Shown one piece after another: positions 1 to 64,000 of a stretch of 64,000 nt of DNA (the first letter of the stretch is position 1; each line of letters begins with the position of its first letter). The notes under the pieces were generated by a model, which did no database searches, was not told the origin of the DNA, and saw only the letters and a list, made by a program, of their open reading frames with translations. The stretch is from an uncultured Acidobacteriota bacterium (lineage in GTDB: Bacteria; Acidobacteriota; Terriglobia; Terriglobales; Acidobacteriaceae): assembly GCA_903832055.1 (NCBI GenBank), contig CAILAC010000017.1, positions 124,001 through 188,000 on the forward strand, in the 5' to 3' direction. The position numbers were made by a program, and so were the translations under genes.

Positions 1-570
1 CTGCCCCAGATTTGCCGACGGCGTCTGAATTGTCCGGCAGGGCACAGAATGCGCCGTAAACAACACCGGCGCAGCCTTGCCCGTCTCTGCAATCAGCTGC
101 CCCTGCGTCACCCGCAACCGGTCCGCAAAGGCCTCCGCCAGCAGCGGCTCATGCGCCCAGCCTTCAATGAAGTCCACCTTCATCCCCGACGCCTCCGCCA
201 GCGCTGCCCGCCTGTACAACCCCACCGACGTCCGCGAATTCTGCGGAGCCAGGCAGATCGCCGCCACCTCGTCCACCCCATTGGCCCGCATCTGCCGCAC
301 TACGTCCGCAATGTATGGCCGCCAGTTGCGCATGCCTACATACACCGGCTCACCCAAAGCAGCCGCCAGCAGCTCCGCCTGCACCATCGTCAGGTCAGTC
401 AGCGGCGAGTGGCCCTTCGGCTCACCAATCAGCGAGTACCGATGCTGAATCTCCTCCACCACATGTTGCGGCATCGGCCTGCCGCTCACCACATTCTTCA
501 GATACTCAGGAATCTCATCAACCGTGTTCGGCGTCCCATGCGCCAACAGCAAAACCGCCCGCTTACCCAT
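1..570 (-). CDS. hemH: Ferrochelatase, C-terminal part missing (runs off window)
   Basis: This reading frame is not in the ORF track because it is open through the left edge. Translating the minus strand from the ATG at 570 gives a protein beginning MGKRAVLLLAHGTPNTVDEI, then an SPL segment, VYVGMRNWRPYIADVV and FTAHSVP. These are hallmark segments of ferrochelatase, and the histidine of the last motif belongs to the metal/porphyrin site. The enzyme inserts iron into a porphyrin (protoporphyrin or coproporphyrin) in the last steps of heme synthesis. A GGAGG Shine-Dalgarno lies 7 nt before the ATG and fixes the start. About 190 residues are visible of an expected 320-350. It follows hemE on the same strand, 127 nt downstream, so the two probably belong to one heme gene cluster. 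Confidence 0.9.
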   Translation of the reverse strand, partial: MGKRAVLLLAHGTPNTVDEIPEYLKNVVSGRPMPQHVVEEIQHRYSLIGEPKGHSPLTDLTMVQAELLAAALGEPVYVGMRNWRPYIADVVRQMRANGVDEVAAICLAPQNSRTSVGLYRRAALAEASGMKVDFIEGWAHEPLLAEAFADRLRVTQGQLIAETGKAAPVLFTAHSVPCRTIQTPSANLGQ

Positions 571-615
571 GAACTGCCTCCATACAGGTTTGACTCAATC
601 TCGATTTCAGGAAGG

Positions 616-668
616 GTACGGGCTTCAGCCCGTACATCATTCCAACAGATGGGAATGGGCTTCAGCCC
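616..668. repeat. Two TTCA-loop hairpins in the hemE-hemH spacer
   Basis: Two short palindromes sit close together. GTACGGGC-TTCA-GCCCGTAC (616-635) has a perfect 8-bp stem and a four-base loop. GGGC-TTCA-GCCC (657-668) is the second. The same core recurs at about 18391-18443 in another intergenic space, so this is a dispersed element rather than a gene-specific terminator; no T-run follows. Confidence 0.7.
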
Positions 669-697
669 CTGAGGGACTCTCCCTCAGCCAACTCCGC

Positions 698-1834
698 TTA
701 CCCTCGCGGAATCTCCCCACCGCCCACCACCGGCAGCTTCTGCGCATACAACGGCGAAAATGCCTTCACCATCTTCACCACCGCCTGCACGTTCTCCACC
801 GGAGTCCCCGGCACAATTCCATGCCCCAGGTTGAAGATGTGCCCAGCCCGCCCAGCCGCCTGCGCCAGCACCTGCTTGACCCGCGTTTCGAGAATCGGCT
901 CCGGCGCAAACAGCGTAATCGGGTCCAGATTTCCCTGCACAGCGCAACTGTACCCCAGCGACTTCCACCCCTCGTCCAGCGGTGTCCGCCAATCCAGCCC
1001 CACCACATCGGCGCCCGTCTCACGCATCGCCGGCAGCAAACTCGCCGTATCCACGCCAAAATAGATCACCGGCACGCCCAGCTCCTGCACCGCCCGTACC
1101 AGCCGCGTCGTCACCGGCAGGCAGTAGTCGCGGTAGTCCTCCACCGAGAGCGAACCCACCCAGCTATCAAATATCTGGATTACGTCCGCGCCCGCATCCA
1201 CCTGCTGCTTGCAGTACGCCACCAGCACCGTCACCAGCTTGTCCAGCAACTTCTGCCAAGCCGCCGGCTCTGAATACATCATCTGCTTGGTAAAGATGTA
1301 GTTCCGCGAACTCCCGCCCTCAATCATGTAGCTCGCCAGCGTAAACGGAGCGCCGCAAAACCCGATCATCCCCATTTGGTCGCCAAAGTGCCCGGCGACT
1401 TTCTCAATCGCCTTCGCAACGTACTCCAGCTCCCCGGCCCGGTCCGTCCGCAGCCGGTCAATCTGCTCCACCGTCCGCAGCGGGTGGTGCACCATCGGCC
1501 CCTCGCCCGCCACAAACTCAAAGTCCAGCCCCATCGGCTCCAGCGGCAGCAGCAGATCGGCAAAGATGATCGCCGCGTCCACGCCCAGCTTTTCGGCGGC
1601 GGTAATCGTCACCTCGGCGGCAATCTCCGGTCGCTTGCAGATTTCCACCAGCGTGTGATGCTTCCGCACCTCGCGATACTCCGCCATATACCGCCCGGCC
1701 TGTCGCAAAAACCACACCGGAGGCCGGTCCACAGGCCGCTTCAAGCAAGCCCGCACAAACCGCGTTCCACCACTCATGCCCACAGCCCCAATCGGCTCCG
1801 GCAATATGCCATCATTCCCAATCAATGAACTCAT
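698..1834 (-). CDS. hemE: Uroporphyrinogen III decarboxylase
   Basis: Decarboxylates the four acetate side chains of uroporphyrinogen III to give coproporphyrinogen III in the cytoplasm. The family signature RPPVWFLRQAGRYMAEYR is present near the N-terminus, followed by the IIFADLLLPLEPMG segment with the catalytic-site aspartate, FCGAPFTLASYMIEGG, and a C-terminal GHGIVPGTPVENV. The start chosen is the ATG at 1834 (378 aa). An ATG at 1780 would give 360 aa, nearer the family norm, so the start is uncertain. A TAGAAT hexamer (minus strand, 1848-1843) sits 8 nt before the 1834 ATG, which would make the transcript almost leaderless; a GGGGAG further upstream is too distant for a good Shine-Dalgarno. 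hemH follows on the same strand. Confidence 0.95.
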   Translation of the reverse strand: MSSLIGNDGILPEPIGAVGMSGGTRFVRACLKRPVDRPPVWFLRQAGRYMAEYREVRKHHTLVEICKRPEIAAEVTITAAEKLGVDAAIIFADLLLPLEPMGLDFEFVAGEGPMVHHPLRTVEQIDRLRTDRAGELEYVAKAIEKVAGHFGDQMGMIGFCGAPFTLASYMIEGGSSRNYIFTKQMMYSEPAAWQKLLDKLVTVLVAYCKQQVDAGADVIQIFDSWVGSLSVEDYRDYCLPVTTRLVRAVQELGVPVIYFGVDTASLLPAMRETGADVVGLDWRTPLDEGWKSLGYSCAVQGNLDPITLFAPEPILETRVKQVLAQAAGRAGHIFNLGHGIVPGTPVENVQAVVKMVKAFSPLYAQKLPVVGGGEIPRG

Positions 1835-1947
1835 ATGCAACGATTCTAGCGGCTCCCCACCCCCAAACACCCGTGAGCCACGTCACCGCTTTCATTTCAC
1901 ACAGCCAGCCGTGCCTCGCCCATCTCTTTGCCCTTGCTTTTCTGTCC

Positions 1948-2141
1948 GTCATTGCCGAAGAGAATCTGCCGTTGCCCTTGTTTTCTGGTTACCATTCCCG
2001 ACGAGAACCTGCTTGAGCCGTTGCCCTTCTTGCTGTCATTCCCGACTGGAATCTGCTGTTGCTTTTTGGCTGTCATTCCCGACGGGAATCTGCTGTTGCT
2101 GTTGCTTTTTGGCTGTCATTCTCAAAGGGAATCTGCTGTCC
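1948..2141. repeat. Five imperfect tandem copies of a palindromic GTCATTCCC...GGGAATCTGC unit
   Basis: Five degenerate units are seen, starting near 1948, 1991, 2035, 2072 and 2115. The clearest reads GTCATTCCCGACGGGAAT followed by CTGCTGTTGC and a T-rich tail. The core ATTCCC-gac-GGGAAT is an inverted repeat able to fold. Reading frames through it (77-184 aa in the ORF track) are low-complexity and are artefacts of the repeat. Single related copies occur near 10511, 16868 and 19239. Confidence 0.75.
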
Positions 2142-2150
2142 GGAAGCCTT

Positions 2151-2236
2151 CAGCGCCAAAGGCGCACACCATACCAGCCCAGGGCATCGCCCTGGGTCAC
2201 GTCGCCCCATTCCAAACCAAGGGCTGAAAGCCCGAT
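2151..2236. repeat. Three-hairpin composite intergenic element, copy 1
   Basis: Three hairpins occur in order: GCGCC-aaa-GGCGC (2153-2165), CCCAGGGC-atc-GCCCTGGG (2178-2196) and GGGC-tgaaa-GCCC (2221-2233). The first linker contains CCATACCAGCC, and CTAT follows the third hairpin. The same order and closely similar linkers recur at 18214-18299, so this is one mobile or amplified unit rather than three independent hairpins. Confidence 0.75.
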
Positions 2237-2428
2237 CTATCCCTCTCCGGCGCAAACCAATCAAACACCCATCAGCCACGTCACCGGCATACCCGCCAGC
2301 TTTCATCGCGGCCCATCCGTGCCATCGTGAATATCTCAGTATGAACTGGGAAATGAATGTAAGATGGCTCTTTTACGAGGTGGGGCATAGCGACAAAGAG
2401 TGAACCTATACCCTTAGAATCCGAGCGA

Positions 2429-3790
2429 TTGCTCTTCGGCCATCCCAAAGGGCTTTTCTTCCTCGCCTTTACAGAAGCCTGGGAGCGCTTTTCCTTCTAC
2501 GGCATGACGGCGCTGCTCGTTCTCTACATGGTCAACCATTTGTTGCTGCCTGGGCATGTCGAGAACATTGCCGGTTTTGCCGCCTTCCGCCGCGCCCTCG
2601 AGTCCCTCACGGGCCAGTTCTCGCCCGTCGCGCTCTCTTCGTTGATCTTCGGGCTCTACTCGGGCTTCGTCTACTTCACGCCGGTGTTCGGCGGCCTCAT
2701 TGCTGACCGCTGGATAGGACAGCGCATCGCGGTCGTCATAGGCGCACTGTCGATGAGCGCCGGCCACATCGCAATGGCTTTCGAACGGACGTTCCTGCTG
2801 GCCTTGTTGCTGCTCGTGATCGGCTCGGGCTTCCTGAAGGGCAATATTTCTACCCAGGTTGGCGCCTTGTATCAGGACGATTCCAAGCGAACCGCCGGTT
2901 TTGCCATCTTCAGCGCGAGTATCAATTTTGGCGCCGTCTTCGGGCCGTTGGTGTGCGGTTTTCTAGCTCGGTATTACGGTTGGGACTATGGCTTTGGCGT
3001 GGCCGCGATCCTGATGCTCGCCGGACTTGCCACCTACCTCTGCGGTTATCGATATCTGCCTGCAAGAGTTGGTCGGCGCAGCCCAACCAGCGAACGCCTC
3101 ACCCGCGCCGACTGGCGCGTTATCGGTGCGCTCATCGCCGTCGTCCTGATCGCTGTTTTCCAGTCCATCAGCTACTACCAGCTTTACAACGTGTTTAAGA
3201 TCTGGATTCAGGAATACGTCGATCTCAGGGTTGGTGGCTTTGATATCCCAGTGCCCTGGTTTCAGTCGATTGACGCGCTGGTGGCCATTCTCGCTGTACC
3301 AGTGCTTTTCTGGTTGTGGCGACTGCAGGCTTCGCGGCGCGGCGAACCCGGAGAGATCGCCAAAATCGGCATCGGCGCATGGATCGCGGCTGCCAGCCAT
3401 CTGATGCTGGCAGCCGTCATCGTTTCCACTCACGGCGCACGCATTCATCCAATTTGGCCGGCACTTTGCGCCACAGGGATGGGAGTGGCCTTCCTGTACT
3501 ACTGGCCCACCTTGCTGGCGCTGGTCTCCCGGGCTGCTCCAGCCCGCGTCAACGCAACCATGATGGGCATCGCCTTCCTGTCTTTGTTTCTGGCAAACAA
3601 CATCCTGGGTTGGATTGGAGGGTTCTACGAGAGAATGGGCCCTGCCTCGTTCTGGCTGCTCCATGCAGCCATCGCCTCAGTGGGCGGCTTCCTGGTCTTG
3701 ATCTTCGGACGCAGGCTCGCCCGGGTGCTTGACACAAGTGCGCCCCAGCCTATGCGCCCATCGGCGATGACGCTTGAGGTCGAGAGTTGA
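2429..3790 (+). CDS. POT/PTR-family proton-coupled oligopeptide transporter
   Basis: Inner-membrane transporter of the major facilitator superfamily, probably taking up di- and tripeptides with protons. The N-terminal FTEAWERFSFYGM carries the ExxERFxYYG-type POT signature. A second family segment, with GALYQDDSKRTAGFAIF and SINFGAVFGP, follows about residues 145-175. About twelve hydrophobic segments fill the rest. The listed TTG start lacks a nearby Shine-Dalgarno. The frame is open upstream to 2363 and appears coding (ATKSEPIPLESER), with a GAGG 6 nt before an ATA codon at 2387, so translation may begin at ATA or at a mutated ATG. The substrate is inferred from the family only. It stands alone between a repeat-rich spacer and a convergent lipocalin-like gene. 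Confidence 0.85.
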   Translation: MLFGHPKGLFFLAFTEAWERFSFYGMTALLVLYMVNHLLLPGHVENIAGFAAFRRALESLTGQFSPVALSSLIFGLYSGFVYFTPVFGGLIADRWIGQRIAVVIGALSMSAGHIAMAFERTFLLALLLLVIGSGFLKGNISTQVGALYQDDSKRTAGFAIFSASINFGAVFGPLVCGFLARYYGWDYGFGVAAILMLAGLATYLCGYRYLPARVGRRSPTSERLTRADWRVIGALIAVVLIAVFQSISYYQLYNVFKIWIQEYVDLRVGGFDIPVPWFQSIDALVAILAVPVLFWLWRLQASRRGEPGEIAKIGIGAWIAAASHLMLAAVIVSTHGARIHPIWPALCATGMGVAFLYYWPTLLALVSRAAPARVNATMMGIAFLSLFLANNILGWIGGFYERMGPASFWLLHAAIASVGGFLVLIFGRRLARVLDTSAPQPMRPSAMTLEVES

Positions 3791-3887
3791 TCGCAAGCGC
3801 CAGTTCTGCAGCACTCATATCTCTCGCGGCGTAACCGATAGATTAGCCCACACAGGATTCCCGCCGTGGCGAGTCGGCGTAGGCGAA

Positions 3888-4373
3888 CTAGTAGTGTTCC
3901 CACACGATCCGCCAGCTTTCGTCAGGGCGCGAAGAGATCAGGACAAGCTGCTTGCCCGAAAACGTGTAGATGCGCGTAAGGTCCGTACCAATGAGCGAGC
4001 GCACCAGAGCACCCTGGACGTGATGCGTAACCGAGTGCGCGGCTTCGTTCACGTCGTAGGTGCCAAAGTAGCTTTCGTACCCATTGGCGCTGTATTTCAC
4101 AGGTCCACCATCGCGCGAGGCGCTCGGGTTCTTGTCCGATAACTTGTCCATGATCTGCACAGACATGTGGCCATCGCTCGTGTAGGTGAGAATGCCGGTC
4201 TGATCCTGCTTTGTCAGCTTCCCGTTCACCATTTCTTCATTTGAAACCAGCTGCCACGCGCCAATCAGTTGCTGGCGCACAGAACCCTCGGCCAGGCCCG
4301 ATGGGATTGATCGGTTACTTGCCAGGATGAGCAAGCCAAATGCTACCAGCACTGCAACGCGCGTTACTCGCAT
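3888..4373 (-). CDS. Secreted lipocalin-like domain protein
   Basis: 161 aa from the ATG at 4373, which has an AGGTGG 8 nt upstream and yields an N-terminal signal peptide (MRVTRVAVLVAFGLLILAS); the longer ORF-track start adds 13 atypical residues. The mature part begins LIGAWQLVSNEE and includes TGILTYTSDGHMSVQIMD, SYFGTYDVNEAAHSVTHHV, TRIYTFSGKQLVLIS and a final WRIVWEHY. This order matches the lipocalin-like family PF13924, small beta-barrels of unknown ligand. It would act outside the cytoplasmic membrane. No functional partner is visible; the gene is convergent with the POT transporter. Confidence 0.75.
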   Translation of the reverse strand: MRVTRVAVLVAFGLLILASNRSIPSGLAEGSVRQQLIGAWQLVSNEEMVNGKLTKQDQTGILTYTSDGHMSVQIMDKLSDKNPSASRDGGPVKYSANGYESYFGTYDVNEAAHSVTHHVQGALVRSLIGTDLTRIYTFSGKQLVLISSRPDESWRIVWEHY

Positions 4374-4823
4374 CTGACCACCACCTGATTTCAAGTCAAC
4401 CTCGATTCGCACTTCTCAGCTTTGCTATGGCAGCGCAATTCTCTCACAATGCAAAGCAGTCGAATCGCTTTCCTGACGGCACAATCCACGCCTGCATCCC
4501 GACGATTCCGGGTGCCGCGAATACCCCTCGGCAGTTGCCCCAGGTCTCGCCTCCAAGACCTGGTCCGAACCCACCCGCAGCACGAACCCGCCCGCCCCAC
4601 CTTCGCCACGCCTCTGCGGTGGCGGCAGAGGTCGAATACTTTGGACCTAAAGGCATTTATCGCTCTTTGCTTTTGACGGCCCACAGCACTCGCTCCAACC
4701 CAACCACCTCAATCGCATCCCTAGCCCCCTCCAAAGCAAATCTTTACGTCCCCAGATTCACCACAAACACCTCGACTCCCTTAAGTATGGAACCCCACCC
4801 ATACTTCCACCGTACTCCAGTAG
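4374..4823. other. Intergenic region upstream of the VWFA gene
   Basis: Spacer between two divergently transcribed genes. No supported gene was found; the ORFs on both strands are arginine/proline-rich and unlike real proteins. The only structure noted is the inverted repeat at 4783-4806. Confidence 0.5.
4783..4806. promoter_or_regulatory. Inverted repeat AAGTATGG-N8-CCATACTT upstream of the VWFA gene
   Basis: A perfect 8-bp inverted repeat with an 8-nt centre ends 17 nt before the ATG at 4824. Its position and symmetry fit an operator or a 5' untranslated hairpin of the VWFA gene. No regulator is identified. Confidence 0.4.
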
Positions 4824-5795
4824 ATGCTCCGAACTCCCGGCCTAAATTCCGTGATCCACTTCACGTTTGCCTCTGCCGCCCTGCTATGCGCGGTGCTTCC
4901 TCACTCCGGAGCCGCGCAGGACATCCCCGTCTTCAAATCCGAAACCCGCCTCATCGACTCCACCATCAGCGTCCATGACCCCAGCGGCGGCCTTGTCCTC
5001 GACCTGACCAAAGACGACTTCGCCATCCTCGAAGACGGCATCCCGCAATCCATCCGCTACTTCTCACGCGCCGAAGATCTCCCGCTCAGCATCGGGCTCA
5101 TCGTTGACGTCAGCGGCAGCCAGGAAAAATTCCCCAAAGAACACGAACGCGACATCGCCGACTTCCTCCACCAGACCCTTGAGCCCAGGGACAGCGCTTT
5201 CGCCCTCTGCTTCGGCAACCATCTCCGCCTGGTTTCAGATTGGAGCAGCGATCAGCCAGCCATCCTCGCCGCCCTGCGCAGCTTCGACAAAGGTCAGCGC
5301 GACTTCCCCCAGATCGGTCCAAAAGAAGGGCGCGACCTCGGCACAGCCCTCAACGATGCGGTCTACTTCGCCACAACTGAGAAAATGACCGGTATTCAGC
5401 ACCGCCGCAAGGTACTCGTTGTCTTCAGCGACGGCCAGGAAAACTCCAGCGAGCACGACCTCATCGACACCATCGAAGCCGCCCAGAACAACGACGTCCT
5501 CGTGTACGCCATCCGCTACACCGAACTGGACCACGGCAAAATGAACGCCCGCGACCGCTACGGCATGCGCGAACTCGATCACCTCACTGCACAGACCGGC
5601 GGCAAGTCCTACGACTCGCACGCCATGAAAGTCAACCAGGCCTTCACAGAAATCTCCGGCGAACTGCGCTCACTCTATGCAGTCGGCTATCACTCCACCA
5701 ACCTGACCAACGACGGCGAATTCCGAAAGGTTGTCATCCAGACACATCGAAAAGGCATCGTTCTCCGAGCTCGTGCCGGCTACTACGCCCGGTAA
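4824..5795 (+). CDS. Secreted VWFA-domain protein (acidobacterial type)
   Basis: 323 aa with an N-terminal hydrophobic export signal ending near residues 30-32 (ALLCAVLPHSGAAQD). A beta-rich segment with LVLDLTKDDFAILEDG precedes the von Willebrand A domain, whose MIDAS begins LIVDVSGSQ (DxSxS) and continues with VVFSDGQENSS. The C-terminal LYAVGYHS...RKGIVLRARAGYYAR is typical of the acidobacterial VWFA-related family (TIGR03436). Such proteins lie in the periplasm or at the surface and probably bind protein partners through a metal ion; no specific role is known. The gene is single and converges on the sulfurtransferase gene. Confidence 0.85.
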   Translation: MLRTPGLNSVIHFTFASAALLCAVLPHSGAAQDIPVFKSETRLIDSTISVHDPSGGLVLDLTKDDFAILEDGIPQSIRYFSRAEDLPLSIGLIVDVSGSQEKFPKEHERDIADFLHQTLEPRDSAFALCFGNHLRLVSDWSSDQPAILAALRSFDKGQRDFPQIGPKEGRDLGTALNDAVYFATTEKMTGIQHRRKVLVVFSDGQENSSEHDLIDTIEAAQNNDVLVYAIRYTELDHGKMNARDRYGMRELDHLTAQTGGKSYDSHAMKVNQAFTEISGELRSLYAVGYHSTNLTNDGEFRKVVIQTHRKGIVLRARAGYYAR

Positions 5796-5829
5796 GGCTG
5801 GCATATACCCATCTCCTTTTCGTGGAGGG

Positions 5830-6672
5830 CTAGTCCTCCACCTCAATTACCGCCCCCGCCCGCGAAGCATATTCCGCCCACGACCCGTCATACAGCCGCA
5901 CATCGCTCGCCCCGGCCAGCTCCAGCCCCAGCGAAACCACCGCAGCCGTCACCCCTGACCCGCACGAAGTCACAAGCGGCTTCTCCATATCCACGCCCTT
6001 CGCCGCAAAATATGCCCGCAGCTCCTCCGGCGACTTCATCCGGCCATCCGCCGCCAGCTCCACAAACGGCACGCTCGTCGCCCCCGGCATATGCCCCGAC
6101 CGCAAACCCGCCCGCGGCTCCGGCAGCGTCCCGGCAAACCGCCCAGCCGACCGCGCATCCAATATCTGCTCGTGACCGGCAATCGCCCGCTCAATCCCCG
6201 CAAAGTCCTCGACCGCGCCAGCCTTCAGCCGCGCCGCAAACGGCACCCGCGCCCGCCGCACCGCCCCCGACTCCGTCGGCAAACCGGCAGCCACCCACGC
6301 CTGCAACCCGCCATCCAGCAGATACACGCGCTCCACCCCAAACGTCCGCAGCATCCACCATGCCCTCGGTGCCGAATACACCCCCGCCTGCTCATACACC
6401 ACAATCGTCATCTGGTCGCCCACCCCCAGCGCCGCCATACCCTCCGCAAAGTCCTCCGCCGTCGGCAGCGAATGCGGCAGCCCCGTCGAGTGGTCAGAAA
6501 ACTCCTCGATATCAAAGAAAACCGCCCCCGGGATATGCCGCTCCAGATAGCAGGCACGGCAATCCACCGGAGGCGTCACACCTACCGGGGGCATCGTCGC
6601 ATCCACCACTACAACGGTTGCATCGTCAAGTTGCTGCGCCAGCCAGTCTGCTGAAACAAGAGGTGTGCTCAT
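5830..6672 (-). CDS. sseA: Thiosulfate/3-mercaptopyruvate sulfurtransferase
   Basis: 280 aa with two rhodanese domains, the usual architecture and length. The N-terminal, inactive domain contains VVVDATMPP and HIPGAVFFDIEEFSD. The C-terminal domain has ILDARSAGRF and the active-site loop TSCGSGVTAAV. The CGSGVT loop is the form typical of 3-mercaptopyruvate sulfurtransferase rather than thiosulfate rhodanese (CRxGxx). The enzyme moves sulfane sulfur from 3-mercaptopyruvate to thiol acceptors in the cytoplasm. The start at 6672 is preferred to 6702 because GGAG lies 8 nt before it. The stop codon lies in a GTGGAGG/CCTCCAC hairpin (5822-5841) between this gene and the convergent VWFA gene. Confidence 0.9.
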   Translation of the reverse strand: MSTPLVSADWLAQQLDDATVVVVDATMPPVGVTPPVDCRACYLERHIPGAVFFDIEEFSDHSTGLPHSLPTAEDFAEGMAALGVGDQMTIVVYEQAGVYSAPRAWWMLRTFGVERVYLLDGGLQAWVAAGLPTESGAVRRARVPFAARLKAGAVEDFAGIERAIAGHEQILDARSAGRFAGTLPEPRAGLRSGHMPGATSVPFVELAADGRMKSPEELRAYFAAKGVDMEKPLVTSCGSGVTAAVVSLGLELAGASDVRLYDGSWAEYASRAGAVIEVED

Positions 6673-6881
6673 TCGTTCATCTCCAAAATCTCTGCTTTCC
6701 ATCTTCCCACGCCACCCCTGGTCATGCCGCCCTCTTCTCTCTCAACCCGGCACGGCGAATGCGATCAACATCAGCAATGTAATTAACATCCGGATGTCGC
6801 TCCCCGGAACTTTTCCATCCGCTGCAGCGCAACATCCATAACAATTGGGTGGCGACGTCCCTCGTTGGTATTGCCTACCCG

Positions 6882-6910
6882 TAACACAATCAAGACAGTC
6901 AATTGTGTTA
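6882..6910. promoter_or_regulatory. Inverted repeat TAACACAAT-N11-ATTGTGTTA
   Basis: A perfect 9-bp inverted repeat separated by 11 nt lies about 50 nt before the glycosyltransferase start, in an AT-richer patch. It may be a regulator binding site or a leader hairpin. No T-run follows, so it is not an obvious terminator. Confidence 0.4.
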
Positions 6911-6958
6911 TTGACATACCGCCTGACTTGGCATGAACCTTGATAGACAAGGTGCTCG

Positions 6959-8089
6959 TTGTACCCCGAAAAACTGGACATTCCATTGGTTCCAGTTAGA
7001 ATGACTCAAGATTTTTCACTCACAAGCTTTCGAGAAGAGAACACTGTGAACCTGACACCTCTCAAAAGTAGAGTCCTTCGCTCCATAACACGCTCCAAAG
7101 CTCACTTGCGCGATGTCAGCGAAAAGAGCTGGAATCTCCACGACGCAGAAACCTATACATCTCCCCGTGCCATCTTTCTCGACGGAGACACCGACAAAAT
7201 AACGGCTTTCATACCCGATACAACTCCAGAACTCGAGAAAGAGCGAATGCTGGGCGGTGTTCGCGAACATGCCGCAACAATCGTCCATCAAGTCACGCAT
7301 GTCGAATACGTTAATGGCTCCCTCTACAAGAATTCCGTGCGCCACCGCCTCCTGCCCGGTCCGGAAAAGCTCATCGGTAGAGGCACTCCCGAACACATCG
7401 CCCAGGGTGCAATGGCCTGCAGCCTCTACGGGTCCACCTTCTTCGCCCACTGGATTGGCGACGACATGACCGCCGCTCTGGCCCTTGAGGGCATGGGTAC
7501 CCCGGTCACGCCGCGCCGCAAGCCCTACCACCACGAACCCGGCTACACCAAAATCCTCGGGATCAAGCGGCACGAGATCACCCGCGCTCATTTCGACAAA
7601 TTCGTCTGGCTAGACGATTTCGGGCAAAACAGCTTCAAACGCAAGCGTTACGCCACCATCATGCACCGCCTGCGCGCCGCCGCACCCGGCACCACCAACG
7701 AGCGCGTTTTTATCCGCCGCGGCAGCAGCGGAGCAGCGCGCTCCCTCATCAACGCTGCCGAAGTCGAGGCATGCCTCGTCTCCCAGGGATTTGCAATCGT
7801 CGAACCCGAGCACCTGACGGCCGAGGAAATCGTCCGGCAAACCTCAGGCGCAAGCATCGTCATGGGCGTCGAAGGCAGCCAAATGGTTCATGGCATGTTC
7901 AACATGTCGCCCACCGGCACTGTCTGCATCCTGCAACCGCCCTTCCGCTTCACCAATCTTCACAAAGACTTCACCGATTGCATGGGCATGCCGTACGGAT
8001 TCCTCACCGGCGTTGCCGCCGAAGGCGGATTCACGATCAGCATCGAGGAACTCAAACGATTCCTTCAAAAAGTGGAAGCCGCCGCTTGA
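6959..8089 (+). CDS. Glycosyltransferase family 61 (DUF563) protein
   Basis: 376 aa. The C-terminal half matches the GT61/DUF563 pattern: ERVFIRRGSSGAARSLIN, then NAAEVEACLVSQGFAIVEPE, LTAEEIVRQTSGASIVMGVEGSQMVH and a C-terminal hydrophobic strand. GT61 proteins transfer xylose, GlcNAc or other sugars; the bacterial members are mostly uncharacterised and are often found with exopolysaccharide or LPS genes. No signal peptide or membrane segment is visible, so it is probably cytosolic or peripheral. The listed start is TTG with AAGG 8 nt upstream; an ATG at 7001 is a possible alternative. dTDP-glucose dehydratase lies nearby on the other strand, but the two are not co-transcribed. Confidence 0.75.
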   Translation: MYPEKLDIPLVPVRMTQDFSLTSFREENTVNLTPLKSRVLRSITRSKAHLRDVSEKSWNLHDAETYTSPRAIFLDGDTDKITAFIPDTTPELEKERMLGGVREHAATIVHQVTHVEYVNGSLYKNSVRHRLLPGPEKLIGRGTPEHIAQGAMACSLYGSTFFAHWIGDDMTAALALEGMGTPVTPRRKPYHHEPGYTKILGIKRHEITRAHFDKFVWLDDFGQNSFKRKRYATIMHRLRAAAPGTTNERVFIRRGSSGAARSLINAAEVEACLVSQGFAIVEPEHLTAEEIVRQTSGASIVMGVEGSQMVHGMFNMSPTGTVCILQPPFRFTNLHKDFTDCMGMPYGFLTGVAAEGGFTISIEELKRFLQKVEAAA

Positions 8090-8260
8090 ACTCACCGAGT
8101 CCGGAACTGTAAGAATTCCGTAGGCATCGGATAACCCGATCGTCCCCCATACCCCTTCGCTCCATTCCCCAAGCCTGAACGCGGCAAAGCCCCGGCTGCA
8201 CGATGTGGCCAGGGCTCTTGCCAAAAAACATACCTCTTCCGCCGCAGACTACCTCAAAAG

Positions 8261-8431
8261 CTAATCGGTCATCCGCATTTCGGGGCGCTCGTGCTCCAGA
8301 ATCGCACTTGAAACCCGGCCACTCGTCTTGGGTGCATGGCTCTGCCGAGTCTTCTGCTGTTGATGTTGTTGATGTTGTTGACCATGATCTTTCTGGTCCT
8401 GCTTGCTGACGCGAACTTTCGAATTTTTCAT
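8261..8431 (-). CDS. Small His/Gln-rich hypothetical protein
   Basis: 56 aa from the ATG at 8431; the ORF-track version adds 13 residues ahead of it. A strong AAGGAG sits 8 nt upstream, which supports real translation. The sequence is basic and polar: KVRVSKQDQKDHGQQHQQHQ, then a TSGRVSSAILEHERPEM segment. It has no signal peptide or membrane segment. The upstream 130 bp is AT-rich, unlike its surroundings, and carries a perfect inverted repeat (8478-8497). The function is not recognised. The low-complexity QQHQQHQQQ could arise from triplet-repeat expansion. Confidence 0.6.
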   Translation of the reverse strand: MKNSKVRVSKQDQKDHGQQHQQHQQQKTRQSHAPKTSGRVSSAILEHERPEMRMTD

Positions 8432-8477
8432 AGGTGGTACTCCTTCCGAAAAAGAATATACTCCACACAAATCACAA

Positions 8478-8497
8478 ACGTCTACCGCAATAGACGT
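8478..8497. promoter_or_regulatory. Inverted repeat ACGTCTA-N6-TAGACGT before the small His/Gln-rich gene
   Basis: A perfect 7-bp inverted repeat with a six-base centre lies about 47 nt upstream of the start codon at 8431. It sits in a strongly AT-rich stretch that also contains a TATATT-like hexamer between the repeat and the gene. It is likely an operator or promoter-associated element. Confidence 0.45.
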
Positions 8498-8560
8498 AAA
8501 GAATCAATAAGTATTTGAAAATAATTCCTTATACGAAGCATTATTTACCCTCTATACCTC

Positions 8561-9310
8561 TCAACTGCGCGCAGAAAACGCAGTCTCCCCTCTCTCCGTG
8601 TCCGCCGGGAACACTCGGTACTCAAGGCTCATCCGATTGCGGCTCATCTCCGGCCGCTCGTGGGTCCGGTGCAGCACGCTGTTCAAGAAGATCAATCCGT
8701 CGCCCAACTCCAGCTCTGGCACCCAAAACTGCCTCGCAGAAAAGCGCTGGCGCAGCGCCGCATCTTCAAGTTCGGTGAAATGCAAAAGCCCCGGCTGGCG
8801 GCCGAGGATGAATTCCAAACCCGGGCTGTCGACGCCGCAGGCCGCAAGCGGAATCCAGCAGGTCACTAGCTCGGTCATGGCAACATTCGCTACCGGTTCC
8901 AGCGGAAACCGCACCCCCAGCGCGCCATCCTGATGCCAGTTTTGTCGCCGGCTACCGGTCCCCGCCGTATGGCATGGCGCAAACTTCTTCCGCACCCACG
9001 ATTGCTCTGGATTGCATTGCCACCCGCCACCCAGCGCTTCGGTGAACAGATCGCCCAGCCCCGGCAACTTCACAGGCGCAAGCAGGTCGTCCAGGCTTCC
9101 TAAGCCAAAATCCGTCAGCGCCCTGAGAAGAACGGAGTGAGAATAAACGTTGAACCTGTATCCCTCGGGAAGCGCAGCCCCAGCCGCAACTGCCTCAAAG
9201 CACCGGTCCGCAGCGGCATGCAGCGAAGCAAGGGCCTCCACAGGGAAGTATCCACGCAAAAGCGCGATGCCGGTCTCCCGCAATTGCGCCGCCGCATGCC
9301 CAGTCGCCAT
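8561..9310 (-). CDS. Phytanoyl-CoA dioxygenase (PhyH)-like protein
   Basis: 249 aa. The N-terminus LRETGIALLRGYFPVEALASL is the usual opening of PhyH-like Fe(II)/2-oxoglutarate dioxygenases. An HxD metal pair appears in QNWHQDGALGV and a distal histidine in LNSVLHRTH, about 85 residues later, with a following arginine-rich RNRMSLEYRV that could bind 2-oxoglutarate. It is expected to be a cytosolic hydroxylase of an unidentified small molecule. It lies 37 nt downstream of the dTDP-glucose dehydratase gene on the same strand, so the two may be co-transcribed, although a link with sugar metabolism is only suggested by position. Confidence 0.75.
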   Translation of the reverse strand: MATGHAAAQLRETGIALLRGYFPVEALASLHAAADRCFEAVAAGAALPEGYRFNVYSHSVLLRALTDFGLGSLDDLLAPVKLPGLGDLFTEALGGGWQCNPEQSWVRKKFAPCHTAGTGSRRQNWHQDGALGVRFPLEPVANVAMTELVTCWIPLAACGVDSPGLEFILGRQPGLLHFTELEDAALRQRFSARQFWVPELELGDGLIFLNSVLHRTHERPEMSRNRMSLEYRVFPADTERGETAFSARS

Positions 9311-9347
9311 GCCGAACCTCCTGAACAGAACGGTCCGAAGGTCCTGG

Positions 9348-10427
9348 TTACCGTGCCCCGTAGTTCGTATCCATCCACTTCAGATACTCGCCCGACGTCA
9401 CTTCCTGCACCCATGCCTGGTTGTCCAGATACCAGCGCACCGTCTTGCGCAGGCCCGTCGCAAACGTCTCTTTCGGCTTCCAGCCCAGCTCCCGCTCCGC
9501 CTTCGTCGCATTAATGGCATAGCGCCTGTCATGACCCGGCCGGTCGGTCACATACGTCAGCAGCTGCGCATGCGGCCGGTGCGGCGAATCCGGCAAAAAC
9601 TCGTCCAGCAGCGCGCACAGCATTTGCACCGTGTCCAGATTCGCCTGCTCGTTCCAGCCGCCAATATTGTAGGTCTGCCCCGGAACACCCTTTTCCAGTG
9701 CCACCCGCAGCGCCGCCGCATGGTCGCCCACATACAGCCAGTCACGCACCTGCATTCCGTCGCCATAGATCGGCAGCGGCTTGCCGTGCAGCGCCCGGTC
9801 CAGCACCAGTGGCAACAGCTTCTCAGGGAACTGCAACGGCCCATAGTTATTCGAGCAGTTCGTCACAATCGCTGGAAACCCATAGCTCTTGCCCCACGCC
9901 CGTACCAGCAGATCACTCGAAGCCTTCGATGCCGCATAGGGCGAATTCGGCTTGAACGCAAAATGCTCCTCAAACGGAGCGTCGCCCGGCTTCAGCGAGC
10001 CAAATACCTCGTCCGTCGAAACATGCAGAAAACGGAACCTGGCCCGGTCCTCGGCATCCAGTTTGTCCAGATAGGCACGCGCCGCTTCAAGCAACACAAA
10101 CGTGCCATTGATGTTGGTCGCCAAAAAGTCGCCCGGCCCCACCAGCGAACGGTCCACGTGGCTCTCGGCAGCCAGGTGCACAATCGCGCGCGGAGAGAAC
10201 TCCGCCAGCAGCTTGTCCACCAGTGCCCGGTCCTGAATGTCGCCGCGCACAAAGTGGTAGCCAGGGTTGTCGGCAATCGGCTGCAGATTGCGCAGGTTTC
10301 CTGCGTAGGTGAGCTTGTCAAGGTTGACCAGCGGCGTACCGACCTCAGCAAACCAGTCGAGCACAAAGTGCGACCCGATAAATCCGGCGCCGCCCGTCAC
10401 GAGAATGGGGGATTCGTTCGTAAGCAT
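9348..10427 (-). CDS. rfbB: dTDP-glucose 4,6-dehydratase
   Basis: 359 aa, normal for the family. It has the Rossmann motif TGGAGFIGSHF at the N-terminus, HLAAESHVDRSL, HVSTDEVFGSL (catalytic Thr-Asp-Glu triad), YAASKASSDLLVR with Tyr164 and Lys168, and the GDGMQVRDWLYV segment that binds the nucleotide sugar. It converts dTDP-D-glucose to dTDP-4-keto-6-deoxyglucose, the branch point for rhamnose and other deoxysugars of surface polysaccharides. The other rml genes are not adjacent. A TACACT hexamer 7 nt before the ATG could be a -10 box giving an almost leaderless transcript; GGGG in the gap could otherwise serve as a weak ribosome site. Confidence 0.95.
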   Translation of the reverse strand: MLTNESPILVTGGAGFIGSHFVLDWFAEVGTPLVNLDKLTYAGNLRNLQPIADNPGYHFVRGDIQDRALVDKLLAEFSPRAIVHLAAESHVDRSLVGPGDFLATNINGTFVLLEAARAYLDKLDAEDRARFRFLHVSTDEVFGSLKPGDAPFEEHFAFKPNSPYAASKASSDLLVRAWGKSYGFPAIVTNCSNNYGPLQFPEKLLPLVLDRALHGKPLPIYGDGMQVRDWLYVGDHAAALRVALEKGVPGQTYNIGGWNEQANLDTVQMLCALLDEFLPDSPHRPHAQLLTYVTDRPGHDRRYAINATKAERELGWKPKETFATGLRKTVRWYLDNQAWVQEVTSGEYLKWMDTNYGAR

Positions 10428-10510
10428 CGACCCCAGTGTAATGCCCTAAGCCGTCAGAGGCGATACCCGTTTTGGGTAACTGCCTGACTCCATCCGCAGC
10501 TTTGCCTTTT

Positions 10511-10586
10511 GCTGTCATTCCCCGAAACATCCGTCCCGCCCCCGGCTGAGGCCTTGCTTTTCACACTCACACTCCACACTCACACT
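10511..10586. repeat. Dispersed repeat: TGTCATTCCCC half and CTTTTCACACTCACAC tail
   Basis: A degenerate GCTGTCATTCCCCGAA (from 10510) and, 30 nt on, CTTTTCACACTCACACTCC followed by a further ACACTCACACT. The same combination recurs at 16868-16918 and 19239-19298, always on this strand. Confidence 0.6.
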
Positions 10587-10592
10587 AGCTCC

Positions 10593-10626
10593 AAACAAAA
10601 AAGGGCCCCCGACCGTGTCGGGGGCC
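10593..10626 (-). terminator. Rho-independent terminator of the OmpA-like gene
   Basis: On the minus strand GGCCCCCGAC-acg-GTCGGGGGCC is followed by CTTTTTTG, a perfect 10-bp GC-rich stem plus T-run. It lies 100 nt after the stop of the OmpA-like gene; a second small hairpin (CTCTCG/CGAGAG) lies between them. Confidence 0.8.
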
Positions 10627-10725
10627 AAGTTGCCTTGGTTCTCTCGTGTTGCGAGAGCTTGGTTGGCGGCCTACAGCCGGGGGGCCGGTCGGCGCGGGAA
10701 TAGCCTCGGGGGAGTGGCTGCGACT

Positions 10726-11622
10726 TTACGGCCGCTCCGCACCAGACTGGGATGGGGATAACCGGGGGGTGCTCCCATCCTGTGCCGCCAAACTGTTTTC
10801 CATCAACCGTAGTTCTACGTAGCTGGTCCGAACCGGCTTGGCTTTCACATCGCCAGTGGTTTCGGTTGCCGGGACATTGTTTGCCACATTGCCCAGCGCT
10901 ACGGAGTGCATACGGTAGACGGGAATCTCATGTTGGGTTACGAGGTAGCGCTTCACCGCTTCCGCCAGCTTGCCTGAGTTCTGAATGCCAACGCTGCCCG
11001 CTCCCGGTGCGTGTGCCTCAACCTCAAGCAGATAGCCCTGGTGACCAGTCAGCTTGGTCGCCAGATCGTCCAGTTGCTCCTTCGCGGCGGCTGAAAGAAC
11101 CAGCGAACCGTTTTTGAAGGCGATTGAAACCGTGTTCTTCTCGGCATACTTGTCGAGTCCGTTGACCGTGCCATTCAACTGGTCAACTTTGCCAGTCGCC
11201 TGCACCGCGATGGTGCCTGCCTTGCCAGCCTGTTCACCGGCAGCCGTCGCAACCTGGTTCGCCTGGTCTGCGGTCGTCTGCGCCTTGTTGATGCCGACCT
11301 GGGCGCGGCTATCAACATCCTTGATGTCGCGGCTGTTCTTGGCCGTAACTTCGTCCAACTCATTCAACTGACCCTTGATCGGGTCCAGCCGTCTGTTCAC
11401 CCACTTCTTGCGTGCAAAGGGGTTGACCTTGCCCCAGAACCCTTCCTTCGGCGGCGCGCTCAGACTAGTCTGAGGTGCGGGGGAGGGCTGCGTCACCGAA
11501 GGAGTGGGGTTGCTGGTTCCATCCGCAGTCTGTGCGACCGCAGAAATTGAGAGTGCAGATGCCAGCGCTAAAAGTGCGCATAGGCTTGGGGAAGTTCTGC
11601 GAATTGTTGCGTAAACAGTCAT
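10726..11622 (-). CDS. OmpA-like envelope protein with coiled-coil central region
   Basis: 298 aa from the ATG at 11622 (GGAG 9 nt upstream). An N-terminal signal peptide (LCALLALASALSISAVAQT) is followed by a Pro/Thr/Ser linker, a short GFWGKVNPFARKKWVNRRL segment, and a roughly 80-residue alanine/glutamine-rich helical stretch that may form a coiled coil. The last 110 residues resemble an OmpA C-terminal fold: SLVLSAAAKEQLDDLATKL, LLEVEAHAPGAGS, and a helix AEAVKRYLVTQHEIPVYRMH before a final beta strand. The usual peptidoglycan-binding Asp/Arg pair is not clearly conserved. It probably links the outer membrane to the wall or lies in the periplasm. The function is inferred from fold only. 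Confidence 0.65.
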   Translation of the reverse strand: MTVYATIRRTSPSLCALLALASALSISAVAQTADGTSNPTPSVTQPSPAPQTSLSAPPKEGFWGKVNPFARKKWVNRRLDPIKGQLNELDEVTAKNSRDIKDVDSRAQVGINKAQTTADQANQVATAAGEQAGKAGTIAVQATGKVDQLNGTVNGLDKYAEKNTVSIAFKNGSLVLSAAAKEQLDDLATKLTGHQGYLLEVEAHAPGAGSVGIQNSGKLAEAVKRYLVTQHEIPVYRMHSVALGNVANNVPATETTGDVKAKPVRTSYVELRLMENSLAAQDGSTPRLSPSQSGAERP

Positions 11623-11911
11623 AAGATGACTCCAGATTCTTTTCATCTTTGAGGGACTCAATTGTCCTGGCAAAGTGAAGTGGGTCGTGCCCGCTTGCCC
11701 TCCTATATTGCAATGGCCATGCCAAACCGTGTGACAGCGCCATGAATTCATCATGACCAATGAAATCAACACTTTGCACATGTTTTCAGCGATTGGGAGT
11801 GGAGTTGGAAACCGATTTGGCCCACGGGAGGGGTGTAGTTTTTGCCAAAGCGTGTAATTCTTACCGAGTAAATGCGGCTAGCCTCGCGGGGAGCCCCGTC
11901 GAGAAGAAGAT

Positions 11912-12451
11912 TTACTTCGATTCAACCCGCAAGACGCGGATCTCCGGCATCGCCCCGGCCCAGTCTGCGGAGACCGAATCGAAGATCAGGCGGAAGTCCT
12001 GCTCGCCACCCGGCTTCAGCGGCGCCACCGAAACCGGCTCCGTATCTATATAGGGGTCGCGCGTGCGAATCAGCGTAAGCGGCATGGTCTCGTTCTGCGC
12101 CACCTTCTGCGCATAATCGTGAAACAGCACCTGCACGGTAATCCCCGTAACCGTCCGTGGCCCCGCATTGGCAATGTGCCCATCAATATACATAACCTTG
12201 CCGCCGGCTAGATTGGTCGATTCGCTCATGGCGATGTTTGAGAGCGTAAGACTGCTCGCATACGGGTCAACCGGCGCGTTGATTGGCGTCACGGCAGCAG
12301 CGCCCCCGGCTGGCTTGGGACGACCCCCAACCAGCAAGCCCACGGCAACCACAACAATCACCAGTCCGGCAGCAACGGCCAGCGGCAGCCAGTTGCGCTC
12401 GGCAGCGGGTTCAGTACCGGATGGGACTTCAGGCGTAGGGTCAGCGCTCAC
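11912..12451 (-). CDS. DUF2393-like single-pass membrane protein
   Basis: 179 aa. A short proline/glutamate-rich cytoplasmic N-terminus precedes one strong transmembrane segment (WLPLAVAAGLVIVVVAVGLL). The extracytoplasmic part is beta-rich: VMYIDGHIANAGPRTVTGIT, VQVLFHDYAQKV, then PLTLIRTRDPYIDTEPVSVAPL and an ending FRLIFDSVSADWAGAMPEIRVLRVE. The pattern of a second strand that extends or contrasts a first, with AxPLKPGG between, resembles DUF2393 or FxLYD-type beta-sandwich proteins. No function is known. The gene stands alone. Confidence 0.6.
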   Translation of the reverse strand: MSADPTPEVPSGTEPAAERNWLPLAVAAGLVIVVVAVGLLVGGRPKPAGGAAAVTPINAPVDPYASSLTLSNIAMSESTNLAGGKVMYIDGHIANAGPRTVTGITVQVLFHDYAQKVAQNETMPLTLIRTRDPYIDTEPVSVAPLKPGGEQDFRLIFDSVSADWAGAMPEIRVLRVESK

Positions 12452-12724
12452 ATCGCAAATTCTACACCGTTACCTGCGGGCATTTTGAATTGAAAAATTC
12501 CCCGCCCCACAGTCATTCCTGCTCATGATTCAAATGCAATCCGGCGATAGCTTGAGTACGTACCTCAAGTGAACTCAACGCGGGCTTCGCCCCATCGCTT
12601 TACCCACAGAACATCTACGCAATCAATCAACAAATTCGACGCCACAAAGAGACCACTAGTTGGAACTGCCCCGCCGCCGTAAGCGTACCAATCACTGATG
12701 GACTTGCCAGAAAGGAACCAAGAG

Positions 12725-12910
12725 ATGCCCGCCACACATTGCACAGCATCGCCCTGCATGGAGATTCCAGATCAGGCAATCTCGGCCATCACCTCAGCTG
12801 CAGCTTCACCTGCGATAGGCGAAGCAGAGCAACAGATCGGGCATTTGTTTTATCAAGTGGCAGTCGTCGTGGCCGTGCTGCTCTTCCTCATCAGCTTCTG
12901 GTCTTGCTGA
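12725..12910 (+). CDS. Small hypothetical protein with C-terminal membrane anchor
   Basis: 61 aa from the ATG at 12725 (AGGAA about 10 nt upstream). A polar, alanine-rich N-terminal half (with two cysteines) leads to one hydrophobic segment, FYQVAVVVAVLLFLISFW, ending two residues before the stop. This tail-anchor topology is unlikely by chance, but there is no recognised family. The gene ends 8 nt before the convergent DnaC-like gene. It could also be a spurious ORF. Confidence 0.4.
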   Translation: MPATHCTASPCMEIPDQAISAITSAAASPAIGEAEQQIGHLFYQVAVVVAVLLFLISFWSC

Positions 12911-12918
12911 ACCACGTC

Positions 12919-13680
12919 TCACCCAAACCGCGCGCGCCCGGCTCCCTGGCGAAAATCCCCACCCGTCATCTCTACCCGAACACACATTTCCGTCAGGCGC
13001 GAACGCATTCGTTCGCCAATGCGGTCTCCGAGAGTCTCTTCGCGAGCGGCGCGCTGGGCCGGCGCCAGGCCGGTTCCGGCTGGCGGCAGGTCAGGATAAT
13101 TTGTCGTAATGATCGTCGTCCGCTTGTCGTTGTAACGGGTGTTCAAAATAAGCGCAACCGTATCCCACACCCAGTCCGTCGGCTTTTGCGCTCCCAGCTC
13201 ATCGAGGACGAGTACTTCCGCCTCAAATACCGGCTTCAACACATCCAGCTCCGTTGAATGTACTGATGGGTTATAGCTGTGTTGAATCTGCTTCAGAAGC
13301 TCTCGGTAATCAACAAACAGCCCCTGCGCGCCCCGCTCATCAACCAGCGCCATCAGCAGGCCCACCGCCAGATGCGTCTTGCCTACCCCGATTGACCCCG
13401 TCAGCAGCAGGCCGCGCCCATCCGTTTCGACCGGATAAGCATCCACAAACCGCCGCGCCGTCATATGCGCCTGGCGCATCGATGCGTCGGCCCCGCGAAA
13501 GCCCGTCTCGTAGCTGTCCAGCGTGCAGTGCTCATAGCGCTTGGGAATGCGCGAGGCCACAATGCGGTGGCTGCTCCGTGCCGCCTGCTGGCAATCGCAC
13601 ATTCGCGCCGCCCGCCGCCCGGCCGCATCGACTGTCAGCACCATCCCCGTCCCATCGCATTTGACGCAAACATCATTCAT
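12919..13680 (-). CDS. DnaC/DnaI-like AAA+ ATPase with N-terminal zinc finger
   Basis: 253 aa. The N-terminus has CVKCDGTG and CDCQQ, a four-cysteine zinc-binding pattern as in DnaI-type helicase loaders. The ATPase core follows: GLLLTGSIGVGKTHLAV (Walker A), EAEVLVLDELGAQ (Walker B), a sensor-type TTIITTNYPDL, and GERMRSRLTEMC with the arginine finger region. Such proteins load or remodel the replicative helicase DnaB, or are the ATP-binding subunit of IS21-type elements. No transposase lies beside it, which favours the helicase-loader role, but this is not proven by sequence alone. Confidence 0.8.
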   Translation of the reverse strand: MNDVCVKCDGTGMVLTVDAAGRRAARMCDCQQAARSSHRIVASRIPKRYEHCTLDSYETGFRGADASMRQAHMTARRFVDAYPVETDGRGLLLTGSIGVGKTHLAVGLLMALVDERGAQGLFVDYRELLKQIQHSYNPSVHSTELDVLKPVFEAEVLVLDELGAQKPTDWVWDTVALILNTRYNDKRTTIITTNYPDLPPAGTGLAPAQRAAREETLGDRIGERMRSRLTEMCVRVEMTGGDFRQGAGRARFG

Positions 13681-13743
13681 CGCTCTACCAGCCTAGCGCA
13701 GAACGCCCGCCGCCGTCGTTTACGTCAATTCGTTTACGTCGCT

Positions 13744-14169
13744 TCAGTACGGTGGCGCAATCGGATTCGGCGGCATATAGCCAGCAACGCCCTTGGGATT
13801 GGGCCCATACTCGTTCGTCCCTGGTTCGCTATCGAGCAGATGAAACACGAGGAGAATGATTCCGCCAAAAAACGGAACCAGCCCGATCAAAAGCCACCAG
13901 CCGCTGCGGCCCGTATCATGCAGTCGGCGTATACCTACCGCCAGCGATGGCACCAGTACTCCGAGCCAATAGAGCCCGAAAACTCCAGTAAACAAAATAA
14001 TGAATAAGTGACGCAGCGCTGACGGAAGCACCGCCCCGACAATGCCAACGACAGTAAAAAACACAAATCCAATCAGCGCATTGAACAATGCAAAAAACCA
14101 GTACTCTTTGCGCCGCGCTCGACCTTGAAAATCCGAATACTTGCGAATTACTTCGAAATACCATTCCAT
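13744..14169 (-). CDS. DUF805 membrane protein
   Basis: 141 aa from the ATG at 14169, which has AGGAG 7 nt upstream; a nearer ATG at 14175 is too close to the Shine-Dalgarno. The N-terminal MEWYFEVIRKYSDFQGRARR and the central LVPSLAVGIRRLHDTGRSGWW are the DUF805 (YhaH-like) signatures. Four hydrophobic segments indicate a small polytopic inner-membrane protein. The ending is proline-rich. Its role is unknown. The gene is divergent from the fused membrane/spermidine-synthase gene and shares with it a 225-bp intergenic region. Confidence 0.85.
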   Translation of the reverse strand: MEWYFEVIRKYSDFQGRARRKEYWFFALFNALIGFVFFTVVGIVGAVLPSALRHLFIILFTGVFGLYWLGVLVPSLAVGIRRLHDTGRSGWWLLIGLVPFFGGIILLVFHLLDSEPGTNEYGPNPKGVAGYMPPNPIAPPY

Positions 14170-14382
14170 GGGCATTCTCCTTGCGAAGCCGCACTGATGA
14201 GCGCAGCGGTAAGTTTTCATGTTTTGGGGCGCAGCAAGGCTAGCACAGACGTGAAAGAACTTCCGAGAAAAATTTCAGCGTTCCCGCTGCCTACACGAGA
14301 TCAGTTACCGGCAATTTCTCCGGGGCGGGTGAATCACAAAAGTTTGCACCAAAATTCCCGCCCGGGCCCTGGCCCACTCCGC

Positions 14383-14388
14383 TATAAA
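14383..14388 (+). promoter_or_regulatory. TATAAA -10 box 6 nt before the start codon
   Basis: TATAAA ends 6 nt before the ATG at 14395, and no Shine-Dalgarno is present, so transcription would begin close to or at the start codon. No convincing -35 hexamer is seen at the right distance. Confidence 0.4.
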
Positions 14389-14394
14389 TATCGG

Positions 14395-16458
14395 ATGTCC
14401 CGCCCGGCCTCAATGCGGCTCCTCTTTGCTGCCGCCATCTTTCTCGCCGCCTTCCTGCTCTTTCTCCTCGAGCCGATGGCCGCCAAGCAGTTGCTGCCCA
14501 TCTTTGGCGGCTCCTCTGCCGTGTGGATCACCTGTCTCGTCTTCTTTCAATCCGCCCTGCTCGCCGGCTACGCTTATGCTCACTGGCAGACGCAGCGCTC
14601 CGGGCCGACCAGCCGCCGTATGCACCTCGGGCTGCTGGCCGCCGCCACCACTGTCGCCGGAGTTTTCGCCTTTCACCACCCCGCCCCCGGCGCCACAACC
14701 ACAGATCCGGCCCTCGCCATCTTCGCCGCGCTCGGACTCTTCATCGGCCTGCCATTTCTCGCGCTCAGCTCCTCCACCCCGCTCCTGCAATTCTGGCTCG
14801 CATGCGTCGACGCCGGTCGCGTTCCCTATTGGCTCTTCGCCCTCTCAAATTTCGCCTCCCTGCTCGCTCTCGGACTCTATCCCACGCTCATTGAGCCTTA
14901 TCTGTCGCTTCAGCAGCAGCGCATCGGCTGGGCCCTCGGCTTCGCAGTCTTCGCTCTGCTCTTTGCCTTTCTCACCTGGAAAACTCGCGGCGCGACTCTG
15001 CCCTCCTCCTCCCCCGCACGCGATGAATCCGGCCTGCCTCCAACCCCACTCAGCCATAAGCTCCTCTGGCTGCTCCTGCCCATGGGCGCTGCCATGCAAC
15101 TCAGCGCCGTCACCAGCTACCTCACCGCCAACATTGCCGCAATCCCCCTGCTCTGGATTCTGCCCCTCGCCGTCTACCTCATCACCCTCATTCTCGCCTT
15201 CCAGTTCCCTCAACTCGCCCACCGCTGGCTCGTGATGCGCCTCATGGCCGTCATGCTGGCCTGCCTTGGATATGTGCTTACCAAAGTTGACCAGTCGCTG
15301 CCCGTCCGCAACGGCATCCTCTTTTTCCTCCTTGAACTCTTCATCGCATGCCTCTTCTGCCACACAGAGGCCTACGACCTGCGCCCCAAACGCCCCTCCG
15401 AGAGCACCCTCTTCTACCTCCTTTTCGCCGCCGGCGGAGCCCTCGGCTCCTTCTTCATCGGAATTGCTGCGCCCATGCTCTTCCGCTTCAACTACGACCT
15501 CGCGCTCGCATTCCTGGTCACCGCCCTGCTCGCCTTGGCCGTGGCCTGGCCCAGCGGCTGGGGACCACGCCTGCTCTGGGTCACCGCCAGCGGCGGTATG
15601 CTCGTTCTTGTGGCCTTCATGCAAATCGCCTATCAGCGCGACACTCCCGTAGCGGTCAGGAATTTCTACGGCAGCCTCCGCGTCAAGCAGTCCCTCGGCT
15701 ATCCCGGAGCCGTCATCCGCACCCTCAGCAATGGCAACATCCAGCACGGCACACAAATCTTTTCCACCGAACTCGCCCACACCCCCACCACCTACTACGC
15801 CCCCGATTCCGGCGTCGGCCTTGCTCTCAACCAATGCTGTACCGGCCCCGAATCTGTCCCCCGGCCCCGCCACGTCGGCGTCATCGGACTCGGCGCCGGC
15901 ACCCTGGCCGCCTACGCCCGGGCGGGTGATCAGTTGCGCTTCTACGAAATCAACCCCGCCGTCGCCCCCATCGCCCACAATCTCTTCACGTACATGCGCG
16001 ACGCCACCCAGGCCGGCGCATCGATCTCCGTCGTCGAGGGCGATGCCCGCACCTCCCTCGCCACCGAACCGCCCCAGAACTTCGACATCCTCGTCGTCGA
16101 CGCCTTCTCCGGCGACGCCATCCCCCTGCACCTGCTCACCGCCGAGGCCCTCGAAATCTACAAGAAGCACCTCGCCCCCGCAGGCATCCTCGCCATCCAC
16201 ATCTCCAACCAGCACGTCGACCTCGAACCCGTCGTCACCCGCCTCGCCGACTCTGCCGGAATGCAGGCCATGCGCGTCTCCAGCCCCATCAACGAGAGCC
16301 GCGGCGAGTTCTCCGCCACCTGGATGCTCCTCAGCGCCGACAACCGCTTCTTCACCATCCCCGAAGTCTTCAACCACGCCAGCAAGCCGCGCCGCAACGA
16401 CGCCCTCCGCCTGTGGACCGACGACTACTCAAGCCTCATGCCCGTCATACGCTGGTAA
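14395..16458 (+). CDS. Fused membrane transporter-like / spermidine synthase-like protein
   Basis: 687 aa from the ATG at 14395. The ORF-track start at 14125 would overlap the divergent DUF805 gene and adds 90 untypical residues. Residues 1-390 contain about ten hydrophobic segments, opening LFAAAIFLAAFLLFLLEPM with an early AKQLLPIFGGSSAVW motif characteristic of this fused family. The C-terminal 230 residues form a spermidine-synthase-like Rossmann domain: HVGVIGLGAGTLAAYA (SAM-binding), RFYEINPAV, VVEGDARTSL and FDILVVDAFSGDAIPLHLL. The aminopropyltransferase active-site Asp lies in the DAFSGD segment. The role is unknown; a combined transport and amine-modifying function is only inferred. 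It converges on nothing and precedes rpmE. Confidence 0.8.
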   Translation: MSRPASMRLLFAAAIFLAAFLLFLLEPMAAKQLLPIFGGSSAVWITCLVFFQSALLAGYAYAHWQTQRSGPTSRRMHLGLLAAATTVAGVFAFHHPAPGATTTDPALAIFAALGLFIGLPFLALSSSTPLLQFWLACVDAGRVPYWLFALSNFASLLALGLYPTLIEPYLSLQQQRIGWALGFAVFALLFAFLTWKTRGATLPSSSPARDESGLPPTPLSHKLLWLLLPMGAAMQLSAVTSYLTANIAAIPLLWILPLAVYLITLILAFQFPQLAHRWLVMRLMAVMLACLGYVLTKVDQSLPVRNGILFFLLELFIACLFCHTEAYDLRPKRPSESTLFYLLFAAGGALGSFFIGIAAPMLFRFNYDLALAFLVTALLALAVAWPSGWGPRLLWVTASGGMLVLVAFMQIAYQRDTPVAVRNFYGSLRVKQSLGYPGAVIRTLSNGNIQHGTQIFSTELAHTPTTYYAPDSGVGLALNQCCTGPESVPRPRHVGVIGLGAGTLAAYARAGDQLRFYEINPAVAPIAHNLFTYMRDATQAGASISVVEGDARTSLATEPPQNFDILVVDAFSGDAIPLHLLTAEALEIYKKHLAPAGILAIHISNQHVDLEPVVTRLADSAGMQAMRVSSPINESRGEFSATWMLLSADNRFFTIPEVFNHASKPRRNDALRLWTDDYSSLMPVIRW

Positions 16459-16475
16459 AAGCCTCTTGCATCCAA

Positions 16476-16504
16476 TTGCCTTTCAGCTGAATCCAAGGTA
16501 GACT
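16476..16504 (+). promoter_or_regulatory. Sigma-70-type promoter of rpmE
   Basis: TTGCCT (16476-16481) and TAGACT (16499-16504) are separated by 17 nt. This lies about 30 nt upstream of the rpmE start and right after the preceding gene, so rpmE need not depend on read-through. Confidence 0.5.
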
Positions 16505-16535
16505 AAGACGATTGCAGGAAAGGTACTTCCAAGTC

Positions 16536-16760
16536 ATGCCGAAGCCAGGAATTCACCCCGCGTACGCCGCCGTTCAGGTCCACTGCTCATGCGGCAACAC
16601 GTTCGAGACGCGTTCGACCCACAAGGGAAAGATCAGCATCGAAATTTGCTCCAACTGCCACCCCTTCTTCACCGGCAAGCAGCGCCTCGTTGACACCGCA
16701 GGCCGTGTCGAGCGCTTCCGCCGCAAGTACGCTGAAAAGGCCGTTCCGGCAGCGAAATAA
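16536..16760 (+). CDS. rpmE: 50S ribosomal protein L31
   Basis: 74 aa from the ATG at 16536, giving [20 protein letters not shown]. The longer ORF-track start at 16512 adds eight residues and is not conserved in this family. CSCG and [12 protein letters not shown] supply the four cysteines of the zinc-binding (type A) L31 form, so it is the C+ version rather than the zinc-independent paralogue. It is a late-assembling protein of the large ribosomal subunit bridging to the small subunit. An AGGAAAGG stretch lies upstream. It has its own predicted promoter and terminator, so it is probably a monocistronic unit. Confidence 0.95.
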
Positions 16761-16782
16761 CTGCCAGCAGTCAGGCACCACC

Positions 16783-16811
16783 AAAGGCCTCCGCTGCGGC
16801 GGGGGCCTTTT
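16783..16811 (+). terminator. Rho-independent terminator after rpmE
   Basis: AAAGGCC-t-CCGC-tgcg-GCGG-g-GGCCTTTT forms a long hairpin with A-run and T-run, 23 nt after the rpmE stop. The pairing allows bidirectional termination. Confidence 0.85.
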
Positions 16812-16867
16812 CGCGCTACCAATCTGCAATCGATTGGAGTCCCAACGATTGCAGTTTTCCAGCGATT

Positions 16868-16918
16868 GTCATCCTGAGCAAAGCGAAGGATCCGCTTTTC
16901 ACACTCACACCTCACACC
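16868..16918. repeat. Dispersed repeat GTCATCCTGAGC...GAAGGATCCGC with CACACTCAC tail
   Basis: GTCATCCTGAGCAAAGCGAAGGATC contains inverted ends (ATCCT/AGGAT) and is followed by CGCTTTTCACACTCACAC. It is related to the tandem unit at 1948-2141 and to the tails at 10557 and 19279. It lies directly before the dusB start. Confidence 0.65.
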
Positions 16919-16928
16919 AGGTTTTCCA

Positions 16929-18161
16929 ATGGCCGGCAAAGGCTTCACCATGAAAAAGGACTGGGACAACCCCCGCGAGCACGTCATGCCCGCCGAGGCC
17001 CGCGTTCCCGCGTCCTTTTCCATCGGCGGCGTTCCCGTCGTCCCCGCCACCGTCCTTGCCCCCATGGTCGGCGTCACCGACACCGTCTTTCGCCGCTTCA
17101 TCCGCAACGCCAGCCAGTTCACCACCAGCTCCGCTGACCCCGCTAGCCCCGCTTCGGTCGAAGACACCGTCACCAACCAACAATCCGGCTGCGGACTGCT
17201 GATGACCGAATTCACCTCCGCCGACGGCCTCTCCCGCATGCGCGAATCCAAGCGCAAGCGCTACCTCACCTTCTACGACGACGAATACCCCATCGGCGCC
17301 CAGCTCTTCGGCTCCAATCACGAGACCCTCGCCGACGCCGCCCGCATCGTTCAGGACACCGGCTTTGACACCGTAGACCTCAACCTCGGCTGCCCGGCCA
17401 AGCGCGTCGTTGGCTGCAACGGCGGCTCCGGCCTCCTCCGCGACCTGCCCAAAATCGGCGAAATCTTCCGCGAAATCCGCAAAGCCGTCACCATCCCCTT
17501 CACCGTCAAGTTCCGCCTCGGCTGGAACGACTCCAGCATCGTCTGCGTCGAGCTCGCCCGCATGGCCCAGGAAGAAGGCCTCTGCGCCGTCGCCCTCCAC
17601 GCCCGGACGCGAGAGCAAGGTTATACCGGCCAGGCCCGCTGGGAGTGGATCCAAGCCGTAAAACAGGCCGTCAAAATCCCCGTAATCGGCAACGGCGACA
17701 TCCGCACCCCCGAAGACGCTGCCGCCATGGTCGCCAAGACCGGCTGCGACGCCGTCATGATTGGACGCGCTGCCCCCTCCAACCCCTGGATCTTCCGCCA
17801 GATCGCCGAATACACCGCCACCGGCCAGTACACCAAACCCACCGAGCAGGACCGCTACCGCATGATCCGGACCTACTTCCAAATGCTCCTCGACGAGGCC
17901 GAAGCCACTCGCGACCTGCCGCGCGCCGCCCAACTCGGCGAAACAGCAGGCAAGATGAAGCAGTTCGCCGCCTGGTTCACCCACGGCGTCCCCGGCGGCA
18001 GCAAACTCCGCCAGCAAATCTTCATCTCCAAAACCGGCCCAGCCGTCCTCGCAGCAGTAGACCAATTCTTCGAAACCCGCATGAACAGCACCACAACAGA
18101 ATCGCCAGAACCAGAAGACTCCACGCTCTACCCCGAAGAAGCCCTCACCTGCACCGACTAG
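16929..18161 (+). CDS. dusB: tRNA-dihydrouridine synthase (DusB-like)
   Basis: 410 aa, longer than the usual 320-350. The TIM-barrel opens with VLAPMVGVTDTVFRRF, which binds FMN, followed by a family segment LFGSNHETLADAARIV. The catalytic cysteine is in DLNLGCPAKRV, and VKFRLGWNDSS, ALHARTREQGYTG, PVIGNGDI and DAVMIGRAAPSNPWIF follow in order. It reduces uridines in the tRNA D-loop with NADPH and FMN. Compared with typical DusB, extra residues lie between FRRFIRNAS and GCGLLMTEF and in an acidic C-terminal tail. Alternative starts exist at 16950 and 16986; the 16929 ATG is not backed by a strong Shine-Dalgarno. Confidence 0.9.
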   Translation: MAGKGFTMKKDWDNPREHVMPAEARVPASFSIGGVPVVPATVLAPMVGVTDTVFRRFIRNASQFTTSSADPASPASVEDTVTNQQSGCGLLMTEFTSADGLSRMRESKRKRYLTFYDDEYPIGAQLFGSNHETLADAARIVQDTGFDTVDLNLGCPAKRVVGCNGGSGLLRDLPKIGEIFREIRKAVTIPFTVKFRLGWNDSSIVCVELARMAQEEGLCAVALHARTREQGYTGQARWEWIQAVKQAVKIPVIGNGDIRTPEDAAAMVAKTGCDAVMIGRAAPSNPWIFRQIAEYTATGQYTKPTEQDRYRMIRTYFQMLLDEAEATRDLPRAAQLGETAGKMKQFAAWFTHGVPGGSKLRQQIFISKTGPAVLAAVDQFFETRMNSTTTESPEPEDSTLYPEEALTCTD

Positions 18162-18213
18162 CTCCAGCCTTGAGAAATCAACTCAACAGGTGCCGCGACC
18201 GCAGCAAGCGAAT

Positions 18214-18299
18214 CAGGGCCAAAGGCCCACTCCATACTAGCCTGGGGCAACGCCCCAGGTATGTAGGCCAAGGAAGGGTAGAGGGCTGAAAGCCCGCCC
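18214..18299. repeat. Three-hairpin composite intergenic element, copy 2
   Basis: GGGCC-aaa-GGCCC (18216-18228), CCTGGGGC-aac-GCCCCAGG (18241-18259) and GGGC-tgaaa-GCCC (18283-18295), with the linker CCATACTAGCC and trailing CTATC. Stem changes relative to copy 1 at 2151 are compensated on both sides, as expected for a conserved folded structure. Confidence 0.75.
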
Positions 18300-18390
18300 T
18301 ATCACCCGCTATTCCGGCAATGCTTGGTGATCCACTTTCCGCCCCTGAGATGTGGGACCAAATTTGTGCAAAGCACGAACCCGGAGGGAG

Positions 18391-18443
18391 CAGTGGCCTT
18401 CAGGCCACTGAATCCGACGCCCAAACAAACCGGGCTTCAGCCC
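18391..18443. repeat. TTCA-loop hairpin pair
   Basis: CAGTGGCC-TTCA-GGCCACTG (18391-18410) and GGGC-TTCA-GCCC (18432-18443), related to the pair at 616-668 near hemH. They lie just past the stop of the convergent DUF2306-like gene. Confidence 0.65.
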
Positions 18444-18451
18444 CGGGCCTT

Positions 18452-19162
18452 TCACGCCGTCTTAGGCGCAAACTTCCTCTCGTAATACCGCGTCCAAACC
18501 GCAATCGCCGGCACCCCCAAAATCGTAGGCCAAAGCCAGACCCACCAGGCCGCCCCAAACCAGTGCCCCAGGTTCACCGCCGAAAACGCCGTCATCGCCG
18601 CAATATAGCTCGCAATCATCCCCTGCATGTGGTCAAACCACCAGAACATCTTGTGCTTGGGCTTCTTCACAAAGCTCGCCACCGACCGCCACCCCAGCCG
18701 CACCCCCACAAACCCAAACACCACCGAAACAATACTCACTGGATGCCCAGCCACGGTGATCACCCCCACCCGCATCAGCTCTGGCCGCAACACCCCCATC
18801 ACCATCAGCAGCAGGCTTGATGCCACCGTAATCCCCGCCGCCAGCCAATCCACAAACCTGGCCCGCCCACCCTTGTACATATCTTTCAGATACAGCACCC
18901 GGTACCCCGAAAACGAAGCATAAAAACTGAACACCGCCACCATCGCCAGAAACCAGATCGGCAGCAGAAACGACAGCGACAGCGCCGTAACCGCAACCCC
19001 CGCCATAGCCCAGAAATAAATCTTCCCCCAAAGCCGGTGCGTCTTACCGCCCTTCACTGTGGCCAGCGCCACCGGCGCGCAAACAAACCCCACCACCCCG
19101 CAAGCAATGTGCAGCGTCAACAATACCTGCAAATAAACCGCCCAATGCGGATGCAATCCCAT
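18452..19162 (-). CDS. DUF2306-like polytopic membrane protein
   Basis: 236 aa from the ATG at 19162 with GGGGTGA just upstream. It has about seven hydrophobic segments. The N-terminal LTLHIACGVVGFVCAPVALA followed by KGGKTHRLWGKIYFWAM gives the His-Gly and HRxxG-type pattern seen in DUF2306 membrane proteins; another conserved-looking patch is WWFDHMQGMIASYIAAMTAF. Histidines in membrane segments hint at heme or metal binding, but this is inference. It lies alone between dusB and the CxxCH toroid gene. Confidence 0.55.
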   Translation of the reverse strand: MGLHPHWAVYLQVLLTLHIACGVVGFVCAPVALATVKGGKTHRLWGKIYFWAMAGVAVTALSLSFLLPIWFLAMVAVFSFYASFSGYRVLYLKDMYKGGRARFVDWLAAGITVASSLLLMVMGVLRPELMRVGVITVAGHPVSIVSVVFGFVGVRLGWRSVASFVKKPKHKMFWWFDHMQGMIASYIAAMTAFSAVNLGHWFGAAWWVWLWPTILGVPAIAVWTRYYERKFAPKTA

Positions 19163-19238
19163 CAAATCACCCCTTATGCAATAGCTGCACTATACAGCAC
19201 TCGTATTTTGCTCTTGTCTTCCCCGTCTATCGTTTCTG

Positions 19239-19298
19239 TCAGTCCTCAAGTGAGCGAGTCTGCTGTTGCCTTTGCCTTTCACACTCACACTCACACTT
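19239..19298. repeat. Dispersed repeat with CTGCTGTTGCC and CACACTCACAC tail
   Basis: A degenerate hairpin portion (GTCAGTCCTCAAGTGAGCGAG) is followed by TCTGCTGTTGCCTTTGCC and TTTCACACTCACACTCACAC. It links the tandem unit (CTGCTGTTGC) with the CACACTCAC tail, showing that both belong to one repeat family. Confidence 0.65.
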
Positions 19299-19350
19299 GC
19301 TTGTCCCTCCTTCCACTTCCCCGCCCGATTCTGTGCTAACCTCCGAAATT

Positions 19351-20490
19351 ATGCGGCCTCACTCCATCGGAATTCGTCTGCTGCTTCTAGCACTCGCCTG
19401 CGCGTCCATCGCTCGCGCCGCAACCCATCCCGACGTAGCCACCAAGCCCGCCCAAACCTGGGACAAAGCCGCAGCCGCCCGCTACCTAGACAGCCGCCAA
19501 GTCTGGTGGCAGGAGTGGCCTCACGCCCAGAAAGATCACGGCACCGTCTGCGTCTCCTGCCACACCCAGGTCCCCTACGCCCTGGCCCGGCCGCTCCTCC
19601 GCAAACCCCTCGGCGAAGCAAAGATTTCTGACCCCGAGCAGGCCATGCTTGCCAGCATTCTCACCCGCGTCAAACTCGGCAACCAGGCCGAAACCTTCTA
19701 CAGCGATGCAGTCCACGGCCCCGGCAAGACCCAGGAAGCCCGCAACGCCGAGGCCGTCAACAATGCGCTCATTCTGGCCAGCTACGACGCAGCTGCGGGC
19801 CATCTCACCGAACCCACCCGGCAGGCCCTCACCGCCATGTGGGCATTGCAGGAGCAGTCAGGCGAAAAGGCCGGCGCCTGGCTCTGGCAGAACTTCCATT
19901 TCTCCCCCTGGGAAGCCCCCGAGAGCGAATACATGGGCGCTGCCCAGGCAGCCATCGCCGTCGCCACTGCCCCTGAAAACTACGCGGCCGACCCAAAGAT
20001 TCAGCCCAACCTCACCCTGCTCCGCGCCTACCTCCGCCGCGAAGCCCCCGCCCAGCCCCTCATCAACCGCGTTTACCTGCTCTGGGCCTCGGCAAAACTC
20101 ACCAGCCTGATGACCGAGCCGGAAAAGAAAGCACTCGCCGCCGACATTTTCAAAAAGCAGCAGCCGGACGGAGGCTGGTGCCTTACCGATCTCGGCCTCA
20201 ACCAGCAGGGCGAAACCGCCTGGAAGCGCCACGACAAAACCGCCTTCGAGACCCGCAGCGACGGCTACGCCACCGGACTGGTCGTGCTCGCCCTCGAAGA
20301 AAACGGCATGGGCAAAATTGCCGAGGCGCAGCGCGGCGTCAGCTGGCTCATCGCGAATCAGAACAGGGCCGGGGGCGAATGGCCTGCGCGCTCGGTGAAC
20401 CTCCAGCGCGACCCGGCTACCGGCGTCGGTAAATTCATGAGCGACGCAGCAACGGGTTTTGCGGTTCTGGCGCTCGAGCACAGCAAATAG
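19351..20490 (+). CDS. Secreted alpha/alpha-toroid (squalene-cyclase-like) protein with CxxCH motif
   Basis: 379 aa from the ATG at 19351, which gives a clean signal peptide (LLLLALACASIARA). Shortly after is VCVSCHTQVPYALARP with C67-V-S-C70-H71, a heme-c-type motif. The rest is helical, with squalene/hopene-cyclase or prenyltransferase-like repeats: KKQQPDGGWCLTDLG, SDGYATGLVVLALEENG, QRGVSWLIANQNRAGGEWPA and a final SDAATGFAVLALE. The DxDD of true class II cyclases is not seen, so cyclase activity is doubtful. It may be a periplasmic structural or carbohydrate/lipid-binding toroid with one heme. Convergent with the NucS-like gene, separated by only one base. Confidence 0.65.
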   Translation: MRPHSIGIRLLLLALACASIARAATHPDVATKPAQTWDKAAAARYLDSRQVWWQEWPHAQKDHGTVCVSCHTQVPYALARPLLRKPLGEAKISDPEQAMLASILTRVKLGNQAETFYSDAVHGPGKTQEARNAEAVNNALILASYDAAAGHLTEPTRQALTAMWALQEQSGEKAGAWLWQNFHFSPWEAPESEYMGAAQAAIAVATAPENYAADPKIQPNLTLLRAYLRREAPAQPLINRVYLLWASAKLTSLMTEPEKKALAADIFKKQQPDGGWCLTDLGLNQQGETAWKRHDKTAFETRSDGYATGLVVLALEENGMGKIAEAQRGVSWLIANQNRAGGEWPARSVNLQRDPATGVGKFMSDAATGFAVLALEHSK

Positions 20491-20491
20491 C

Positions 20492-22180
20492 CTATCCGCC
20501 GCGCTTGCGAAAAACTACCCTCAGTTCCCTTCGCCACTGCTCGCTCATCGCCACCAGTTCCCACTCCACCTGGGGCGAAAAATAACGCAGCACAACCTCG
20601 TTTGACGGATGAATGCGCAGCGACGGGGCCACCAGCAGCAGCTTTGGAAGGCGCTCAGACAACTCCACTCCGGCAAAGTATCCCTGTCGCTCAAACGCGC
20701 CAACGCTCTTGCTTTGAATCACTTGCCGGTCAGCGTTCAGCGCCCGCACGCGAATCCAGTAGTCCAGCCCCTGCAACGGCAGGTGCATGTCTTCGCCCGC
20801 CTTGACCTCCAGAATCACCAGCCGCCCGGTCTGATCCACCGTCAAAAGATCCAGCATTCCACGCTCGCCAGCCCCGATGGCCGGCACCTGTGTGTATAGA
20901 AACTCCCCGCGAAGCGCCGGAAAGAGCTCAGCAACATCAATCCGGATGCGCGACTCAAGCCATCGCTCCGGCTGCAGTCGAAACAGCGGATCGGTGTGGA
21001 TTCCGTCTGGATGACGGCTTGCAAACAAACGGCTTAGCAGCTCCCTGCAGAGCTGCTCGTTTTCTTCCGTAAGCGTCGTTTCGTTAGCTCCGGCACCAAA
21101 AGTGATCTCCTGCTGCTGGTAAAAAGAGCTGGCAGAGGCCGTCTGGCGCACCCGCGCAAACTCCAGACCATGCAGCAAGAGTCCGACCTCCGCGGCCGAA
21201 CTTGCGCGCAATTCAACACGCGGCCATGCATCTGCCGGAATCAATGCGCGCATCCTCGCTACGCCTGCACGTGCCCGCTCCAAAGCCGCCACGACGTCAA
21301 AAGCGTGGACCAGACGCGACTCCAGATTACCGGTATCGTGAATGTCGATTTCGGTCAGGGCCTCAGTGCGTTCGTCGAGAGTCAAGAGCTGAAAACTGGC
21401 CAGAGCCGGATTGAGCCACGCCATGCGCTCGGCTGTCGTGCGCCATGCGCCCTCGGGGACGATGACCTTGAGACCACCAAAGTGCTGGGGGCCGCCGGAT
21501 TTCCTGCCCGCCGCATGCTCCCGGCAGTGATCCAGCCACAGCAACCCGAGCGTCAGAACGCCGTCGACCATTGCGCTGGATTCGTCCGCACCGACCCCGA
21601 TGACAGCCTCAGCGATCATGCCTTTTGACCCTCGCAGCAGCCGTCCGCGCACGTACGCTGGGCCAAAGCTGTGTTCGAGGTCAATGGCTGAGCGCAGTCC
21701 ATCGGGCTTGTGGTCGGGGAATGCCCGCGCCAGAACCCGCTCAAGCAGCCGCAGATACTGCCGCCGGGCAGCTTCGCGAGAATTCGGGGTGCGGCGGTCG
21801 CGGGTTGGCACCAGTTCCAGCGCAACCGGCTTGGATGCGCCCATGCGCTGGGTCATCAGCCGCAGATTCCCAGAGCGCATCTCAGCGGAGACAACGGTGC
21901 GCACCATGTTTCGCTCTTCGCTCCACAGTTGCAGCACACAGCGACCATGATTCGAGGCTGCGGAATACCGTGCCAGACGCATGTCAAAGATCACCTGGCC
22001 ATCTTCAAGCACTGCGGCTGCCGGATTTTGAGCGAGATAGCCCTCAATCGCTGCGGCAATTTCCGATGGAGAAGCTGTTTCCGCACCGCCATGAGCGGCT
22101 CGCTTTGCCACGGAGCGGATTACCAGCTCATCCTGCGGCGAAGGTTGACTATGTGAGCCGTGTGATGGCGACTGTGCCAA
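20492..22180 (-). CDS. Uncharacterised protein with C-terminal NucS-like PD-(D/E)xK nuclease signature
   Basis: 562 aa. The N-terminal 400 residues match no family I recognise. The C-terminal part has RGMLDLLTVDQTGRLVILEV, then KAGEDMHLPLQGLDYWI: Asp near 445, E458-x-K460 and a downstream Gln, the arrangement seen in NucS/EndoMS and related restriction-like nucleases. The final segment FSPQVEWELVAMSEQWRREL resembles a wing following such domains. It would be cytosolic and act on DNA, but activity is inferred. The start overlaps the last 61 nt of the YfiT-like gene in another frame, indicating translational coupling. An anti-phage, repair or RNA-related role are all possible. Confidence 0.6.
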   Translation of the reverse strand: MAQSPSHGSHSQPSPQDELVIRSVAKRAAHGGAETASPSEIAAAIEGYLAQNPAAAVLEDGQVIFDMRLARYSAASNHGRCVLQLWSEERNMVRTVVSAEMRSGNLRLMTQRMGASKPVALELVPTRDRRTPNSREAARRQYLRLLERVLARAFPDHKPDGLRSAIDLEHSFGPAYVRGRLLRGSKGMIAEAVIGVGADESSAMVDGVLTLGLLWLDHCREHAAGRKSGGPQHFGGLKVIVPEGAWRTTAERMAWLNPALASFQLLTLDERTEALTEIDIHDTGNLESRLVHAFDVVAALERARAGVARMRALIPADAWPRVELRASSAAEVGLLLHGLEFARVRQTASASSFYQQQEITFGAGANETTLTEENEQLCRELLSRLFASRHPDGIHTDPLFRLQPERWLESRIRIDVAELFPALRGEFLYTQVPAIGAGERGMLDLLTVDQTGRLVILEVKAGEDMHLPLQGLDYWIRVRALNADRQVIQSKSVGAFERQGYFAGVELSERLPKLLLVAPSLRIHPSNEVVLRYFSPQVEWELVAMSEQWRRELRVVFRKRGG

Positions 22181-22653
22181 TCATAGAGAGCGATCACTTC
22201 AGCGAGACTTTGCCGGCCCAAAACGGGGTGGACGTACCCCTGCGCAAACTCCTCTTCCGAGAGTGAATCAAGCAGTGTGACCCAGCGAAAATGCAGGGTC
22301 GCCAACAGATCAAGCGAATGCTTCACCGGCAACAGGCGGGCGTCAGCCAGCTCTGCCCAGGCTGCCTCGTTGTACGGCTTGATGGTCGGCCAGTCTTCGG
22401 TGAGCGCTAACCGGGTGCGGATATAGGCGTTGGCGTGGCTATCGGCCACATGATGGACAACCTGACGCACAGTCCAGCCACCCTCACGATAGGGAGTGTC
22501 GAGCTGCGCATCGCTCAATCCTTCCACTGCAGCGGTGAGACGCTCTGGCAGCATACGCAGAGTCTGAATGTGGGCCGCCCGGATACCGGCCATACTGCTG
22601 GCTGGGCGGCTGAAATGGCCAATTGGATAGCGCAGATCGCTCACTTCAATCAT
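22120..22653 (-). CDS. DinB-superfamily putative metal-dependent hydrolase (YfiT/BstA-like)
   Basis: 177 aa, the usual size. It opens DLRYPIGHFSRPA and contains GGWTVRQVVHHVADSHANA, LTEDWPTIKPYNEAAWAEL and a final ALYDWHSRHHTAHI. The three histidines that bind the metal (HHVADSH... WHSRHHTAHI) are intact. Relatives transfer bacillithiol or hydrolyse small substrates; the substrate here is unknown. It overlaps the start of the following 562-aa nuclease-like gene by 61 nt. Its own start is the ATG at 22653 and the promoter region would lie in the 323-bp spacer to the right. Confidence 0.85.
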   Translation of the reverse strand: MIEVSDLRYPIGHFSRPASSMAGIRAAHIQTLRMLPERLTAAVEGLSDAQLDTPYREGGWTVRQVVHHVADSHANAYIRTRLALTEDWPTIKPYNEAAWAELADARLLPVKHSLDLLATLHFRWVTLLDSLSEEEFAQGYVHPVLGRQSLAEVIALYDWHSRHHTAHIVNLRRRMSW

Positions 22654-22976
22654 CGTTCAAACCTCGAACACCCAGTGTACAAGTCGCTCTAGAGATTCAA
22701 CCGGCATATTCATCATTGGCAAGGTCGGCTGCGCCCGGTTTGGGAAATCTGCTCAAGCGAGTGAAGGCATGGGTAGTCTCAGCAGCAGATACAGTGCGGG
22801 AAGGAGCGGCGGTGTGGGCTGGCTTCATGGTCGTTCACGGCTTGTGTGAGGTGGATCAGGAAACTGACCGTGCTGACCGTCTTGCTTGATTCTTTAATGT
22901 GGCGATGCGCCTGGGTGCAACGCAAAACGGGCCCCGGCTCCGATTGAGCGGGAATCTGGAGCCGGGGTGGTTTTTT
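22654..22976. other. Intergenic region between YfiT and the His-rich peptide gene
   Basis: No gene is supported. It contains the hairpin at 22932-22967. ORFs on the plus strand (60-88 aa) lack Shine-Dalgarno sites and family motifs. Confidence 0.5.
22932..22967. terminator. Hairpin CCCCGGCTCC/GGAGCCGGGG, terminator of the His-rich peptide gene
   Basis: A perfect 10-bp stem with a 16-nt loop. On the plus strand it is followed by TGGTTTTTT. On the minus strand, where it follows the His-rich gene, it precedes CCCGTTTTGC. It may work in both directions. Confidence 0.65.
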
Positions 22977-23093
22977 CTAGGCGTGGCGGTGATGGTGCAT
23001 CGCACGGTGGGGGTGATGGTGATGCTTGCGGGCGGCGAAAGCGGGGCTTGCGCAAACCAGCAAAAGGAGAGTGGCGGCCAATAGCTTCTTCAT
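22977..23093 (-). CDS. Small secreted His-rich peptide
   Basis: 38 aa from the ATG at 23093: MKKLLAATLLLLVCASPAFA is a textbook signal peptide, cut after AFA to leave about 18 residues, RKHHHHPHRAMHHHRHA, with nine histidines. The ORF-track version (82 aa) begins too far upstream. No strong Shine-Dalgarno is seen, but the signal peptide and the terminator directly after the stop argue for a real gene. A periplasmic metal (nickel, copper or zinc) buffer is a reasonable guess. Confidence 0.55.
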   Translation of the reverse strand: MKKLLAATLLLLVCASPAFAARKHHHHPHRAMHHHRHA

Positions 23094-23256
23094 GTCAGGA
23101 AGCGTAGCACGATTTGCAGCCGCTGATGTTGTGCCGGCCGCAGCAGGAATCAAGACCGCTACGGGCGCTGGGCAGCCCGTTCCAACTTGACTCCTCGGCA
23201 TGCCGCAGCGCCCATCCGATGGCAAAGGCTCATTCCGCGTACACTAGAGAGTAACC

Positions 23257-24723
23257 ATGAGTGCTGCCCACGCCCACCCCATTCCGGCTTCCGCTTACAG
23301 TCACAAGCGGTATTTTTTTGAGAAATTTGGTATCACGGAGCGCCTGCTTGAGCGCTGCCTGGGCGAGGCCCTTGCGGCAGGCGGCGACTATGCCGACCTC
23401 TACTTTGAATCCGTGACCGCGACCGCCCTCGGCGTAGACGAGCAAATCGTCAAGTCGGCCAGTTGCGGCACCAGCGCAGGATGCGGGATTCGCGTGCTCT
23501 CGGGCGAGCGCACCGGCTACGCCTACACGGACAATCTCAGCCCGGAGCGCCTGCTGCATGCCGCCAAGACCGCCGCGCTGATCGCCTCCGGCCCGGCAAA
23601 GCACCCCATTCAGGGCTTTCAGGATGCGCCGGTCGCCGACCTCTACCCGGTTCCCCTGGGCGGGTTTGACCTCGACCTCGCCGCGCGACTCGACCTCATT
23701 CAACGCGCCGACCGTGCCGCCCGCGCCTTCAGTCCGCACGTAATTCAGGTGCGGTCGAGCTATTCAGAAGAGTTGCGCCGAATTCTCATCGCAGCCTCTG
23801 ACGGCGCCTTTGCCTCTGACACCCAGCCTCTCTGCCGCCTCAACGTCTTTGTCATTGCCAAGGACGACCAGAACACCACCCGCGGCTCCTCAGGCTGCGG
23901 CGGGCGCGGCGGGTTGGAGATCTTCGTCGGTTCCAAGAGCCCTGAAAACCTGGCCCGCGAGGCCGCCCGCGGAGCGATCCTGCAGCTTGGCGCAGTCCCC
24001 GCCCCGGCCGGCGAAATGGAAGTCGTACTCGGCCCCGGCTGGCCCGGCATCCTCCTCCACGAAGCAGTCGGCCACGGCCTCGAAGCTGATTTCAATCGCA
24101 AAAAGACCTCGGCCTTTGCCGGATTGATCGGCCAGTCTGTCGCCAGCAGCAAGGTTTCGGTCGTCGATAACGGCACCATGACCGGGCGGCGCGGCTCGCT
24201 CAACGTGGACGACGAAGGCTCCCCAACCCAGGAGACCGTCCTCATTGAGAACGGCATCCTCAAGGGCTACCTCACTGACAAGCTGTCGTCGCGGCTCACC
24301 GGCGCGGCCAATACCGGCTCGGGCCGCCGCGAAAGCTACCAGTGCATCCCCATGCCGCGCATGACCAACACCTACATGCTGGCCGGCGATGATGAGCCCG
24401 AAGACATCATCCGCAGCGTCAAGCGCGGCCTCTATGCAGTGAACTTTGGCGGCGGCCAGGTCGACATCACCAACGGCAAGTTTGTCTTCTCCGCGTCAGA
24501 AGCCTACCTCATCGAAGACGGCCACATTACCGCTCCGGTCAAAGACGCCACCCTGATCGGCAACGGCCCTGAAGCACTGAAATATGTATCCATGGTCGGC
24601 CATGACCTCAAGCTCGATGAAGGCATCGGGACTTGCGGCAAGGCTGGTCAAAGCGTGCCCGTAGGTGTAGGCATGCCCACTATCAAACTAGACAAAATGA
24701 CCGTCGGCGGCACCGGACGTTAA
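23257..24723 (+). CDS. tldD: Zinc metalloprotease subunit TldD
   Basis: 488 aa, normal length. The zinc site is GILLHEAVGHGLEADF, an HExxxH motif at H268-H273, and the third ligand is expected in the conserved C-terminal TCGKAGQ segment. Other TldD marks are VDDEGSPTQETVLIENGIL, SGRRESYQCIPMPRMTNTYM and the ending GVGMPTIKLDKMTVGGTG. With TldE it forms a hexameric chamber that degrades unfolded peptides or processes modified peptides. Its partner is 2.2 kb further on rather than adjacent. A TACACT hexamer lies 11 nt before the start. Confidence 0.95.
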   Translation: MSAAHAHPIPASAYSHKRYFFEKFGITERLLERCLGEALAAGGDYADLYFESVTATALGVDEQIVKSASCGTSAGCGIRVLSGERTGYAYTDNLSPERLLHAAKTAALIASGPAKHPIQGFQDAPVADLYPVPLGGFDLDLAARLDLIQRADRAARAFSPHVIQVRSSYSEELRRILIAASDGAFASDTQPLCRLNVFVIAKDDQNTTRGSSGCGGRGGLEIFVGSKSPENLAREAARGAILQLGAVPAPAGEMEVVLGPGWPGILLHEAVGHGLEADFNRKKTSAFAGLIGQSVASSKVSVVDNGTMTGRRGSLNVDDEGSPTQETVLIENGILKGYLTDKLSSRLTGAANTGSGRRESYQCIPMPRMTNTYMLAGDDEPEDIIRSVKRGLYAVNFGGGQVDITNGKFVFSASEAYLIEDGHITAPVKDATLIGNGPEALKYVSMVGHDLKLDEGIGTCGKAGQSVPVGVGMPTIKLDKMTVGGTGR

Positions 24724-24739
24724 TTCAAGGGAGTATGTT

Positions 24740-25015
24740 TTGACTCAGAGAATCGAAGCAGTAGAAGTGAAGCGATGGCATGGCACAACCGATAATCGCG
24801 TTTTTGGCTGGCACACAATGTCCGTGACCGATGCCCTGCGCCTGCAGGACGAAACCTTCCGCTGCCCGGAATGCCTCGGCCGCGTCAAACTGCGCCAGGC
24901 CTCGGCAGAAAAAGAACTCGCAGCCCACGGCACCCACTACAGCAAGAATCCAGGATGCAGCCTGGGCGACTGTTTTGACGGCGAAAAACGCGCCCACATC
25001 AAGCCGGTGAACTAG
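24740..25015 (+). CDS. Small zinc-ribbon-like hypothetical protein
   Basis: 91 aa beginning at a TTG with GGGAG 6 nt upstream, a convincing start. It lies 16 nt after tldD, so it is probably in the same transcript. FRCPECLGRVKLRQASAEKE, then AAHGTHYSKNPGCSLGDCFD, gives a CPEC knuckle and a later C-x5-C pair that may bind zinc. The pattern recalls small proteins carrying a CPEC...H...GC element, but the family is not named with confidence. It is cytosolic with no membrane segment. Confidence 0.5.
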   Translation: MTQRIEAVEVKRWHGTTDNRVFGWHTMSVTDALRLQDETFRCPECLGRVKLRQASAEKELAAHGTHYSKNPGCSLGDCFDGEKRAHIKPVN

Positions 25016-25521
25016 GCCCGTAGCTTGCGGGCAGCCCACCCAAGCTCTTGCTTTTCCCCTCCCAACCATCCCTCTGGGTGCCCTACCCTACCCTGCTGTT
25101 GGGTAGGGTTCGGGGCGCAGCCGGCGTGGCCTGCGCCGACGACGGCGACGTCGAATTGCTCAGTAAAGCTCATTGCTTTTTATTCTACGGATTTGCCGGT
25201 TTTTGCGCTGAAGCTTGCTTTGAGATACAGGAAAATCGCGTCCACTCCAAAGTCGCGAAAAGGGCGTTCAATCCGAAAAGGGGGGGGTGGGGTGTTTTTG
25301 CGATAAATTCACCGTAAACCACTTTTAATGAATGGCTTACGAGGTGGTTACCAGGCGAATTTTGTGCGTTTTTTGTCGTCTTTTCTGAGCTCGACAGGTA
25401 CACGGGCGGTGGAAGCGGGGTGTAAAAGAGATGGGTTTGACCCACCTTTTTCAGTGTATGCCGGGGGTGCGTAATTATCGGCAAATGAGTTGCCTGAGCC
25501 AAAGAAGCTACGCTTCGACAT

Positions 25522-25770
25522 TTACTTCCATGCGCCCAGGAATTGCCGCACCAGCACCAATTGGCCCACGTGATAGGCGTTGTGGTCGGCGATGAGCAGG
25601 GCCTCGCGCAAAATGGTCTGGCCGGAGCCGTGCGGGATGGGGGCGAAGAGGTCTGTTGATTCGTGCATGACCAGGGCGCACATCTCCTTCAGGTCCTGGC
25701 GGCAGGCGGTGAGGCTGTCTTCCCAAGCGGCTTCACTGGGGGGAGCGGTTGGGCGGGTGGCGAAGGTCTG
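25522..25770 (-). pseudogene. 3' remnant of a DinB-family gene
   Basis: On the minus strand a frame reads [40 protein letters not shown], then [20 protein letters not shown] before a TAA at 25522-25524. The HNAYHVGQL segment is the classical DinB C-terminal metal-binding helix. Upstream the frame stays open but no ATG, GTG or TTG start is followed by the expected N-terminal DinB helix, and sequence similarity stops near 25770. About half of a normal 150-170 residue protein is left. This reading is absent from the ORF track because no start codon exists. Confidence 0.65.
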
Positions 25771-26084
25771 AAAAGTAACTACACAGGGTGCCCCACATCT
25801 ATCGGCATCCAGACCAACCCAGCCGACCCTCCCCGCAGCCAGTGGAACATCACAAAAATATGATGGGCAGAATCCGTCGGTCGCCGATGCACAAAACTAC
25901 TGAATTCCCCGCAAACTCAACCCCAACAAACAAAACCACTTCCAACAAATCCGCTTGACAATTTTCGCGGCTCCACCACACCCCAAATTGTTCCACACGT
26001 AACAATCGCGAAGCGCACAGCGCCCTCCAACCACACATGGCCCATCCTTGCTTTCGTCCTCAACCCGCTCGGCGCGGGGCGAAG

Positions 26085-26115
26085 TTGTCCGTTTTCCCTT
26101 GCCGGGAGCTATAAT
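26085..26115 (+). promoter_or_regulatory. Promoter of the DUF5995 gene, predicted leaderless
   Basis: TTGTCC (26085-26090) and a perfect TATAAT (26110-26115) are 19 nt apart. TATAAT ends 8 nt before the ATG at 26124, so initiation at the usual distance would give a transcript starting at or just before the start codon. Confidence 0.6.
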
Positions 26116-26123
26116 CGGCGGCG

Positions 26124-26846
26124 ATGTTCCCATACGACGCACAACTGCTCGCTGTGCTTTTAACGCCGCCCGCAACGGTTGCCGACGTACTCGCAACCAT
26201 GCAGTCAATTGACGCGCTCACTGCGGATGGCGACGGGCTGAAGTGGTTCAACTGGCTCTACATGCAGGTCACCGAGCAGGTTGAGACGCAGGTCAGCTCT
26301 GAGGGATTGGCCAGCTCTGCCTTCCTGGCCGAGTTGGACGTGCAGTTTGCCCAGCTCTACTTCAATGCGCTGAAGAGTTTCCTCTCCGACGGCCAACTGC
26401 CGGAGTGCTGGAGGATTTTGTTTGCGCGCCGCAATCAGGCTGCGCTGGCGCGGATTCAATGTGCGCTGGCAGGGATCAACGCGCACATCAACCATGACTT
26501 GCCGGAAGCGATTGTGGCAACCTGCCGGATGCAGGGCTTCGCGCCCAAACACGGCGCATCGGCCTACGCTGACTACACTTCGCTGAACAGTACGCTCGAC
26601 GGCCTGATTGAAGAAGCCAAGCAGACCCTGCATGTGCGCCTGCTGGGAGACGTGCTGCCGGCCGCCGCTCATCTGGAGGACGCGCTGGCCGCGTGGAGCG
26701 TAAGCGCGGCGCGCGAAGCAGCCTGGAACAATGCCGAACTGCTGTGGCATCTGCGCGGCGAGGCGCTGCTCTCCACAGCTTTCCTCGACACCCTGGATGG
26801 CCTCACCAGCGTCGTCGGCCAGGGATTGCTGATTCCCATTTTGTGA
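26124..26846 (+). CDS. DUF5995-like protein
   Basis: 240 aa, soluble and helical. It contains DGLKWFNWLYMQVTEQVE, AELDVQFAQLYFNAL, CALAGINAHINHDLPEAI and YTSLNSTLDGLIEEAK, in the order seen in DUF5995: a Trp-rich helix, an LDxxFA helix and the GINAHINHDL motif. The His/Asn cluster suggests a metal or catalytic site, but no function is established. It lies between the disturbed segment and tldE, 67 nt upstream of the latter, and has its own near-perfect promoter. Confidence 0.7.
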   Translation: MFPYDAQLLAVLLTPPATVADVLATMQSIDALTADGDGLKWFNWLYMQVTEQVETQVSSEGLASSAFLAELDVQFAQLYFNALKSFLSDGQLPECWRILFARRNQAALARIQCALAGINAHINHDLPEAIVATCRMQGFAPKHGASAYADYTSLNSTLDGLIEEAKQTLHVRLLGDVLPAAAHLEDALAAWSVSAAREAAWNNAELLWHLRGEALLSTAFLDTLDGLTSVVGQGLLIPIL

Positions 26847-26913
26847 GGTGCCGTGCCTTCCGCTTTTATGCGGACCAAGGCTAAAAGCACGCTGAATTTG
26901 ATAGCTTCAATCT

Positions 26914-28320
26914 ATGGCTGACGTTTCTGCATCACCGACTTTTGAAACCACTTCATCCCTCAACCTGCGTTCTCTGGCGGCGGAAGTCGTCGAGCGTGCT
27001 GTCAAGGCTGGAGCCACCGACGCGGAAGTCGTGGTGCGCGAGGGCGACGAGTTTTCAGTTTCAGTGCGCATGGGCCAGGTGGAAACCTTGCAGGAGTCAG
27101 GCTCGCGCGGGCTGGGACTGCGCGTGCTGGTGGGGCAGCGGTCGGCCTCTTCCTCAACCAGCGACCTGACGCCGGACGGCATAGCGCAGGTGGTTGCAAG
27201 CGCGCTGGCGTTGGCCCAGGTTACGGAAGAAGACGCGTTTGCGGGGTTGCCAGACGCTGCCGACATGGGGCAGTTGCCGGGCGATCTGCACCTTTACTTT
27301 GACGATGTCTATTCGCTTCCCCCGGCTGAGCGCATTGATCGCGCCCGCCGCGCCGAGGCTGCTGCACTGGCCGCTGACCCGCGCATCACCAATTCGCAGG
27401 GCGGGGACTTTGACGCGGCAACCGGGCGCAAGGTATTTGCCAACTCGCGGGGATTTATCGGCGAATACCAGACGAGCTACTGCGGCATTTCAGCCGCTCC
27501 GCTGGCGATGGACGCGAACGGCGCCATGCAGCGGGATTTCTGGTCATCGAGCGCGCGCCGCATTGCCGACCTCGAATCACCGGAGTCGATTGGCCAGGAG
27601 GCGGCCAGGCGCGCCCTGCGCCGCCTCGGAGCCCGCCGCGTGCCGACGCAGCAGGTGCCAATCGTCTTTGCCCCTGAGGTCGCGAGGTCGCTGCTCGGAC
27701 ACTTGTTTGAAGCGGCTTCGGGAGACTCCATCTGGCGCTCGGCGTCTTTTCTGGTGGGGGAACTGGGCAAGACTATCGCCGCCCCTGGCGTCACGCTGGT
27801 CGATGATCACACCATGATTCTGCCCAACGGCGTGGGCGGCTTTGGCACCTCAGCCTTTGATGGCGAGGGCTTGCCATGCCGCCGCACCGTGGTTGTTCAA
27901 GACGGAGTGCTTGAGACTTACCTGCTCAACACCTATGCGGCGCGCAAGCTCAACATGCGCTCGACGGGCAACGCTTCGCGCGGATTGGCGGGAGCGCCCG
28001 GCATTGGCGCTGGCAACCTGTACCTGCTACCGGGAAAGCAAACGCCCGAGGAGCTGATTGCGGCGATTCCGGCGGGATTTTATGTGACCAGCCTGATGGG
28101 TTTTGGCGCCAACATGGTCACCGGCGACTATTCGCGCGGCGCTTCTGGATTGTGGATAGAAAACGGCGAGCTTACCTTTGCGGTGGAAGAGGTGACGATC
28201 GCCGGCAACCTGCGCGACATGTTCAAAAACATCACCGCCATCGCCAATGACCTGGTCTTTCGCGGGTCAGTGACTGCGCCGACTCTGCGCGTGGACGGCA
28301 TGACGGTCGCAGGCGCGTAG
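26914..28320 (+). CDS. pmbA: TldE/PmbA family peptidase partner
   Basis: 468 aa. It starts with a LRSLAAEVVERAVKAGATDAEVVV domain and has SRGLGLRVLVGQRSASSSTSD, then a central domain that lacks the HExxxH motif, as expected for the non-catalytic TldE subunit. LPNGVGGFGTSAFDGEGLPC, STGNASRGLAGAPGIG and the ending DLVFRGSVTAPTLRVDGMTVAG are PmbA marks. It pairs with TldD as a heterodimeric protease that processes peptides and, in E. coli, microcin B17 and the CcdA antitoxin. It is separated from tldD by the small zinc-ribbon gene, the disturbed segment and DUF5995. Confidence 0.93.
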   Translation: MADVSASPTFETTSSLNLRSLAAEVVERAVKAGATDAEVVVREGDEFSVSVRMGQVETLQESGSRGLGLRVLVGQRSASSSTSDLTPDGIAQVVASALALAQVTEEDAFAGLPDAADMGQLPGDLHLYFDDVYSLPPAERIDRARRAEAAALAADPRITNSQGGDFDAATGRKVFANSRGFIGEYQTSYCGISAAPLAMDANGAMQRDFWSSSARRIADLESPESIGQEAARRALRRLGARRVPTQQVPIVFAPEVARSLLGHLFEAASGDSIWRSASFLVGELGKTIAAPGVTLVDDHTMILPNGVGGFGTSAFDGEGLPCRRTVVVQDGVLETYLLNTYAARKLNMRSTGNASRGLAGAPGIGAGNLYLLPGKQTPEELIAAIPAGFYVTSLMGFGANMVTGDYSRGASGLWIENGELTFAVEEVTIAGNLRDMFKNITAIANDLVFRGSVTAPTLRVDGMTVAGA

Positions 28321-28330
28321 AATCCTGGTG

Positions 28331-29632
28331 ATGCTGAACGAGAGCCAGCTATTCGACCCGCTTGACGCTGAGGCAGCGCTGCGGCGGCTGCCTTCGCGGC
28401 CTGCGGTGTTTGCGCTCTATGGAGAAAACGAGGCGGCCGAACCGTACATTGGCGTCACGCCAGACCTGCGCCGCCGCCTTGAACGCCTGCTGCGCCCGGC
28501 CAAGGGACAGACCAAGCGGCTGCAACTGGTCTCTCGCGTGCGCCGCATTGCGTGGCAGGCTACGGGCTCAGAGTTTGAATCGCTGCTGGTGCAGTTTGCG
28601 CTGCTGGAGGCGCATTACGGAGCGAAAGCTCTGGAGCGGATGAAGCTGCGGTCTTCGTCTTTTGTTCGCTTTCATGGCAGCAATCAGTTCCCTCGTCTCA
28701 CGGTGACCAACCGGCCCAGCCTGAAAGAGAGCCAGTGGGCTTTCGGGCCATTCCCTTCGCGCGCTGCCGCTGAGCGCTATGAGGAGGAGATGCTCAAGCT
28801 CTTTTTGCTGCGGCGCTGCGAAGAGAATCTTGCACCCCATCCCGGCCATCCCGGCTGCGTCTACTCTGAGATGAAGATGTGCCTGGCCCCCTGCTACCAG
28901 GGCTGCAGCGATGCGCGATACGCCGACGAGGCTGAGGCGGTGCGCAGCTTTTTGGCGACGCGGGGCGAGAGCAGGCTGGCGCAGATTCGCACTGAGCGCG
29001 ACGCGGCCTCTGAGCAGTTGGAGTTTGAAGCGGCGGCGGCGCTTCACGCGCAGTTTCAAAAGGTCGAGGCGGTGCGGGCGCTGGCTCCGGAGCTGGTGCG
29101 CCCACTCAGCGAACTGCGCGCCTGCCTGCTGCAGGCCTCGGCCCATCCCGACGAGGTTGCGGTCTTTGTGTATCAGGATGGCCGGTGGCGGGGTCCGGCG
29201 GCGTTTAGCACGCTGGGGATGCGAATACAGAACGAGCAGGGCGGGTCGAGTTCCCTGTTTGCGCAGCCGATGGCGATCCAGCCCGTTCCCGAAGCCGAGA
29301 GCGCACCAGAGGGCGCAGCGCCGGGTAAAGTGGCCCCCCGCCCCAGGGCTGACGTGCTTGAGGCACGGATGGAGGCCGCGCTGGCGACGCTGGCTATACA
29401 TTCCACCGACGCAGCCGCGCTCGGCCCAACCAGCCGCCAGGGGCATCTGGCGCTGCTGACCCGCTGGTACTACCGGCCGCAGCAAAAGCGCGTGGGCGAG
29501 GTTTTCTTTCCGGATGGAGGCGGGCGCTGGCCCATCAAAGCGCTGCTGCGTGGCGTGGGCAGAGTCGCCGGATCGACCATCCAAAGCGGCACCCCCAGCT
29601 CAAAAGCTTTGAAATTTCCCAGCCTCCAATAG
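28331..29632 (+). CDS. UvrC-like protein: GIY-YIG, Cys-rich and UVR regions without the C-terminal nuclease
   Basis: 433 aa; a GTG 3 nt earlier is another possible start. The N-terminal VFALYGENEAAEPYIGVTPD is a divergent GIY-YIG domain (ALY...YIG). The middle has EENLAPHPGHPGCVYSEMKM followed by CLAPCYQGC, the cysteine cluster of UvrC, and EQLEFEAAAALHAQFQKVEA, a UVR motif for binding UvrB. Full UvrC also has an RNase-H-like endonuclease and helix-hairpin-helix domains (about 600 aa); here a shorter, unfamiliar C-terminus replaces them. It resembles Cho-like single-incision nucleases in principle but keeps the UVR region. The start lies 10 nt after the tldE stop. Confidence 0.7.
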   Translation: MLNESQLFDPLDAEAALRRLPSRPAVFALYGENEAAEPYIGVTPDLRRRLERLLRPAKGQTKRLQLVSRVRRIAWQATGSEFESLLVQFALLEAHYGAKALERMKLRSSSFVRFHGSNQFPRLTVTNRPSLKESQWAFGPFPSRAAAERYEEEMLKLFLLRRCEENLAPHPGHPGCVYSEMKMCLAPCYQGCSDARYADEAEAVRSFLATRGESRLAQIRTERDAASEQLEFEAAAALHAQFQKVEAVRALAPELVRPLSELRACLLQASAHPDEVAVFVYQDGRWRGPAAFSTLGMRIQNEQGGSSSLFAQPMAIQPVPEAESAPEGAAPGKVAPRPRADVLEARMEAALATLAIHSTDAAALGPTSRQGHLALLTRWYYRPQQKRVGEVFFPDGGGRWPIKALLRGVGRVAGSTIQSGTPSSKALKFPSLQ

Positions 29633-29658
29633 GGAGCGTTTATGCTACCATTGAGCCG

Positions 29659-29994
29659 ATGATCAGCCTCCGGGAATATCTCGGAAAAGACGGGCGAAGC
29701 TACTTTGGTCGATGGTTCGACAAGCTCAACGCCGAAGCAGCGCGGCGAGTAACAACCGCTCTCTACCGGCTGGCCTTGGGCAATTTTTCGAGCGTCAAAG
29801 GAGTGGGCAGCGGAGTCTTTGAATACCGGATAGATTTCGGACCGGGCTACCGCATCTACTTCGGCAAAGAGGGCGAAGAAATTGTCATCCTGCTCTGCGC
29901 CGGCACCAAGACCCGCCAACAGGACGATATTCAGCTCGCACAGGAGTGTTGGCAGGATTACAAGAAGCAGAAACGGAGCGAACCATGGTATTGA
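29659..29994 (+). CDS. HigB/RelE-type toxin of a type II addiction module
   Basis: 111 aa. It follows the RelE/ParE-superfamily addiction module killer pattern: LREYLGKDGRSYFGRWFDKL, then RVTTALYRLALGNFSSVKGV, GVFEYRIDFGPGYRIYFGKE and IVILLCAGTKTRQQDDIQLA. These toxins cut mRNA at the ribosome or act on gyrase. The last bases overlap the downstream antitoxin start (ATGGTATTGA), so toxin precedes antitoxin as in higBA. It lies at the end of the UvrC-like gene with 26 nt between, possibly in the same transcript. Confidence 0.85.
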   Translation: MISLREYLGKDGRSYFGRWFDKLNAEAARRVTTALYRLALGNFSSVKGVGSGVFEYRIDFGPGYRIYFGKEGEEIVILLCAGTKTRQQDDIQLAQECWQDYKKQKRSEPWY

Positions 29995-30311
29995 CGAGAG
30001 ACTTCAGAGAGACCGTGCAGGCAAGAATCCGCAAAGACCCTGAATTTCGTCGAGGATTGCTCCGCGACGCCATCGAAGCCCTGCTGGCCGACGAGGCAGA
30101 CCTGGGCAAGGAGCTGCTCCGCGACTTCATCAACGCCACCCTTGGCTTTCCCGCCCTTGCTGAAAAAACCAGCATCCACGCCAAGACTCTGCACAAAATG
30201 CTCGGGCCCAAAGGAAATCCCACCGCTGCAAACCTGTTTCGCATCCTGGCCTGCCTGCAAGAGCAGGAGGGAATTCGGCTTCAGGTGCGGGCCGCCCGGG
30301 CTGTCGCGTAG
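29985..30311 (+). CDS. HTH antitoxin of the higBA-type module
   Basis: 108 aa from the ATG at 29985, overlapping the toxin stop by 10 nt. It has a helical N-terminus (TRDFRETVQARIRKDPEFRR, LLRDAIEALLADEADLGKEL) and a C-terminal helix-turn-helix of the Cro/XRE type, LAEKTSIHAKTLHKMLGPKG, then NPTAANLFRILACL. It would bind the toxin and repress the operon. The ORF-track start (29946) is 39 nt earlier and lies within the toxin gene. The gene ends one base before the GH27 remnant. Confidence 0.8.
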   Translation: MVLTRDFRETVQARIRKDPEFRRGLLRDAIEALLADEADLGKELLRDFINATLGFPALAEKTSIHAKTLHKMLGPKGNPTAANLFRILACLQEQEGIRLQVRAARAVA

Positions 30312-30312
30312 G

Positions 30313-30442
30313 CTACTCGCTCACAATCAGCAGCGTGGCGCCATGCTTGGGCAGGGTTTCCTTATAGACTCCGGCGCGGTGGCCGAGGTCCCTTTGCTTC
30401 CAGACATCGCGCACGTTGCCGCCCCTCTTGAAGCCGGTCTGG
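30313..30442 (-). pseudogene. Duplicated 3' tail of a GH27 alpha-galactosidase gene
   Basis: The minus strand encodes GFKRGGNVRDVWKQRDLGHR, then AGVYKETLPKHGATLLIVSE and a stop. This is nearly the same as the end of the intact GH27 gene at 31142 (GFKSGGNIRDVWKQKDLGHR...). DNA similarity extends over about 130 bp and ends near 30442; nothing upstream belongs to a GH27 enzyme. It is a relic of a second copy or of a duplication that left only the tail. Confidence 0.8.
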
Positions 30443-30526
30443 CCGCGTCACCGCCGGTAGCCCACGATCAGCACCTTGCAATGATGCCGTGAAATGCTTT
30501 TGGACCGACCGTCCGCAGAAGAATGG

Positions 30527-31132
30527 CTAAAGCCGTGTCTGTCCCGACTGCCAAAGCAGCTTCTTCGCGCGATTTCTCTTGAGTTCGACGATGAGCACGA
30601 CAATCACAACTCCGCCAAAGCCCCCGAAGAGGGATGCAAGTGATGCGATCACCGTTTGAAAAATGCGCTCGCTGACGCCGGAACCGACCGCGACAACAAC
30701 TTCTGGTCCCTTAACGTTTTTTTCGTAGCCGCAAGCGAAGAGGTATTGACCACTTTGCTGAATGGAGAACTCGAGAACAGAATGGCCTGATCTTCCTTCG
30801 AGATTGTAAGAGGTGCTGGTGCCGGCATTCTTGATTGCGATGGAAGAGTCATTCTGAACGGAGTTGACTCGACAGGTCAGCCCACCGACTGACTGCGTCG
30901 TAGAGTAGACCTTGCCATCCACCACAGATTGCTCTTCCAGGAACACCGAATATCGTCCCTGCTGAAGGCTCAGTTCCTTGCTTCCGGGAACCACAATTTG
31001 CGTGAGGGAATCAGTGATGTGCGTGAGTCCATGAAAAAGCGTGTAAGCAAAAAGCCCCCCTCCAATCAAGGCAAAGGGTAGTCCCCAAAGACAAGTCCAG
31101 CGGCTAGGTCGTATTCGTATCGACTGATCCAT
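30527..31132 (-). CDS. Two-pass membrane protein with extracytoplasmic domain, function unknown
   Basis: 201 aa. One hydrophobic segment near the N-terminus (LWGLPFALIGGGLFAYTLF) and one near the C-terminus (VIASLASLFGGFGGVVIVVLIV) flank about 120 residues rich in Ser, Val and Gln with beta character, including SGQYLFACGYEK. Topology suggests an external domain and short cytoplasmic ends, the last being basic (KRNRAKKLLW). No family is recognised. It lies 9 nt upstream of the GH27 stop on the same strand, that is, downstream of GH27, and is bracketed by the duplicated GH27 tails. Confidence 0.6.
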   Translation of the reverse strand: MDQSIRIRPSRWTCLWGLPFALIGGGLFAYTLFHGLTHITDSLTQIVVPGSKELSLQQGRYSVFLEEQSVVDGKVYSTTQSVGGLTCRVNSVQNDSSIAIKNAGTSTSYNLEGRSGHSVLEFSIQQSGQYLFACGYEKNVKGPEVVVAVGSGVSERIFQTVIASLASLFGGFGGVVIVVLIVELKRNRAKKLLWQSGQTRL

Positions 31133-31141
31133 TTCTTGTGA

Positions 31142-32347
31142 CTACCTTCCCACAATCAGCAACGAAGCCCCATGCTTGGGAAGAGTCTCCTTATAGACTC
31201 CGGTGCGATGGCCAAGGTCCTTCTGCTTCCAGACATCGCGGATGTTGCCGCCGCTCTTGAAGCCTATTTCGGCGAGATCGACCGAAACATCGCGCAGAGA
31301 CCAACTGCGGTTAAAGAGGCCGACGGCGACGCGGCCACCGCTGAGGGGCTTGGTCCAGACCTCGAGGTCGCCGCTCTCGTAGAGACGGTCGCCCTGCCTG
31401 CCGAGTGAATCCTGGTCGATGGCAATCGCTTCCTTGTTCATCAGCAGGCTCTTGTCTTCGTCAGTCATCTTGCTCAGGTCGTTGCCGGCCAGCAGCGGCG
31501 AAGCGAGCAGGACCCACAGGCTCATGTGGGTGCGGTATTCGTCGGCGGTCATCTTGCCGTTGCCGACTTCGAGCATGTCGGGGTCGTTCCAGTGGCCGGG
31601 CCCGGCAAACTTGCTCAGCCCCGCCTGGCTGAAGCCAATGGCTATCATCCGCCCGTAGGAGTCATCGATGTCGTCGGTCGTGCGCCACATCGAAGCGCCG
31701 ACCTCTGGCCCCCACTTCCACGGCTGGTCCACTCCGTACTGGCAGAGGCTGTAGACGATTGCGCGGCCGGTCTGCTTTGAAGCTGCCTTGAGCGCGTCGC
31801 CCATTTTGCGGTAGGCGGCGATCATCAGGTTCTTTTTGGCGTCGGGATCGTTGGGATGATCGGCCTTGGCCTGGAGCAGGTTGTCTTCAAAGGAGCAGAG
31901 ATCGTATTTGAGAAAGTCCACGCCCCAGGCGGCATACATCTGCGCGTCCTGCGCTTCGTGGCCGAGGCTGCCCTCGTAGCCGCCGCAGGTCTTGGCGCCG
32001 GGCGAGGAGTAGATGCCGAATTTGAGGCCCTTGGAGTGGATGTAGTCTCCGAGCGCCTTCATGTCAGGGAAGCGGTCGTTGGTGTGGAGCAGGCCCTGGG
32101 CGTCGCGCTTGCCCTGCCAGGTGTCATCGACATTGACGTAGACGTAGCCGGCGTCGCGCATGCCGGTGGAGACGAGCATGTCGGCTGCGGAACGCACGTC
32201 GGCGTCGGTGACGTGCTCGGCAAAGTGGTTCCAACTGTTCCAGCCCATGGGCGGGGTCATTGCGACGGCAGCGGCGGGGTTTCCCTGGGCGAAGGATGGA
32301 ACGGCAAGAAAAAGCAGAGTGGAGAACAGGGCGGCGGGTACGCGCAT
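31142..32347 (-). CDS. Alpha-galactosidase, glycoside hydrolase family 27
   Basis: 401 aa from the ATG at 32347, which gives a signal peptide (LFSTLLFLAVPSFAQG); the ORF-track start adds 48 non-conserved residues. TPPMGWNSWNHF begins the catalytic barrel, and VNVDDTWQGKRDAQG and KFGIYSSPGAKTCGGYEGSL follow. The nucleophile is the Asp of FLKYDLC (D149), and the acid/base is the Asp before Ile in RTTDDIDD (D226). The C-terminal antiparallel beta domain (VAVGLFNRSWSLRDVSV) is complete. The enzyme removes terminal alpha-galactose from oligosaccharides such as raffinose or galactomannan, in the periplasm or outside. It is divergent from rpe. Confidence 0.93.
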   Translation of the reverse strand: MRVPAALFSTLLFLAVPSFAQGNPAAAVAMTPPMGWNSWNHFAEHVTDADVRSAADMLVSTGMRDAGYVYVNVDDTWQGKRDAQGLLHTNDRFPDMKALGDYIHSKGLKFGIYSSPGAKTCGGYEGSLGHEAQDAQMYAAWGVDFLKYDLCSFEDNLLQAKADHPNDPDAKKNLMIAAYRKMGDALKAASKQTGRAIVYSLCQYGVDQPWKWGPEVGASMWRTTDDIDDSYGRMIAIGFSQAGLSKFAGPGHWNDPDMLEVGNGKMTADEYRTHMSLWVLLASPLLAGNDLSKMTDEDKSLLMNKEAIAIDQDSLGRQGDRLYESGDLEVWTKPLSGGRVAVGLFNRSWSLRDVSVDLAEIGFKSGGNIRDVWKQKDLGHRTGVYKETLPKHGASLLIVGR

Positions 32348-32509
32348 GGGCAGAGGCACCTCGGAAATTTGCAAGCAGGACGCGACCCAGCATAGCGCGG
32401 CTGACCTGCGGGCGTCGATTCTCTGGCGTGACGCAGCAGGCTTATCCTTGTGGCTGGTACACTTGAGGCTTCCGGAAGCATCGCAGGGCACCGCTCAAAG
32501 GCACATATT

Positions 32510-33184
32510 ATGGTTGAATTGCTCCCATCCATTCTCTCGGCAGATTTTGCCAACCTGGCGCGCGACGTTGCGGCTGCCGAGCGCGGCGGCGGCACGGTGA
32601 TCCATGTTGACGTGATGGACGGCCATTTTGTGCCGAACATTACCCTGGGCCCGCCGGTGGTCAAGAGCCTGCGCAAGGTGACCAGCCTGCCGCTGGACTG
32701 CCATTTGATGATTCAAAATCCCAATGACTACATCCCTGCCTTTGCGGACGCGGGGGCGGATTGGGTCAGTGTTCACTATGAGGCCTGCCCGCATCTGCAC
32801 CGCACGCTTGAGCTGATTCAAAGCCATGGCATGAAGGCCGGTGTGGTCCTGAACCCGGCGACGCGCGTGAATTTCATCCGCGACATACTGCCGATGCTGC
32901 ATCATGTGCTGATCATGAGCGTCAATCCGGGCTTTGGCGGGCAGAAATTTATCCCTTTCTCGCTTGAAAAGATTGGACAGCTCGTTACGCTCCGCAAGGA
33001 ACTGGGGCTGGCATTTAGAATTGAAGTGGATGGCGGCGTGGCTCACGATACCATTGCTCAGGTCGTCAAAGCAGGAGCAGACCTGCTGGTAGCAGGTAAC
33101 GCAGTCTTTGGCGGCGGCAGCGCCGAGGTCAACGCGCGAGAATTACTGGCCGCAGCCAGACAAGCAGCAGGCGAAGCGGCCTGA
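32510..33184 (+). CDS. rpe: Ribulose-phosphate 3-epimerase
   Basis: 224 aa from the ATG at 32510, a typical length; the ORF-track start adds 20 residues that lie in the divergent promoter region. LLPSILSADFANLARDV, VIHVDVMDGHFVPNITLGP, LDCHLMIQNPNDYI, HHVLIMSVNPGFGGQKFIP and EVDGGVAHDTI are the expected metal-binding and phosphate-binding motifs of the TIM barrel. It interconverts ribulose-5-phosphate and xylulose-5-phosphate in the pentose phosphate pathway. bamD follows after 17 nt, so the two are likely co-transcribed although unrelated in function. Confidence 0.95.
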   Translation: MVELLPSILSADFANLARDVAAAERGGGTVIHVDVMDGHFVPNITLGPPVVKSLRKVTSLPLDCHLMIQNPNDYIPAFADAGADWVSVHYEACPHLHRTLELIQSHGMKAGVVLNPATRVNFIRDILPMLHHVLIMSVNPGFGGQKFIPFSLEKIGQLVTLRKELGLAFRIEVDGGVAHDTIAQVVKAGADLLVAGNAVFGGGSAEVNARELLAAARQAAGEAA

Positions 33185-33201
33185 AACACAATCGAGGTGG
33201 T

Positions 33202-34779
33202 ATGAAGCTTTACACACGTGCACAAGCAGGAAAGCAGGCAGGTGCCTCCGCAGGCCGCATCGCAGCGACCGTTGGCATTCTGGCGCTTTCCCTGGCCCTG
33301 ATTCCCGCTGAGGCCAAGACCAAGGTTCCCAAAACAAAGAAGAATGTCGATCTGAGCGCCAATCCCCTTGCCAATGTGGCGAGCCGCCAGCCCGACAAGG
33401 AACTCTTTGACAAGTCGATGACTGCGCTCAAAAAGGGCCGTTACGACGTTGCCCGCCTCGACTTGCAGACGCTGCTCAATACCTATCCGAACTCTGAATA
33501 TCAGATGCGCGCCAAACTTGCTGTGGGCGACAGCTGGTTCAAGGAGGGCGGCACGGCGGCCCTGACCCAAGCCGAGGCTGAGTACAAGGACTTCATCACC
33601 TTCTTCCCGCAAGCTCCGGAAGCTGCCGAGGCGCAGATGAAGGTGGCTGACATCTACTTCATGCAAATGGAAAAGCCCGATCGGGACTTTAACAACGCGG
33701 TGCGCGCGGAGCAGGAATACCGGGCGATGATCGACCAGTTTCCTGACTCGTCGCTGGTGCCGCGCGCCAAGCAGAAGCTGCGCGAAACTCAGGAAGTGCT
33801 GGCCGAGCGCGAGTTCCTCATTGGCTCCTACTACGCCAGCCGTGAAAACCCCGCAGGTGCCATTGCGCGGTTGCAGACTGTCGCGGATACCTATCCCCTG
33901 TTTAGCAAGAGCGACCAGTTGTGGCTGACCATCGGCGATGCCTATGCGGGTGAAGCGCGGAGCGTTCAGATGGCCAAAGGGCTACCCGGAGCGATTCGCG
34001 AGCGCCTGCAGCAGGTCTACCTCGACAAGGCTGCTGCCGCCTATGCCAAGGTCATCACGCGCTATCCGATGGCCCCGCGTGTTGAAGATGCACGTGACCG
34101 CCTCGTTGCCATGAACCGGCCAGTTCCCGAGCCGACCCAGGAAGCCATCGCCGAGAGCGACGCGGAAGAACGCAGCCGCCAGCCCATGCGCTTTACCGAC
34201 AAGACCCTGGGCATGATCAAGCATGGCCCGACGGTGGTGGAAGCGGCCCACGTGGGTGACCCGACGATGACCGCGGCAAAGCGGACCATTGCTCCCTCTG
34301 TCACCAAGGAAAACCAGGCCATTTTCGCTGCAGCTATCAAAGCTGTGCAGCCCGGCGCGCCTGCCGAGGAAGCGAAGACCGCGCAGCCAACCGGCGTCAA
34401 CGAGCCACCGCGCTCTGACCAGCCGCAAGCGCCGCTCCAGTTTGAGAATGTTCCCACGGCAGGCGAAAGCGGCACAGGGATTTCGGCCTCAATCGTAAGC
34501 GCGCCCAACGCTGCACCGGCTCCCGCACAGCCAGAGGAGGACCCGAACGCAGTTGTCAAGGCGGTCAAGACCTCTGAGGTAAAGCTGCCCGCTGCTGAAG
34601 CTCCGGCTGCCGCGCCCGATCAGGTGAACGACATCAAGCCGGGTTCAGTGCCTGCGCAGAACACGGCCGCTGATGCCAATGCCAAGAACAAGGCGAAGAA
34701 GCCGAAGCTCGACCAGAGCGACGAATCGTCAAGCAAGAAGAAAAAGAAGAAGGGCCTCAACAAGCTCAACCCCTTCTAG
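33202..34779 (+). CDS. bamD: BamD-like outer-membrane assembly protein with long low-complexity tail
   Basis: 525 aa with GAGG 4 nt before the ATG. An N-terminal signal region (GILALSLALIPAEAKTK) precedes TPR-like repeats typical of BamD: ELFDKSMTALKKGRYDVARL, DLQTLLNTYPNSEYQMRAKL, and EYRAMIDQFPDSSLVPRAKQ. No lipobox cysteine is seen. The BamD part covers about residues 60-310; the remaining 210 residues are proline/alanine-rich and end with KKKKKKGLNKLNPF, a very basic tail. Typical BamD has 240-280 aa, so the extension nearly doubles the protein. BamD helps insert beta-barrel proteins such as the TonB-dependent receptors of this window. Confidence 0.75.
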   Translation: MKLYTRAQAGKQAGASAGRIAATVGILALSLALIPAEAKTKVPKTKKNVDLSANPLANVASRQPDKELFDKSMTALKKGRYDVARLDLQTLLNTYPNSEYQMRAKLAVGDSWFKEGGTAALTQAEAEYKDFITFFPQAPEAAEAQMKVADIYFMQMEKPDRDFNNAVRAEQEYRAMIDQFPDSSLVPRAKQKLRETQEVLAEREFLIGSYYASRENPAGAIARLQTVADTYPLFSKSDQLWLTIGDAYAGEARSVQMAKGLPGAIRERLQQVYLDKAAAAYAKVITRYPMAPRVEDARDRLVAMNRPVPEPTQEAIAESDAEERSRQPMRFTDKTLGMIKHGPTVVEAAHVGDPTMTAAKRTIAPSVTKENQAIFAAAIKAVQPGAPAEEAKTAQPTGVNEPPRSDQPQAPLQFENVPTAGESGTGISASIVSAPNAAPAPAQPEEDPNAVVKAVKTSEVKLPAAEAPAAAPDQVNDIKPGSVPAQNTAADANAKNKAKKPKLDQSDESSSKKKKKKGLNKLNPF

Positions 34780-34804
34780 CATTGGCACTTTCAGTCATCA
34801 CAGC

Positions 34805-34839
34805 AAAAGAGGCCACTCCTGATCGGAGTGGCCTCTTTT
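34805..34839. terminator. Bidirectional terminator between bamD and ppc
   Basis: AAAAGAGGCCACTCC-tgatc-GGAGTGGCCTCTTTT is a perfect 15-bp hairpin flanked by A-run and T-run. It serves bamD on the plus strand and ppc on the minus strand. Confidence 0.95.
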
Positions 34840-34869
34840 CTTTGCCCTCAAGCTTCCCGGTTCCGCATA

Positions 34870-37716
34870 TCAACCGGTATTGCGCAGGCCGGCCGAGATG
34901 CCGCTGATGGTGGCGGAAATTGCGCGATTCACCTCTGGGGTGTCTTCCCCGGCGCGCTTGCGGCGGAGCAGGTCTACCTGGATGAGGTGCATGGGGTCTA
35001 CATACGGGTTGCGCAGTTTGATGGACCGCGCCAGGACGGGGTTGGTCTGAAGCAGCTCAGACTGCCGCGTTATGGCAAGAACTGCCTTCACCGTGCGGTG
35101 ATATTCGGCTTCAAACCGGTCGTAGATGCGGTTGCGCAGCGTGGTGTCCTCGACCAGGGTGGAGTACAGGCGCGCCGTGCCGAGATCGACCTTGCCCAGC
35201 GCCATTTCAACATTGCGCACCAGGTCGATGAAGAGAGGAAACTCCTTTGCCATCGTCTTGAGCGTGGCGATGTCGCCGCCTTCGGCCAGGTACTTCTCTA
35301 CTGCTGTGCCGACGCCAAACCAGGCGGGGATGAGCAACCGGGACTGCGTCCATCCAAATACCCAGGGAATGGCGCGCAGTGTTTCCAGGCTCAGGGAGCC
35401 TTTGCGCTTTGAGGGCCGCGAACCAATCTTCGCATGCTCCAGCTCACCCATGGGCGTTGATTGCTCAAAGTAATCAAGCAATCCGGGGTCGTCAAGGATG
35501 TGCTCTTTGTAGTACTCGTATGCCAGTTCTGAGAGCCGGTCGAGTGCCTTCTCCCATTCCGGCAGTAGAATGCCGGTGAAGTGCCCCTCGGGGTCGCGGG
35601 CGTTGGGCCGCGCCAGAGCGTCAAGCGAAGCAGCAATCATCAGTTCAAGATTGCGCTCGGCCAGCACGACATCGGCGTACTTGAAATTCAGCACTTCGCC
35701 CTGCTCGGTAATGCGGAACTGGCCCTCAAAGGAATCCAGAGGCTGGGCGAAAATTGCCCGATGCGTCGGGCCGCCGCCGCGTCCGACGGTGCCGCCGCGG
35801 CCATGGAAGAGCCGCAGGTGCACGCCTGCTTCCCGCGCCACCACATGCAGAGCGCGATGAGCGCGGAAAATCTCCCAGGTGCTGGTCAGCATGCCGCCAT
35901 CTTTATTGGAGTCGGAGTAGCCCAGCATCACTTCCTGGGTGTTGCCCCAGCTCTTGAGTAGTGCCTTGTAGTCGGGACGGGCCCAGAGTTCGCGGCAGAT
36001 CTCCGGCGCGTTCTGCAGGTCAGTAATCGATTCAAAAAGCGGAACCGGCATCAGGCCCGGATCGCAATACTGCCCAGGGCCTTCGCCCTCAAGCTTGACT
36101 CCAGCCAGCCTGCCCAGCCGGACAACGGCAAGCACGTCATCGACGCAGGTAGCGCCGCTGATGACGTAGTGGCGAATCGCCTCGGGCGTGCAGCCGGCCT
36201 TGACCTCGGCGATGACCCGAAACGTCTCCAGGATATTTGCCGTATCCGCAGACAAAACTCCGGGCAGCTCAGGGGCCAGCGTGTCGGCAATGGACTCTTT
36301 GAGCGCCACCGCATGCAGGCGCGCATGCTGGCGAATATCCAATGTGTGCAGATGCAAACCGAATGTACGCACGAGCAGCAGCAGCGGATCGATGAGATTG
36401 CGCGCAATGCGCAGGCCGCGATGGGCCGCCAGCGAATCGCGCAGGATGCGCAGATCGTCGGCAAACTCTTCGGCGGAACGGTAGCCGGGCAGTACCTGCG
36501 CCAGCATCTCCTGCGACTCTGCCATGGGCGAGGGTCTGGTGACGGATGTGGCTGCTGAACCACCCCAGTGCAGCGTGCGCCGGGCTCGTGCACGCACGCA
36601 GATCAGGTAGCGCCGATACAGTTCAAACTCAAAGTGCTGCCCGTAAGTTTCAGACTCGGCAGTACGGATACGCGATTCATACTCGCCCAGCCGCAGGCGC
36701 AGCGCTTCGGTCACAGGGATCTGCTGCGCCGAGGTGCTGAGCAGATCGATGACGGTCTGAAGTTCGCCGTCGTAGAAATGCAGCAGATGCTCGCGGGCCA
36801 GTTGGATTGCGTTTCGCGTCACATCGGGGGTTACAAACGGGTTGCCGTCGCGGTCGCCGCCAATCCATGAGCCGAATGAGAGTACCTGCGGCAGCTCATG
36901 GGTTTCGATGGTCAGGTCGTAGGCGAGGTTCAAAGCTTCCGAAATTTCACGATACAGGCTGGGGAGTGTGGCAAAGATTGAGACGTCGTAGTAGTCCAGC
37001 CCCATCTTGATTTCGTCGTAAACGGTGGGCCGGCGGCTGCGCACTTCATCGGTCTGCCACAGAGAAGTGATCTCTGAAAGTACCTGGTCCTGCAACCGTG
37101 CAATGTCCTCGGTGGGCAGCGGAATCCGGTCGAGCTCCTCAAGCAGCTCGCCAATGCGCCGCCGCTTGAACATGACCGAGCGCCGCGCCACCTCAGTGGG
37201 ATGGGCCGTGAAGACGGGTACCACCAGCACCTTGCGCAGCCAGTCGAGCGCCTCATCGGCGGTGATGCCGACCCGCTCCATGGCACGCAATGTGCCCGCG
37301 AGGCTGCCGCGCTGTTTGCCCGCATCGCCGGTCAATTGCAGCGCCAGCCGTCGCCGCTTGCGATGGTTGGTTTCGGCCAGATTGATCAGTTCAAAGTAAA
37401 AGCCAAAGGCCCGCGTCAGCAGCAGGGCCCGCTCAACCGGCAGCTTATGCACCAGTTCCATGGCGTGCGCCGCATGATCGGCGGCTGCAACTACCGCACC
37501 TTGATCCTCAGCCTCGCGCCGACGGATGGTGCCCTGGCGCAACTCTTCGACCTGCGAGAAGACTTCGTCTCCCGCCTGCTCCCGCAGGACGTCGCCCAGC
37601 AATGTGCCCAGCGAACGCACATCGCGACGCAGCGGTGCTTCTTTCAGCTCACCAGAAGTCGCCTGCAACTCTGCCAGTCGCTGCGACCAGCTCTCAGGAT
37701 TCCATAAAAGTGCCAT
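34870..37716 (-). CDS. ppc: Phosphoenolpyruvate carboxylase
   Basis: 948 aa from the ATG at 37716; the 977-aa version would overlap the upstream ABC-F gene. Key motifs are in order: VFTAHPTEVARRS (catalytic His near 172), FGSWIGGDRDGNPFV, GYSDSNKDGGML, FHGRGGTVGRGGGPTH and the C-terminal GISAGLRNTG, whose final residues close the active site and take part in regulation. It makes oxaloacetate from phosphoenolpyruvate and bicarbonate, replenishing the citric acid cycle during growth on sugars. It lies 38 nt downstream of the ABC-F gene on the same strand and is terminated by the shared hairpin at 34805-34839. Confidence 0.97.
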   Translation of the reverse strand: MALLWNPESWSQRLAELQATSGELKEAPLRRDVRSLGTLLGDVLREQAGDEVFSQVEELRQGTIRRREAEDQGAVVAAADHAAHAMELVHKLPVERALLLTRAFGFYFELINLAETNHRKRRRLALQLTGDAGKQRGSLAGTLRAMERVGITADEALDWLRKVLVVPVFTAHPTEVARRSVMFKRRRIGELLEELDRIPLPTEDIARLQDQVLSEITSLWQTDEVRSRRPTVYDEIKMGLDYYDVSIFATLPSLYREISEALNLAYDLTIETHELPQVLSFGSWIGGDRDGNPFVTPDVTRNAIQLAREHLLHFYDGELQTVIDLLSTSAQQIPVTEALRLRLGEYESRIRTAESETYGQHFEFELYRRYLICVRARARRTLHWGGSAATSVTRPSPMAESQEMLAQVLPGYRSAEEFADDLRILRDSLAAHRGLRIARNLIDPLLLLVRTFGLHLHTLDIRQHARLHAVALKESIADTLAPELPGVLSADTANILETFRVIAEVKAGCTPEAIRHYVISGATCVDDVLAVVRLGRLAGVKLEGEGPGQYCDPGLMPVPLFESITDLQNAPEICRELWARPDYKALLKSWGNTQEVMLGYSDSNKDGGMLTSTWEIFRAHRALHVVAREAGVHLRLFHGRGGTVGRGGGPTHRAIFAQPLDSFEGQFRITEQGEVLNFKYADVVLAERNLELMIAASLDALARPNARDPEGHFTGILLPEWEKALDRLSELAYEYYKEHILDDPGLLDYFEQSTPMGELEHAKIGSRPSKRKGSLSLETLRAIPWVFGWTQSRLLIPAWFGVGTAVEKYLAEGGDIATLKTMAKEFPLFIDLVRNVEMALGKVDLGTARLYSTLVEDTTLRNRIYDRFEAEYHRTVKAVLAITRQSELLQTNPVLARSIKLRNPYVDPMHLIQVDLLRRKRAGEDTPEVNRAISATISGISAGLRNTG

Positions 37717-37754
37717 CGTCTTTTGATTATGCCTCAACCGATCTAAGCAACTCG

Positions 37755-39722
37755 TCAGGAATGAGCCGATTGCTCTTCCAACTGCATCATCAAGTCTTCC
37801 CATTCATCGGTAAAAGCGCTGAGTTGGCCCCGCAAGTCTTCCAGCAGCCGCGACTGGCGTTCCGTCTCAGCGACCGAAACGAAATTCCCCAGCGCGCTCT
37901 CGGTGTGCATGATGGAGGCCTCGATGCGGGGCACTTCTTCCTCGAGAAAGGCGCAGCGCTCTTCCATCTGCTTGAGCTTGATGGGGTTCAGCTTTTTGAC
38001 GCGGTCTTTGCCGAGGCCGTCGTCCTGGGTGGCGGCTTCTGCTTTTGCCGGAGCACTGGCGGCGCTGTTGAGGGCGGCGACGGGCGGCTTTTCGCTGACG
38101 ACGGGCTTTCCAGCGGCAGCCTCCTCCTGGTCGCGCACGTACTCGGCAAAGGTGCTGGGATAGACGATCACGCTGCCATCCTTGACCTCGAGCACCTTGG
38201 TTGCCAGCCGGTCGAGGAAGTAGCGGTCGTGCGAGACAAAAATTACTGTCCCCGAAAAGGACTCAATGGCCTCAAGCAGCACGTCTTTGGCGCGCATGTC
38301 GAGATGGTTGGTGGGCTCGTCGAGCAGTAGGAAATTCGACGGTGAAACCAGAATCCGGGCCAGCGCAAAGCGGTTGCGTTCGCCGCCCGAGAGCACTCCC
38401 AGCGGCTTGAAAACGTCGTCGCCTGAGAAGAGGAAGCAACCGAGCAGCGACCGGAGCGCAAGCTCGGGCACCTTGATGGCCGCGCGGCTGATGTCGTCGA
38501 GCATGCGGGCCTCGGGGTCGAGTACCTTGTACTGGTCCTGCGCAAAATACTCCGCGAGCACGTTGTGGCCGAGTTGAACCGAGCCGGAGGTCTGCGCCTC
38601 CACGCCGGTGAGCAGGCGAATCAGAGTTGATTTGCCAGCGCCATTCTGACCGACAAGGGCCACGCGGTCGCCGCGGTCGATGGTGAAATTGACATTCCTG
38701 AGCACCTGTTTTTCGCCATAGCTCTTCGAAAGATTCTGCGCGGTGACGACCGTCTTGCCTGAGGGAGGCGGCTGGGGAAAGCTGAAGTGGATGACCGGCT
38801 CTTCTTCGGGAATCTCGATGCGCTCAATCTTTTCGAGCTCCTTGATGCGGCTCTGGACCTGCTTGGCCTTGGTTGCCTGGGCGCGGAAGCGGGTGATGAA
38901 GGCCTCTAGATGCTCAATCTGTTCGCGCTGATTCTTGTAGGCGGCCACCAACTGCGCGCGGCGGTCTTCTTTTTGTTTCAAATATTTGGTGTAGTTGCCC
39001 GCGTAAATCTGCAAGCGCTTGTTCCAGATTTCGACGGTGCGGTCTACTGTCACATCGAGGAAGTACCGGTCGTGCGAAATGAGAATGTAGCCAAAGGGAT
39101 ACTGGCGCAGATAGCTCTCAAGCCAGTTGCGGGTTTCGAGATCGAGATGGTTGGTTGGCTCGTCGAGGAGCAGAAGATTGGGCCGGGCCAGCAGCAGTTT
39201 GGCGAGGGCGATGCGCATCTGCCAGCCGCCACTGAACTCCTCTGTGCGGCGCGCCCAGTCAGTTTTTGAAAAGCCCAATCCACCAAGGACCGCGCCCACC
39301 TGTGCATCGAGCGCGTACCCGTCGAGCGCATGAAAGCGCCCCTGCAGCATTGAATAACGCTCTGCAGCGGCGGTGTACTGCGAGCTGGCGTGATCCAGGG
39401 TGGCCAGTTCCCCGGCCAGGCGCTCAATTTCCACTTCCATTTCGCGGAGCTCGTCGAAGACCGACAGGCACTCGTCAAAGACTGACCGTCCGCTGAGCCG
39501 CAGCCCCTCCTGGGGCAGGTAGCCAATCGACATCCCCCGCGTCAGTTGCATCGAGCCGTAGTCCAACTGCTCGAGGCCGGCAAGCACCTTCATGAGTGTG
39601 GACTTGCCCGTGCCATTTGCCCCGACCAGCGCCGTCTTCTCTTGCGAAGTGATCAGCCAGTTCGCATCTTGAAAGAGAATCCGCGGCCCAAACCGCTTAC
39701 CCGCATTGTGTAGTGAAAGCAT
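37755..39722 (-). CDS. ABC-F family ATPase
   Basis: 655 aa, soluble, with two ABC domains and no membrane segments. Domain 1 has GANGTGKSTL (Walker A), SGGWQMRIALAKLL (signature) and LLLDEPTNHLD; domain 2 has GQNGAGKSTL, SGGERNRFALARIL and LLLDEPTNHLD. The linker of about 80 residues between them is charged (the PtIM region), and the C-terminal 90 residues form a coiled coil as in Uup or YheS-type proteins. ABC-F proteins act on the ribosome E site, relieving stalls or giving antibiotic protection. The exact subfamily is not decided. The 3' neighbour is ppc. Confidence 0.9.
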   Translation of the reverse strand: MLSLHNAGKRFGPRILFQDANWLITSQEKTALVGANGTGKSTLMKVLAGLEQLDYGSMQLTRGMSIGYLPQEGLRLSGRSVFDECLSVFDELREMEVEIERLAGELATLDHASSQYTAAAERYSMLQGRFHALDGYALDAQVGAVLGGLGFSKTDWARRTEEFSGGWQMRIALAKLLLARPNLLLLDEPTNHLDLETRNWLESYLRQYPFGYILISHDRYFLDVTVDRTVEIWNKRLQIYAGNYTKYLKQKEDRRAQLVAAYKNQREQIEHLEAFITRFRAQATKAKQVQSRIKELEKIERIEIPEEEPVIHFSFPQPPPSGKTVVTAQNLSKSYGEKQVLRNVNFTIDRGDRVALVGQNGAGKSTLIRLLTGVEAQTSGSVQLGHNVLAEYFAQDQYKVLDPEARMLDDISRAAIKVPELALRSLLGCFLFSGDDVFKPLGVLSGGERNRFALARILVSPSNFLLLDEPTNHLDMRAKDVLLEAIESFSGTVIFVSHDRYFLDRLATKVLEVKDGSVIVYPSTFAEYVRDQEEAAAGKPVVSEKPPVAALNSAASAPAKAEAATQDDGLGKDRVKKLNPIKLKQMEERCAFLEEEVPRIEASIMHTESALGNFVSVAETERQSRLLEDLRGQLSAFTDEWEDLMMQLEEQSAHS

Positions 39723-39996
39723 TCCTTTTCAGGGTATCCTCTTTGGCCGCCAAACGCATCGATGCCCCTCAGCCGGTATCCCAACGCCGCATTCTGCCGA
39801 TACAAAGGACATGGAATCTCCCCTCGCAATGGTTAACAATTCCGCAGAATGGCCCGAAGGTCGCAGAGCAAGTGACGCGAATATTGCACTGACTTCACCT
39901 CATTGGCCTGAACAACACTGCTATGATGGTTCAGATTTTGGATTCGTCTCCAGCGTCAACTCAAATAAAATCAGTCGTCTGGCCAGGGAGAAGGCG

Positions 39997-40650
39997 ATGA
40001 ATCTGCCCAACTACTACGAGTTCCTACAAATCAGTCCCAATGCGGAGCCAGAGACGATCCACCGCGTCTATCGATTTCTTGCGGTCCGATACCATCCTGA
40101 TAACCCGGAAACCGGCGATACGGACAAGTTCGTACTGCTGAAGGAGGCATACGAGCGTCTGTCGAATCCTGCCCTGCGTGAGGAATATGATCTGGCATGC
40201 AAGGAAGGAGACTCGGATTCGGCTCCCATGTCTGCTGCGGTTGACTTTATGGACAGCGTGGCCGGCGAAATGAACCGCCGCCTCGCCGTTTTGGCATTGC
40301 TGTATATCCAGCGCCGCTCTTCGCCCGACAAACCGGAAGTGACCCTGCCTGAAGTGGAAAAGCGCATGGGTTTCCCGAGGGATTATCTCGAATTCACCCT
40401 CTGGTATCTCCTTAAAAAGGGCTACATTAGTCGCGCCGACAACGCTTCGTTCACCCTTATGGCCGACGGCGTTGACTTTGTTGAAACCCAACGTATCAGC
40501 ATTCCAATTCTCAATAAGCTATTGACAAGCGGGGGAATTGTTGTGAATTCACCCGGGCAGGCAAATCAGCAGGACACAGATGGTGCTCCCAATTTCACCA
40601 TCCCGGAAGTCGACCGGCGGGTTAAAAGAGAACGACGACGACGGGGATAA
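39997..40650 (+). CDS. J-domain (DnaJ-like) protein with C-terminal winged-helix-like region
   Basis: 217 aa from the ATG at 39997 (GGGAG 8 nt upstream); the ORF-track start adds 97 untypical residues. The first 65 residues are a J domain: NYYEFLQISPNAEPETIHRV, VRYHPDNPETG with the HPD tripeptide, and KEAYERLSNPALREEYD. The rest has VTLPEVEKRMGFPRDYLEFT and LWYLLKKGYISRADNASFTL, which look like a winged helix, and a basic tail. The J domain stimulates Hsp70 (DnaK). The C-terminal part gives no known substrate, and similar J-wHTH proteins are seen in Acidobacteria. Confidence 0.8.
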   Translation: MNLPNYYEFLQISPNAEPETIHRVYRFLAVRYHPDNPETGDTDKFVLLKEAYERLSNPALREEYDLACKEGDSDSAPMSAAVDFMDSVAGEMNRRLAVLALLYIQRRSSPDKPEVTLPEVEKRMGFPRDYLEFTLWYLLKKGYISRADNASFTLMADGVDFVETQRISIPILNKLLTSGGIVVNSPGQANQQDTDGAPNFTIPEVDRRVKRERRRRG

Positions 40651-40702
40651 GCGGTGCGCCCTGTTTTAGCTTGCTGATGGGCCGTTGAGCGAGAATAGAG
40701 CA

Positions 40703-41116
40703 ATGGAAATGAGAGCGACAGCGAACCCGCGCGACGAACGCCAGACGGTTCGAATCGACAAATGGCTCTGGGCTGCTCGCTTCTTCAAAACGCGCGCCCT
40801 GGCCTCAAAGGCCTGCGACCTGAACCGCATCCTGTCGAACGAAATCACGGCCAAACCGGCCCGCGACGTGCGCGTCGGCGACATGCTGCGCATTCGCAAT
40901 GAGGCCGGCGAATTTCACGTGGAGGTGCTCGTCCTGAGCGAAATGCGCGGGCCTGCTGCCGTGGCGCAAAAGCTCTATCGCGAGACGGAACTAAGCCGCG
41001 AAACTCGCCTGCGCCTCGCTGCTGAGCAAAAGGCCCTGCAAGCCATCGAAGGGCTGCCCGCCGCAAAACCCTCCAAACGCGACCGCCGCCAGATTAACCG
41101 CTTCCGCGGGCGCTAG
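40703..41116 (+). CDS. S4-domain RNA-binding protein (Hsp15-like)
   Basis: 137 aa from the ATG at 40703 (ATG at 40709 and TTG at 40685 are alternatives). RIDKWLWAARFFKTRALASK is the S4 domain start, as in Hsp15 (HslR), and ARDVRVGDMLRIRNEAGEFH continues the fold. The C-terminal third is basic and helical, ending PSKRDRRQINRFRGR. Hsp15 binds 50S subunits carrying a nascent tRNA-peptide after heat shock, recycling stalled subunits. The gene lies 52 nt downstream of the J-domain protein, consistent with a shared stress-response role. Confidence 0.85.
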   Translation: MEMRATANPRDERQTVRIDKWLWAARFFKTRALASKACDLNRILSNEITAKPARDVRVGDMLRIRNEAGEFHVEVLVLSEMRGPAAVAQKLYRETELSRETRLRLAAEQKALQAIEGLPAAKPSKRDRRQINRFRGR

Positions 41117-41200
41117 CTCACTGCCTAAAACGACGAAGGCGCAAGCGTGGCGTACACTGACCCTGTCAGCCCATCTCAACCCATCCGAGCGTGCCCTCCC

Positions 41201-42724
41201 ATGCAGCGTTGCTTTCAGGCTCTCACTCGCATTTTGCCCCTGGCCCTTATTTCCGCCGTGCTCACCCTGCACGCTCAGGCCCCCAAAGAAGCCGAGGCCC
41301 ACACCGAAGCTCAGAAAGACTCCCGCGCCGAAGCTCTCCGCGTTGCCGACGCCTGGCTGGGCAGCGTCCAGGCCTACGACCGCATCCCGGCCATCTCTGC
41401 CGGGGTCGTCTCCGGCGACCGCCTGCTGTGGGCCAAAGGCTATGGAACGATCGACGCCGCCCACTCTGTTCCCGCTACGCCGCAGACCCTCTACTCGATC
41501 TGCTCCATTTCGAAGCTATTCACCTCAGTCGCCCTCATGCAGCTCTACGATGGCGGCCTCGTCCGTCTCGACGAACCGATCACCACCTACCTGCCCTGGG
41601 CCACCTTCCAGCCCGCGCCCGAAGCCGACAGCGTCCCCATTACCCTCCGCGGACTGCTCTCCCACTCGGCCGGCCTGCCTCGCGAATCCGAGTTTCCCTA
41701 CTGGTCCGGCCCCGACTTCCCCTTCCCTTCGCAGCAGCAGGTCCGCGACGAACTCCCCAAACAAGCCCTGCTCTACCCGGCTGAACGCTACTTCCAGTAC
41801 AGCAATCTCGGCCTTACCCTGGTCGGCGAAACTGTCGAGGCCGTCGCTCACGACCCCTACGCCCACTACGCCCAGACCCACGTCCTTGACCCGCTCGGCC
41901 TGCACGACACGCACCCCTTCATGCCCATGGACCAGTACGGCAAGCGCCTGGCCGTCGGCTATGGAGCCATCGAGCGGGACGGGAGCCGCGCTCTGCTCAA
42001 GCCCTTCAACGCCAACGGCATCACGCCCGCAGCCGGCTACACTTCCACCGTCGAGGACCTTGCCAAATTCGCTTCCTGGCAGTTCCGACTGCTGCGCGCG
42101 GGAAATGACAAGACGGGCAAGCCGGAGGTCCTCAAGGCCTCTACCCTGCGCGAAATGCAGCGAGTGCAGTTCGTCGACCCCGGCTGGAAGACTACCCGGG
42201 GATTGGGCTTCTCTATCCAGCGCCGGGATAACCACACCTACGTCGGCCACTCCGGCGACTGCCCCGGATACCAGACCACCCTGGAGCTCCGACCGGAGGA
42301 CGAAACCGCCGTCATCGTGATGGATAATGCCGCCGAGCGCACCCCGGCCTGGGTCGAGGGAGTCTTCAGCATCCTCGACAAGCGCAAAGGTTTCTCCTTC
42401 AAAGCGCCCGCCCCCGCCACGGCCGATCTCGAAGCCTACGCTGGCCACTACTCCGCCGCGCCCTGGCACGCCGAGACCCTGTTCCTTCCGTGGGCCGGCG
42501 GCCTGGTGATGCTGCCCCTGCCGATCGCCAATCCAGCTGAAGGCATGGTCTTCCTCAAGCCAAAGGGAAATGACAGCTTCCGCCGTGTCCGCGAAGACGG
42601 CAGCGAGGCGGAGGAAATCCTCTTCCTCCGCGATGCCAACGGGAAGGTTACCGGCTACACGCAGTTCAGCAACCCCCGACCCCGGTTGTCCATCCCGACT
42701 GAGCCGTCAATACCCGCGATCTGA
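41201..42724 (+). CDS. Secreted serine hydrolase of the beta-lactamase/penicillin-binding superfamily
   Basis: 507 aa from the ATG at 41201, giving a signal peptide (LTRILPLALISAVLTLHAQA). The catalytic serine is in CSISKLFTS (S102-x-x-K105), the YxN motif is YFQYSNLGL, and an HSG/HxG motif is in YVGHSGDCPGY, as in class C beta-lactamase-like and esterase members. A C-terminal beta domain of about 120 residues follows LEAYAGHYSA. It may be a DD-peptidase, esterase or peptidase. The beta-lactam resistance role is not implied by sequence. Located after the S4-domain gene in the same direction. Confidence 0.8.
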   Translation: MQRCFQALTRILPLALISAVLTLHAQAPKEAEAHTEAQKDSRAEALRVADAWLGSVQAYDRIPAISAGVVSGDRLLWAKGYGTIDAAHSVPATPQTLYSICSISKLFTSVALMQLYDGGLVRLDEPITTYLPWATFQPAPEADSVPITLRGLLSHSAGLPRESEFPYWSGPDFPFPSQQQVRDELPKQALLYPAERYFQYSNLGLTLVGETVEAVAHDPYAHYAQTHVLDPLGLHDTHPFMPMDQYGKRLAVGYGAIERDGSRALLKPFNANGITPAAGYTSTVEDLAKFASWQFRLLRAGNDKTGKPEVLKASTLREMQRVQFVDPGWKTTRGLGFSIQRRDNHTYVGHSGDCPGYQTTLELRPEDETAVIVMDNAAERTPAWVEGVFSILDKRKGFSFKAPAPATADLEAYAGHYSAAPWHAETLFLPWAGGLVMLPLPIANPAEGMVFLKPKGNDSFRRVREDGSEAEEILFLRDANGKVTGYTQFSNPRPRLSIPTEPSIPAI

Positions 42725-42870
42725 ACCGATTCCAATTCAACGAATTCGCCGCCAGAGCAACCGCTCCTCCGGCCGCAACTTCGTTGCTCTGAATCGAGCA
42801 CGGCAGGCAGCAAATCTGTTTGCCGATGTATCCTGTTCACGACTAAAACTCTTGGCTTTTGAGGTAGCAC

Positions 42871-43647
42871 GTGACTCCATCACTCTTTGATCTCTCAGGA
42901 AAAGTCGCCGTCGTCATCGGCGGCACCACCGGCATCGGCCACGCCCTTTCGCTCGGTCTCGCCGACGCCGGAGCCGACGTCGTCGCCTCCTCTCGCCGCG
43001 CTGAAGAGGTGGAGAAGACCGCCGCCGAGTTGGAAGCTAAAGGCCGCCGGACGCTGCGCCTGCCCTCGAACGTGAAAGACCGCGCCTCGCTGGTCGCCCT
43101 GCGCGACGGCGTTCTCGCAGAATTCGGCAAGGTCGATATCCTCATCAACTGCGCCGGCACCACCAAGCGTGGCGCGACGCTGACCTTCAGCGAAGAAGAC
43201 TGGAACAACATCCTCGAAACCAACCTCACCGGCACCCTGCGCGGCTGCCAGGTTTTTGGCGAAGCCATGCTCGCCGCCGGCTACGGGCGCATTGTCAACA
43301 TCGCTTCCCTTTCCACATTTGTCGCGCTCAACGAAGTGGCCGCCTACGCCGCCAGCAAGGCTGCGGTCGGCTCGCTGACCAAATCTCTCGCCGTCGAATG
43401 GTCAAAGCACGGCGTCAACGTCAACGCCATCGCCCCCGGCGTCTTCCGCACGGCGCTGAACTCGCAACTGCTCGACTCGACCCCGCGCGGGCAGGAGTTC
43501 CTCACCCGCACGCCCATGGCCCGATTCGGCAAGACGGAAGAGCTGGTCGGCGCGGCAATCTATCTCGCCAGTGACGCGGCCTCATTCGTCGCCGGCGAAA
43601 TCATCACTGTCGATGGCGGCTTCCTCGCCAGCGGCGTCAACCAGTAG
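42871..43647 (+). CDS. SDR-family dehydrogenase, KduD-like
   Basis: 258 aa starting at GTG with GAGG 6 nt upstream. The NAD(P)-binding VVIGGTTGIGHALSLGLADA and INCAGTT are present, with catalytic IASLSTF and YAASKAAVG (Tyr and Lys), and SDAASFVAGEIITVDGGF at the C-terminus. It is a classical short-chain reductase. Its position as first gene of a KDG kinase-KDPG aldolase operon suggests a 2-deoxygluconate or 5-keto-4-deoxyuronate reductase as in KduD, but the substrate is an inference from context. Confidence 0.8.
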   Translation: MTPSLFDLSGKVAVVIGGTTGIGHALSLGLADAGADVVASSRRAEEVEKTAAELEAKGRRTLRLPSNVKDRASLVALRDGVLAEFGKVDILINCAGTTKRGATLTFSEEDWNNILETNLTGTLRGCQVFGEAMLAAGYGRIVNIASLSTFVALNEVAAYAASKAAVGSLTKSLAVEWSKHGVNVNAIAPGVFRTALNSQLLDSTPRGQEFLTRTPMARFGKTEELVGAAIYLASDAASFVAGEIITVDGGFLASGVNQ

Positions 43648-43657
43648 GAGCATCGCG

Positions 43658-44764
43658 TTGAGTCTATCGCTAAAGCCCGCAAAATCAACCAAGTGGGACC
43701 TCGTCTCGCTCGGCGAAGTCATGCTCCGCCTCGACCCTGGCGTGGGACGCGTCGCTACCACCCGCACCTTCCAGGCCTGGGAGGGCGGCGGCGAATACAA
43801 CGTTGCCCGCGGCCTCAAGCGCTGCTTTGGCCTGCGCAGCTCGATTGTCACCGCGCTTGCCGACAATCCCGTTGGGCGCCTTGTCGAAGACCTGATGTAC
43901 CAGGGCGGCGTTGACCAGTCGCACGTCCGCTGGGTGAAGTACGACGGCGTGGGACGCACTGTACGCAACGGCCTCAACTTTACCGAGCGCGGCTTCGGTG
44001 TGCGCGCGGCTCTGGGCTGTTCGGATCGAGGCAACACCGCCGTCAGCCAGCTCAAGCCGGGTGAGATCGACTGGGACGAGATATTCGTGAAGGAAGGGAC
44101 GCGCTGGTTCCACACTGGAGGCATCTTTGCCGCGCTGTCGGAATCGACCCCGCTCGTTGCGAAAGAAGCCATTGAAGCGGCCCACCGCAATGGCGTCATC
44201 GTCAGCTACGACCTGAACTATCGCGATAGCTTGTGGAAGTCGATCGGCGGCAAGGCCCGCGCCCTTGAGGTGAACAGCGAACTCGCACCGCTCATCGACG
44301 TGATGCTGGGCAATGAAGAGGACTTCACCGCCTCGCTCGGATTTGAAGTCGAAGGCCTGGGCGACGTAGACGCCCACGTGGGCGAGCTTGACACCAGCAA
44401 ATTCCGGCGCATGATCGAGCAGGCTGTCGCCAAATATCCCAACTTCAAGGTCGTCGCCACCACGCTGCGCACCGCCCACACAGCCACCGTCAACGACTGG
44501 GGCGCGGTTTGCTACTACGACGGCAACTTTTACGAAGCGCGCCCCATGCCGGGCCTCGAAATCCTCGACCGCGTGGGCGGCGGCGACTCGTTTGCCTCCG
44601 GCCTCATCTACGGTTTTCTCGCCGAAAAAGGCGCGGAATACGCGGTCAACTGCGGCTGCGCCCACGGAGCACTTGCCATGACCACCCCCGGCGACACCAC
44701 CATGGTGACCCTGCCTGAAGTCGAACGCGTCATGAAAGGCGGCGCAGCCCGCGTCCTGAGATAA
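43658..44764 (+). CDS. kdgK: 2-keto-3-deoxygluconate kinase, PfkB family
   Basis: 368 aa starting at TTG 43658 with AGGAG 7 nt upstream, just 10 nt after the SDR stop; the ORF-track start inside the SDR gene is an artefact. LVSLGEVMLRLDPG, GGGEYNVARGLKR and DLNYRDSLWKS are PfkB and KdgK-type segments, and GGGDSFASGLIYG holds the anion hole and catalytic Asp (GxGD). An unusual insertion VEGLGDVDAHVGELDTSKFR lies in the middle. It phosphorylates 2-keto-3-deoxygluconate to KDPG, the substrate of the next gene product. Another sugar substrate is possible since PfkB kinases are hard to separate. Confidence 0.8.
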   Translation: MSLSLKPAKSTKWDLVSLGEVMLRLDPGVGRVATTRTFQAWEGGGEYNVARGLKRCFGLRSSIVTALADNPVGRLVEDLMYQGGVDQSHVRWVKYDGVGRTVRNGLNFTERGFGVRAALGCSDRGNTAVSQLKPGEIDWDEIFVKEGTRWFHTGGIFAALSESTPLVAKEAIEAAHRNGVIVSYDLNYRDSLWKSIGGKARALEVNSELAPLIDVMLGNEEDFTASLGFEVEGLGDVDAHVGELDTSKFRRMIEQAVAKYPNFKVVATTLRTAHTATVNDWGAVCYYDGNFYEARPMPGLEILDRVGGGDSFASGLIYGFLAEKGAEYAVNCGCAHGALAMTTPGDTTMVTLPEVERVMKGGAARVLR

Positions 44765-44773
44765 GAGGTAAAA

Positions 44774-45421
44774 ATGCACAAATCTGAAGTTTTGCAGAAA
44801 ATCCGCCAGGTCGGCCTCGTCCCCGTCCTCCGCGCCGACAGCGAAGAAGAAGCCCTCGGCATCGCCTACGCGCTCGAAGCCGGCGGCGTCACGGTCCTTG
44901 AAGTCACGATGACCGTCCCCGGCGCGGTCGATGTCATCCGCCGATTGGCAAAAGAGGCTGGCGACCGCATTCTCATCGGCGCAGGCACTGTGCTTGACCC
45001 GGAAAGCGCCCGCGCATGCATGCTCGCCGGTGCGGAATTCATCGTCAGCCCGGCGCTCAATGTCCGTACCATCGAGCTCTGCCGACGCTACAACGTCGCT
45101 GTCTTTCCCGGTGGCCTTACCCCGACTGAGGTCGTCACCGCGTGGGAAGCAGGCGCGGATGCGGTCAAAGTCTTCCCTTGCAGCGCGATGGGCGGGGCCA
45201 GCTACCTCAAGGCTCTCAAAGCTCCGCTGCCGCAGATTGAACTCATCCCTACGGGCGGCGTTTCGCTGGCTACGGCCGCCGACTTTCTGAAAGCCGGAGC
45301 GTTTGCCCTCGGCGTCGGCGGCGACCTTGTCGATAACAAGGCCTTTCGCGCGGGCAAATCTGAAGTCATCACCGAGAGTGCTCGCAAGTATCTGGAAATC
45401 GTCGCCACGCACCGCAACTAA
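44774..45421 (+). CDS. eda: KDPG/KHG aldolase
   Basis: 215 aa, the usual size. VGLVPVLRADSEEEALGI, VTVLEVTMTVPGA with the conserved Glu, IGAGTVLDPESARACMLAGA, the phosphate region VFPGGLTPTEVVTAWE and ADAVKVFPCS with the Schiff-base lysine are all present, and IPTGGVSLATAADFL closes the barrel. It cleaves 2-keto-3-deoxy-6-phosphogluconate into pyruvate and glyceraldehyde-3-phosphate. It begins 9 nt after the kinase stop, and with the kinase completes the lower part of sugar-acid degradation. Confidence 0.95.
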   Translation: MHKSEVLQKIRQVGLVPVLRADSEEEALGIAYALEAGGVTVLEVTMTVPGAVDVIRRLAKEAGDRILIGAGTVLDPESARACMLAGAEFIVSPALNVRTIELCRRYNVAVFPGGLTPTEVVTAWEAGADAVKVFPCSAMGGASYLKALKAPLPQIELIPTGGVSLATAADFLKAGAFALGVGGDLVDNKAFRAGKSEVITESARKYLEIVATHRN

Positions 45422-45445
45422 GCCCCTTTGGGAGAGGCTCGCGCC

Positions 45446-46459
45446 ATGAAAGCACTGGTACTGCAACAGCCCGGCGAAGCCGCCGTTGAGACGGTCGCGG
45501 ATGTTGCCCACATGGAAGGAAATGTGCTGCTGAAAGTCCGTCGCGTCGGCCTCTGCGGCAGCGACCTCAACTCCTTTCGCGGCAAAAACCCCATGGTCAC
45601 CTTCCCCCGCATCCCGGGGCATGAAGTTGCCGCTACCGTCGTCGAATCGAGCCGCACCCATCCTCAGTTCGCCGCCGGGGTCAACGTAACGCTGTCGCCC
45701 TACACGCAGTGTGGCAAATGCCCCTCCTGCCTGCGCGGCCGCCCGAACGCTTGCCAGTTCAACGAAACTCTCGGCGTGCAGCGCGACGGCGCGCTCGCCG
45801 AATACATCTCTGTGCCGCCGGAAAAGCTGTACCTCGCCAACCTCAATCTCAAGGAACTGTGCATTGTCGAGCCGCTCACCGTAGGCTTCCACGCCGTGGC
45901 TCGTGGCCGTGTGACAGGGGAGGATGTTGTGGCTATCATCGGGTGCGGCGGCGTGGGCCTGGGAGCCGTAGCAGCCTCAGGCTTCCGCAAAGCACGCACG
46001 ATTGCCATCGATGTAGACGAAACCAAGCTCGCCCTGGCATTAAAATCCGGGGCCACCGACACCATCAACACTACCCGCGAGGACCTGCACGAGAGGCTAC
46101 AAGAGCTTACCGGCGGCCGCGGTCCCGACGTCATCATCGAAGCCATCGGGCTGCCCCAGACCTTTCGCGCGGCCGTCGAAGAGGTCGCCTTCACCGGCCG
46201 TGTTGTGTACATCGGCTACGCCAAAGAGCCCGTTGCGTATGAAACCCGGCTCTTCGTTCAGAAAGAGTTGGACATTCTTGGCTCGCGGAACGCCCTCCCC
46301 GGAGACTTCCGCGAAGTCATCCGCATGCTTGAAGAGGGTCGCTTCCCGGTCGACCAGGCCGTCAGCAACATCGCCTCCCTCGACGAAGCGCCCGCGCTGC
46401 TCAAAGCCTGGAGCCAGAACCCCGCCGCCTTCACCAAGATCATGATTGCGCTGGACTAA
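45446..46459 (+). CDS. Zinc-dependent alcohol/polyol dehydrogenase
   Basis: 337 aa from the ATG at 45446 with GGGAG upstream. GLCGSDLNSFRG and GHEVAATVV carry catalytic zinc ligands, and CGKCPSCLRGRPNAC supplies the four structural-zinc cysteines. The Rossmann motif is VVAIIGCGGVGLGAV, followed by IDVDETKLALALKSGA. It belongs to the medium-chain Zn-dehydrogenases. With the KDG/KDPG genes a role as L-galactonate or L-idonate 5-dehydrogenase or galactitol dehydrogenase is plausible; context only. It is the last gene of the operon, 24 nt after eda. Confidence 0.8.
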   Translation: MKALVLQQPGEAAVETVADVAHMEGNVLLKVRRVGLCGSDLNSFRGKNPMVTFPRIPGHEVAATVVESSRTHPQFAAGVNVTLSPYTQCGKCPSCLRGRPNACQFNETLGVQRDGALAEYISVPPEKLYLANLNLKELCIVEPLTVGFHAVARGRVTGEDVVAIIGCGGVGLGAVAASGFRKARTIAIDVDETKLALALKSGATDTINTTREDLHERLQELTGGRGPDVIIEAIGLPQTFRAAVEEVAFTGRVVYIGYAKEPVAYETRLFVQKELDILGSRNALPGDFREVIRMLEEGRFPVDQAVSNIASLDEAPALLKAWSQNPAAFTKIMIALD

Positions 46460-47097
46460 CGCCGGAGTGGCTCATCCTGAGCATTCAGACCCGACCCTGC
46501 ACAAAGGTGGAATAGGCATGCCACGCCGGTCACCACACTTCATCTGAAGTACTATTCCCCACACGTTACTTCAGGGTGGATGCTCAATGAATCAAGTGAG
46601 CGCCTATTACCGGTGCTGGGAGTGTCTAAAGTCATGCGTGAGCTGATCACCGTCCTGCTGTTTGCAGTCTTCCTGTTATCACCCTCTGCCATTGCGTCGT
46701 TCTGCGCCAGTGAGCGAAGACTCTTCCGTTCCCGCGCCAACAACAACTGCCCGGCCATTGACCGCCGCGACCCGCGTTGAGCGCCAGATGTCTGCCTGAA
46801 GAATGACGCAACAAGAGACACCCCACGAGGTGATGAACCTTGTGGTGTTCCAGTTTTTGAACCAATCCGTCAACCGGCGACGTTTGCGTGCAGCTTTGGC
46901 ATAAAGTCCGTTGCTTGTCTCCTCACCGGTGAAATTCCCGCGTTGTCCAAGCCCGGCATTGTAAAACTGAAAGAAGTGGCACGACGCGCGGGTGATGGAG
47001 CGGAAGAACTGCGCCGGGCTCCCTCAGCGGATTGCTGACGGAACCCAGGGTGAAATGCTGCAGTTCCACTGGAAAGAATTTCTTGAAGGAAGACTCG
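46460..47097. other. Intergenic region with gene debris between the sugar-acid operon and the alpha/beta hydrolase
   Basis: ACTTC-atct-GAAGT (46535-46548) is a small hairpin. A plus-strand ORF at 46634-46780 starts with a signal-peptide-like RELITVLLFAVFLLSPSAIA but then breaks into Arg/Ala-rich sequence, so it may be a truncated gene. From 46961 a short LacI-like helix is encoded. Otherwise nothing is recognised. Confidence 0.4.
46961..47038 (+). pseudogene. Possible N-terminal remnant of a LacI-family regulator
   Basis: A frame without start codon reads VKLKEVARRAG and then DGAEELRRAPSADC and stop. KLKEVARRAG is the first helix of the LacI helix-turn-helix, but the expected VSxxTVSRVLN turn is missing. 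The match is short. It lies just upstream of the carbohydrate-related alpha/beta hydrolase gene, where a LacI regulator would make sense. Confidence 0.3.
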
Positions 47098-47952
47098 ATG
47101 CATCTATTGGTTTTTGAGAAGCGTATCTGTTCGATTCTGGTTGGAGTCGTGGCTCTGTTGACCATCTCGGCGCAGGCCCACTGCGCTGATTTCAAGGACG
47201 TTCCCTATCGCACCGTTGATGGTGTGACGCTGACTCTGGACGCACATATCCCGGACGGAAAAGGGCCTTTTGCCGCCGCCATTCTGGTGCATGGCGGGGG
47301 TTGGGTGGCGGGGGACAAGCAGGAGTACATCAACTTTCTCTTTGAGCCGCTTGCCGATGCCGGCTTTGCCTGGTTCAGCATCAATTACCGGCTGGCTCCG
47401 AAGTACACGTTTCCAGCGGACGCCGAGGATGTGCGAGCCGCTGTTGTGTGGGTCAAGGCGCATGCGGCCGAGTACTCGGTGGATGCGAAGCGTGTTGCGC
47501 TGATTGGCGAGTCCGCAGGAGGGCACCTGGTATCTCTGGTGGGTGCTGAGCCCAGCGAGGCTACGCGGGTGGCGGCGGTGGTCTCAATGTATGGCGTGCA
47601 TGACTTTGTTGCTGCAGCGGTGGAGTGGAAGCCTCTTCCGGAGGAGCTGTACCAGCTGTTTGGCATCAAGGCAGTGGATGCACGGACCATGCCACTGCTG
47701 GCCAAGGCCTCACCCGTGCTGCTGGTACGCAAAGACATGCCACCCTACCTGCTGATGCATGGCACGAAGGACGAAGATGTGCCGTACGAGCAGTCCGTCG
47801 AGATGTGTTCAGCGATGAAAGATGCCGGGGCGCACTGCGAACTGATCTCGCTGGAGGGCGCGCCGCATGGCATGGACCATTGGGAGCCACGGCCTGAACT
47901 CCACTGGTATAAGAAAGCCCTTACGGACTGGCTCCGCAAGACTCTCCAATAG
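47098..47952 (+). CDS. Secreted alpha/beta hydrolase, carbohydrate-esterase-like
   Basis: 284 aa from the ATG at 47098 (GGAAGA upstream), with a signal peptide (LVGVVALLTISAQAHCA). The oxyanion-hole AILVHGGGWVAG, the nucleophile elbow GESAGGH, and YLLMHGTKDEDVPY and HGMDHW provide the Ser-Asp-His set. The family is BD-FAE/Abhydrolase_3-like. It could remove acetyl, feruloyl or similar esters from plant or microbial polysaccharides. It is convergent with the PIG-L gene, separated by 3 nt. The start listed in the ORF track (47032, TTG) is longer by 22 residues. Confidence 0.8.
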   Translation: MHLLVFEKRICSILVGVVALLTISAQAHCADFKDVPYRTVDGVTLTLDAHIPDGKGPFAAAILVHGGGWVAGDKQEYINFLFEPLADAGFAWFSINYRLAPKYTFPADAEDVRAAVVWVKAHAAEYSVDAKRVALIGESAGGHLVSLVGAEPSEATRVAAVVSMYGVHDFVAAAVEWKPLPEELYQLFGIKAVDARTMPLLAKASPVLLVRKDMPPYLLMHGTKDEDVPYEQSVEMCSAMKDAGAHCELISLEGAPHGMDHWEPRPELHWYKKALTDWLRKTLQ

Positions 47953-47955
47953 CAA

Positions 47956-49296
47956 CTACTGCGGCAATCCGTTCGCCTCCACGGTTACCCGCAGTGACAC
48001 GCTGCCGAGCGACGATCCGTCGCCCTCAGCCTTCCACTCCAGCGTCTGCCAGCTTTCCTTTGCCAGACCCGTCGGCGGTGTCAGAGTTAGCTGAATTGGC
48101 CATGCATCGTGGGCCGGCACCGTCAGCGTCGTTACCTCCGGCTTCTCGGACCAGCCCTCAGGCAGCGCAGCATGCAACGTAAACTGCCGGGGTTTGTCGG
48201 AGTCATTCCGCAAGACGAGCGGTACCCAAAGCGTCTCGCCGGGTGCCACCTGAGCCTGCGGCGGGAAGAGCGCTGCCAGTGGCGCTAGTCCATGCGCAGG
48301 CCAGAAGGCGCGGTAGAACGCCCATGGCCCGCCGAGTTCCAGCTGGACATCTGGTGTGGGCGGCTCGTAGCCGCGTGGTTTGGCATAGGCGACAGCCCCA
48401 TCCGTGATGCCTTCGAATACATCTCCGGTGACCGACGCCGGCACCAGCGACTTGCCAAAGATCAATTGCACGGGAGTTTCAGTGAATTGCTTCAGAGTGG
48501 CCTCGGTAAAGTCGTCTTGTGTCTTGTAGAACCGCCAGGAGGTTGCCGCGACCGCAGCAAAGGAAACTCCGCGCGAGGGAGAGATGGCATTCGACGGATA
48601 CTCCGGCCCTTTGCCCCTGGCAAACTCCAGATGGGTCGCATCAGAGAAGAAGTAGATCTTTTTGGGCTGCCACGGACGAAGACCTTCGCCGTAGTTGTTG
48701 ATGCTGACCCGATTGCGCGGAGCCTCAAGCTGTTCAGGGAAGGCGAGGCGGTCAGCGGCCAGATCAAAGGCCTCGTTGGCCAGTACAGAAGCACCCTGGT
48801 GATCTTCGTGGTTTTCTCCCACAACGTAGTCGGGTAGCCAGGTGAGCACGACTTCGGGCCGGGTGAGGCGCACGATGCGCACCACCTGCTCCAGCGCTTC
48901 CCCGTGGCCCCATGCCTCCAGCGAACGCAGCACATCCGCGCCGGGCGTATCCGAGCCGGGCAGCAGCCACACGTTCTCTACCCCATAGGAACCCAGAGCC
49001 TTGCGGGCCTCGATCTCTCGCACCTGCTTGAGCACGCGCGACTGCTCCAGGCCGATGGCGTTGCCGCCAGAGTTGCCATGCGTCATGTAAACCACGGCTA
49101 CGCGCTTGTGCTCAAGTTCAATGGCGCGAGCCAGGTAGGAGGCGACTTCAATGTCGTCATCCGGATGGCCCACGACAAGCAGAATGTCCGCTTTGTAGCG
49201 GGGGTCAGGCTCGGGGAGGGTTATGGTTTGCCCTGGCGCGCACACAGCCAGGCCAGTACAGGCCCACAGAGCCAGGACTCTGACGAAATTCTTCAT
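47956..49296 (-). CDS. Secreted PIG-L family deacetylase with C-terminal beta domain
   Basis: 446 aa from the ATG at 49296 with AGGAAA 5 nt upstream. An N-terminal signal (VRVLALWACTGLAVCAPG) is followed by the LmbE/PIG-L domain: LLVVGHPDDDIEVASYLARA and VVGENHEDHQGASVL, the two zinc-binding motifs. From about residue 300 a beta-sandwich region (LALAALFPPQAQVAPGETLW, VPLVLRNDSDKPRQFTL) resembles an Ig-like or NEW3 domain. PIG-L proteins deacetylate N-acetyl sugars or related conjugates. It lies downstream of the TonB-dependent receptor on the same strand, so the receptor and deacetylase may form an operon. Confidence 0.8.
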   Translation of the reverse strand: MKNFVRVLALWACTGLAVCAPGQTITLPEPDPRYKADILLVVGHPDDDIEVASYLARAIELEHKRVAVVYMTHGNSGGNAIGLEQSRVLKQVREIEARKALGSYGVENVWLLPGSDTPGADVLRSLEAWGHGEALEQVVRIVRLTRPEVVLTWLPDYVVGENHEDHQGASVLANEAFDLAADRLAFPEQLEAPRNRVSINNYGEGLRPWQPKKIYFFSDATHLEFARGKGPEYPSNAISPSRGVSFAAVAATSWRFYKTQDDFTEATLKQFTETPVQLIFGKSLVPASVTGDVFEGITDGAVAYAKPRGYEPPTPDVQLELGGPWAFYRAFWPAHGLAPLAALFPPQAQVAPGETLWVPLVLRNDSDKPRQFTLHAALPEGWSEKPEVTTLTVPAHDAWPIQLTLTPPTGLAKESWQTLEWKAEGDGSSLGSVSLRVTVEANGLPQ

Positions 49297-49314
49297 GACT
49301 TTCCTGCTTTCCAT

Positions 49315-52300
49315 CTAGAAGCGCAGGTGCAGGCCAAACTGCATCTGCCGCATGGGGTCCGCCGTTGAGGTAATCTGCCCGGCGCCGGACTGATCCACAA
49401 CGTTACCGGGCTGGCCGAGATTGACGTGGTTGAAGACGTTGAAGTTTTCCCAGTGGAACTCCAGCGTTTTGCCTTCGACAATCGTAAACGTCTTGGCAAG
49501 CGACAGGTTGAAAACCACCTCGGCTGGTCCCCGCAGGCTGTTGCGACGGACGGTGCCATCGCGATAAGGCTGCTGCGGCGCAGTATAAGCCGCAGGATTA
49601 AACCACAGGTCCCGGTTGGGATGCGACACGTGAGGGCTGCCGACCTGGTCAGGACGCACATTGTTGAAATCAGCATTCACGCTGGAGGTGTTCGAGACGT
49701 TTACCGTAAACGGCCGACCGGAAGCGAGGTTGGTGATGCCGTTGAAGACCCAGTCACCCACCAGCAGATTCAGCGGGCGGCTGGCATGGCTCAGGATGCG
49801 ATGTCCGGAGCCGATAGGCAGTTGCCACACGTTCGAGATGGCCAGGGAGTGTGTGCGGTCAAAATTTGCCGAACCGTGATCGGCGCGGAAGTTCAGGTTG
49901 TTGTCGTAGACGCTGCCGTACTCCGTGTTGTCCAGCGCATGGCCATAGGAATAGGCGACGAGCAGGTCCAGCCCATGACTGGCCTTCTTTTGCAACTTGA
50001 CCTGCAATCCGTTGTAGCTTGAGTTGTCACAGTTGCAGGTTGAGTACAAGCCCTGGGTGAGGCTGAACTTCTGATAGTAGAGGCGGCGTGAGTTGAAGTC
50101 TCCCGCCCCTGGCGCAGCCTGGTTCACATTCGCATTCACATAGAGGTGGCGACCGCCGTTGCCCACGTACGAGGCCTCCAGCGACAGGGTTGAGCTGAAC
50201 TCGTGCTGAACGGCGAGGTTCCAGAACTCGACCAGCGGCACGCGGTAGGAACTCGGCGGATTGAAGAAGAAGTACACCTGCAAGCCATCCGGCAGCGGAT
50301 AGCGACCGCTGGAGGGAATTGGCAGTGAAGCCGGCAGCGGTGGCCCATCAAAGAGATTGAAGACCGATGCGTACGAGCTGTCGGGGTTGATCTGCTGCGG
50401 AATGGTGATGGGAGCGTCGTACTCCGGCGACTGGCCGAAGACAGCTCCCAATCCTGATGGAGTAAAGCTGCGCCCATACCCGGCGCGAATTACGGTGTTG
50501 GCACGGAGCTGGTAAGCGATGCCGATGCGCGGAGCAAAGCCGATGTTGTACGGCTTAACGCCCATGTTTGATGCGACAGTGCCGATGCCTGCGGCCAGCA
50601 GATCGCCGGTGTTGGGGTCAAAACTGCCGGCTCCGCCCGGGCTGGCCGCCGTCTGGGGAAGGTAGTTCTCGTAGCGCACTCCATAGTTCACTGTCAGTTT
50701 CGGTGTTGCACGCCAGGAGTCCTGCACAAAGGAGAAGAGCCGCGTCTGGCGTAGTCCCGCATGGTAGTGGGCCCCGGTAAAGTAGCGTACAAACTGGTTG
50801 GGCACACCCAGCAGAAAGGAACCAAGCGCTGCACCCGTGGCTGCGCCGGAGTTGACGCCCAAAGCGTCGACATCCGCGTTACCCGTGCCTGAATCGACGA
50901 ATGTGATCTCGCCGGCGCGATGACTGTCACTGGGGATGCGCTGCTGCTGCAACCGGCGCAGATCCACGCCCCAGACAATCGTGTGATTACCGGCGGTCTT
51001 GGTCCAGTTGCTGACAAACTGGAAGTGGTTCTCCGTTTCCTTCAGCGGGCAATTGCACTGGTTCACGCCGTTGGCATAGCCAAAGTTGAAGCCGCCGTTG
51101 CCATTGATGTAGAAAGCCGGCATGCCACTTGTCTCCTGGGTGCCGAGATTCAGTCCGGGGATACCAGAGTCGGTGGCCGGCGTAGTGCCCAATGCGTTCG
51201 GCTGGGTGCGGATACGGTAGCGATAGAAGCCGAGCCGTGTTTCAGCCACCAGGGACGGCGAGAAAACATAGGAGTGGCCGATAGCCACACTCTGGTTTCG
51301 GGCATTGGAGGCGCCGGAAAAGGCTGAACCGTTCAGAGCGGGGCCACCGGCGAGGTCACCGTAAGCTCCGGGAGCCTGCTTGGTAAAGTCGCTGATTGTG
51401 TAGCGGCCAAACAGATGTGAACGGTTTGAAATCGTCGCATCTACCCGGATATCGCCCTGGTCGTTGTTGAATGAATCGATCCCTTTGCCCAGGTAGTTGT
51501 TGGCGATCGAGCCGGGGTCGCCGTAGTTGGCGGCCGGAATGTACTGGAGCAGCTTGGTGATGGGTTGCGGGACGGAGGGCAAGATATTCGGCTGGCCGGC
51601 GCTCGTAATGGCAAGCCTGCCGGTACCGTCGGGGTTGCCAGTGGTCGGGTCAAAAATCATGCCAGTCTGCGCTGGAATGCTGGAACCTTCCGTGGTGTTG
51701 ACGAGCAGCGCGTTTCCGCACGTCGTTGACGAGGTAGTACCGTCTGCGCAGAAGTAGTCGCCCAGGAGCGCCTGCAAGTTGCCCGAGTGCTCCGCCTCGG
51801 TCGGTACCGTGGTGACAACCGGCGCGCCAGTGTGACGGCGCGTACCCTGATAGTCGGCAAAGGCAAACAATCTGTCCTTGCGAATCGGGGCACCCAGTGA
51901 GCCGCCAAACTCATTCCAATGAAGCGGAAGGGTGCCGGCAAAAGGATCGCTGGCATCAAACTGACCGTTGCGCAGATATTCAAAGAGCGTACCGTGCCAT
52001 TGGTTGGTGCCGGAGCGCGTTGTTGCCTGCATCAGCGCGCCTGCTACGGAACCAAACTCAGCGTCATAATTGCTGGTTGTTACCTTGAATTCTTCCAGCG
52101 AGTCAATGTTGGGGTTGATTACGGCGATTCCCAAGCCTGAACTGTTGTTTTCCGTGCCATCCAGCAGGAAGCCGTTGTGAGTGAACTGCTGGCCATTGGC
52201 CGAGAACTGGATTCCACCCTGCGGGTTCTCTGCCGAAGAATGCTGCCAGTCGTTCATCTGCGTGCCGGGAATGGTGAGAGTCAGTTGCGTAACGTTGCGG

Positions 52301-52746
52301 TCCAGAATTGGCAGGCTCTGCAACTCTGTGCGGCTGAGGATGGTGCTCACATCGGCACGATCCGTCTTCAGCAGGGGCACCTCGTCGGTCACCGTTACCA
52401 CCGTCTCTGCCTTGCCCACCTTGAGAGAGGCGTTTACCTCGGTGGACGCGTCAACATGGACATCCACAGTGGTTTCAAAGCTGGAAAAACCCTCAGCCTC
52501 GATGCGCACTCGATATCGGCCAGCCAGCAAGCGGCCCTCGAGGAAGTTGCCGAAGTCGTTGCTCCGCGATGTACTCACCGTTCCTCGGTCAAGGTCAGTG
52601 ACACTCACCAGCACGTTCGCCAGAGATGCTCCGTTCGGGTCGCTGACATGCCCAAGAATCTTTCCGGACACAGCCTGCGCCAATGCGCCCAGTGGTGCAG
52701 CGAGTGCCAGAGAGAGGAGAATTACGAATCTGGAAAACTTCTTCAA
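49315..52746 (-). CDS. Oar-like TonB-dependent receptor with carboxypeptidase-regulatory domain
   Basis: 1143 aa from TTG 52746, with AGGAG exactly 7 nt upstream; this start gives MKKFSRFVILLSLALAAPLG, a good signal peptide, and is preferred to 52773. Residues 30-110 form a carboxypeptidase-regulatory-like domain (ILGHVSDPNGASLANVLVSV). The plug follows: TDRADVSTILSRTELQSLPI, then FLLDGTENNSS and FKVTTSNYDAEFGSVAGAL. The remainder is a 22-strand barrel ending QMQFGLHLRF, with a C-terminal Phe as expected for Bam-dependent insertion. Such receptors carry carbohydrates or other large ligands through the outer membrane with TonB energy. The stop is 18 nt from the PIG-L start. Confidence 0.92.
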   Translation of the reverse strand: MKKFSRFVILLSLALAAPLGALAQAVSGKILGHVSDPNGASLANVLVSVTDLDRGTVSTSRSNDFGNFLEGRLLAGRYRVRIEAEGFSSFETTVDVHVDASTEVNASLKVGKAETVVTVTDEVPLLKTDRADVSTILSRTELQSLPILDRNVTQLTLTIPGTQMNDWQHSSAENPQGGIQFSANGQQFTHNGFLLDGTENNSSGLGIAVINPNIDSLEEFKVTTSNYDAEFGSVAGALMQATTRSGTNQWHGTLFEYLRNGQFDASDPFAGTLPLHWNEFGGSLGAPIRKDRLFAFADYQGTRRHTGAPVVTTVPTEAEHSGNLQALLGDYFCADGTTSSTTCGNALLVNTTEGSSIPAQTGMIFDPTTGNPDGTGRLAITSAGQPNILPSVPQPITKLLQYIPAANYGDPGSIANNYLGKGIDSFNNDQGDIRVDATISNRSHLFGRYTISDFTKQAPGAYGDLAGGPALNGSAFSGASNARNQSVAIGHSYVFSPSLVAETRLGFYRYRIRTQPNALGTTPATDSGIPGLNLGTQETSGMPAFYINGNGGFNFGYANGVNQCNCPLKETENHFQFVSNWTKTAGNHTIVWGVDLRRLQQQRIPSDSHRAGEITFVDSGTGNADVDALGVNSGAATGAALGSFLLGVPNQFVRYFTGAHYHAGLRQTRLFSFVQDSWRATPKLTVNYGVRYENYLPQTAASPGGAGSFDPNTGDLLAAGIGTVASNMGVKPYNIGFAPRIGIAYQLRANTVIRAGYGRSFTPSGLGAVFGQSPEYDAPITIPQQINPDSSYASVFNLFDGPPLPASLPIPSSGRYPLPDGLQVYFFFNPPSSYRVPLVEFWNLAVQHEFSSTLSLEASYVGNGGRHLYVNANVNQAAPGAGDFNSRRLYYQKFSLTQGLYSTCNCDNSSYNGLQVKLQKKASHGLDLLVAYSYGHALDNTEYGSVYDNNLNFRADHGSANFDRTHSLAISNVWQLPIGSGHRILSHASRPLNLLVGDWVFNGITNLASGRPFTVNVSNTSSVNADFNNVRPDQVGSPHVSHPNRDLWFNPAAYTAPQQPYRDGTVRRNSLRGPAEVVFNLSLAKTFTIVEGKTLEFHWENFNVFNHVNLGQPGNVVDQSGAGQITSTADPMRQMQFGLHLRF

Positions 52747-53189
52747 CTTTGCGCTCCTTACATGGCCTCCCAACGGATTGGGATATGCCTACGCTGGTAT
52801 GGCGGATCCGCGAGATCGAGAGACCTTCTGGGGTCCGGCGATTCAGTGACTAACAAAAGAGTTGGGAGGTTGCCCCATGAGCCAGGGACTCTGGACTCAT
52901 CCGAAAAAGCAGGTGGAGTGAACCACTGTCCTGGAAGATTGTAGAGTCTATCTTGCCACCTCCAAAGAGACATCTGCGTGGGCTGTTGTCGGGGGAATAC
53001 AAACCCGGTCGCGAAGTGCGCGGAAGCTCAGGACGGAAAACAGATCAATCGCTCCACCTCACACACAACACGACCCGCTTACGCGGGCTGCGAAGCGGGC
53101 CTGTTTGGAAGGGATTCAATCGAACCCAGGGAACCTGAGAGAGATTCGATACAACAGGCTAGATTCGCATGCTGACTACACAATTGCGA

Positions 53190-53204
53190 CAACAACGCTT
53201 GTTG
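53190..53204. promoter_or_regulatory. Inverted repeat CAACAA-CGC-TTGTTG
   Basis: A perfect 6-3-6 inverted repeat in the divergent spacer, next to an AT-rich stretch. Its size and symmetry resemble a dimeric regulator operator. No regulator gene is adjacent. Confidence 0.35.
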
Positions 53205-53459
53205 GGGTTGGACTTCATAAACTCTAAATTATCCACAATTGCATTCCTTGTCAATTGCCTGATCTCAGTGCATGGGAGGCTTCAGCGGTTTCGCACAGAT
53301 GCCGACAGATCGATGTGGAGGTATCTGCGGTTGGTCTTTCGGCTGCAACTGGATGCTCTTTGCCTGCCCCTCTCAACCACCAGCGGATTGTGCATGATGG
53401 GAGAGCGACGCAGCGCCGAATACCGCCATTTCCAATTCACCTGGCACGGCAAAAGCGAC

Positions 53460-53469
53460 TTGTATACAA
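53460..53469. promoter_or_regulatory. Palindrome TTGTATACAA upstream of the first TPR gene
   Basis: A perfect 10-bp palindrome. The 11-nt string TGTATACAATT occurs here (53461-53471) and again at 59081-59091, close before the second TPR gene, suggesting a shared regulator for the two TPR genes. Confidence 0.4.
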
Positions 53470-53650
53470 TTTGGTCTCTGGCAGGCGCGTTTGTCCCACT
53501 TTTATGGTGCGCATTTGGAGTTGCTGTATGCCAACATGTACCTGGAAGTGACCACTGCATTGCGCCGGATGGACGGAGGCCTGCATTTCTTCTTTTGAAC
53601 AAGTCCTCCGCCCTGGGAATCCCTGAGAATCACGGAACTGTAGCACCTTG

Positions 53651-54829
53651 ATGAGGGTCCGGAACTCCGTCGTCATGACCACTGATCGCAAACCCGCTGC
53701 ATGCCTGGATAGCTATCGGAATCGGAGCTGCTGGCCATGGCTGTCTTGTTTGTTGGGTCTTATCGCACTTCAACCCATCCATGCGCAGAGCGAGAAGGCA
53801 TCGATTCGCGCCGGCATGCCTCAAGATCAGGGAACTGGTCAGGTATTCGCAGTCTCTACCGAAACAAGAGCGGAGTTGCGGGCAGGTACGGAACTCACCC
53901 GTCAGGGATCTTTTCAGCAAGCGATTCCGCATTTGCTCGCGGCGCAGAGTGGCGGATCAGACACGTATGCGACCGGTGTGAATCTGGGAATCTGTTACCT
54001 GGGGTTGATGCAATACAAAGAGGCGATCAACGCGCTCAATGGCGCTCATTCGGCAGGATTCAATACCGCCGCAGTGAATAATCTGCTGGCCCAGGCATAT
54101 CTCGGGGATGGTCAGTTGAAGTTGGCTTTGACTGCCTTTCAGGCTGCTGCAACGCTGACTCCGAAAGACGAAAAGCTTTACGACTTCATCGCGGATGCGA
54201 GTACCGACCATCAGGACTACGCCTTTGGGCTGCAAGTTACAGAGGCTGGGCTGCGGCAGCTTCCGGACTCGGCGCGCCTTCACTATGAGCGTGCCGTGTT
54301 TCTTGCGCGTCTTGACCGGATGGAGGAGGCAAAGCCAGAGTTCGACAAGGCAGCACAGTTGGCTCCTGGAAGTTATATCGCCAGTCTCGCATTGGTTCAA
54401 AGGCAGATGTATGACGATGATTTTGCGGCGGCCACCAGTCTCCTGCGCGATCTGGTCCGTGCGGGGCATCGAGACTATCAAACGCTCTCTCTGTTGGGTA
54501 CCGTTCTCATGCAAATGGGCGCTTTGCCCGGTGAGCCAGAATTTCTCGAGGCCCAATCGGTGCTGGAGGAATCGGCAAACGATCATCCCAATTACTCAGC
54601 CACACAGATTGCGCTCGGCAAACTATACGAGATGGAACGCCATTTCCCGGAAGCGAGAGATCATCTGGAGCTTGGCCGACGCCTGGAGCCCGCCAACCCC
54701 GCCGTGTATTCGCATCTCGCAAATGTATATCGCAAATTGGGTGACCAGAACAGGGCTCGCGCCATGGTGGAGCAGCTGGGAAGGCTCCTTCTCGAGAAAA
54801 AGTCGTCTTTGTCCGTCTCAGATCGATAA
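53651..54829 (+). CDS. TPR-repeat protein, secreted
   Basis: 392 aa from the ATG at 53651 (an ATG at 53675 would give 384 aa; neither has a good Shine-Dalgarno). A hydrophobic segment WPWLSCLLGLIALQPIHAQ is the signal peptide. Then come tetratricopeptide repeats, for example GTELTRQGSFQQAIPHLLAA, NLGICYLGLMQYKEAINALN and ALGKLYEMERHFPEARDHLE. It is expected in the periplasm or at the outer membrane, binding protein partners. It precedes the second TonB-dependent receptor by 316 bp, and its layout suggests joint function with that receptor and the following TPR and CRTAC1 genes. Confidence 0.75.
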   Translation: MRVRNSVVMTTDRKPAACLDSYRNRSCWPWLSCLLGLIALQPIHAQSEKASIRAGMPQDQGTGQVFAVSTETRAELRAGTELTRQGSFQQAIPHLLAAQSGGSDTYATGVNLGICYLGLMQYKEAINALNGAHSAGFNTAAVNNLLAQAYLGDGQLKLALTAFQAAATLTPKDEKLYDFIADASTDHQDYAFGLQVTEAGLRQLPDSARLHYERAVFLARLDRMEEAKPEFDKAAQLAPGSYIASLALVQRQMYDDDFAAATSLLRDLVRAGHRDYQTLSLLGTVLMQMGALPGEPEFLEAQSVLEESANDHPNYSATQIALGKLYEMERHFPEARDHLELGRRLEPANPAVYSHLANVYRKLGDQNRARAMVEQLGRLLLEKKSSLSVSDR

Positions 54830-55145
54830 AAGCGCCCTTGAATCGGAAACATTTGGTGCACGTTGAGACAATTGACTTGAACGTATGCAAAACGATGCAA
54901 GGAATTCATCAGATTTCATGGGACTAATTTTTCTTGACAAGAAATACAATTTCGAATACATATTTAAGCACTGCAATGCCTCAGGCGGGCAGACAGGCAG
55001 GCAGACGAGCCACTAGAAGGACAGTCAACTCAACTTCCTTTTGTTCCCCACAGTCTCCCTCTACTTCTGCATTGGCCCATGTTTCTGGAAATTCGACGGC
55101 GAGAACCACGAGTTAAGAAATCGTTTCAATTTTTGGAGGAATTCT
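54830..55145. other. Spacer with promoter region before the second TonB-dependent receptor
   Basis: No supported gene. It has an AT-rich stretch with a promoter candidate at 54934-54962, an inverted repeat GAAAT-aca-ATTTC (54941-54953), and GGAGGA immediately before the receptor start at 55146. Confidence 0.5.
54934..54962 (+). promoter_or_regulatory. Promoter candidate of the second TonB-dependent receptor
   Basis: TTGACA (54934-54939) is a perfect -35 box, and TACATA (54957-54962) follows with a 17-nt spacer in an AT-rich context. The -10 match is only moderate. It is about 180 nt upstream of the receptor start. Confidence 0.45.
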
Positions 55146-58100
55146 ATGTTGACCGGTCGCGTCCGACCTTTTCTCTTGCTTGCTCTTAGTCTCTGCTCTG
55201 TCATCTTGCTCAGCAGGATACCTGCGCTGGCGCAGAGCGGATCGCAGGGAACCATCGTCGTCAGTGTTGATGACCCATCAGGAGCCCTCGTTCCTGATGC
55301 GACTTTGACCCTGATCGCACTGCGCACAAACGACCTGCGCACGGCGCGAACAACGGGCAGCGGGACCTACACCTTTGTGAATCTCGCGATCGGCGAGTAC
55401 AAATTGTCCATTACCAAGTCGGGATACGCCACCAGGGTGTACGACTCGGTATCAGTGGAAGCATCACAGACGACCACCCTCAAGGCGGAGCTGAGTGTCG
55501 GAAGCGCCTCTGATACAGTGCGCGTGGAAGCGGAAAGTTCTCCGGTGATCGAGACCAGTTCCAACCAGATTGGCACCGTTGTCGACATGAAGCAGATCGA
55601 AGATCTTCCTTTGAATGGCCGCGATCTGACAGCCTTTGCCGCGCTGGTTCCGGGCTACAACGGGACGTATAACGGACTGCCTTCCAACGATCAGGGAAGC
55701 AATATCGACGGCGTGATTGGCAACTCAAGCCGCATGAAGTTCACCGGAAATACTGAGCCTGCAGTCTCACCTCGACTGGAAGACATTGAGCAAATGACGG
55801 TGCAGACCGACCAGCTTGATCTGAACTCTGGATTCGGTCAGTCCAGCACCCAGGTCAACTTTGTCTCTCGCCGCGGTGGTAACCAGTTCCACGGTCGAGG
55901 GTACGAGGATTTCCGCAACTCGGGACTGAACGCCAACAGCTGGCAAAACGATGTGAACAAGCTGCGCAAGAACAAGCTTATCTTGAATGATTTTGGCGCA
56001 AGCGTGGGCGGTCCAATCCTGCATGACAAGCTGTTTTTCTTCGGAACGTTTGCCATGCGCAAGGTGCCGGGCAGTTTCACCGCCACCAATGACATCTTCA
56101 CCAGCGCAGCGCAGGCCGGCGACTTCACCTATAAAGACACGAATGGCATGACGCGGACTGTGAACCTGTTGCAGCTCGCGGCGCAGAGCAATCCGAGCCT
56201 GCCCAACACCGTCAATGCTGAGATTGCCAAGCAGTTCAGCACCATCAATGCAGCGGCATCGAGCGGCTCGATTACCCCAACGTCCAATGCCAACTTCAAT
56301 CAGATTGCCTGGACCCAGAGTTCGGCGACGACGTATTACTATCCTGCGGCGCGGGTTGACTACAACCTTTCGCAGAAGGCCCGGATGTACCTGGCGTGGC
56401 TGATGACCAAGCAGTCCCAGCCGGCAAACACGGCGGGAGACTTTCCAGGGTCAGGATTTGCCAACCAGATCGCAGGCAACCAGACGAAGAACTATACGTC
56501 TTCCTATGGCTTCGACTTCATCTTTACCCCGCAGTTGATCAACCAGTTCAAAGCGGGCTTTCTTTACAACGCCACGTTTTATGGATACAACGCAGCTCCC
56601 CTTTACACAACCCAGCCGACGGTGGCCTGGAACTATCCAGGGGCAAGCGGCCAGATGTCTGGTCAACAATACAACGAGCCAGTCAGCACGTATTACCCCA
56701 TTTTCAATCTCTCGGATTCCATGACCTGGCAGCACAGCCGGCATACGATTCAGTATGGCGTTTCGTGGTATCGCGAACAGGATCACTATTGGAATCCGCC
56801 TGCGGGCTTCAATAACTACAGTCTGGGATTGGCAGCAGGAGATCCAGCACTGAATGTCTTCACCAACTCGGGTTCAAATGCCACTCTGCCGAACGCAAGC
56901 AGCGCCAACCTCAATGAGGCGCAGCAACTCTACGCGATCATTACCGGGCGCATCAATTCAGTTTCGGGTGAGTCTCCTTACAACATCAAGACGAAGCAAT
57001 ACAACACTCCGGGACAGACCGGCGAATATCCTCTGGACGAAGTCTCATCAGCATTTGGCTTGTTTGCTGAAGACTCGTGGAAAGTGACGCAAAACCTTAC
57101 TCTGAACTACGGTTTGCGTTGGGACTTCACGGGCGCGCAGCATGATCTGACAGGCTTCTATCATTCCGCATCGCCCTCTGCGATCTATGGTCCATCGGGA
57201 ATCGGAAATCTTTTCAATCCGGGCTCGCTCAAGGGGGATATGAATCCCGCACTGACCACGTCCACTTACCCCTACAATCCGTGGAAAATCACGCCCCAGC
57301 CGGCCTTTGGCTTTGCCTGGAACCCCAAGCCCTCGGACGGCGTGCTGAAGAAGTTATTCGGCGGAGATGGAACCGTCATTCGCGGCGGATTTGCTCTGCG
57401 CCGCTTTACCGAGCCGTATCAGTATTTCTGGGACTACGCGACGGACTATGGTTCGTTCTACTACCAGTACTTCTACCTGAACGCGAACAACACCGGCCAA
57501 ACGGGAACTTTTGCTCCTGGCAGCTTGTCGCTGGGAAGCTCTCTGCCCACCTTTGGCCTGTCGCCAACGGCATACGAGGCAACGGCTCCTGAATCCGAGT
57601 TCACTTTTCAGAATGCGACCGGCGTCAACGGACTTGATAAGAACATCAAGCAGCCTTACTCCGAATCGTGGAACTTTGGCATTCAGCGTTCGCTGGGACA
57701 CTCGCTCGCGCTCGAGGTTCGCTATAACGGAAATCGCACCATTCACCAGTGGATCGGGATCAATCCCAACGAAGTGAATGTCTTTGAAAACGGCTTCCTG
57801 GCCGAGTTCAAAAATGCGCAGGCCAACCTTGCCGCCGGAGAGGGGAATTCGTTCTCCAGCAGCAACGGCCACAGCACGCCGATCTTCGACGCAGCCTTCG
57901 GTGGAGCAGGTGCTTCAGACTACTCGAACCCTTCTTACATCAACTATCTGAACACCGGTCAGGTGGGCAGAATGGCGAGCATCCTGTCTGGCATTGCCGG
58001 ATCGGTGCCCTACTTCTGCAACCTGGTTGGATCAGGTTTCAGCCCCTGTGCTACCAACGCTGGTTACACCGGCGGGGGAGCTGGATATCCTATCAACTTC

Positions 58101-58979
58101 TTCCAGTCCAACCCCTACGCGGCAGGCAGCGCTACGGGACAACTGGTGTCTTCGGGCTACTCCAACTACAACGCCCTGCAGATCGACCTGCGGCAGGGTA
58201 ACTGGCATGGACTGCAGTATGACGCCAACTACACGTGGAGCCACAGCCTTGGTGTCGCCTCTAACAACCAATGGACGGGCGCTTTCAATGCGTTCACGTT
58301 GCGCAATCTTGCCAAGAGCTATGGCCCAACGCTGTTTGACTTGCGCCATGTTGTCCACGCCAACGGAACCTACGATCTGCCGTTGGGACGCGGCCGACAA
58401 TTCCTGAACCACAATGGTTTGCTTGACAAGACAGTCGGCGGTTGGACGGTTGGTTCGATCATGACCTACCAGACCGGTGAACCGGCGCAGTTGGCTGGCC
58501 AATATGGCACCTACAACGACTATGCTGACGGCGGAGTCACCCTGCATGACGTGACAGCGTCGCAACTGCAGAAATCTGTCGGCGTCTATCGTGTGCCAGG
58601 TCAGACCTTTGCCAACCTTATCAACCCTAAGTACCTCGCCAGCACGACCGGGGGCGGAGCGAATTCGCATTACATCTCTCCCAACACCACGCCCGGCACC
58701 ATTGGTCAGGTTCTCTATCTCCACGGTCCACATCAGTTCTACCAGGACATATCGCTGACCAAGGCAGTGCCGATTCACGACTCGCTGAAGTTCCGACTGC
58801 AGGCGGCCTTCCTGAATGCATGGAACCATCCTGTGTTTGGTGACGCCAATGGCTATGGTTTCGTGGACGGCGGTGTGCAGGACTACGGGTTTGGACTTGG
58901 TGGAGTAACGAACGAATCATCCGGTGAGACACCTGGGTTCGGTCGAACCATTGAGATTCGCGCCAATATTGACTTTTAA
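55146..58979 (+). CDS. Oar-like TonB-dependent receptor, second copy type
   Basis: 1277 aa from the ATG at 55146 with GGAGGA 5 nt upstream. It has a signal peptide (LLLALSLCSVILLSRIPALA), a carboxypeptidase-regulatory domain (GTIVVSVDDPSGALVPDATL), a plug (VVDMKQIEDLPLNGRDLTAF, VPGYNGTYNGLPS) and a long barrel ending IEIRANIDF, again with terminal Phe. The plug is clearly different from that of the receptor at 49315, so the two are not recent duplicates. It is predicted to move a ligand through the outer membrane. A strong terminator follows the stop. It lies between two TPR genes in the same direction. Confidence 0.92.
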   Translation: MLTGRVRPFLLLALSLCSVILLSRIPALAQSGSQGTIVVSVDDPSGALVPDATLTLIALRTNDLRTARTTGSGTYTFVNLAIGEYKLSITKSGYATRVYDSVSVEASQTTTLKAELSVGSASDTVRVEAESSPVIETSSNQIGTVVDMKQIEDLPLNGRDLTAFAALVPGYNGTYNGLPSNDQGSNIDGVIGNSSRMKFTGNTEPAVSPRLEDIEQMTVQTDQLDLNSGFGQSSTQVNFVSRRGGNQFHGRGYEDFRNSGLNANSWQNDVNKLRKNKLILNDFGASVGGPILHDKLFFFGTFAMRKVPGSFTATNDIFTSAAQAGDFTYKDTNGMTRTVNLLQLAAQSNPSLPNTVNAEIAKQFSTINAAASSGSITPTSNANFNQIAWTQSSATTYYYPAARVDYNLSQKARMYLAWLMTKQSQPANTAGDFPGSGFANQIAGNQTKNYTSSYGFDFIFTPQLINQFKAGFLYNATFYGYNAAPLYTTQPTVAWNYPGASGQMSGQQYNEPVSTYYPIFNLSDSMTWQHSRHTIQYGVSWYREQDHYWNPPAGFNNYSLGLAAGDPALNVFTNSGSNATLPNASSANLNEAQQLYAIITGRINSVSGESPYNIKTKQYNTPGQTGEYPLDEVSSAFGLFAEDSWKVTQNLTLNYGLRWDFTGAQHDLTGFYHSASPSAIYGPSGIGNLFNPGSLKGDMNPALTTSTYPYNPWKITPQPAFGFAWNPKPSDGVLKKLFGGDGTVIRGGFALRRFTEPYQYFWDYATDYGSFYYQYFYLNANNTGQTGTFAPGSLSLGSSLPTFGLSPTAYEATAPESEFTFQNATGVNGLDKNIKQPYSESWNFGIQRSLGHSLALEVRYNGNRTIHQWIGINPNEVNVFENGFLAEFKNAQANLAAGEGNSFSSSNGHSTPIFDAAFGGAGASDYSNPSYINYLNTGQVGRMASILSGIAGSVPYFCNLVGSGFSPCATNAGYTGGGAGYPINFFQSNPYAAGSATGQLVSSGYSNYNALQIDLRQGNWHGLQYDANYTWSHSLGVASNNQWTGAFNAFTLRNLAKSYGPTLFDLRHVVHANGTYDLPLGRGRQFLNHNGLLDKTVGGWTVGSIMTYQTGEPAQLAGQYGTYNDYADGGVTLHDVTASQLQKSVGVYRVPGQTFANLINPKYLASTTGGGANSHYISPNTTPGTIGQVLYLHGPHQFYQDISLTKAVPIHDSLKFRLQAAFLNAWNHPVFGDANGYGFVDGGVQDYGFGLGGVTNESSGETPGFGRTIEIRANIDF

Positions 58980-58997
58980 CTCTCGTGAAGTCTCTCC

Positions 58998-59030
58998 AGC
59001 TGGGCGCTTTGTTCAAGCGCCCAGCTTTTT
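58998..59030 (+). terminator. Terminator after the second TonB-dependent receptor
   Basis: AGCTGGGCGCTT-tgttc-AAGCGCCCAGCT followed by TTTTTC: a perfect 12-bp stem and T-run 19 nt after the receptor stop. The downstream TPR and CRTAC1 genes therefore need a promoter of their own. Confidence 0.9.
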
Positions 59031-59080
59031 CTTTCTGCAGCAGCGCGGTGTGGAAGGCGATTTCGATGAACATTCTGAAC

Positions 59081-59091
59081 TGTATACAATT
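59081..59091. promoter_or_regulatory. TGTATACAATT motif before the second TPR gene
   Basis: Shares 11 nt with the palindrome at 53460. It ends 24 nt before the ATG at 59116, where it could act as operator or overlap a -10 region. Confidence 0.4.
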
Positions 59092-59115
59092 AGCTAGTTG
59101 ATGCATGAGGTTGCC

Positions 59116-60087
59116 ATGATTTTCCGGCTGCATTCAAAACGTCTCGTGACCCTTGGCAGCATGATTCTCGTCAGTACTTTTCATGCATTGCAGACCAGTG
59201 CGCAGACGGTCAAACAGGCGTCGGCACCATCGGTCGAACAGGGCATCAAACTGGTGGAGAGTGGTCGCTGTGCAGAGGCATTGCCATTGCTGAAGCGAAC
59301 TCTCTCTCAGACTTCAGAGAAGTCCCAGCGATATCGCGTGGAGATGGCGACGGTACGCTGCGCAATGGCACTGGATCAGGAACAGACAGCCGTTGACGCA
59401 CTACTCTCGCTCAAGAGGGAGTCGCCCGGCGATCCCGAAGTGCTCTATATCTCGACCCACTACTTCTCTGAACTGGGTATGCGCGCAGCACAGCAGTTGC
59501 AGTCAATCGCGCCGGACTCATACCAGCAGCACAGGCTCGAGGCAGAGACGCTGGAGTCTCAGGGCAAGAACACTGAAGCTGCTGCGATTTATACCAGGAT
59601 TCTGGAGTCCAATCCTCGCACTCCTGGCATTCATTATCGCCTCGGGCAAATTGCTCTTGATCAGGCCGGACCCGACGGGTCTACGGATGCAGCGAAGCAG
59701 GAATTCCTGAAGGAGCTCGACGTTGACCCTTCCAATGCTTCCGCGGAATTCATCCTTGGAGAGCTGGCCCGCCGTGCGGCCCAATGGGATACAGCGATTG
59801 CACACTTTTCGCACGCGGTGAAACTCGATGCCGGCTTTACTGAAGCTCAGCTGGCACTGGGTATGTCCCTGGCGGCCTCAGGCAAGTTCTCTGATGCAAT
59901 TTCTCCGCTTGAACGCTACGTCAAGATGCAACCTGAAGATCCTGCCGGACACTATCAACTTGCGCTGGCATACTCCCGCACGGGCAACAAGGACGGTGCA
60001 ACCCGCGAGATGGCATTGCAGGCGCAGGCGGCAAGTCGGTCAAAGACCACAACCGACACAGCCGAAGGACACTCTGTACATCCGTGA
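59116..60087 (+). CDS. TPR-repeat protein, secreted (second)
   Basis: 323 aa from the ATG at 59116 (GAGG 8 nt upstream); the ORF-track start at 59098 adds six residues. A signal peptide LVTLGSMILVSTFHALQTSA is followed by helical repeats: GIKLVESGRCAEALPLLKRT, AAIYTRILESNPRTPGIHYR, DPSNASAEFILGELARRAAQ and LALGMSLAASGKFSDAISPL, all tetratricopeptide-like. It would act in the periplasm as a scaffold. It is 64 nt upstream of the CRTAC1 gene, so they are likely co-transcribed. Confidence 0.75.
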   Translation: MIFRLHSKRLVTLGSMILVSTFHALQTSAQTVKQASAPSVEQGIKLVESGRCAEALPLLKRTLSQTSEKSQRYRVEMATVRCAMALDQEQTAVDALLSLKRESPGDPEVLYISTHYFSELGMRAAQQLQSIAPDSYQQHRLEAETLESQGKNTEAAAIYTRILESNPRTPGIHYRLGQIALDQAGPDGSTDAAKQEFLKELDVDPSNASAEFILGELARRAAQWDTAIAHFSHAVKLDAGFTEAQLALGMSLAASGKFSDAISPLERYVKMQPEDPAGHYQLALAYSRTGNKDGATREMALQAQAASRSKTTTDTAEGHSVHP

Positions 60088-60151
60088 GTGGATCGCAGCG
60101 AATTGAGCAGATAGAACTTCCACGCACATATCTTGCGAAAGGGACTTCGAC

Positions 60152-61903
60152 GTGAGCGCGCGCATCGACGATAACTTCTGCAGTCCACTCTCACGCAGGG
60201 CATTTCTCCGCACCATCGGCTCATTGGCGCTTGCCTCTGGTTTCGATTCACGCTCACTGGATGCGCTGACTCTTTCAGCAGCACCAGCATCTCAGCCAGA
60301 GGTCAAGCCGCTTTTCGCAGAGATTGCGTCTTCGAGCAGTGGCATCACGTGGTCCCATACTGCGGGTCTCTCTGCGGATATGTATCTCCCCGAAACCGTC
60401 GGTGCAGGCTGTGCCTTTCTTGATTTTGATAATGACGGGTGGATGGATATCTACCTCGTGAACAGCGGGCCGTGCGACTTCTACAAGCCATCAACACCCC
60501 TGCGCAATGCACTCTACAAGAACAATCGCGACGGCACATTTACTGACGTGACGGCAAAAGCCGGCGTATCCGGCAATGCGTATGGAATGGGTGTCGCTGT
60601 CGGCGACTACGACGGAGACGGCCTGCCTGACATGTTTGTATCGCAGTATCCGAACAGCATTCTGTATCACAACAATGGAGACGGAACCTTTACTGACGTC
60701 ACATTGAAAGCCGGTGTGAGCGCTGCTGGATGGGCTACAAGTGCCGTATGGTTTGACTACGATAACGATGGGAAGCTTGATCTCTTCGTTTGCCGCTTCG
60801 CTGACTTCAACAAATCTAAAAATGTCTTTTGTGGGGGTCACGGAGCAGGCGAGCGCTATTACTGCAAGCCAAACGTATTTGACGCGATGCCAAGCTGGCT
60901 ATTCCACAACAACGGCGATGGTACCTTCACCGATGTGAGCCGCGAATCGGGAATAGCGCATACGCTCGGAAAAGCGTGGGGCGTGGTTGCAGCAGACGTC
61001 AACAACGATGGCTTGCTCGATCTCTTTGTCGCCAGCGATACCGCGCCGAACGCGTTGTTTCTGAACCGGGGCAAGGGCGTATTCGAAGAGGCCGGGCTTC
61101 TGGCAGGAGTCGCCTTCAATCCCTTTGGCGTCGCGCGCTCTGGAATGGGAGTGGATGCGACGGATTACAACCAGGATGGGTCAATGGACCTATTTGTTGC
61201 CAACGTTGACCACGAAATGTACTCACTTTATCGCAACGCTAAAAACGGCACCTTTGATGATGTCGCGGCCCAGAACGCCATCGGCGCAACCACGCGCATG
61301 ATGAGCGGCTGGGGGCTCAAATTCTTTGACTATGACAACGATGGGGATATGGATCTCCTGATCGCCAACGGTCATCCGGACCTTACCGTGGAAGCACATC
61401 ACCCGGATTTGCAATATCAGGAAGCTACTTTGCTCTTCAAAGGCAGCGGCGAATCTTGGACGAACGTGAGCGCACAGGCAGGGCCCGCCTTCGCAAAAAA
61501 GATCGCAGGTCGAGGCCTTGCGCTGGGCGATTTTGACAACGATGGCGCAGTGGATGCCCTCATCTCGGTCAACAATGGTCCCCCCATGCTTCTCAAAAAT
61601 CAATCGGCACCGCAGAACCACTGGCTTGGTGTGAAGCTTGTGGGAACCGTATCGAATATCGATGCCATTGGTGCGCAGATCACTTATCAGAGCGGCGAGT
61701 TGAAACGGACCCGGACGAAAGTCGGAGGAGGCAGCTATCTGTCGTCGCATGACCCGCGGATGGTTCTTGGAATAGGTTCCAGAACAAAGATAGACTCGCT
61801 CGAAGTTCGATGGCCTAAGCCAGGCGGTACAACACAGCGGTTCACGGGTCTGCCGATTGATCGGTACATCACGATTGTTGAAGGAAAAGAAGGATGGCGC
61901 TGA
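60152..61903 (+). CDS. Tat-exported CRTAC1-family protein (FG-GAP repeats plus ASPIC/UnbV domain)
   Basis: 583 aa starting at GTG (AAAGGGA upstream). The N-terminus SRRAFLRTIGSLALASG is a twin-arginine signal, so it folds in the cytoplasm before export. Several FG-GAP/VCBS repeats with calcium loops follow: FLDFDNDGWMDIYLVN, VGDYDGDGLPDMFVS, WFDYDNDGKLDLFV, FFDYDNDGDMDLLIANG and LGDFDNDGAVDALI. The last 110 residues, NHWLGVKLVGTVSNIDAIGA through KVGGGSYLSSHDPRMVLGIG, are an ASPIC/UnbV domain. The protein should form a calcium-bound beta-propeller on the outside. The function is unknown; relatives are frequent in Acidobacteria and Bacteroidetes next to TPR proteins. Confidence 0.9.
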   Translation: MSARIDDNFCSPLSRRAFLRTIGSLALASGFDSRSLDALTLSAAPASQPEVKPLFAEIASSSSGITWSHTAGLSADMYLPETVGAGCAFLDFDNDGWMDIYLVNSGPCDFYKPSTPLRNALYKNNRDGTFTDVTAKAGVSGNAYGMGVAVGDYDGDGLPDMFVSQYPNSILYHNNGDGTFTDVTLKAGVSAAGWATSAVWFDYDNDGKLDLFVCRFADFNKSKNVFCGGHGAGERYYCKPNVFDAMPSWLFHNNGDGTFTDVSRESGIAHTLGKAWGVVAADVNNDGLLDLFVASDTAPNALFLNRGKGVFEEAGLLAGVAFNPFGVARSGMGVDATDYNQDGSMDLFVANVDHEMYSLYRNAKNGTFDDVAAQNAIGATTRMMSGWGLKFFDYDNDGDMDLLIANGHPDLTVEAHHPDLQYQEATLLFKGSGESWTNVSAQAGPAFAKKIAGRGLALGDFDNDGAVDALISVNNGPPMLLKNQSAPQNHWLGVKLVGTVSNIDAIGAQITYQSGELKRTRTKVGGGSYLSSHDPRMVLGIGSRTKIDSLEVRWPKPGGTTQRFTGLPIDRYITIVEGKEGWR

Positions 61904-62387
61904 GCAAGATCAGAATGGTGATCTGCCTGGCTCTTCGCACAGTCCCGCACGAACGAGGGTATCTCGCAATTGCCAACGAATACCGGCCAGCAAGCCACGA
62001 AGAACTTCTTTGCAGCGACTGAGTATCGGTTACTTCCCATGCTCACCAGAGTGATTCGTGAAGTGACTGCATCATGACTCCCGCTGCGTCGACATAACGT
62101 TCGCCGCTCAGCTTCTGACTGGACACTTCTGTATCCAATCTTGTACTTTTACAGCAACGCATTGCGGCTCAACCCCAAAGACCGATTCCGCAAGGGCGAT
62201 AACTGATGGCACAGGAAGCAGTTTTCACGTCGTGCCACGATGGATTCCCTATTCCTGAAATACTTTGGCAATCCGGAATTTCGCTGGAGTACGTGTGCGG
62301 ATCACCCGCGGAGATGGAAAGAAGAAGAACTAGCCGCTGGCCGCACGCGAGGCATCGGCTATTGCGACAATGACGGTGGAGGCATCC
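61904..62387. other. Intergenic region before the APC permease
   Basis: No supported gene. The plus-strand ORF at 62240-62476 has no family motif. No strong promoter was recognised except for the GGTGGAGG ribosome site at 62375-62382. Confidence 0.5.
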
Positions 62388-63896
62388 ATGGCGACACAAC
62401 CCGAATCGGCAGCGACTGCGAACGATCTTTCTCTGCAGCCTCCAGAAGAATTCAAGAAAGCACTCGGGCTTTTTGATTCCATCATGATCGTAGCGGGCAT
62501 CATGGTGGGCTCGGGCATCTTCATTGTCAGCGCGGAGATTACGCGGCAGGTGGGCGCTGCGGGCTGGCTGCTGGTGGTCTGGGCTATCACCGGAGTACTC
62601 ACGCTTGCCGCGGCGCTCAGCTACGGTGAACTCGCCGCGATGATGCCCGAGGCGGGCGGTATGTACGTCTACCTGCGCGAGGCCTTTTCTCCGCTGATCG
62701 GATTCCTGTACGGATGGACTCTGCTGACAGTCATCCAGACCGGGACAATTGCAGCGGTTGCCATCGCGTTTGCGCGCTTCAGTGGAGTTGCCTTCCCGCA
62801 AATCAGCGAAAGTAACTACCTCATCGCTCCCATTCGTCTTCTGCCTGGGTATGCCATCTCGCTTTCAACGGCACAGGTACTTGCGCTTGGAGTCATTCTG
62901 CTGATCACGATCGTCAATTGCCTTGGTGTCCATTGGGGCAAGTGGATCCAGAACATCTTCACGATGGCCAAGCTTACCGGGATGGTGGCGCTGTTGCTTC
63001 TGGGCGTAGTGGCCTGGATACTGCATCCGCAGGTGCTTGCTGCCAACTTTCACCAGGCGTGGCAACCCCAGGATGTGGTCGGCATCAGCGGCGTAAGCGC
63101 ACTCACAGCCTTCGGGATGCTGGTCGCACTTTGCGTCTCCCAGACCGGCTCATTGTTTTCTGCGGACTCATGGCATGACATCACCTTTGTGGCCGGGGAG
63201 GTCCGCAACCCCAAGCGCAATCTGCCGCTCGCCCTGGGGCTGGGAACCGGACTTGTCATTGCGCTCTATATGCTCTGCAATCTCTGCTACCTGGCGGTGG
63301 TTCCGCTGCATGCAATTCAAACCGCGCCCAATGACCGCGTAGCCACCCTGGTGGTTGATACCGTGCTGCCAAGCTTTGGCAAGCTGGCCATGGGAATTCT
63401 GATCATGGTATCGACCTTCGGCACCGTGAATGCACTTACTTTGGCTGGGGGGCGGGCCTGCTACGCCATGGCTCAGGATGGGCTGTTCTTCCGCCGTGCC
63501 GGCCGACTGAACCGGGCGCAAGTTCCGGGTTGGGCGCTGGCGCTGCAGTGCGTCTGGTCACTCGTTCTGGTGTTGCCGCGCACCTATGACGCGGCTACCG
63601 GGCAGTATGGGAATCTCTACAGCAATCTGCTGGACTATGTGATCTCCGCAGCGCTGCTGTTCTACATTCTCACCGTGTTTGCGCTGTTCCGGCTGCGGCG
63701 CACCCGCCCGGACGCACCGCGACCCTATCGGGCATGGGGATACCCGTGGCTGCCCGTCCTCTACATTGCCGGAGCAGGGATTGTGCTGGCAGTATTGTTC
63801 TGTTTCCGCACTGCGACTACTTGGCCGGGGTTGCTGATCATTGCGAGCGGCATTCCGGTGTACTTCTGGCTACGCAAGCAGTCGCGTTCGTTGTAG
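62388..63896 (+). CDS. APC-superfamily amino acid permease
   Basis: 502 aa from the ATG at 62388 with GGTGGAGG 6 nt upstream; the ORF-track start at 62370 is earlier by six residues. LGLFDSIMIVAGIMVGSGIF is the first transmembrane helix with the substrate-binding glycine loop of the APC family. YGELAAMMPEAGGMYVYLRE and a later FVAGEVRNPKRNLPLAL are other LAT/APC-type motifs. About twelve membrane segments are seen. It probably carries amino acids or related compounds across the inner membrane by exchange or proton symport. The substrate is unknown. It follows the CRTAC1 locus in the same direction after 484 bp. Confidence 0.9.
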   Translation: MATQPESAATANDLSLQPPEEFKKALGLFDSIMIVAGIMVGSGIFIVSAEITRQVGAAGWLLVVWAITGVLTLAAALSYGELAAMMPEAGGMYVYLREAFSPLIGFLYGWTLLTVIQTGTIAAVAIAFARFSGVAFPQISESNYLIAPIRLLPGYAISLSTAQVLALGVILLITIVNCLGVHWGKWIQNIFTMAKLTGMVALLLLGVVAWILHPQVLAANFHQAWQPQDVVGISGVSALTAFGMLVALCVSQTGSLFSADSWHDITFVAGEVRNPKRNLPLALGLGTGLVIALYMLCNLCYLAVVPLHAIQTAPNDRVATLVVDTVLPSFGKLAMGILIMVSTFGTVNALTLAGGRACYAMAQDGLFFRRAGRLNRAQVPGWALALQCVWSLVLVLPRTYDAATGQYGNLYSNLLDYVISAALLFYILTVFALFRLRRTRPDAPRPYRAWGYPWLPVLYIAGAGIVLAVLFCFRTATTWPGLLIIASGIPVYFWLRKQSRSL

Positions 63897-64000
63897 GTTC
63901 TTCTGCAGCATCGGCATCGGAAAGATGTCATTCCGATTGTGCCGGATTACCAGTCATATACAGCTATGCCGGGCTTTGAGGCCTGGATTTCTGTAAGTCT
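63897..64000. other. Sequence after the APC permease to the window edge
   Basis: 104 bases with no feature recognised. Confidence 0.5.

Follow-up and report, generated by a model that had tools for sequence, protein, structure and literature searches.

Squalene-hopene cyclases (PF13243/PF13249; 2sqc, 1gsz) are toroids composed of helical hairpin repeats with QW-type motifs, arranged in two barrel domains of about 630 residues in total. The same kind of repeats and motifs was found in the predicted product of a gene in the window, the whole 64,000-nucleotide stretch of Acidobacteriota DNA analysed here, but this protein differs from the cyclases in having one ring domain (about 340 of its 379 aa, one ring's worth), in being exported, in lacking DxDD and in carrying an invariant CxxCH. 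It likewise resembles class I c-type cytochromes (PF00034, PF13442) in being exported and in having a single CxxCH and a candidate Met distal ligand, yet no cytochrome c fold profile matches it, and its predicted toroid scaffold spans about 340 residues, compared with about 100 for a cytochrome domain. Related fusions that combine the planctomycete cytochrome C domain PSCyt1 (PF07635) with ankyrin repeats share a homologous CxxCH toroid, whereas the window protein shows neither a PSCyt1 match nor ankyrin repeats, its CxxCH being the toroid's own. Finally, the single-domain cyclase-like structures 8pak and 8paj (361-365 aa) are similar in length and, by profile, in repeats, but the match covers parts of the toroid only. 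We conclude that the gene product is probably an exported c-type cytochrome with one heme, for which a single squalene-cyclase-like (alpha/alpha)6 toroid serves as the scaffold; it is not a cyclase, and its likely role is electron transfer.

The gene is single-copy in its 4.57-Mb genome. An upstream TTG would extend the same ORF to 397 aa, and the ATG start of the 379-aa protein is common to the closest relative (L030). Judged by eye, the protein begins with a typical signal peptide, MRPHSIGIRLLLLALACASIARA/ATHPD, and inspection of the homologues revealed a signal peptide, a lipoprotein-type leader or a membrane segment at their N-termini, indicating that the CxxCH faces the compartment in which heme c is attached. 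The features of the gene are collected in Table 1, where A1 denotes an alignment of 25 proteins with 26-90% identity to the window protein.

Table 1. Features of the toroid protein gene, in window positions
Feature	Position	Strand	Basis
CDS, predicted heme-c toroid protein, 379 aa	19351..20490	+	ATG ORF translation; phylum profile matches
Predicted signal peptide, aa 1-23 (A-R-A / A)	19351..19419	+	Read from sequence; homologues' leaders
Toroid domain, aa 37-378, read as six helical hairpins	19459..20484	+	Profile match to squalene-hopene cyclase
C67-V-S-C70-H71, predicted heme-c attachment motif, first hairpin	19549..19563	+	Invariant in 25/25 of A1
QQPDGGW, squalene-cyclase QW-type motif, aa 270-276	20158..20178	+	G274, G275 and W276 invariant in A1
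SDGYAT, aa 303-308, counterpart, within the repeats, of the cyclase DxDD(T) segment	20257..20274	+	Alignment to SHC DVxDT, in one possible register
Second QW-type repeat, W332...Q337...W344	20344..20382	+	Invariant columns
M363 (F-M-x-D-A-A-T), candidate distal heme ligand, start of last inner helix	20437..20439	+	28/28 of own clade

Further searching beyond A1 brought the standalone family members compared to 37 (26-90% identity), one of them on a Sphingobium plasmid and the others from Acidobacteriota, and every one of them was found to contain CxxCH exactly once. The motif cysteines are the only ones in 11 members; the extra cysteines of the others lie mostly in the signal peptide or are unconserved. 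A chance motif was rejected, as only about 0.001 CxxCH would be expected per protein of such composition. Loss of the motif in close homologues was looked for and none was found. The apparent loss in L094 comes from a reading-frame break, with the CxxCH sitting in the adjacent frame, and those in L104 and L013 were rejected as truncated toroid remnants; these two (L104:3806-4405 and L013) are without the heme hairpin and are likely pseudogenes. Translation and family profile thus bear out the sequence-only reading as to the signal peptide, the C67-x-x-C70-H71, the cyclase-like helical repeats and the absence of DxDD. That reading had, however, put the CxxCH between signal peptide and repeats, and the motif appears to lie inside the repeats, in their first helical hairpin, and not to be an add-on before them.

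A CxxCH by itself is no proof of heme, since the window also encodes (16512-16760) a ribosomal protein L31-like ORF, a cytoplasmic protein, with a zinc-type CxxCH (ICSNCH). In protein prenyltransferase toroids, moreover, zinc is held by Cys and His ligands. The motif might on these grounds bind a metal such as zinc, or form a CxxC disulfide or redox pair, within a toroid of structural or substrate-binding function. We hold this to be unlikely, because the His is as invariant as both Cys and a disulfide would not need it, because no fourth metal ligand is invariant throughout the superfamily (in L101 and L103 another residue stands in for D304), and because heme is favoured by the export and by the PSCyt1 cytochrome to which the related toroid is fused. 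Three matches to the cytochrome-c assembly family PF01578 above the cut-off were found in the genome, a sign that it encodes machinery for heme c maturation.

Compared singly with Pfam, the window protein reached 22.0 bits against PF13243 (SQHop_cyclase_C), below the cut-off of 26.1. When the profile of the 25 homologues was used instead, the match to the squalene-hopene cyclase 2sqc had an E-value of 3.4e-22, which indicates that the kinship with cyclase toroids is real. In a self-comparison, hairpins 5 and 6 aligned as mutual repeats with 95% probability and the first hairpin resembled them weakly; because of this weak match, we infer the whole six-hairpin ring from the length of the domain, the homology with cyclases and the spacing of conserved segments, with hairpins 1-4 likewise inferred. 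An AlphaFold model built from only two sequences had a pLDDT of 35.9, too low to be of use.

Squalene-hopene cyclases being the best solved relatives, the protein could be conceived as a degenerate cyclase still engaged in terpene chemistry, with an incidental CxxCH. We regard this as very improbable. The motif search did not find DxDD in the window protein, so that an active cyclase was rejected, and SDGYAT takes its place at the cyclase position, in a register that is one of several possible because of the repeats. A single D.DD string occurs among the family members, a DHDD in L011, and it lies away from the position of the cyclase DxDD. In addition, the protein is exported and has one of the two cyclase domains, its CxxCH is invariant, and a true squalene-hopene cyclase, with DTDDT and without CxxCH, is encoded elsewhere in the genome. 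The family-wide conservation of CxxCH, the export, the toroid profile and the lack of DxDD make a c-type heme on an alpha/alpha toroid the likely reading.

Distant profile matches (44-54 bits) revealed larger proteins with a CxxCH of their own at the front of the toroid. The standalone and fusion families could be aligned over nearly the whole toroid (hhalign probability 99.7%, E 1.5e-26), and the CxxCH of both matched column for column, which lends weight to the heme reading. In the fusion family, C31, C34 and H35 were invariant in ten members, which had been picked for an in-frame CxxCH. Five of the seven fusion proteins scanned (L095, L098, L101, L102 and L105, full ORFs from several Acidobacteriota) have the PSCyt1 cytochrome first, then ankyrin repeats and then the CxxCH toroid, which gives them a predicted di-heme architecture. 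The other two (L096:2937-4925 and L099:3334-5172) are without PSCyt1 and have the CxxCH toroid followed by ankyrin repeats. A search of open-access papers for PSCyt1 with ankyrin returned nothing relevant.

The phylogenetic tree comprised three groups, all of them with CxxCH. The clade of the window protein (99/97) and the fusions (100/100) were well separated; the sister group was poorly resolved (60/9) because L024 is long-branched. In the window's clade M363 (28/28) is the one Met that never varies, and it is not found in the sister clade, whose members have I or L at this position and, in 8 of 9 cases, a His at 306. L024 has neither M363 nor H306, though it does have His at position 365. 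It is attractive to interpret these residues as a swap of distal ligand, M363 for H306, about one and the same heme; the difference corresponds to one deep split, and would count as weak covariation, since it is not independent. Among the ten fusion-family members used, no His or Met was invariant besides the His of CxxCH, and for this reason their heme may have an open site or other ligands.

We propose that the protein would be exported first and that the cytochrome c maturation system would then attach heme to C67 and C70, with H71 as the proximal ligand. The heme would be located at the hairpin-1 loop, on the ring face that in cyclases holds the catalytic acid. In a closed ring the last hairpin, which carries M363, would neighbour hairpin 1, and this Met is the likely sixth ligand in the window's clade. 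Terpene cyclisation would have been given up, apparently in exchange for a redox role. Passing of electrons in the periplasm is the most probable activity, and the ring cavity could serve as a docking or binding site.

In related enzymes the toroid also houses the active site, and the hairpin predicted to carry heme would, according to the profile alignment, occupy the catalytic-acid face of the cyclases; the fusion family, with no invariant distal His or Met, could have an open heme site. These observations fit an enzyme whose heme oxidises or binds a hydrophobic (isoprenoid, hopanoid) or glycan substrate in the ring cavity. We consider such an enzyme unlikely, given that no gene neighbourhood pointing to a substrate was found and that in the window's clade the invariant Met could occupy the sixth coordination position. 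A broader proposal would make all these proteins an undescribed heme-c toroid superfamily, in which the cyclase active-site face was rebuilt round a covalent heme to yield periplasmic enzymes acting on isoprenoid, hopanoid or glycan, the PSCyt1-ankyrin fusions bringing their own electron donor; this too seems doubtful to us. Periplasmic electron transfer would be the most economical function for the window protein, and an enzymatic role of the cavity is possible. The specific lipid-binding role raised in the sequence-only reading found nothing in its support. The same reading had presented a c-type heme on a toroid as an unusual design, and as far as the sequence goes that combination is likely, but it is not a one-off, as it recurs in a family with related fusions.

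Novelty was gauged against Pfam, NCBIfam, PDB sequences and open-access papers, and no description of heme with a squalene-cyclase toroid was found in the open-access literature searched. These apparent toroid cytochromes form an unnamed family. If heme is attached, they are cytochromes c built on a type of scaffold that is otherwise associated with terpene cyclases, prenyltransferases and related toroids, and the heme-c toroid is conserved across two families of ancient split. This would lengthen the short list of heme c-carrying folds by one scaffold, would provide soil Acidobacteriota with a new periplasmic redox component, and would guard against misannotation of such proteins as cyclases or prenyltransferases.

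Within the searched set, the family was found in Acidobacteriota and on one sphingomonad plasmid. Profile matches were obtained in 33 of 396 genomes of the phylum, a minority being weak matches to fusion proteins, and single-sequence searches gave a patchy presence (13/61 near relatives, 14/199 phylum genomes). One near-identical locus was recovered by a single-protein search of genome contigs, and no relatives were found in viral contigs. The plasmid homologue (L062:8929-10032), 44% identical and annotated as hypothetical, is carried by pBSY17_1 of Sphingobium sp. RAC03, where it adjoins an IS110 transposase with type II CRISPR cas9/cas2 nearby, a context that suggests horizontal transfer. 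The gene neighbourhoods of 25 relatives showed mainly genus-level synteny, with no recurrent functional partner and, beyond the genus, no redox gene conserved alongside. Near the toroid gene, two paralogous ORFs (window 23257-24723 and 26914-28320) resemble a TldD/PmbA-type protease pair, and this pair is syntenic within the genus.
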